From IMG/VR virus record IMGVR_UViG_3300046501_000161, positions 1 to 24,019 of that record: a stretch of DNA of 24,019 nt, one strand, 5' to 3'. Made by a program: the position numbers and the translations under genes. Origin of the DNA: a virus. The notes beneath the pieces are model-generated. The model searched no databases and was not told the origin of the DNA. It saw nothing but the letters and a program-made list of their open reading frames with translations. This document shows, piece by piece, positions 1 to 24,019 of this stretch (positions within the stretch are counted from its first letter, which is position 1; each line of letters starts with the position of its first letter).

Positions 1-55
1 AGGGCGGGTTTTCGGGGCTTCCAGAGCATTCAGTGGAATGCAATGGAGCCTAATG

Positions 56-101
56 TGGTGCCGGCACCAGGAGTCGAACCCGGGACCTACTGATTACAAG
101 T
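56..101 (-). other. Prophage attachment site: 3' part of tRNA-Thr(UGU)
   Basis: Read on the minus strand, these 46 bases match the 3' part of a tRNA-Thr: the anticodon loop with TGT, the 3' strand of the anticodon stem, variable loop, T arm with GGTTCGACTCC, acceptor strand GCCGGC and CCA. The match stops at base 101, where the 5' half of the tRNA should follow and unrelated sequence begins. This is the expected duplicate left when a phage integrates into the 3' end of a tRNA gene. The intact tRNA should lie at the far end of the prophage, outside the window. Bases 1-55 are then host DNA. Not a functional tRNA here. Confidence 0.85.
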
Positions 102-167
102 AAGGGCAACTATGCATACAAATCAAAGACTTGCGACATTCTATTTTACGCAGAAGGCCCGCTGCAA

Positions 168-186
168 GCCCCATTCGACGCGGGGC
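168..186 (-). terminator. Hairpin after the SOS cassette, possible weak terminator
   Basis: GCCCC and GGGGC arms enclose a 9-nt loop, 13 bases past the stop codon of the last gene of the leftward cassette. No strong T run follows on the minus strand, so termination is only suggested by position. Confidence 0.3.
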
Positions 187-198
187 CATGCGCTTGAT

Positions 199-546
199 TT
201 ACGTAGGGTTTTTGGCCGTTGAAGGCTCGAACGGTCTGGGGATTTTCGGCTGCGGATCTCGGCACCACCACGACTGTGCATAGGCTCGGCCGTTGATAAA
301 CTCAATGCCGCTGAGCACAAAACCGCTCTCAGCCATGCCAACCAAGGTTGCATCTAATAGCTGAGGCAGGCCTTCAGTCTTTCGATTCAACCCATCGAAC
401 AACCTCGCAACGGTCGTGCTTCGACCGAGCTCAACGCGCTGCTCGGGGCCAACCCGAACGTTTCCCCTGATCGCGTTGTAGTGCCCTCGTTCCTCCGGCG
501 TCAGAGCAACCCCCTCGCGCCGCATTGGAGTAACCAGCATTTGCAT
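199..546 (-). CDS. Unknown protein, second gene of SOS-linked cassette
   Basis: I do not recognise this 115-residue protein. It starts at the first of two close ATGs (546 and 540). A good ribosome binding site (AGGGG) sits about 7 bases upstream of 546. It is soluble, with no membrane segment or signal peptide; the N-terminal half is basic and the C-terminal tail is proline-rich (RPFEPSTAKNP). It follows the 79-residue gene by 9 bases, so the two are probably cotranscribed from the promoter that carries the LexA box. It lies between the integrase and the attachment site, a place where P2-like prophages often carry accessory genes. A role in induction, host defence or host modification is possible; none is shown by the sequence. 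Confidence 0.6.
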   Translation of the reverse strand: MQMLVTPMRREGVALTPEERGHYNAIRGNVRVGPEQRVELGRSTTVARLFDGLNRKTEGLPQLLDATLVGMAESGFVLSGIEFINGRAYAQSWWCRDPQPKIPRPFEPSTAKNPT

Positions 547-555
547 TCGAGACCC

Positions 556-795
556 CTAACCTGCGTTGCGCACGTCTAAAAGTGTTTCAACGGCGTAGGC
601 CAGCGCGGCGTCGGCCAGTTCAAGAAGCTCGCACAGATCATCTCTGTCGATGAGACCAGCCCTATGTAACGAATTGGCGCCGTGGATCAGCGACTTATGG
701 TGGGTGCCTGGACGCTCAAGCAACGCGGTTTTGTCGAGGTGAAGCGACCACCACATGGCAGTCGTCCAGTCCTGCGGGGAGTTGTCTGCGCTCAT
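556..795 (-). CDS. Unknown small protein behind a LexA box
   Basis: A 79-residue protein I do not recognise. The N-terminal part is rich in tryptophan and histidine (WTTAMWWSLHLDK); the C-terminal half looks like one or two acidic helices (DDLCELLELADAALAYAVETLL). The ATG at 795 is preceded by CAGGA about 8 bases upstream. A LexA-type operator lies 29-44 bases upstream of the start, so expression after DNA damage is likely. In the P2 relative 186, the LexA-controlled gene tum encodes an antirepressor that induces the prophage; this gene has the right control and size for such a job, but I see no sequence similarity and cannot claim homology. It forms an operon with the 115-residue gene that follows. 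Confidence 0.65.
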   Translation of the reverse strand: MSADNSPQDWTTAMWWSLHLDKTALLERPGTHHKSLIHGANSLHRAGLIDRDDLCELLELADAALAYAVETLLDVRNAG

Positions 796-823
796 CGCCG
801 ATATCCTGTTTATTTTACGAACA

Positions 824-839
824 CTGTACGTATAAACAG
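824..839 (-). promoter_or_regulatory. LexA (SOS) box
   Basis: The minus strand reads CTGTTTATACGTACAG. It has the invariant CTG-N10-CAG and agrees with the consensus CTGTATATATATACAG at 13 of 16 positions. A possible -10 hexamer, TATACT, overlaps it at 838-843, so bound LexA would block RNA polymerase. It controls the leftward gene starting at 795. Confidence 0.75.
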
Positions 840-885
840 TATATGGCGATCGGTTAGCGGTGAGGCAGGCAGCCGACGAAGTGTT

Positions 886-2034
886 CTAGTCTGCTGAGGG
901 GTTCACGATCGGTACGCTGTGGTCGTAAATGTCCATCATTGCTTCGTCGCGGTGACCGGACGCTTCCTGCTTGTCGGCTCGGGTGCCGACGGTATCGGTA
1001 ATTCCTCGGCGCTTGAAGTCGTGCATGCCGAAGCGCTGCTCGGCGGTGATGATCTCGGCTTTGATTGCTTGGGTGATGAACCGTTGCCAAGCGGTATCGA
1101 GGCTGGACTTCTGCAACGCGCCGCCGTGAGCGGCGGTGATTATCGGGCGTTGCTCTGCAGCGATCGGCACCGGCACGCGCTTTTTGCTCCAGATTTCGGA
1201 GCGCACTTTCTTCGCGCTGTCCCAGGCCGCACGCAGACGTGGCGTCCATCGCACGATGTTGTCACGGCTGCCTTTACGTCGATTGGTCAGCACGCCGTCC
1301 GGGGTTTCGTTTGCGTCGGTGAGCGTGACCGTCTCGATGCCGCGCAAACGACAGAGGTAGCTGATCTCCATCACGTACCATAGGTACGGCGCACACGCGC
1401 CAAGCTGGCCGCGTTTGAGCTGGCCCTGCTGTTGGGCGTACTTCACGAGCGCTTTCATCGCTTCAGGTTCTGGAAGGCGCCGTTGCTTTCTTTCCTTCGG
1501 TGCTTCGATGCCCTGAGCAGGATTCGTTTCGACGAAGCCCCGGTTTTTTCCCCATTGCATCGTCCGGCGCAGGTAGCGCAGTGCATGAGCAGCCTTCGAC
1601 GGGGTTCCCGCTTCGGCGATCCGGTCGATCACACGCTGAACCAGCGGCGCATTGAACTTGCGAACGGCCAGCTCACCGAGCGGCTTCTTCAGCTTGGTCG
1701 GAAAGGTCAGCAGGACGTCGCGTGAGTATTCATAGTCAGCCTGGGTCTTGGGTTTCAGACTCTTGAAGCGATCGCTTTTGTGGAACTGCTCACAAAGGTA
1801 ACGCAGGCAGTCACGGTCAACGCCGGAGCGATCTTCCATCAGCCGGTGGAGTTCAGACAGGGTCGTAGTTGGTCCGGCCAAATTCGTCCGACGCTGGTTG
1901 CCGCCTTCGTCGAAAAACAACGTGTACCAGACACCGGCCCCACGTTGGTCGAAGTAAACGGCTGCCGGTAAGGCAGCCTGATCAATGTGCGCCGGAATGT
2001 TCGGGTTGTGCTTGCGCTTTCTTCCGCGTCTCAT
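886..2034 (-). CDS. int: Tyrosine recombinase, phage integrase
   Basis: This 382-residue protein catalyses integration at, and with a directionality factor excision from, the tRNA-Thr site 800 bases away. The catalytic domain shows the first arginine in a LCRLRGIETVTL motif, a beta-hairpin lysine region (NRRKGSRDN), HDFKRRG near residue 338, SGHR near 361 and the nucleophilic tyrosine in DIYDHS near 370. The usual HxxR motif reads HxxK here. The basic N-terminus (MRRGRKRK) fits arm-site binding. The start at 2034 is chosen because its ATG overlaps the stop of the DUF4224 gene (TGATG); an ATG further upstream would run through that gene. It is the last gene of the early operon, unlike P2, where int follows the repressor. 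Confidence 0.93.
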   Translation of the reverse strand: MRRGRKRKHNPNIPAHIDQAALPAAVYFDQRGAGVWYTLFFDEGGNQRRTNLAGPTTTLSELHRLMEDRSGVDRDCLRYLCEQFHKSDRFKSLKPKTQADYEYSRDVLLTFPTKLKKPLGELAVRKFNAPLVQRVIDRIAEAGTPSKAAHALRYLRRTMQWGKNRGFVETNPAQGIEAPKERKQRRLPEPEAMKALVKYAQQQGQLKRGQLGACAPYLWYVMEISYLCRLRGIETVTLTDANETPDGVLTNRRKGSRDNIVRWTPRLRAAWDSAKKVRSEIWSKKRVPVPIAAEQRPIITAAHGGALQKSSLDTAWQRFITQAIKAEIITAEQRFGMHDFKRRGITDTVGTRADKQEASGHRDEAMMDIYDHSVPIVNPSAD

Positions 2035-2243
2035 CAGATGATTTCCGGGCTGTAACTGTCCTGAGTCGGTGGAGTATAGCCACCGGCCTGATTGATCAGA
2101 TCCGTGGTAGTCCACGGGCCGTTGCGGCCCATGAACACCCGAATCCCTTGTTCCTTGAGCGTTCGCTCGATATCAGACCGGCGTTGATAGCCGGTCACTT
2201 GTTTCAAATCGTCGAAGCTGAGAATCCCTGAGACGCTGCTCAT
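2034..2243 (-). CDS. DUF4224-like small protein next to integrase
   Basis: A 69-residue protein with the pattern LSFDDLKQVTGYQR...DIERTLKEQGIRVFMGRNGPWTT, which I recognise as the DUF4224 family, commonly found immediately before phage and island integrases. The fold looks like a small winged-helix or excisionase-like module; with its place beside int this makes a role in recombination directionality a reasonable guess, not a demonstrated one. Its ATG overlaps the stop of the gene upstream (ATGA) and its stop overlaps the int start (TGATG), so translation of the three genes is probably coupled. Confidence 0.8.
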   Translation of the reverse strand: MSSVSGILSFDDLKQVTGYQRRSDIERTLKEQGIRVFMGRNGPWTTTDLINQAGGYTPPTQDSYSPEII

Positions 2244-2488
2244 TTTTGTTGTCCCTGTGCTGGTTCGGTCTCGCCGATCGGCTTATTTATCCACAGGCTG
2301 CGAATGCGCCATTGGTTGCGCATTTCCTCAATCAGCAGCTCGATCGCGTTGGTGCCGCGTTTTTTGTGCAAGAACTCGCGAAGTTCATCGACCTTCTCTT
2401 GCGTTGTGTAGCCCTTGCGCAGCCAGTAGCGCGCCTCGCAGGCGCGGATCTGGAGCGGCACGGGAAGACTGGCCAGTGTGTTGTTCAT
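2240..2488 (-). CDS. Small helical phage protein (DUF7696-like)
   Basis: An 82-residue, mostly helical, basic protein. The N-terminal pattern LPVPLQIRACEARYWLRKGYTT is one I associate with a conserved small family in Pseudomonas and Burkholderia prophages (DUF7696, from memory). No catalytic motif is visible. It overlaps the DUF4224 gene by ATGA and follows the ATPase-like gene after 41 bases. Function unknown; the context is the end of the replication/integration operon. Confidence 0.7.
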   Translation of the reverse strand: MNNTLASLPVPLQIRACEARYWLRKGYTTQEKVDELREFLHKKRGTNAIELLIEEMRNQWRIRSLWINKPIGETEPAQGQQK

Positions 2489-2529
2489 GGCGCATTACTC
2501 TCCACTTCATTTCGGCGTGCGCCGCTGGC

Positions 2530-3369
2530 TCAGAACGGGACAGATTCGAAGTCCACCATGTAGTGGATCTCGCTCAACGCCGTGAGGTACTGCTTGTGCG
2601 AAAGGCCCAGGAGCAGATAGAGAACATCAACCAGTGCCATAAGCTGCCCTGCGTTTTTGGCGGCCCGAGGGCTCAGTTGTTCGCCATGCTCTGTAAGCAA
2701 CGAATCGGAATGACTCGGAGCAATCCTGTTGAAAACGCTGATCAGCTCATCTTTGCGCAGGTCTAATGCTCGACCGAAGGCACTGGCGTGCTCGATGCTG
2801 AGTTCATTCAAAGCCGCGATATCAGAGCTATCCCCTTCGAGTGAATGCGGCACAGTGATTTCCACCAAGCGCGATTCGAAGGCTTCGCTGAACTGAACCG
2901 GTTCGTTGGATGTGATAACCAAAGCACCGTTGAAATGGTGCTGTACCGACCCTGTCGCCGCGTCATTCAGCGTGCGGAGTGTGCATTGGTTGAACAGGGG
3001 TTTCAGCTCGTCCCAATCGAAAGGCGATTTTTGCGAGAGGGGCAAATCATCCACCAACACGACTACCTGTTCGCGAGCATTTTCTATAGCGCGAATACGG
3101 CCTGCCGGGGTCGCGTGCTTCGGAGAAAAGCAGTGGTACGAGTCTTGGCCGATCAGTTTCGACAAGTAACTCAGTAAAAATGTAGGGCCACCGCTCAACG
3201 TGCCAACGAGGTGCAAGAAGGGAAAGCTCCACTGCTCATCGCGAATTTTTTCCGCATGTTGAGCTCCTAGCCACCAAGCCATGGCGACAACACCTCGCGA
3301 ACCGTAAACACGGTAGAAGTTATCGAAACAGATGGCCGATTGCAGTTCGATTTGATTGATGTTGCTCAT
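2530..3369 (-). CDS. Primase-helicase ATPase-domain paralogue with a lost Walker A
   Basis: This 279-residue protein aligns with the C-terminal ATPase domain of the primase-helicase in the same operon. Residues 22-66 align without gaps to residues 519-563 of the primase, with 20 identities in 45 (YGxRG, SFPF and VG among them). The later blocks also align: VVLVDD at 103-108 with VVMLES at 600-605, FDWDELK with FNWDSFK, ALVITSNEPVQ with ALVISQNAPVQ, and QLMALVDVL with QLMVLLDAL. The P-loop is broken: GEPGAGKST in the primase reads GTLSGGPTF here, with proline in place of the lysine. Walker B acids and the sensor-type asparagine remain. It probably cannot bind or hydrolyse ATP and may act as a regulatory partner of the helicase ring. 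The start overlaps the upstream HTH gene (ATGA). Confidence 0.85.
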   Translation of the reverse strand: MSNINQIELQSAICFDNFYRVYGSRGVVAMAWWLGAQHAEKIRDEQWSFPFLHLVGTLSGGPTFLLSYLSKLIGQDSYHCFSPKHATPAGRIRAIENAREQVVVLVDDLPLSQKSPFDWDELKPLFNQCTLRTLNDAATGSVQHHFNGALVITSNEPVQFSEAFESRLVEITVPHSLEGDSSDIAALNELSIEHASAFGRALDLRKDELISVFNRIAPSHSDSLLTEHGEQLSPRAAKNAGQLMALVDVLYLLLGLSHKQYLTALSEIHYMVDFESVPF

Positions 3370-3668
3370 TGTTGGGTCTCCGAATCCGACTTTATGACCA
3401 CTGCTTTCAGGTTCTCGTAGAGGTCTGGCAGCTCTTGTTTCAGGTGCGCAGCGATCAGCAGATCAACGCGGTTTATGCTCGCCAGTTCGATGTGTTCCAG
3501 ATGCACCAACCGGAACAGCTCGGCGGTCGGCGCGGGCATCGGACGGCCACTTTCGTAGCGGCTGGCAGCCGTCTGGTTTACGAAGATTTGCCGCCAGAAC
3601 TCGGACTGATTGAGGCCGGTTGCTGCGCGGATCTCGCGCGGGTTTGGGTGAGATGTTGGTCGGGCCAT
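3366..3668 (-). CDS. HTH (XRE-like) DNA-binding protein
   Basis: A 100-residue protein whose first 55 residues fit a Cro/CI-type helix-turn-helix: IRAATGLNQSEFWRQIFVNQTAASRYESGRPMPAPTAEL contains the recognition helix around QTAASRYESG. The remainder is helical and may mediate dimers. It sits in the middle of the early operon, 2 bases after the preceding gene, and overlaps the paralogue gene by ATGA. It could be the Cro/Cox-like factor that acts against the repressor unit or a modulator of replication; the sequence does not decide. (Quoted stretch is split by function: helix 1 LNQSEFW, helix 2 QTAASRYE.). Confidence 0.8.
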   Translation of the reverse strand: MARPTSHPNPREIRAATGLNQSEFWRQIFVNQTAASRYESGRPMPAPTAELFRLVHLEHIELASINRVDLLIAAHLKQELPDLYENLKAVVIKSDSETQQ

Positions 3669-3670
3669 GA

Positions 3671-4015
3671 TCAGAAGCCCTCGAACTTGAGGCGGATGGT
3701 TCGGGTGTTTTCTTCGTCAGTCGGTGGAAGGATTCGGCAACCGTCGCCGGTGACCAGAATTTTGCGACCGAGCTTGGCGCTTTCGTCGAAGACCACGTCC
3801 ATAGCGACGTTGATGTGATCAGCCTGGACGCGGGCGACCAGTAGCAATCCGTTGCGCTCGGTGTAGTGCGCAATCGTCGGTACGCCTTGCTTGCTGAATT
3901 GTTCGGCGAGGTGTTCGGCTTGCTCCAGAGTCGGCAGCGCCTTTTCCAAAGCGCGCAGGACGAAGCGAAAGCGCTTGCTGTATCGCACCACCGTGCGGGT
4001 ATAGAGGTTCGTCAT
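3671..4015 (-). CDS. Unknown small early protein
   Basis: I do not recognise this protein. From the ATG at 4015 it has 114 residues; an in-frame ATG at 4027 would add four. It begins with a basic stretch (RTVVRYSKRFRFVLRAL), followed by a helix and alternating beta/alpha segments (GLLLVARV, KILVTGDGCRIL), ending in RTIRLKFEGF. No membrane segment. It lies between the primase-helicase and an HTH gene with very short gaps and is clearly part of the early operon; a replication accessory role is possible. Confidence 0.65.
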   Translation of the reverse strand: MTNLYTRTVVRYSKRFRFVLRALEKALPTLEQAEHLAEQFSKQGVPTIAHYTERNGLLLVARVQADHINVAMDVVFDESAKLGRKILVTGDGCRILPPTDEENTRTIRLKFEGF

Positions 4016-4044
4016 GGTCAGTTCCATTTGAGGGTTGGGGTGGC

Positions 4045-6735
4045 TCACGCTTTGAAAACCCAGCACTTCACCGTGGACGGCAGCGTCTGACTGAACGCGT
4101 CCCTCGAAGTGTTGCGCCGGGCGTTGATCGCGCTGTTTACGGCGCGAATTTCTATGAACTGGCGGTTGCGGCTGGACTTCAGGACGCGCTTCAGGTCGGT
4201 CAGCGGCGGGATGCGCTGTTTCTTTTCTGCGGCCAGTTGCTCGAAGTGGTTGAGGTTGATGGCGATCAATCCAGCATCTCGGCTGTGATTGAGCTTTGGC
4301 TGGCCTTCAGCGTCATCACCGGCGCCGTCGAGGTACTCGAACGCCTCCCAGAAGGATTCAACCATCGGGTTTTCGCGGGAAAGGGCTTGCTCACGCTCAA
4401 GGGCCAATTCGGTGATAACCGCTTTGGCTTCTTTCATTTGCGAATCAGTGATCGGGCAAACCAACTTCAGGGCATCCAGAAGCACCATCAACTGCGCGTG
4501 GTTCTTCTGGATACGCAGGTTCTTTGCCCCGGCTGCCTGAATTTCCTTTTCGTAAGGGCGCTGACGCTCATCCATCAGCTTCAAGACTTCGGCTTCTTTG
4601 GTGACGGCCTTGACCAGAAAACCGCTGACTTCGCTGGCTGTCATGCGACCGAGCGCGAGTCCACCTTCGCGGCCTTCGTCGGACTGGCGGCTCTTGTCGA
4701 ACCAGACGTGGATGATCCGTTCCATGATGGCCGGTGATGCCTGCACCGGGGCGTTCTGGCTGATCACCAGTGCCGCGCGAAACTGTGGCTCGTAGGTGTC
4801 GTTGCCGGAGTTTTTAACGCCCGTGGTACGCAGGGCACCGCCGTTATAGAGGGACTTGAAACTGTCCCAGTTGAACGCCTGTTTTGGTCGGCCTTTGCCT
4901 TCGTCGTCGTCGCTCCGATCGGACTCCAGCATCACAACCGGCATGTTCGAGACTTGGGCCATGGTGCGCAGATAACCAACCATGGAGCCTTTCAACGGGT
5001 CAGAACCCTCGTAGCCGTTGCGGCCCAGCAGTTTCCACAGCGTTTCAAGCAGCGTGGACTTACCGGCGCCGGGCTCGCCTACAACTTCCATGAAGGGAAA
5101 CGACTCGAAGCGTTCGCGGATCTGCTCGGCAAACAGGGTGCCCATCCAGTAGGCCAGCACAATCAAACCGCGCGGGCCGTAGCAGAGATAGATCAGGTCA
5201 AACCACGACTCGCTGTAGGCTTTCAGGTCAGAGTTGATGTCGAGCTTTACCGACTTCGACAGGCTCTTGATTGCCAGTTTGCCGATGTCGAAATAATCCT
5301 CATCGTTGATCTCGACCAGCTTGTCAGCCGCGATCGCCACGTCGTTGTAGACGTAGCAACCGTGGTCGGCGCTGTACCCGATGTAATCGATCGTCTGGAC
5401 TTTCTTGATGTTGAAGGTCCAGCGCGAAAGCAGGCGGTCAAGCTGGCTGGCACTGCCGGTCCAGATAGCACCGGCACCCATGTGCAGCAGGCGCTTTTTG
5501 AATTCGGATGGCGCCGAAAGCTGGCTCGCCGTGAAGGTGCCTTTCTCCGGTTTCCCGCTGTGCGGGAAGTTGACGCGGAAGTAGTACCAAGACTCGTCGG
5601 TAATCTCGTTCTTCATGTAGTAGAGCGGCGTCGGCTTACAGTTGCAGATCTCGACTACGCAGTTGCTCTCGGCCAGGGCTTCGAGCCGCTGCTCTTCGCG
5701 GGTCATGTCCGGGTAGTCGTCTTGAACCTTCTCCAGCACCTTGCCGAACGCGTCGAGATCGAGCTTGAACCAATACAGGCGCTGCTCGAAGTCGAGGGGA
5801 AATTGGGTGGTGCCGAAGCGGGAATAGATCAGGTTCGCTTTTTCCTGCGCGCTCTCGGCGATCACCAGCGCGCCGTGATAGCGGTATTCCTCAAGATCTT
5901 TCGGCTTGAGTCTGTCGAGGCGGTGTAGATCGTCCCAATCGCGTTTGGCTGCGCCGCGAGATGGGGATAAGGCGGCAGCAACCTCCCAGCCTTCCTCTTT
6001 TGCGCGGCGGCAATATTTGCGGGTGAAAGAATGCCCAGCAGGGTCATCGTCGTAGGCGAATACCAAGCGCGGGCGTTCGCGTCCGTTCGCCTCGCACTGC
6101 GCGGCCAACGCAGCCAGAGCCTCGCTCGGATAATTGTTGGTCGTGAGGGTTGAGGTTGCAGTAATGCCGTTATGCAGCAGACCGATCGCCTTGAAGATTC
6201 CTTCAACGATCCAGACCTCTTCGACATCAATGAACGACTGGCCGGGTGCCTGCCACCAAGTGCCGCCGTAATTTCCACGGAATGTCGCCTTGCGCTTACC
6301 AAAGCGTTGTGGCCGATCGATGATCCGCTCCCAGTATCCAACGCCGGGCAGGGCGAAACGCACAGTGGCGCTACCAATGCTTTTGTCAGCGTCCCAGTAG
6401 CTTTCTTGGGTGTACCAGCCTTTGATCGTGTCGAGGTCAAAACCCCGGCCTTCCTTCATGTAAGCGTCAGCGGTCGCGTTCGGATTCTCTGGGAGCTTCG
6501 GCGCGCGATCGGACCAGCTTTCAAACAGCTCGCTGTAACGATCCTTGATGTGTTCTTCGAATCCGCATTTGTTGGTGCGATTGCAACGCAACACCCACGG
6601 GTGTTCCGCGTTGGTGTAGAGCTCCTTCTTGTGGCAGTTGGGGCATTCCCCCTGCTGCAACCAATCGCCGACACGCTTGAATGCAAACTCGCGATCAAGC
6701 TTCTCGGTTACGGCTTTGTAAAGGCGCTGGTCCAT
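4045..6735 (-). CDS. Primase-helicase: zinc finger, Toprim and P-loop ATPase domains
   Basis: An 896-residue replication protein. It starts with a primase-type zinc finger (C31, C34, C51, C57), followed by a Toprim domain (EG at 178-179 and the acidic cluster YDDDPAG at 228-234), and a P-loop ATPase domain with Walker A GEPGAGKST at 553-561, a Walker B-like VVMLESD near 600-606 and a sensor-like QN at 660-661. The family knowledge is that such fusions make primers and unwind the fork, giving theta-type replication; P2 instead uses the rolling-circle initiator gpA, which is absent here. The C-terminal 100 residues carry a basic region. A hairpin lies just upstream at 6766-6788. The ATPase domain has a degenerate copy encoded at 2530-3369. 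Confidence 0.9.
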   Translation of the reverse strand: MDQRLYKAVTEKLDREFAFKRVGDWLQQGECPNCHKKELYTNAEHPWVLRCNRTNKCGFEEHIKDRYSELFESWSDRAPKLPENPNATADAYMKEGRGFDLDTIKGWYTQESYWDADKSIGSATVRFALPGVGYWERIIDRPQRFGKRKATFRGNYGGTWWQAPGQSFIDVEEVWIVEGIFKAIGLLHNGITATSTLTTNNYPSEALAALAAQCEANGRERPRLVFAYDDDPAGHSFTRKYCRRAKEEGWEVAAALSPSRGAAKRDWDDLHRLDRLKPKDLEEYRYHGALVIAESAQEKANLIYSRFGTTQFPLDFEQRLYWFKLDLDAFGKVLEKVQDDYPDMTREEQRLEALAESNCVVEICNCKPTPLYYMKNEITDESWYYFRVNFPHSGKPEKGTFTASQLSAPSEFKKRLLHMGAGAIWTGSASQLDRLLSRWTFNIKKVQTIDYIGYSADHGCYVYNDVAIAADKLVEINDEDYFDIGKLAIKSLSKSVKLDINSDLKAYSESWFDLIYLCYGPRGLIVLAYWMGTLFAEQIRERFESFPFMEVVGEPGAGKSTLLETLWKLLGRNGYEGSDPLKGSMVGYLRTMAQVSNMPVVMLESDRSDDDEGKGRPKQAFNWDSFKSLYNGGALRTTGVKNSGNDTYEPQFRAALVISQNAPVQASPAIMERIIHVWFDKSRQSDEGREGGLALGRMTASEVSGFLVKAVTKEAEVLKLMDERQRPYEKEIQAAGAKNLRIQKNHAQLMVLLDALKLVCPITDSQMKEAKAVITELALEREQALSRENPMVESFWEAFEYLDGAGDDAEGQPKLNHSRDAGLIAINLNHFEQLAAEKKQRIPPLTDLKRVLKSSRNRQFIEIRAVNSAINARRNTSRDAFSQTLPSTVKCWVFKA

Positions 6736-6765
6736 GGTGGGTTTCCGTCAGGCAAAAAGATCCCG

Positions 6766-6788
6766 TCACACCGGAAATGCCGGTGTGA
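6766..6788 (-). terminator. Hairpin between ogr-like gene and primase, possible attenuator
   Basis: A perfect 9-bp stem TCACACCGG/CCGGTGTGA with a 5-nt loop. On the minus strand it is followed, after 7 bases, by TTTTT. It would lie in the leader of the primase part of the early transcript, so it may reduce read-through or protect the upstream message. The gap before the T run makes it a poor classical terminator. Confidence 0.45.
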
Positions 6789-6821
6789 GGCGGTGTACAA
6801 ATTCAGGTCAGGTAGTGCGGG

Positions 6822-7070
6822 TCAGCTCACCGCGAGTTCTAGCTGGTTCTCATCCGGGGGAGCCTGCTTTCGCTGGGCGACCGGGATGAACACGCGAGGG
6901 TTCGGAGTTGCGCTTGGCGACAAGGTGCGGGCTACTTCGGTGATGCTCACGAAGGTGTAGCCACACTTCAGATTTGAACACTGCATGTAGCTCTCTTTGC
7001 AGGTCGGCGACATGTACCGACTGGTGCGTGTGTGAGCCGGGTTTGTGCAGTGGGGGCATTGCATCGCCAT
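6822..7070 (-). CDS. ogr: Ogr/Delta-like late gene activator
   Basis: An 82-residue zinc-binding protein. Cysteines C5, C8, C31 and C36 give C-X2-C-X22-C-X4-C, the arrangement of P2 Ogr and P4 Delta, with the family-typical KESYMQCSNLKCGYTF around the second pair. These proteins bind a dyad centred about 55 bp upstream of late promoters and contact RNA polymerase alpha. Here its targets are probably the repeated elements upstream of FI and V. In P2 ogr follows gene D; here it lies in the early operon between the CII-like regulator and the primase, so late transcription would be switched on directly by early transcription. Starts at 7070 or 7064 are both possible. Confidence 0.9.
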   Translation of the reverse strand: MAMQCPHCTNPAHTRTSRYMSPTCKESYMQCSNLKCGYTFVSITEVARTLSPSATPNPRVFIPVAQRKQAPPDENQLELAVS

Positions 7071-7087
7071 AGGGCAAACCTCGCGCG

Positions 7088-7582
7088 TTAACGGCAGAAG
7101 ACGGCGTAAGTGAGTTCATTCATTTGCGTGACCTTCTGGCAGATCGCTAAGCGGATCTCGTCCAGGCGTTCGCGTTCCTTGGCGTCTACCTCACCATCGC
7201 GGGTGGCTTCGCGCCACTCACGGGCAAGCCGCCCAACCTCATCGACCAGTGCCATGTAAACGGACTGGATCTCTTCATGATCAACGGTGGTTACGCAGGG
7301 CAGGGTGATAAACACGCCGCCAGACTCTGCCGCGACCGCTTCTGCAAACAGCGTGGTGTTGCTGTTGGCCTGCATCTGCATGGCGAGATGCACGTCTACG
7401 GACTGCCCTTTGCGCTCGTAGATGCGGTTTTCCAACCCGTCTTTGGATAGGCTTACCGACGCGGCCATCGCTGACCAACCGCCATTTACCGAGCGGCACA
7501 TCGACTGATAGCTCGCACGGATCCTGTCCACAGGATTCTCCGGCGTTCGGTGGTGTGCGGTTTGCTGTTTGATGTCTACCAT
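7088..7582 (-). CDS. Phage regulatory protein, CII/YmfL-like
   Basis: A 164-residue protein. The central part (residues about 35-95: GGWSAMAASVSLSKDGLENRIYE, then QSVDVHLAMQMQ and GGVFITLP; motifs listed in pieces) matches my memory of the YmfL / phage CII regulatory family, in which a helix-turn-helix is followed by a short beta segment. The C-terminal third is a long charged helix, probably for oligomerisation. As the second gene of the early operon it fits a factor acting in the lysis-lysogeny choice or in replication control. The GAGG in the end of the previous gene serves as its ribosome binding site; the gap between the genes is 4 bases. Confidence 0.75.
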   Translation of the reverse strand: MVDIKQQTAHHRTPENPVDRIRASYQSMCRSVNGGWSAMAASVSLSKDGLENRIYERKGQSVDVHLAMQMQANSNTTLFAEAVAAESGGVFITLPCVTTVDHEEIQSVYMALVDEVGRLAREWREATRDGEVDAKERERLDEIRLAICQKVTQMNELTYAVFCR

Positions 7583-7586
7583 TTGA

Positions 7587-7775
7587 TTAGGCCTCGCCTG
7601 CCGCTTTCATTGCCTCAAGGCCTCTGAGATAGATCAGGCGAGCGAGGCTGCTTTCGGATCGGTTCTGCTGCTGTGCCATGTCGCCAAGACCAGCCTTCTC
7701 GTCGGCTGTCAGCCTCATCGCAACGGGCTTATCGGACATCACCCCATTAGGGGCTCGGCTACGTGGTGTGGTCAT
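7587..7775 (-). CDS. Small ribbon-helix-helix-like regulator, first early gene
   Basis: A protein of 62 residues from the ATG at 7775, or 50 from the ATG at 7739. The stretch VAMRLTADEKAGLGDMAQQ followed by RSESSLARLIYLRGLEAM has the beta-strand/helix/helix pattern of Arc/MetJ-type DNA-binding proteins, including the acidic-basic helix boundary and a serine-rich turn. I exclude starts further upstream because they would read through the promoter and operators. As the first product of the leftward promoter it takes the place of Cro/Cox in other P2-like phages and may feed back on that promoter or act as an excision factor. Confidence 0.65.
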   Translation of the reverse strand: MTTPRSRAPNGVMSDKPVAMRLTADEKAGLGDMAQQQNRSESSLARLIYLRGLEAMKAAGEA

Positions 7776-7806
7776 TTCCGGTCTCGGTTGGTGGTAGGAT
7801 TGTGTA

Positions 7807-7880
7807 AATCTGCAATACACAACTGAATTATTCGCAGGAATCTGCAATATGTCAAACGATGTTTGCGAAAATCTGCAATA
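7807..7880. promoter_or_regulatory. Three direct operator-like repeats AATCTGCAATA
   Basis: AATCTGCAATA occurs three times in the same direction at 7807-7817, 7839-7849 and 7870-7880. The steps are 32 and 31 bp, three turns of the helix, which puts all copies on one face of the DNA. P2 C repressor is known to bind directly repeated half-sites, so repeats of this kind are expected for this repressor class. The last copy lies within the repressor coding sequence (codons 8-11). Confidence 0.8.
7827..7855 (-). promoter_or_regulatory. Early leftward sigma70 promoter
   Basis: On the minus strand TTGACA (7855-7850) is followed after exactly 17 bases by AATAAT (7832-7827), 11 of 12 consensus positions. 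Transcription would start near 7820 and read the whole early operon. One operator-like repeat lies in the spacer, one around the start site and one upstream, so the repressor would shut it off. The -35 hexamer overlaps the first codons of the repressor gene. Confidence 0.85.
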
Positions 7881-8292
7881 CAACGATCGGTTGTCGCAGG
7901 AACGCGTTCGTCTTGGCCTCACTCAAACGGAGATGGCCAAGCGCGGCGGCGTTGCTTTTCGTACTTACTGTGATTACGAGGCGGGCAAGACTGAGCCGAA
8001 GCTCGGTTTTCTCGAAGCGGTAGGGCGCCAGGGTGCCGATGTGCTTTATATCGTCACTGGCGAGCTGTCCGGTGGGCACTTGGCCCCGGACGAGATGCTG
8101 GTTCTTGGTGGATACCGAGAACTCGACTCGAAAGGCCGCTCGGGCGTTCTTGGGATGATCGCCGGATACAACGCTCCAGAAGCACAACCCCCGCAGAAGT
8201 TCAGCATGGGCGACGTTGCCCAGATCATCAGCGGTGGGGCAGTGAATCAAACCGGTGCACGTATCAGCACTGGCAAGAGGACGAAAGGCTAG
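7849..8292 (+). CDS. HTH prophage repressor (C/CI-like)
   Basis: A 147-residue protein. Residues 12-70 form a Cro/CI-type helix-turn-helix (RLSQERVRLGLTQTEMAKR, then FRTYCDYEAGKTEP; the recognition helix is around VAFRTYCDYE). Residues 80-110 resemble the helical tail of Pseudomonas phage repressors (DEMLVLGGYRELDSKGR). There is no LexA-type peptidase domain, so RecA-driven self-cleavage is not expected and induction must come from another factor. The C-terminus ends in SMGDVAQIISGGAVNQT, a motif repeated at the start of the next gene product. It is divergent from the early operon; its start codon lies inside the operator region, allowing autoregulation. Confidence 0.88.
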   Translation: MSNDVCENLQYNDRLSQERVRLGLTQTEMAKRGGVAFRTYCDYEAGKTEPKLGFLEAVGRQGADVLYIVTGELSGGHLAPDEMLVLGGYRELDSKGRSGVLGMIAGYNAPEAQPPQKFSMGDVAQIISGGAVNQTGARISTGKRTKG

Positions 8293-8306
8293 GAAGGATT
8301 AGCCGT

Positions 8307-8336
8307 CCGCCAAGTATAATGGCGGAAAGCCATTAT
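8307..8336 (+). promoter_or_regulatory. Two mutually exclusive hairpins plus a TATAAT, upstream of membrane-protein gene
   Basis: CCGCCA (8307-8312) can pair with TGGCGG (8320-8325), and ATAATGGC (8316-8323) can pair with GCCATTAT (8329-8336). The two stems share 8320-8323, so only one can form. TATAAT at 8315-8320 could be a -10 element, but I see no -35. The region lies between the repressor stop and the next start codon. Confidence 0.45.
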
Positions 8337-8356
8337 GGATGTGGGTGCGGTGGATC

Positions 8357-9013
8357 ATGGGGGAGAGTTACAAGGTTGGGGATGTTGCCCAGCTCATTAC
8401 CGGCGGTACGGTCAATGAGGGCAGCAACAACCCGCAGTTGAGCAATGTTTTCAATCTGTCATTCGGTTCAAACGCAGATAGGGCTATCACCGACCTGCAA
8501 CGTAAGGCGATCGCCTACCGAGTAGGGGAAGTTCTGAGCGCCACCGGCCTCGAACGATTCGACGTCTACAAAGTGATTCTCACTGACTTTGGCGTGGACA
8601 AACTTGGTGAGCTACCACGCGACAGTTTTCACGAAGTGATGGCTCTACTGGATCGCTGGGTCAAGGATCCTCTCAAAGTGCCTCAGTCTTCATCTTTTGC
8701 GCATCCCTTTGCGCTCACAGGTGACCCAGGCTCATCGAACGAGCCGTCGCCATCAGCTGGCGGATCTCTGCGCCGCAACACCATCATCATTTCGAATCGA
8801 CAAATTGCCTGTGGCATCGGTTTGGCCGGTGCGCTGCTTTACGGCGCGTGGTTGGCTGGTCTCGGGTTTGCTCAGGATCCGACTGTTTGCCAGTTCAACG
8901 GCAAGGCATTTTCGGTCGGAAGCGTGCTGAAGATGGAAGGCTTCAAGCGTGTTTGTCAGCGCACAACAGACGACGGCCCCGAATGGGCCGTTCCAACATC
9001 AGAGAGCGCTTGA
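8357..9013 (+). CDS. Single-pass membrane protein with repressor-shared motif and ORF6C-like domain
   Basis: A 218-residue protein. Residues 6-22 (KVGDVAQLITGGTVNEG) repeat the C-terminal motif of the repressor. Residues 45-102 look like an ORF6C-type helical domain known from phage antirepressors (LATGLERFDVYKVILTDFGVD-like core, then LPRDSFHEVMALLDRW). A low-complexity Ser/Pro linker (110-137) leads to one membrane helix at about 149-170. The C-terminus has two cysteines in a compact pattern (CQFNGKAFSVGSVLKMEGF...C) reminiscent of DUF1496. The start at 8357 has GGTGG upstream; an earlier in-frame ATG at 8339 lies in the hairpin. The domain order suggests a membrane-bound partner of the repressor; this is inference. 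Confidence 0.8.
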   Translation: MGESYKVGDVAQLITGGTVNEGSNNPQLSNVFNLSFGSNADRAITDLQRKAIAYRVGEVLSATGLERFDVYKVILTDFGVDKLGELPRDSFHEVMALLDRWVKDPLKVPQSSSFAHPFALTGDPGSSNEPSPSAGGSLRRNTIIISNRQIACGIGLAGALLYGAWLAGLGFAQDPTVCQFNGKAFSVGSVLKMEGFKRVCQRTTDDGPEWAVPTSESA

Positions 9014-9034
9014 ACTCTCGCATAGGAAACCACC

Positions 9035-9436
9035 GTGAAAAGAACCGGCCTTACCCTGCTGTTACTCGCATCGATCACCATTGCGCATGCTGAACCCGTG
9101 CCGACAAGCATTGCCAAGCAGCTCAAACCGCTTGATATCAAAGCCGTCGAGCTTACCGGCGATGCGTTGCGCGTGGACATGAATCGACCGCGCGTCACCG
9201 AGGACATCTACGCCACGGTGGTGAATAGCGTATGCACGAGCCTTATTCTTGAGCCGGGCTCGTGGGGCAAGACCGACTTTCGACGGATCGAGGTAGTGAA
9301 CTCATTCGGCGCGCAGGGCCGGGTGTTTGCGGGCGGTGCAGCTGAGTGCAAGGCGATCGGCAAGCTGAACATGGATGAGGTCAATCAACAGTTCTTGCCG
9401 GAACACACCAGCCTCTGGAGCGCGCCCGGCAATTAA
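9035..9436 (+). CDS. Small exported protein of unknown function
   Basis: A 133-residue protein with a clear Sec signal peptide: basic start MKRTG, hydrophobic core LTLLLLASITIA and a likely cleavage after AHA. The mature part has two cysteines (in SVCTSL and AECKAI) that could form a disulphide in the periplasm. I do not know the family, though similar short exported proteins occur in Pseudomonas. It starts with GTG, with AGGAAA about 8 bases upstream. It is the third gene of the repressor unit and therefore probably made in the lysogen: lysogenic conversion or exclusion of other phages is plausible. Its stop codon shares TTAA with the stop of the convergent gene D. Confidence 0.75.
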   Translation: MKRTGLTLLLLASITIAHAEPVPTSIAKQLKPLDIKAVELTGDALRVDMNRPRVTEDIYATVVNSVCTSLILEPGSWGKTDFRRIEVVNSFGAQGRVFAGGAAECKAIGKLNMDEVNQQFLPEHTSLWSAPGN

Positions 9437-10557
9437 TCGGTATCGATTTTTAGCTCAAGGTCGAGCTGAGTGGTAAAGCCGCTATCTGACAGCGAGTGAG
9501 ATACTTGGCTGATGATCCAGTCAGTGCCGTCAATAGTTGGCTTCCAGCCGCTGACGATCGCGGGCAGTTCTGGGAACAGGTCAGCGCGACCATGAGCCAG
9601 GGTGATGCTGAACGAGGCAACACCACGTTGCAGCTTGTCGAACGCTGACTTTGCTCCCCGGATCGCGGTGACTTCACTGGCGTAAGTGTGCCGCAGGACT
9701 TTAGTATTTTCAGCGCTCGGCTTGATGGGGTCAGTCCTTTCAACGCCGAGCTTCTCGCGTTTCCCCGACTTCCCTGACTTCACCTTCTTGATAACCGTCT
9801 TGGCGTCGACCAGCACCTCGCCTTTCTTGGCTGATCCGGTGTTTTGCCAATAGGCCTTCACGGCGGTGAAGTTGTTTCCGTCCGCAACGGTGAAGCGGTG
9901 TTGATCGCCTTTCGAGCGGACAATCGTGACGGCACCGAGCGGCAATCCACTTGCGCTTTTGGCCTCGCCCGCCTTGATGAACATCAGGCGGTCATGCTTC
10001 ACCGTGGCGATTGCATCGAACTGTTCAGCAAGTCGTGTGAGCAGATTGGCATCTGACTCGCTCGTCTGGTCGATGTGGTCTACCACTTCCTCAGCAAACT
10101 GTTTGGCGATCTCGGCGGTGAGCCGGTTTTGGCTGGCGATCGCCGAAACGATGTCCGCCACTTTCTTCCCGTGAAAGCTTCGCTCGCGCTTTGTGGTGAG
10201 CCCCGCCCGAAGATCTGCGCTTCTCGCCCTGATGATCAGTTTGTCAGGACTACCGCTGTGTTCGACTTCGTCGACGGTGTAGGTGCCCTTGTCGACCAGT
10301 CCCTCATGTTTCCATCCCAGTGCGAGGGAAAGTTTCGCCCCTCGTGGCGGCAGGTCGAGCATTCCGTCGCTGTCGTCCAAGGTGATGTCCAGCTGGTCCG
10401 CATCGAATCCACGGTTGTCCGTCAGGGTCAGGGACTCCAATCTCCCTTGCAGGGTGCTGGTGATGTCCTTGCCACCTACGATCGCGATTCGGTAGTCGGG
10501 AGTCGGGTGGATTTCTTCACGTGCGTACTGGCGATTGTCTTGAGCGGGGGCGATCAC
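9433..10557 (-). CDS. D: Tail protein gpD (late control D family)
   Basis: A 374-residue protein of the P2 gpD family, which forms the baseplate hub at the tail tip, corresponding to T4 gp27. Recognisable stretches are LTLTDNRGFDADQLDITLDDSD near the N-terminus, the hub motif GxxVADIVSAIA, and the C-terminal DWIISQVSHSLSDSGFTTQLDLEL. It starts with GTG in a GTGA overlap with the stop of U. It is the last late gene on this side and its end meets the exported-protein gene tail to tail. Confidence 0.93.
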   Translation of the reverse strand: MIAPAQDNRQYAREEIHPTPDYRIAIVGGKDITSTLQGRLESLTLTDNRGFDADQLDITLDDSDGMLDLPPRGAKLSLALGWKHEGLVDKGTYTVDEVEHSGSPDKLIIRARSADLRAGLTTKRERSFHGKKVADIVSAIASQNRLTAEIAKQFAEEVVDHIDQTSESDANLLTRLAEQFDAIATVKHDRLMFIKAGEAKSASGLPLGAVTIVRSKGDQHRFTVADGNNFTAVKAYWQNTGSAKKGEVLVDAKTVIKKVKSGKSGKREKLGVERTDPIKPSAENTKVLRHTYASEVTAIRGAKSAFDKLQRGVASFSITLAHGRADLFPELPAIVSGWKPTIDGTDWIISQVSHSLSDSGFTTQLDLELKIDTD

Positions 10558-10988
10558 GTCTGGCTTCCTTGTGGACGGTTGACCCGTTCAACTCGATCGA
10601 TCTTGTCATCATCGACACGCTTGAGGCTGAGGCTGAACTCGATTCGCCGCGGCGTACCGTCGTCGAAGAAAACGCTCTTTGTCTCGCTCAGGCTATCAAT
10701 GACAAACAGCCCGTGGATGCGTCCGTCGCTGCCGTCAATAAGCGGCCAGGACGAGCCCTGATCGCCCATTTCACGGATCAGGTCGAGGCTCGGCCGACCT
10801 CCTGTCAGCTCCGGTAGTAGTACGCCGTTCACCGTGATGCTTTCATCATCAGGGCCGAGAAACTGTCGCGCGGGACGCGCACCAACCCGGCTTGTCGTCG
10901 GGTGACGCCAGCCGAATTGATGCTGTAGCTCCTGATAAGGAAGGCTGGAAAGGCTGAATGTGAATTGCCCGAGGGCCATCATCGACAT
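10554..10988 (-). CDS. U: Tail protein gpU
   Basis: A 144-residue protein matching P2 gpU, which is involved in completing the tail. It has the family start MALGQFTFSLSSLPYQELQHQ and the pattern GRPSLDLIREMGDQGSSWPLIDGSG-like centre, then GLFVIDSLSETKSVFFDDGTPRRIEFSLSLKR in pieces. AAGGA lies 8 bases before the ATG at 10988. It stands between the tape measure gene and D as in P2. Confidence 0.93.
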   Translation of the reverse strand: MSMMALGQFTFSLSSLPYQELQHQFGWRHPTTSRVGARPARQFLGPDDESITVNGVLLPELTGGRPSLDLIREMGDQGSSWPLIDGSDGRIHGLFVIDSLSETKSVFFDDGTPRRIEFSLSLKRVDDDKIDRVERVNRPQGSQT

Positions 10989-10999
10989 AACTGAGATCC

Positions 11000-13723
11000 T
11001 TAATCCTTGTCGCCAAGACGAGACCGACCACGCGCCGCCTTTTGTCGCTCCACGTTAGCGACTTCTGCTGCGACCAGTTTGGCGAGCGTTTGCGCATCCA
11101 TGCCCGGTGATGGGTGAACGTTGATAATGATCGGACTACCACCAGATTGCGCAGGCGCTCCGGCGCCATTGGCAGGCGCAGAGAGGGGCGGCCGGCTGTC
11201 GATCGGGATTGAACGTCCGAGCGGCGATTGACTGTCGATTGGCAGCGTCCCAGCCATCGCGGTCCCTGCACCAATCGTGATTCCTGCCCCAACGGCAGTG
11301 AGCTGTTTGGCAAAGCTGGTTACCGCAGACAATGGGCCGGCTTGATTCTCAGTCAGACCTTGGTTGAGGCCCGCCATCGTGAACCCACCGAGTTCAGCGA
11401 ACACCCGGCTCGGACTGTGAATCCCGAGCTTTTCCTTGAACCAATCAATTGTCGCGCCACCTGCGCCCGTGATCGCGTCTTTGACCGCGCCAAGGCTGCC
11501 AGTGATACCGTCCACCATGCCTTGCATTATCTGCGAGCCGAGGGTCATAAATTTGGCGGGCAGCGCACCCATAAACGCCATGATCTGATCCCAGTGGGTG
11601 TAAATCTGACCGGCGAGTGTCCATGTCATGAAGAAGTTAGCCAGAGCCTGCCCGACTCCGAATACGATATTTTTTACACCCTCCCAGGCGGCTGAGGCTC
11701 CGGCCTTAATACCTGCCCATAGGGCCGAGAATTTCGGCCCGAGCGTGTCCCAGTTTGCCCAGATGTAGATCGCGGCACCGGCAATCAGTGCAACGATCGC
11801 GAGAATCGGGTTCGCCATCATTGCCATGAACAACATCCGCAGGAGTCCAATGAGCTTCATGATCCCGCCGCCCATCAAACTCAGCGCCCCTTTGAGCAGT
11901 CCAGTGCCCCCGGTGAAAACCTTCATCAGCGTTGAGACGCCACCGAGCTTGGCCCCGAGCATGGCGAACCCTGCATTTGCGATCAGCATGGGGCCAAAGA
12001 TCGTTGCCATGGCGAGCGTCAGGGCGCCCAAGACAGTCAGAACGATGGCGATCACACCAGCAACTTTCATCAGCGCGTTAGCGAGAACGGGGTTTTCCTT
12101 TGCCCATTTACCAAGCCCTTCTGAGACGTCTGTGATCCATTTGGTCAGTGCTTTTAGCTCTGGAGCGATTGCCTCACCGAAGCGGACAAGTGCATTGGTG
12201 AATGTGCCGCTTGCGGCGTCCCAAAGGTTTGCCAGCGTGCCGAGCTGAGCGTTCACCCGGTCTTGCATCGAAGCTTGGGCGTTCATCTTGCCCATCATTT
12301 CGTCGTAACCGGCCTGACCTTTGGTGATCAGCAACGACACAACCTGAGTCACCTCGGAGTCGTCACCGTAGAGATCCTTGATTAGTTGGATACGGGTTTC
12401 GGTGCTGAGCCCCTTGAGCTTGTCCAGCTCTTTGAACATCTGCGGCAAACCACCAAATTCACCTTTCCCGTCGGTGAAGTTGAGTTTCAAGTCGATGCCT
12501 TTGGTGGTTTTCAGATCCTTCAGAACGCCAGTGATGTTCGCCGAGTCCATGCTCTTCTGGAACACTTTCCGGTACGCGTTACCGGCGCTGCCGCCGTCGG
12601 TCATACCAGCTTGGTTCGCCATGGCGAGCAACGGAGCGAGCGCTTTGGCGCCTTCCAAGCCTTTCATCTTGACGGTGTCCATGCCTGCGGAAAGCTTACT
12701 GAAACCCTGCAGCATCCAATCAGGGTTTACGCCGGTGTAGTAGGTGCGCTGGATGACATCCATCAGCCCCATCATGTCCTTTTCAGTAGAGCGGGTAGCG
12801 TCCTGCAATTGAGCGGAGAACTCTGCCGCTTCCTCGAACGGCATCTTGAGCTGTACGGCGAGCATGCCTGTGGCCTCACCGAGACCACCGAGGATTGACT
12901 GTGCTGACATGCCCTGTCGAATGAGCATGGTCATCATGTTCTGGAAGTCGGCTGTTGTGCCGGGTAGCCGGTTGCCGAGGTTGTTCGCCAGTTCACTGAT
13001 CTTGTCGAACTCTGCCGATACCGCACCTCCCGAGGTCATCATCGACACTTTGAGCTGCGTGGCGGCGTCCTCAGCCTGGGCGAACTCTTTCACAGGCACG
13101 AGTAAGGCCGCGCCCGCTGCGGCGCCGGCTGCCGTCATCCCTGCGCCTGCACCGGCCATTTTGTTCCGCGTGTCCATGCCTTTGTCGTACTGAGACTTGA
13201 TGGCCTGCATTCGCTGCTGTTGCTTGCTCACCCGGGCCAGTTTTTCGGACTGCTGGGTGAGCACGCGATTGACTGACTCGACCTGCCCCTTGAGCTGTCG
13301 CTCGTGACTTGCCAGTTGATTGGTACTGATGCCAGCCGCATCCAATGAAGTCTTAGCAGCGCGAGCCGCTTCGAGGCGCTTGGTGTTCGCGAGCGATAGT
13401 TTCTCGACGGCGATCTCGGCCCGCTGTAGCTGGCGAGCCATCTTCTCCGTTGGTGGCCCGGCAGCGGCCATCGAGCTCGACAGCTCTTTGACCTTCTGCC
13501 GAGCAGCCGCGAGCTTGTCACCGGTTTCCTTCGCGTCTCGGGTGAGGGTGCGGAAAGCGTCAATCCTGCCCTGTTGGTCGTTCAGCGACTTGAGTTGGTC
13601 GCGGCTTTCCTTCACCGCTCGCGACAGCCCTTTGCTGCCCTGCATCACAGCCTTCAACGGACGGGTGGCCCGATCGACCGCGTTCAGGATGACTTCCAGT
13701 TTCAGATTACGTATGCCGCTCAT
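11000..13723 (-). CDS. T: Tail tape measure protein gpT
   Basis: A 907-residue protein. The N-terminal 200 residues are a long coiled coil rich in Lys, Gln and Glu, residues about 560-700 contain several hydrophobic stretches (for example VIAIVLTVLGALTLAMATIF), and the C-terminus has the P2-like GIHSPSRVFAELGGFT. The protein fixes tail length and is ejected with the DNA. The ATG at 13723 (MSGIRNLKLEVIL) is chosen because it overlaps the stop of E' (ATGA); the longer reading frame upstream lies in the E' gene. Its place after the E/E' pair is conserved in tailed phages. Confidence 0.93.
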   Translation of the reverse strand: MSGIRNLKLEVILNAVDRATRPLKAVMQGSKGLSRAVKESRDQLKSLNDQQGRIDAFRTLTRDAKETGDKLAAARQKVKELSSSMAAAGPPTEKMARQLQRAEIAVEKLSLANTKRLEAARAAKTSLDAAGISTNQLASHERQLKGQVESVNRVLTQQSEKLARVSKQQQRMQAIKSQYDKGMDTRNKMAGAGAGMTAAGAAAGAALLVPVKEFAQAEDAATQLKVSMMTSGGAVSAEFDKISELANNLGNRLPGTTADFQNMMTMLIRQGMSAQSILGGLGEATGMLAVQLKMPFEEAAEFSAQLQDATRSTEKDMMGLMDVIQRTYYTGVNPDWMLQGFSKLSAGMDTVKMKGLEGAKALAPLLAMANQAGMTDGGSAGNAYRKVFQKSMDSANITGVLKDLKTTKGIDLKLNFTDGKGEFGGLPQMFKELDKLKGLSTETRIQLIKDLYGDDSEVTQVVSLLITKGQAGYDEMMGKMNAQASMQDRVNAQLGTLANLWDAASGTFTNALVRFGEAIAPELKALTKWITDVSEGLGKWAKENPVLANALMKVAGVIAIVLTVLGALTLAMATIFGPMLIANAGFAMLGAKLGGVSTLMKVFTGGTGLLKGALSLMGGGIMKLIGLLRMLFMAMMANPILAIVALIAGAAIYIWANWDTLGPKFSALWAGIKAGASAAWEGVKNIVFGVGQALANFFMTWTLAGQIYTHWDQIMAFMGALPAKFMTLGSQIMQGMVDGITGSLGAVKDAITGAGGATIDWFKEKLGIHSPSRVFAELGGFTMAGLNQGLTENQAGPLSAVTSFAKQLTAVGAGITIGAGTAMAGTLPIDSQSPLGRSIPIDSRPPLSAPANGAGAPAQSGGSPIIINVHPSPGMDAQTLAKLVAAEVANVERQKAARGRSRLGDKD

Positions 13724-13836
13724 TCTTCCGCTCCGCTTCGTTGCCGGGCGCGCTCGCGCCATTCCATCAGCTCACTAAGGCTCATGGCCGACATCGCGTC
13801 CGGCGTCCAATGGAACACCGTGGCGATGTCGGCCAT
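13720..13836 (-). CDS. E': GpE-family tail assembly protein (E')
   Basis: A 38-residue reading frame (MADIATVFHWTPDAM, then LSELMEWRERARQRSG) of the GpE family. In P2 this frame is expressed mainly as the C-terminal part of E+E', made by a -1 frameshift. The same is possible here: this frame stays open upstream to the slippery site at 13887-13893 and lies in the -1 phase of E. The fusion would have 142 residues (87 from E, 55 after the shift). The ATG at 13836 might also be used alone. The FHW and DLxxWR-like ELMEWR motifs are typical. Confidence 0.85.
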   Translation of the reverse strand: MADIATVFHWTPDAMSAMSLSELMEWRERARQRSGAEE

Positions 13837-13844
13837 GGGGTCTT

Positions 13845-14147
13845 CTACTCGGCGGGGGATTGATCCGGCTTGCTGGCCTTCGGCAACAAAAAATCAGCGA
13901 CCTGCGAACCGAGCTGGACGAGATCGGCGGGATCCATGCGCCCGACGTCTTGTTCAGTGAGCGCCGGGGAGGTCAGGCGCGGCAGAATCTTGGTGAGAGA
14001 CGTCACGTTCATCTGCAGCAGGTCAGTAAGTGCGATACCGCGCAACTCGCCCGACGACGGTTTGCGCAGGGTCAGCTCGCTGATGACCTGATCACCGCGC
14101 TTGATTGGGGTGTCCAGGGTGATGTTTTGGTTCTGAGACATGGGCAT
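13845..14147 (-). CDS. E: Tail assembly protein gpE
   Basis: A 100-residue tail assembly chaperone of the P2 gpE family (ITLDTPIKRGDQVISELTLRKP, given in the family start; then SSGELRGIALTDLLQMNV). It coats the tape measure during tail assembly. The first ATG at 14147 is used; the next at 14141 would remove two residues. The slippery heptamer lies in its 3' end, so it is also the N-terminal part of the E+E' fusion. Confidence 0.92.
   Translation of the reverse strand: MPMSQNQNITLDTPIKRGDQVISELTLRKPSSGELRGIALTDLLQMNVTSLTKILPRLTSPALTEQDVGRMDPADLVQLGSQVADFLLPKASKPDQSPAE
13887..13893 (-). promoter_or_regulatory. Programmed -1 frameshift site T TTT TTG
   Basis: In the frame of E the minus strand reads GAT TTT TTG TTG, so T TTT TTG fits the X XXY YYZ pattern exactly. 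It is the same heptamer as reported for P2 E/E'. A -1 stop (TGA) directly before it shows that the -1 frame is usable only after slippage here. Confidence 0.88.
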
Positions 14148-14168
14148 TACTCTTGAGTGGTAGAGGTG

Positions 14169-14189
14169 CGGTCGCCGAAGTGGCGACCG
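14169..14189 (-). terminator. Hairpin between FII and E
   Basis: A perfect 8-bp stem CGGTCGCC/GGCGACCG with loop of 5, starting 6 bases past the FII stop. There is no T run, so it more likely protects or limits the abundant tube message than ends transcription. Confidence 0.4.
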
Positions 14190-14195
14190 TGTTGG

Positions 14196-14705
14196 TTAGC
14201 GACCGATGTTGCGGCGGTGCTGTTCGAGACGATCCACACCGTTGACCTTGTAGATCATGTTGACCATGTCAATTTCGATCAGGGTGGTGCCGTTGACGGT
14301 GAGCTTGTAGTAGCTGAGCGAAGACTTGACCTTGAACTCGGTGTCATCACCGGCCTTGGCGCCACCCATATCAACCTCGGTGTGACGGCCACGGCAGACA
14401 GCCTCGACGGCGTCGACATCGCCGGTATCGTCGCGCTGGTAGCTGCCAGCGAAGCGCAGTAAAACGCCGCTGACACTCGTGATGCCCATGTCCTTGATGA
14501 TCTGGTACATCAAGCCGCCGTAGCTGTGTTCCAGTTCGAGTTTTTCGACGCCCAGATCGACATCCACTTCACCGGGCATGCCCGCGCCACGGTATGCCTC
14601 AGCCTTCATGGCGAGCTTTGGCAAGGTGATCTCGGTCGCTTGTCCGAAGAATTCCTCACCGTTGTAGAAGACGTTGAAGTGTTTGAGCTTGCGGGGTAGA
14701 GACAT
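14196..14705 (-). CDS. FII: Major tail tube protein gpFII
   Basis: A 169-residue protein of the P2 tail tube family; it stacks as hexameric rings to form the inner tube. Family features are the start MSLPRKLKHFNVFYNGE, LPKLAMKAEAYRGAGMPGEVD, the loop LELEHSYGG, and the C-terminal DMVNMIYKVNGVDRLE. The length is normal. It follows the sheath gene after a 43-base gap holding a hairpin, and has a GGAAT-type ribosome binding site. Confidence 0.95.
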   Translation of the reverse strand: MSLPRKLKHFNVFYNGEEFFGQATEITLPKLAMKAEAYRGAGMPGEVDVDLGVEKLELEHSYGGLMYQIIKDMGITSVSGVLLRFAGSYQRDDTGDVDAVEAVCRGRHTEVDMGGAKAGDDTEFKVKSSLSYYKLTVNGTTLIEIDMVNMIYKVNGVDRLEQHRRNIGR

Positions 14706-14723
14706 AGCGAATTCCTTCTATGT

Positions 14724-14743
14724 CGGGCTGGCGAACCAGCCCG
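14724..14743 (-). terminator. Hairpin between FI and FII
   Basis: A perfect 8-bp stem; on the minus strand CGGGCTGG-TTCG-CCAGCCCG, with a UUCG loop. It begins 5 bases after the sheath stop. Without a T run it is probably an mRNA stability element between two highly expressed structural genes. Confidence 0.4.
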
Positions 14744-14748
14744 CGCGG

Positions 14749-15924
14749 TTAGCCGTTGATGCGGGAAGCGAAGTCGACCAGATAGCGGTCAGTAATACGC
14801 TGACGGAGCAGCAGGTTTTCCAACGGCGGTACAGGGGTGTAGTCGTAGTCGAGATACAACTGGCCGGACTTGAGCGTGTCCTTGGTGTTGATCTCTTCGT
14901 CGTACCACGCTTCGCCGCCGATCAAGTAGCCCTGCGCGATGAGCTCGCGGAATTTGGCGTTGATGCTTTCGAGCATGTCCTTGACCAGCGTCGGGTGCAT
15001 GGGCTTATCCACCGCCCACATTTGCGCTTCAGCCATGGTGTCTGCCAGAACCTGCGCGGTGCGGGTGTAGTTCTCGAACTGGAACAGCGGATCATCCGAG
15101 CAGGTACGTGAGCCCCAGAAGCGATAGCCGCTGTTCTGTACCAGAGTGGTCACGTCGTTCTGGTTGAGGTAACCGGCATCGGTGTTCGGATCCTGAAGAT
15201 CCCAGAACACATCGCGGCTCATCCCGGTGACGCCATTGACGCCAACGTTAGAGAGGGTCTTGTGCCAACCGGTTTCCTGATCGATCTTGGCACGCAGGCC
15301 GAGCGCTCGGGCGATGGCGAAAGCGGTTGCTTCCTGATTGAGTGCAGTGTCCCAACTCACGAAGTCCGGCCAGATCGTCATCAGCTCTCGCTGGCTGAAG
15401 TTATCGCGATAAGCGACGGCTTCTTCCTTGGTCGCGCAGCCATGCGCCGAAACGTACGCGAAGCCCCGGAGCTTTTGAGCGATCGATGCCAGTTCGGACG
15501 CGACCGGCAGACTGTCGAGGCCCGGCACACCGAGGATGCGCGGCTTCACTTTGAGGGAGTTTTGCGCGGTCAGCAGCGCCTTCATCCCGGTCAGCTTGCC
15601 CGCCGATGTGGTGGTGCCGATCAGGTTGCTGGTGGTCTCGGCATCGGTTGCGCCTTTCTTTGCGCGAACGACCACGATGACCGGGTTGGTTTGGTCTGCA
15701 ATCGCGTCCAGACTTGCGGCCAAGGTGCCTTTGACACCGGCCTTGCCGATCGCCTGATTGACGTTGGTGATCAGCACTGGGCGATCTTCAGGGAAGAAGC
15801 TCGCGTCGGCATCTTCTGCGATGCAGGTCAAACCGATCACGGCGGTGCTGACTGTCTGGATGGTGCGCGAGCCCTCGTTGATTTCGAGGACTCTCACGCC
15901 GTGGTGGTACTGGTCTGCTGCCAT
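14749..15924 (-). CDS. FI: Tail sheath protein gpFI
   Basis: A 391-residue contractile sheath protein of the P2 FI family. The N-terminus YHHGVRVLEINEGSRTI, the VIGLTCIAEDADASFFP strand pattern and the C-terminal DYTPVPPLENL followed by RITDRYLVDFASRING are characteristic. The ATG at 15924 is preceded by GGAGAAAGAG; the in-frame upstream extension runs into the palindromic element and is excluded. The transcript probably begins about 28 bases upstream at the proposed Ogr-dependent promoter and continues through FII, E, T, U and D. Confidence 0.95.
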   Translation of the reverse strand: MAADQYHHGVRVLEINEGSRTIQTVSTAVIGLTCIAEDADASFFPEDRPVLITNVNQAIGKAGVKGTLAASLDAIADQTNPVIVVVRAKKGATDAETTSNLIGTTTSAGKLTGMKALLTAQNSLKVKPRILGVPGLDSLPVASELASIAQKLRGFAYVSAHGCATKEEAVAYRDNFSQRELMTIWPDFVSWDTALNQEATAFAIARALGLRAKIDQETGWHKTLSNVGVNGVTGMSRDVFWDLQDPNTDAGYLNQNDVTTLVQNSGYRFWGSRTCSDDPLFQFENYTRTAQVLADTMAEAQMWAVDKPMHPTLVKDMLESINAKFRELIAQGYLIGGEAWYDEEINTKDTLKSGQLYLDYDYTPVPPLENLLLRQRITDRYLVDFASRING

Positions 15925-15956
15925 TGTCTCTTTCTCCGGGGTAAGAGGGTTGCGGC

Positions 15957-16019
15957 CAAGAATGCCGCGCGCGCGATGGCGCGGCATCGCCCCGGTGTTG
16001 TGCCCGCATGGGGCACAAC
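15957..16019 (-). promoter_or_regulatory. 63-nt double-palindrome element, proposed late promoter PF
   Basis: On the minus strand GTTGTGCC-N7-GGCACAAC (centre 16008) is followed by a second dyad, ATGCCGCGC/GCGCGGCAT, and ends in CGCGGCATTCTTG. The same element, 45 of 63 bases identical and without gaps, stands before V. If CATTCT is the -10 hexamer, the first dyad is centred near -56, close to the -55 known for Ogr sites in P2 and 186. The -10 match is poor, so the assignment rests on geometry and repetition. Confidence 0.6.
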
Positions 16020-16027
16020 AATTGCGT

Positions 16028-16825
16028 CTAGAAAAGCCCGCCGAAGACTTGGGGTTCCCAGTTCATGATCACGAGCTCGCGGCTGGTTTTGGCGTCTCCG
16101 CGCAGGTTATCCACTGAGTATTTGATATCGAGCCCTTCCATGTGGAAACCCGCGAACGCCTCACGGATGTCCGGGTGATCGTTGATCGAGACCATCACTT
16201 TTCCTTTGCACTCCCGCATGAACTTAGCCAGGGCGAGATAGTTCTCGAAACCGAACTCAACGCCGTAGCCTTCCGTTTCCCAGTACGGCGGGTCGCAATA
16301 AAAGAACGTGTGCGGGCGATCGTAGCGGCGCATGACTTCCTGCCACTGGAGATTTTCGACATAGGTGCCCGAAAGCCTCAGATGCGCGGCGCTCAGGTTC
16401 TCTTCGATGCGACACAGGTTGATCGACGGCCCGGTTGTTGCGGTGCCGAATGTCTGCCCGCTGACCTTCCCACCGAAGGCGTGCTGCTGGAGGTAAAAGA
16501 AACGGGCGGCGCGCTGGATGTCTGTGAGCGTTTCGACGTTGGTCATCTGTTGCCACTTGAAAATCTGGCGGCTGCTGAGTGCCCACTTGAACTGGCGAAC
16601 GAACTCTTCGAGGTGATGCTGCACCACACGGTACAGGTTCACCAGATCGCCATTGATGTCGTTCAGCACTTCAGTTTGCGCGGGCATTGGGCGCAAGAAA
16701 AACAGTGCGCCCCCTCCGGCGAAAACCTCGACGTAACACTCGTGCGGTGGAAACAGTGGGATCAGCCGATCGGCGAGACGCCGTTTTCCACCGAGCCACG
16801 GGATGATGGGAGTTGCCGCGTGCAT
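16028..16825 (-). CDS. Adenine-N6 DNA methyltransferase (Dam/D12 class)
   Basis: A 265-residue methyltransferase. The SAM-binding motif is VEVFAGGGALFF (residues 32-43), the catalytic motif is DPPY at 178-181, and the start PWLGGKRRLADRL is typical of the D12 class that includes Dam. The target sequence cannot be read from the protein; GATC is only a family guess. There is no partner endonuclease nearby, so it is a solitary phage methylase, likely protecting phage DNA or altering host expression. Its first 64 bases overlap the com gene in another frame. The ribosome binding site AAAGG sits 7-8 bases before the ATG at 16825. Confidence 0.92.
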   Translation of the reverse strand: MHAATPIIPWLGGKRRLADRLIPLFPPHECYVEVFAGGGALFFLRPMPAQTEVLNDINGDLVNLYRVVQHHLEEFVRQFKWALSSRQIFKWQQMTNVETLTDIQRAARFFYLQQHAFGGKVSGQTFGTATTGPSINLCRIEENLSAAHLRLSGTYVENLQWQEVMRRYDRPHTFFYCDPPYWETEGYGVEFGFENYLALAKFMRECKGKVMVSINDHPDIREAFAGFHMEGLDIKYSVDNLRGDAKTSRELVIMNWEPQVFGGLF

Positions 16826-16983
16826 AGTTTTTGCCTTTCAGTTGACGCTCGCGGGCGCTCTTGTGCGGGGCTCGTGGCCCTCAATGAATTCATGGTGCCG
16901 CAACGTGGGCACTTGATGGTCAGTTCGATGTAGCGGCCTACGGCCAGTTTGCGGGTGCAGTTACCGCAGCGGATGTCTTCCAT
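16762..16983 (-). CDS. com: Com-like translational regulator with zinc finger
   Basis: A 73-residue protein with C6, C9, C25 and C28 (CGNC and CPRC pairs) and the pattern RKLAVGRYIELTIKCPRCGT, as in phage Mu Com. Mu Com binds the mRNA of the DNA-modification gene mom and exposes its start. Here com overlaps the start of an adenine methyltransferase gene instead, which suggests the same type of control over a different modification enzyme. The C-terminal 35 residues after the finger are basic and lie in the region of overlap. AAAGGG lies upstream of the ATG. Confidence 0.85.
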   Translation of the reverse strand: MEDIRCGNCTRKLAVGRYIELTIKCPRCGTMNSLRATSPAQERPRASTERQKLCTRQLPSSRGSVENGVSPIG

Positions 16984-17084
16984 GGTGGGGTGAGCCCTTT
17001 ATGCGATTGTGCTAAGGTGCCCGCGCCTTGACGTCAGGCAGGCGGCCTTGGCTTTGGCTCACTGGTCTATTCAGTGGTGTTGAA

Positions 17085-17120
17085 GCGGTTGCAAAAGTGT
17101 TCCCGCACTTCTGCAACCGC
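17085..17120 (-). terminator. Long hairpin after the fibre-assembly gene
   Basis: GCGGTTGCA pairs with TGCAACCGC, and inside it AAGTG pairs with CACTT across one mismatch, giving a stem of about 14 pairs with a 6-nt loop. It starts 7 bases past the stop of 17127-17699. No T run follows, but it is the strongest stem in this part and marks the edge of the com/methylase insertion. Confidence 0.5.
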
Positions 17121-17126
17121 CGCCTC

Positions 17127-17699
17127 TTACTGTTGAGTTTGTTCCGAGGGGACTGTAGCCGCCTCGTCAGAGGCACCAGATGAATCAGGCCAGCCCTCGG
17201 TCAGCATTTCATCGCGGTACTCACCCGCCTCGATCGCACGCAACAGCGTCAGCTCGCGGTCAAAGCAGGCTTGAACGTGCGCCCGAACTGCCTTGGCGAT
17301 CGCGATGATTTGCGCCGAACCGATCTCGACAAAGCCCGTCACCGTCTTGAAGTTGCAACGGTATTCAGGATCGAGAACGGCGGACAATCCGGTACTGGCA
17401 ATCAGCGCCTGGCTGTCTCGGGTCGTTTCGATTTTCAGGCCATCGACGACGACACCCGAGGCCTCGCGGCGATAGCGCTCATCAGCGATCAACAACGCGG
17501 CATCAGGCGTGCTGCTTGGTAATGGGAGCTTGACTAATTCCCCATTCTGCAAAGACCAAACACCATCGGCCTCACTGATTGTTTGAAAATACAAATCGGC
17601 TTCAACTTCAAAGGCATCAGCCGGAATTCGCCCGTGGATCTCAGAGTTGTATCGTCCGTTCAACGACGAATCAGCCCCGACGGTAACGTAATACTTCAT
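17127..17699 (-). CDS. Probable tail fibre assembly protein (DUF4376-like)
   Basis: A 190-residue protein directly after the tail fibre gene, the usual place of a fibre chaperone (P2 G). The N-terminal half is beta-rich (MKYYVTVGADSS, GVWSLQNGELVKLP); the C-terminal half carries a DUF4376-type helical domain beginning AALLIADERYRREASGVVVDG and ending in LTLLRAIEAG, and a disordered Ser/Glu/Gln tail. The Shine-Dalgarno sequence GAGGGG lies 8-9 bases before the ATG. It may be chaperone or minor fibre part; it is not similar to P2 gpG at the level I can judge. Confidence 0.75.
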   Translation of the reverse strand: MKYYVTVGADSSLNGRYNSEIHGRIPADAFEVEADLYFQTISEADGVWSLQNGELVKLPLPSSTPDAALLIADERYRREASGVVVDGLKIETTRDSQALIASTGLSAVLDPEYRCNFKTVTGFVEIGSAQIIAIAKAVRAHVQACFDRELTLLRAIEAGEYRDEMLTEGWPDSSGASDEAATVPSEQTQQ

Positions 17700-17715
17700 T
17701 GCTTAACCCCTCTTA

Positions 17716-19293
17716 TCACCGGCCAACCACTAACCAGCGGATGGATGCACTGAGCGTTTTAGGCACAATAGCTCCACCGCTCAAAATATACGGAGCGGCA
17801 TAAACCGTGATTTCATTGAGCGCCGAAACAGTAATGCCTGACGGATAGCATGTACCACCCCCATCCGAGCTGATCCCGCCCAGCGCCTTGTTCGGAAAAG
17901 CCATTGGCAGCGGCTGTACAACCGACGTAGAACTGCCGGGAATCACCGAAAACCCCCACTGAACAATCCAGCCACCGAGCCAGCTCGGAAAAGCGATATA
18001 GCCGGTGTTATTGAAAAGCGATAAAAAGCCAAATCGCAGCTTTTTCGGGGACACGATCGTGGCGTCATCGGTGCCGGCATCGGTCTGCACCTGCGTGGCG
18101 ATCTTGGCCGTGCCGAGCTTTATTTCCGTGGCCTGCGTCGCCAAAGCCGCGAGCGCGGCAATGTCGATATTTCCCTGATTGATTGGCGCGTTCCACGCCT
18201 TAATGCACCACATGACCGCCAAGTTGCGCGGGCGGGTTTCACCGCCCCCCATAGCATCGCCGTTTAGGGCTTCCACCCCCTGAGTTTTACTGTTCGTATC
18301 AGGCTGACCAGAAAAGCCTAACTGCACCGAGGCCGCCACAGACGTACCACTACCGCCAGCGTACTTTGCCGACATGTAATGCATGTGCTCTATGATTTCT
18401 TCAGCCTGCCAGCTACCGACGGCCCGGCCAGCATCCACCCCCCGCCCATGATCCCAGCCGCGCAGGAACTCGCCGCGCGACTCAGGCAAACGAAAATTCC
18501 CGACACCTTCATTGCCCTTGTTGAAGGCCGTGCCGAGGAACGCCGCCAGATCGGGATAAACGGCAATGCTCTTGACGCTGCCGTCCAACTCCAGAAACCC
18601 GGGTGCCACCTTGTTCAACGGAAACGCCACTGTAGCGCCCACCGGCAGCGCCGAGGCCTGCGCAATAATCGCGTCAACTTCGGGCTTGGTGTAACTGTCC
18701 TTGATGCCCATGCCGGCGAGCGTTTCCGGGTTGTCGCCCGACACCACAATCCCGCGATCATTGACCTTGATCCGCGTGTATTCGCCGGGGGTTTTGTTCT
18801 TCGGCAATACCTCCAGAATGGCCGCGTCGACGTAGGCCCGCGAGGCCAGCACAATCGCCGGGTCAATCTTGAGCTGAATGTTGCCCGTGCTGGTGACAAT
18901 GAAGTTCATCCGCACGATCTGCGTGCGCCCCGAGCCTTGCGACAGCAGCGGCTTGAAGCTTGGCGCGCAGTTGGCCACCGCCACCAGATCGCCGTCCGCA
19001 TCGTAGAGGCCGATTTCGCGGATCCACTTACCGCCCTCATCGGCCGGAATGATCTGCTCGGCGATGATCACCGCCGGGTTGACCGGGTCGATCTTCAGTT
19101 GGTTGAGCGGCTTGCGACGCCACTCGTTGATCAGCTTGGTTTGCGACGCGCTGGGGATCGGCTCGGTGCCATTGGCATCACCCACGCCCATTTGCGTGAT
19201 CAGCCAGGGAATGCCGAGTGCGTCGGCGTTCGCCTGCTTGGCCATCCCCACGTTTGTGAGGATCGCGAAAAACTGTGAGTTCACATCAGTCAT
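17716..19293 (-). CDS. H: Tail fibre protein gpH-like
   Basis: A 525-residue host-recognition fibre. Residues 1-160 are the conserved P2-type N-terminal domain that attaches to the baseplate (SQFFAILTNVGMAKQ, LPITQMGVGDANG-type loop, GGKWIREIGLYDADGDLVAVAN in pieces). The middle contains a tail collar module (PVGATVAF, LPESRGEFLRGWDHGRG, VGSWQ). The C-terminus has the GYIAFPSWLGGWIVQWG strand typical of trimeric fibre tips and ends in a beta-rich receptor domain. The start overlaps the stop of gene I by 8 bases. The distal part is expected to vary most between related prophages. Confidence 0.92.
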   Translation of the reverse strand: MTDVNSQFFAILTNVGMAKQANADALGIPWLITQMGVGDANGTEPIPSASQTKLINEWRRKPLNQLKIDPVNPAVIIAEQIIPADEGGKWIREIGLYDADGDLVAVANCAPSFKPLLSQGSGRTQIVRMNFIVTSTGNIQLKIDPAIVLASRAYVDAAILEVLPKNKTPGEYTRIKVNDRGIVVSGDNPETLAGMGIKDSYTKPEVDAIIAQASALPVGATVAFPLNKVAPGFLELDGSVKSIAVYPDLAAFLGTAFNKGNEGVGNFRLPESRGEFLRGWDHGRGVDAGRAVGSWQAEEIIEHMHYMSAKYAGGSGTSVAASVQLGFSGQPDTNSKTQGVEALNGDAMGGGETRPRNLAVMWCIKAWNAPINQGNIDIAALAALATQATEIKLGTAKIATQVQTDAGTDDATIVSPKKLRFGFLSLFNNTGYIAFPSWLGGWIVQWGFSVIPGSSTSVVQPLPMAFPNKALGGISSDGGGTCYPSGITVSALNEITVYAAPYILSGGAIVPKTLSASIRWLVVGR

Positions 19294-19903
19294 GGTAAAC
19301 GTCCAAGGTGTCTATTGAATGTTCGCGCCCGACCACGCCGAAGCTCCCCGTGACTTCAATGTCACGCATCACTGGCGGGTAAACGTCGATTTCGTCGCCT
19401 TCGTAGAGGGCGACACCGATGTTCAGGTCGCCCTTTGATTCGAGGCTAATGGCCAGTCCGGTCAGATGGCGGCTCACGGGTTTGGCGTCGTCGATCAGGC
19501 GCTCCAGCTCCTGATACATTTCCTCGGTGATACCGGTTTCCAGAACGCCGACCTTCAACGCGAACGTGCCGGGCGTGCCCATCGGCACGGTCTGCCACCA
19601 CTCCAAAACCTCAATGAGGTAGCCGAGCGGCTCGACTACTCGGCGGACTGCGTTGATGGTGCCCTTGCGCTTGTGTACGAAGAACGAAGCCTTGATCACC
19701 GAGCGCTTTGTTTTCTCAGTCCAACCTTGATCCCAGCGGTCAACAGAAAGCGCCCATGCGAGGTACGGCAACAGGGGAAGTGGACAGCGATCGGGGCTCC
19801 ACAAATCGCGCAACGGAACACGGAGCGCCATGGCTTCTGCCATCGCCTCGGTTGCCGCCCGCTCGAGAGGTGTTGAGCCCGTCGGAAGAAGGGACTTACT
19901 CAT
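19286..19903 (-). CDS. I: Baseplate/tail protein gpI
   Basis: A 205-residue protein of the P2 gpI family, forming part of the baseplate wedge to which fibres attach. Characteristic parts are LLPTGSTPLERAATEAMA, LPYLAWALSVDRWDQGW and the KRKGTINAVRRVVEPLG stretch. The start at 19903 overlaps the end of J by 8 bases; the in-frame extension upstream lies inside J and is rejected. A tryptophan pair (EWWQ) in the middle is typical of the family. Confidence 0.94.
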   Translation of the reverse strand: MSKSLLPTGSTPLERAATEAMAEAMALRVPLRDLWSPDRCPLPLLPYLAWALSVDRWDQGWTEKTKRSVIKASFFVHKRKGTINAVRRVVEPLGYLIEVLEWWQTVPMGTPGTFALKVGVLETGITEEMYQELERLIDDAKPVSRHLTGLAISLESKGDLNIGVALYEGDEIDVYPPVMRDIEVTGSFGVVGREHSIDTLDVYHD

Positions 19904-20807
19904 CAGAGCCACCCAGTGACAGCTCGTATCCTGTGCAGTAACCCGCCTGTTGCTTATTGAGAACAATGTCCGCCGCTGGGTGCAGAAGCTCTACTCGTTG
20001 CACCCCCTCCACATGAAGCGCTGCGTATAGCGCTGAGCGTCGAATGTCGCGCCCGATGCGGCGTTGGTTACCGATGTATGCCTGAAGAGACTTCTCGGCT
20101 GCTGCGCGGATTGGCTCGCTTTCGGGGCCAGGGTAGTAATACAAAACGGCTTCGACTGCATAGTCGATGACCTCGACCGACTGAACTGTCAGCCGATCGC
20201 CAAGCGGGCGGATGTCGTCGTCGCTCAGCGCAGCGGTGACCTTTGCGAGCAGGTCAGGCGAGGCGACACCTTGACCTTCACGTGAAAGAACGCTGACTAG
20301 AACTTCACACGGTGCTGGGCTTTCTGCGCTGACATCTGACACCCGGCCATCTGCTGACAAGGCGTGATAGATGTACGCACCACGAGGGCCGGCCACCGAC
20401 AGACCCTCGAAAGCCATCTGGCACCGTGCGCGCAAATCGTCGTTGCTTTCCATTGTTGGAGGGATTGGAGGAACGGCCAGCGGATCGCCTTTGTCGAGTT
20501 CAAGACGCTCCAGGTGAAAGTTGGCTGCGATCTGATCAAGGTCACCATCGACAGCAAAAGCGAGCATCACGGCGAGCGCGCCTTCGTTGATACGCTGCCT
20601 CAGCAGCATTTCTCGATAGGCGTTCTCTTGCAGCATCTTGGTGATAGGTTCTGATTCGAGTTCCAAGGTCGCTCGGACGGCATCCTGTTTGTCGAGCGGG
20701 TTCAGACTAACGAAGCGCTCTTTGCGCTCTGCCAGAATCGCTTCGAAACTGACGACCTCAATGACAATCGGCTCAGGGAGTTGCGATAGGTCAATCATGC
20801 CGCTCAT
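19896..20807 (-). CDS. J: Baseplate assembly protein gpJ
   Basis: A 303-residue protein of the gpJ family, related to T4 gp6, a ring component of the baseplate. Recognisable are PEPIVIEVVSFEAILAERK near the N-terminus, LLRQRINEGALAVMLAFA, and LYYYPGPESEPIRAAAE in the C-terminal half, followed by RIGRDIRRSALYAALHVEGV. The ATG at 20807 overlaps the stop of W (ATGA), so translation is probably coupled. An internal ATG three codons later is also possible. Confidence 0.95.
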   Translation of the reverse strand: MSGMIDLSQLPEPIVIEVVSFEAILAERKERFVSLNPLDKQDAVRATLELESEPITKMLQENAYREMLLRQRINEGALAVMLAFAVDGDLDQIAANFHLERLELDKGDPLAVPPIPPTMESNDDLRARCQMAFEGLSVAGPRGAYIYHALSADGRVSDVSAESPAPCEVLVSVLSREGQGVASPDLLAKVTAALSDDDIRPLGDRLTVQSVEVIDYAVEAVLYYYPGPESEPIRAAAEKSLQAYIGNQRRIGRDIRRSALYAALHVEGVQRVELLHPAADIVLNKQQAGYCTGYELSLGGSDE

Positions 20808-21169
20808 GCGCTTGTCCCCTTGAGTGGAACTGATAGTTGAATGCGGGTGCCAGACTGCGGTCCGTCGGCGTGCGTGGCATCCAACTCAGCAATTAGTGAG
20901 CCTGGGGTGGGTCCGGTGGTGACCAAAAAGCCTTTCAACCGAATGCGTGGCTCCCAGCGCAGCAGTGCCATAACGCCCGCCGCGCTGATTCGCAGAGGCA
21001 ACGAGGCGTTCATAGGCTGGTCGATCAAATCGGGAATCAGCGATCCATATTCACGGCGCATCACTCGCGATCCGATTGGCGTGGCGAAGATGTCTTTGCA
21101 CGACTGGCGGATGTGATCGAGTTCGGTGAGTTCTTCACCGTTACTGGCATTCATGCCCGAGTAATTCAT
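20804..21169 (-). CDS. W: Baseplate assembly protein gpW (gp25-like)
   Basis: A 121-residue protein of the gpW/gp25 family, a lysozyme-like-fold wedge component without enzymatic function. The family core is seen as LDHIRQSCKDIFATPIGSR and REYGSLIPDLIDQPM, then LRWEPRIRLKGF. Both ends overlap neighbours by ATGA-type junctions with V and J, as in P2. Confidence 0.95.
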   Translation of the reverse strand: MNYSGMNASNGEELTELDHIRQSCKDIFATPIGSRVMRREYGSLIPDLIDQPMNASLPLRISAAGVMALLRWEPRIRLKGFLVTTGPTPGSLIAELDATHADGPQSGTRIQLSVPLKGTSA

Positions 21170-21735
21170 ATCGGGCCTCCGGTGCCTGGATGTTTGTGGG
21201 TGTGGACGACGATGCCGTTGGAGGTCATGTTCCCGCCCTGCTGATTGACGGCACCGGTGAAATCAGCACCCTTCTCAACGGTGAGCTTGCCCTTGACCAG
21301 CAGATCGCCAGTCGTCTCCACCTTCGGGCAATCAATGACGCATTTTTCGGCAGCTTGCAGCAGGGCGTTCTTAATCCCGTTGGCCTCAAGCGCGCCGGTT
21401 TTGTGGTTATAGAGAATCCGTGCGCCATCTGGATAAACCCGCAGGCATTCATCAGGGTTGTCGCTCGGTGAAGGAATGCTGTCCGAGTTGAGTCCGACCA
21501 GTACAAGCCCAAGTGCGGGATCTCCGCTCGGGCTAAAGATGACGCATTGCTCGTTAACGGTCGGTGGATCCCAGTCCTGAGTAGTGCCTGCTCGCAGGGT
21601 GACGCACGACAGCCAATTTGAGGAAAGTCCGCCTGAAGACACACGCACGCGCAAAGGCTTGAGCTGCACGGCGGAGATTGTTCCGGTGCGGATCAGGCTT
21701 TCAAGGCGGCGGGCAAGGTCGGCGAAGTCGGTCAT
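21166..21735 (-). CDS. V: Baseplate spike protein gpV
   Basis: A 189-residue spike protein: an OB-fold N-terminal part (VQLKPLRVRVSSGG, QCVIFSPSGDP, ALGLVLVGLNSD) followed by a repetitive beta-helix (DLLVKGKLTVEKGADFTG) and a C-terminal HTHKHPGTGGPI, in which the HxH pattern is the iron-binding tip of P2 and phi92 spikes. The trimer pierces the outer membrane. The ATG at 21735 is the first usable start; upstream the frame enters the palindromic element. No good ribosome binding site is visible, and a promoter at the upstream element would begin transcription at or close to this ATG. Confidence 0.93.
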   Translation of the reverse strand: MTDFADLARRLESLIRTGTISAVQLKPLRVRVSSGGLSSNWLSCVTLRAGTTQDWDPPTVNEQCVIFSPSGDPALGLVLVGLNSDSIPSPSDNPDECLRVYPDGARILYNHKTGALEANGIKNALLQAAEKCVIDCPKVETTGDLLVKGKLTVEKGADFTGAVNQQGGNMTSNGIVVHTHKHPGTGGPI

Positions 21736-21739
21736 GGCG

Positions 21740-21802
21740 CAAGAATGCCGCGCGTGTGCGAGCTCGGCATTCCGTAGCTGTTGTGCCGTGGGGCGGCACA
21801 AC
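21740..21802 (-). promoter_or_regulatory. 63-nt double-palindrome element, proposed late promoter PV
   Basis: On the minus strand GTTGTGCC-N7-GGCACAAC (centre 21791) is followed by GAATGCCG/CGGCATTC and TTG. It aligns without gaps to the element before FI; both arms of both dyads are kept while the loops differ, including compensatory changes. P2 has late promoter PV at this place. A start at the predicted distance from CATTCT would fall on the V start codon. Confidence 0.6.
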
Positions 21803-21806
21803 GGAA

Positions 21807-22253
21807 TCAGCGGGCAAGGTGTGCGATTACGAGATCGTGAACTGCGCTGACGTCATCGTCAGTGAAGCCGAGCAGCTCCCGAGCTGCGTACTGCGCGTCT
21901 TTGCCACCTTTCTGCGCGCGATCACGGAGACCCAGTTGGTGGACGCGAGCAATTCGCTCTACCTCACCGACAAATCCAACCACTGCGCTGTTCGCGGTCG
22001 CTGCGGATTTGAGATAGCGAGCGGTACGCAGCTTGCTGAACATCGTGCGCCGGATCCGGCCCGCCTTTTGACGCAGCTGCGGTTTGCGCTTGGCAAACGG
22101 CGTTCCGTCTGGGTTCAACTGGTCGGCAATTCGCTTGCGTTGACGGGGTTGTAGTTCCTTGGCAATTGCCCGTGCAAGTTCGCGCCGTGCGCTCGGTTCA
22201 AGCTGGGATATCAGCCCGCCGAGCTCGGCTTCCATCGGGGCAAGGCCGCTCAA
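21807..22253 (-). CDS. S: Tail completion protein gpS (virion morphogenesis)
   Basis: A 148-residue protein of the P2 gpS family, required for joining tail and head. Visible family parts are PMEAELGGLISQLEPSARRELARAIA, the basic RIADQLNPDGTPFAKRK segment, and the RTARYLKSAATANSAVVGFVGEVERIARVHQLG core, quoted in pieces. I take TTG at 22253, which overlaps the stop of R as TTGA and gives a start like that of related proteins. An ATG at 22292 lies inside R, and the ATG at codon 10 of the chosen frame is the other option. Confidence 0.88.
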   Translation of the reverse strand: MSGLAPMEAELGGLISQLEPSARRELARAIAKELQPRQRKRIADQLNPDGTPFAKRKPQLRQKAGRIRRTMFSKLRTARYLKSAATANSAVVGFVGEVERIARVHQLGLRDRAQKGGKDAQYAARELLGFTDDDVSAVHDLVIAHLAR

Positions 22254-22720
22254 ACTGGCGACTCGCTTCGTCCAGGTATTACCAGCTCCCAACTCTCAAC
22301 GTCTGAATATGGATCCACAGGCGGCTCATCGAGATGCTGAACGGTGCGGGTGCCGTTTTGCGGATTGTCTGTGACAACAACGCGCTCGGTGAGCCGCAGT
22401 TTGATCGAGATGTCTGCCGTCTTGTTGTTCAGGATCTCCGCTTCAAATGAGAAGCCGTCGCGCATCTTCTCGCGGTTCAACATCATGTCGGGTTGATTTA
22501 CTTTGAGCCAACCAAGAATCGGCACCATCAGTGTGTCGGGGTGACCGGCATAGTCTGTGACGATGGCGTTCAGGATGTATTGGTATTCGAACGACAGCGT
22601 GTTTGATGCCGTAGCAATGATGTTCCCTTCATCCAGAAAGATATGCAGATTGTCCGGGTCACGTTTTAACTGCGGGACTGCTGTCCTTAGAAGGGCTCGT
22701 AGGCTGTCAGGCTTGTTCAT
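22250..22720 (-). CDS. R: Tail completion protein gpR
   Basis: A 156-residue protein of the P2 gpR family. It starts MNKPDSLRALLRTAVPQL and carries the typical SFEYQYILNAIVTDYAGH and ILGWLKVNQPDMMLN stretches. It is needed to finish the tail for head joining. The ATG at 22720 overlaps the stop of the zinc-finger gene upstream (ATGA); six residues upstream another ATG exists within that gene and is rejected. Confidence 0.94.
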   Translation of the reverse strand: MNKPDSLRALLRTAVPQLKRDPDNLHIFLDEGNIIATASNTLSFEYQYILNAIVTDYAGHPDTLMVPILGWLKVNQPDMMLNREKMRDGFSFEAEILNNKTADISIKLRLTERVVVTDNPQNGTRTVQHLDEPPVDPYSDVESWELVIPGRSESPV

Positions 22721-22920
22721 TCCCGCGCTCCTTGGCAATCAGTGCAACGCTGGCAGCCGGGCGCGGCGTCACGCCGGGCTTGAGGGATTGGGTCATCGCA
22801 GTCAACGCAATGAGTCGCGCTCGGCGTCAGCACAGGTGGATTCGCTGCAAAATGGCGGGCCAGCGCCTCATCACGTTGACGTTGTTCGAGGCCCTGCGCG
22901 CGGTCTTGAGGTGTGGTCAT
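22717..22920 (-). CDS. DksA/TraR-like small zinc-finger protein
   Basis: A 67-residue protein with a C-terminal four-cysteine finger (C38, C41, C59, C62; CVDC...CTDC) and helices rich in Gln, Arg and Glu before it, the pattern of phage TraR/DksA proteins. Members of the family bind the secondary channel of RNA polymerase and mimic DksA with ppGpp. The acidic coiled-coil tip usually carrying DxxDxA is not clearly present, so activity is uncertain. The ATG at 22920 overlaps the LysC stop (ATGA). It sits between lysis and tail completion genes. Confidence 0.82.
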   Translation of the reverse strand: MTTPQDRAQGLEQRQRDEALARHFAANPPVLTPSATHCVDCDDPIPQARRDAAPGCQRCTDCQGARE

Positions 22921-23201
22921 GGATGCTTCCGTTCGTTCTTGGCTTTGTCGGCTTTCAGTTGGCAGTCGAGGATCATGTCTACCTGTGCGGCACATGCCGC
23001 CCAGGCTTCCTCAACCTCTTCAGGGACGAGCAGGAGCTCGCCGTTGTTCGTCGGATGGCTCGCTGGCAATCGGCATGCTGTTACGCGCGGACACCCAAGC
23101 TCGGTACTGTCCGGCGCCGACGATTTCGGGGCGGGTACGCATGCTGATAGCAGCAGCAGGCAGCTCAGCAGCAACCCAGTCGCGGAAGTTTTTGTTTTCA
23201 C
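22917..23201 (-). CDS. lysC: Outer-membrane spanin, LysC/Rz1-like lipoprotein
   Basis: A 94-residue lipoprotein: signal MKTKTSATGLLLSCLLLLSAC with lipobox LSAC, cysteine 21 being the lipidated residue. The mature part is proline-rich at first (VPAPKSSAP) and then helical. Together with the inner-membrane spanin it fuses the two membranes in the last step of lysis. Its first 182 bases lie inside the lysB frame, an overlap typical of Rz/Rz1 pairs. The C-terminal helix is longer than in lambda Rz1. Confidence 0.88.
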   Translation of the reverse strand: MKTKTSATGLLLSCLLLLSACVPAPKSSAPDSTELGCPRVTACRLPASHPTNNGELLLVPEEVEEAWAACAAQVDMILDCQLKADKAKNERKHP

Positions 23202-23475
23202 GGGTTAGCCTCTCGAACAATTCTTTGCTCTGCTGATTGCTGCTGCGAAGGTCGGCGAGCAGATCGCGTAACCCCGCGCTCGCCCGGTCTCGGTCTGCGG
23301 CGTTTTCTTGAATCGCTTTCAACTGTTGATCTACTCGATCGGCTCGGTTGTTCGCCTCGACCAACTGTGCGGACACATGCGAAGCCTCGGCGGATTTGAT
23401 TCGGTATTGCTGCACCCCTACCAAAGCCATGCATGCAACCAAGGCCAAGGCGAGCGGACTGCTGAGCGATGGCAT
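23020..23475 (-). CDS. lysB: Inner-membrane spanin, LysB/Rz-like
   Basis: A 151-residue protein. An N-terminal membrane anchor (LALALVACMALVGV) is followed by a long coiled coil (AEASHVSAQLVEANNRADRV through NKNFRDWVAAELP), the form of i-spanins. The C-terminal part of the frame is shaped by the overlap with lysC. The ATG at 23475 is preceded by GAGG at a spacing of about 7. It lies downstream of the endolysin gene as in P2-like lysis cassettes. Confidence 0.9.
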   Translation of the reverse strand: MPSLSSPLALALVACMALVGVQQYRIKSAEASHVSAQLVEANNRADRVDQQLKAIQENAADRDRASAGLRDLLADLRSSNQQSKELFERLTRENKNFRDWVAAELPAAAISMRTRPEIVGAGQYRAWVSARNSMPIASEPSDEQRRAPARP

Positions 23476-23484
23476 GCGCGTACC

Positions 23485-23712
23485 TCAGTGAGTTGTTTTC
23501 TGCGGCACTGAGCGGTAAAGCCCAGCCGCTGCCAGATCGCGATCGGAAAGCTTTTCAAGTCCGCATGCAGTGATGATTATTCGTTTGCCGGGGTGCAGTT
23601 CGGTGACTGCATTGGCCAACCAGCGCATGAACTCCTGCTTGGCTTCCTCAGTGGTGTCCTCTGGCAGACACAGGATGTCGCCGTCATTGATCTGAAGGTG
23701 ATCGATCTTCAT
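23485..23712 (-). CDS. Unknown small protein in the lysis cassette
   Basis: A 75-residue protein with the pattern MKIDHLQINDGDILCLP, then EEAKQEFMRWLANAV and GKRIIITACGLEKLS. I do not know its function; the alternation of strands and helices suggests a compact alpha/beta domain, and the CLPxDxxEEA region recurs in small phage proteins. Its ATG overlaps the endolysin stop (ATGA) and it precedes lysB by 9 bases, so it is made with the lysis proteins. A reading from a more upstream start is rejected because it would lie in the endolysin gene. Confidence 0.75.
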   Translation of the reverse strand: MKIDHLQINDGDILCLPEDTTEEAKQEFMRWLANAVTELHPGKRIIITACGLEKLSDRDLAAAGLYRSVPQKTTH

Positions 23713-24019
23713 GCGGCCAGCCTCTCGAAACGCTCGTAGGCCTGAGCGAGCTTGGCGTCGTAGAGGTTTTCCTTGTAGGCCGGGCCGTTGTAGAGCTTGG
23801 CGAACTCGGCCCATTTGCGGGCTTTCAACGACTTGTGTAGCGCTGGATCTGCTGCGATGAAGGCGACGAAAGCGTCGAGCTGCGCACCTTCACTTTCACT
23901 CATCTTCTCGACGAATTGAGCGGCGCTGCCGTAGTCCAGGCTCTCCCAGTGGTAACCCATGATCTGAAACAGGCCCCAGCTGCAAGCCTCGTAGGCGATA
24001 TCAGCGAAAGCGTCACCGA
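23709..24019 (-). CDS. Endolysin, N-acetylmuramidase type (5' end outside window)
   Basis: Only the last 103 residues or so are in the window. The frame is open to the right edge and reads ACSWGLFQIMGYHWESLDY, the glycoside hydrolase-like motif of phage N-acetylmuramidases (DUF3380 family), followed by helical C-terminal sequence (AQFVEKMSESEGAQLDAF, KARKWAEFAKLYNGP). The catalytic glutamate and any N-terminal cell-wall-binding domain would be upstream of the visible part. It cleaves peptidoglycan to release progeny, acting before the spanins encoded next to it. Confidence 0.9.
   Translation of the reverse strand, partial: GDAFADIAYEACSWGLFQIMGYHWESLDYGSAAQFVEKMSESEGAQLDAFVAFIAADPALHKSLKARKWAEFAKLYNGPAYKENLYDAKLAQAYERFERLAA

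Follow-up and report, generated by a model that had tools for sequence, protein, structure and literature searches.

An exchangeable, fast-changing family of stand-alone helicase-motor paralogues beside the primase of Pseudomonas prophages

Introduction

Non-catalytic AAA+ paralogues, such as those of ORC and the clamp loaders, as a rule belong permanently to a single machine. The gene family described here is, by contrast, a paralogue of a replicative-helicase motor that occurs as an exchangeable, hypervariable accessory gene, and several known systems can be set beside it. Closest in sequence are the phage primases of PHROG 1139, Toprim_2 primase-helicases represented by those of Pseudomonas phages Dobby and phi3, with a motor that is homologous over about 250 residues and has the same layout of P-loop and arginine finger. 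Unlike these primases, the stand-alone proteins (hereafter, solos) have no zinc, Toprim or C-terminal domain and fall in a separate clade, and most of them have lost the ESDR and SQN motifs. The AAA+ fold is also common to DUF5906/D5-like and MCM-like helicases of mobile elements, including SCCmec Cch and SaPI PriRep1, but those are complete helicases, whereas a solo is a bare domain accompanying one.

DnaC-type loaders consist of a single AAA+ domain with a P-loop and an arginine finger and act with a hexameric helicase (PMC8213410). A functional likeness to solos is possible, although DnaC is a paralogue of DnaA and not of its helicase, while a solo is a paralogue of the helicase itself. With regard to gene context, P2-like phages carry accessory hotspots rich in anti-phage genes, among them old, tin and defence genes (PMC9122126), and like the slot described below these hotspots are small, have a high gene turnover and adjoin replication genes. 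In E. coli P2 the hotspot is found between gpA and gpQ, whereas our slot separates the primase operon from the integrase, and a replication-protein paralogue is its cargo. Our literature search, which had most subscription journals outside its reach, returned no description of such a system, in agreement with the initial annotation of this gene, and the family libraries searched hold no model for solos as such. Though P2-like hotspots and loader-type AAA+ proteins are known, a hypervariable helicase-motor paralogue as hotspot cargo appears to be new.

Results

The window is a stretch of 24,019 nucleotides (positions 1 to 24,019 of IMG/VR record IMGVR_UViG_3300046501_000161), a virus record with P2-like (Peduoviridae-type) gene order, and all of its genes given with coordinates here lie on the minus strand. 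The primase-helicase (4045-6735; 896 aa, model pLDDT 85) comprises a zinc ribbon, a Toprim_2 domain and an AAA+ motor at about residues 510-775. Between it and the solo gene (2530-3369) there are a 117-aa protein for which family searches gave no match (3671-4024) and a 100-aa RsaL-like HTH protein (3366-3668; Pfam HTH_92, E 2e-18). The stop codon of the RsaL-like gene overlaps the start of the solo (ATGA), so these two genes are probably translationally coupled. Beyond the solo, Pfam identified a DUF7696 protein (2240-2488), a conserved border of the slot that is also kept in the related prophages L008-L010, and a DUF4224 protein (2034-2243) located upstream of the tyrosine integrase (886-2115; PHROG 1, E 4e-33). 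A segment of 48-49 bp at 56-104 matches the Pseudomonas aeruginosa phages LPPA56 and Sirocco at 98-100% identity; the annotation of Sirocco marks it as tRNA-Ser, and it is a probable attachment-site core.

The gene at 2530-3369 encodes a stand-alone AAA+ (SF3/MCM-like) helicase domain of 279 aa. The initial annotation described it as an ATPase-dead paralogue of the phage's own primase-helicase motor, and BLASTP supports the relationship, with 77 of 265 positions identical (29%, 117 bits, E 9e-34) between solo residues 15-268 and primase residues 512-774; residues 22-66 align without gaps, with 20 of 45 identical by eye count. This similarity is far beyond chance, and a search of the viral record found only two places, the solo and the primase. 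PHROG 1139, annotated as 'DNA primase', matches the protein at profile positions 511-763 of 895 (E 7.3e-42), that is, in the AAA+/motor part only. It was the sole library match, since Pfam, NCBIfam and PADLOC gave none for this protein, and the zinc ribbon and Toprim domains of the primase were absent in the PHROG and Pfam searches. The AlphaFold2 model (pLDDT 90.6, pTM 0.90) shows an AAA+ fold followed by a helical C-terminal part; its best match among solved structures is the MCM-like helicase SCCmec Cch (5dgk) of a mobile element, and other top relatives include the MCM-like primase-helicases SaPI PriRep1 (7pds) and SaPI5 (7ola), also of mobile elements.

The motifs of the protein were read as first reported, with one addition. 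The primase P-loop GEPGAGKST aligns to a degenerate GTLSGGPTF (residues 56-64; 3178-3204), in which the Walker A lysine expected of an active SF3/AAA+ motor is replaced by proline (residue 62; 3184-3186), and the protein has probably lost ATP binding. Other elements of an active motor are present: the Walker B acids D107-D108 (3046-3051), the sensor-1/motif C asparagine N155 (2905-2907) and, unmentioned in the initial annotation, an SF3-type arginine finger, R167 (2869-2871). R167 sits 12 residues past N155, a spacing close to that typical of SF3. Neither a frameshift nor a plain sequencing error accounts for the missing lysine, since the P-loop deviates from the family consensus at several positions and GK[ST] is not encoded in either alternative reading frame. 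There is a residual likelihood of an assembly error at this site, the allele being known from a single record; exact-peptide scans found no second independent record of GTLSGGPTF, and scans of this kind using the 279-aa protein alone gave no relatives.

Relatives were recovered by another route. Six-frame searches of Pseudomonas-type genomes, so called from a resident prophage 85% identical in DNA to Pseudomonas phage Dobby and from kinship groups, revealed frames of 270-300 aa just 3' of the primase, and alignments of these frames used as queries led to many further solos. After removal of duplicates, 67 non-redundant solos from Pseudomonas-type genomes and virus contigs were available, every one of which adjoins a primase of this class. 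In 19 of the 51 cases where the gap could be measured the solo begins exactly 26 bp after the primase stop, the commonest distance. The window solo, 676 bp and two genes away from its primase, departs from this directly downstream position, which is typical rather than strictly defining.

The linkage holds in one direction, since a solo always implies a primase (67/67), but among 399 genomes of one Pseudomonas-type genus only about 17 of the 92 with any match carry a solo, always beside the primase and including one broken and one split copy (table count). Wider samples gave no solo among the matches from 391 genomes of the order or from 350 of the class, and the 50,697 sequenced phage records likewise yielded none. 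When annotated phages and plasmids were searched with the 279-aa protein, each record matched at one place, which in the records opened was a full-length primase with no stand-alone copy; phage searches with two other solos likewise gave one place per record and a nearly identical set of records. Candidates G331, G276, G321, G529 and L053 were dismissed as frameshifted, truncated or contig-edge primases. A broken solo at L120:8986-9177 has 63 aa and an intact P-loop before its stop codon and lies directly behind an intact primase. A single solo, L119, scores above the DUF5906 threshold of Pfam, and two others give only marginal short matches in PADLOC. An entire accessory gene family can thus stay unseen through its resemblance to a primase fragment.

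The initial annotation also proposed an intragenomic duplication, which our results do not bear out. A maximum-likelihood tree was built from 39 solos and 40 primase motor domains. It divides solos from primases with support of 100, and the window protein groups among the solos and not with the primase domains. Its nearest relatives are other solos, at 45-48% identity, as against 29% for its own primase. Because the solos form one clade apart from the primases, the family is old and of single origin, the window gene was not copied from the neighbouring primase in the same phage, and a recent duplication inside this phage is ruled out by tree and identities. Long-branch effects could inflate the separation of solos and primases, though the identities agree with it.

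Motif counts from an alignment of the 67 solos with 157 primase domains show what the family has kept. The Walker A lysine, the Walker B glutamate, the sensor asparagine and the finger arginine are invariant in all 157 primases. The solos retain the finger in 67/67, the lysine in 64/67, an acidic Walker B residue (E/D) in 62/67 and the sensor asparagine in 36/67. The ESDR motif of the primase keeps its D/E in 17 solos and its R in nine, and of 42 near-invariant primase columns 11 survive in at least 90% of solos, chiefly in the P-loop and the arginine finger. With these two elements kept and most motor-invariant columns lost, the family as a whole resembles a subunit that binds nucleotide and donates a finger but has been stripped of much of the coupling of a motor, and most solos, having an intact P-loop, may hydrolyse ATP. 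The lysine is missing only in the window protein and in two close group-B solos, L095 and L222, where it is replaced by arginine, probably through one separate event. Its loss in the window protein is therefore private and not a family trait; the notion that a lost lysine defines the family was rejected, and 'ATPase-dead' is not supported as a description of the family.

The solo is an accessory, hypervariable gene that is exchanged as a whole. Phages with primases 93-97% identical carry solos just 36-50% identical, and in four pairs (L130/L159, L131/L147, L140/L145 and L089/L222, where L089 equals L094) the values are 96-97% and 36-43%. Windowed DNA comparison gave mostly 80-100% identity up to the solo start codon, 57-85% over the first 180 bp of the solo, which encode the most conserved part of the protein, and little similarity thereafter; in L131/L147 and L094/L222 identity is back at 83-93% at once after the solo stop. 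The dN/dS ratio in close solo pairs is 0.05-0.6, mostly about 0.2, so purifying selection holds in these pairs and the gene is functional. Solo and primase distances are correlated (Mantel r 0.69) and coarse solo groups track primase lineages, which indicates that most exchange stays inside a lineage. An exception is the window copy: between its primase and the primases that accompany its nearest solo relatives, identity amounts to only 45-47%.

In the window the exchanged segment could be delimited to 2504-3404 by blastn against L008, L009 and L010 and inspection of their ORFs. DNA identity to prophage L008 is about 91-92% on both flanks and stops at 2503 and 3405, and the L008 slot holds about 1.4 kb of unrelated cargo. 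All three prophages have primases 95-98% identical to that of the window and no solo; their slots contain instead an Arc-like protein and proteins of 175-229 aa without a family. In L009 an Arc-like DNA-binding protein (6260-6592) occupies the slot, followed by a 201-aa protein with no family match. The slot cargo tested gave no PADLOC match.

A repeated junction element, found at L094:8538-8574, 9421-9457, 10592-10628 and 11605-11641, at L238:4716-4761, 5313-5358 and 5959-6004, and at many other loci, precedes successive unrelated accessory genes in the prophages concerned, with 4-5 copies in some loci. In many copies a GC hairpin, its loop of the CGGCAA type, stands before AAGGAG-(4-5 nt)-ACCATGCA. 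The motif has 244 matches in 2.69 Mb of partly overlapping loci versus 0 in 0.72 Mb of mononucleotide-shuffled sequence. It is absent from the window, and elsewhere may be a recombination anchor for cassette exchange.

Discussion

Three features suggest that solos act in or on a primase-helicase ring: their strict linkage to one class of helicase, the retained arginine finger, which works on the ATP site of a neighbour, and the missing motor-invariant residues. We tentatively prefer, at slightly less than an even chance, the reading that a solo is an exchangeable non-motor ring partner or inhibitor of such primase-helicases with a role in phage conflict. It would dock into, or against, the hexameric ring, give its finger to the neighbouring subunit and fill a subunit position, and because it lacks most motor-invariant residues the ring would be stalled, re-set or re-targeted. 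Solos move from prophage to prophage as cassettes of one gene, within an accessory slot of the early operon, and their products would either disturb the copying of co-resident phages and elements or escape some agent directed at the motor. That the gene is accessory and its alleles are exchanged speaks against a part essential to the replisome, and the strong allelic diversity on a near-constant primase best fits a conflict role. Several points weigh against this reading. Location in the replication operon suggests lytic-phase expression, which makes superinfection exclusion a poor fit; a solo that poisons rings must spare the primase of its own phage; the correlation of solo and primase distances would also suit a cognate partner; and most solos, with their P-loop intact, may still hydrolyse ATP.

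If solos do act on primase-helicase rings, they would represent a replication-level weapon or incompatibility factor. A bolder form of this idea, which we consider doubtful, is that solos serve as 'subunit poisons' or specificity subunits made of a helicase domain. As allelic cassettes they would enter rings and choose which replicon is copied in a multiply infected or polylysogenic Pseudomonas cell, giving incompatibility or immunity at the level of replication, and some alleles would have given up ATP binding.

The main rival, although itself unlikely, casts the solo as a loader or regulatory subunit cognate to the primase-helicase of its own phage. Such a partner, DnaC-like or MCM-like, would load or tune that ring, and its alleles would differ in step with host factors or the origin. 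Strict linkage directly 3' of the primase and the coarse co-divergence of the two proteins are what would be expected of such a partner, and the P-loop and finger are retained as in helicase loaders, where they belong to the active-site motifs of DnaC (PMC8213410). However, the majority of phages with this primase have no solo, L008-L010 among them in spite of their nearly identical primases; the divergence of 50-64% between solos goes with one of only 3-7% between the primases, and the window copy accompanies a primase remote from those of its nearest solo relatives.

The accessory slot in an early operon, the cassette exchange with its hypervariability, and a fold kept while many motor residues are lost would also suit an anti-defence decoy, a mimic of the motor that would soak up or elude a host defence protein able to sense or attack phage primase-helicases, so that solo diversity mirrors the diversity of host defences. 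This reading is improbable in our view, as we know of no defence of that kind and the slot cargo tested had no match in PADLOC.

For the window copy there is also a slim chance that it is a functionless decaying or selfish relic, whose P-loop degenerated once it had entered a phage with another primase. Its private lysine loss, displacement by two genes, missing junction element and the broken solo known elsewhere might suggest this, but its full-length frame with an ATGA-coupled start, intact finger, Walker B acids and sensor asparagine, high-confidence predicted fold and a family under purifying selection (a figure for the family and not for this allele) speak against it.

Two further genes were observed. 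In phage phi3 (L005:1-1625) the record annotation places a reverse transcriptase next to the integrase. In the window, a 265-aa protein (16028-16825) adjoins the tail sheath gene as an accessory gene of the tail module, and by eye it looks like a DNA adenine methyltransferase, with the motifs WLGGKRRL and DPPYW.
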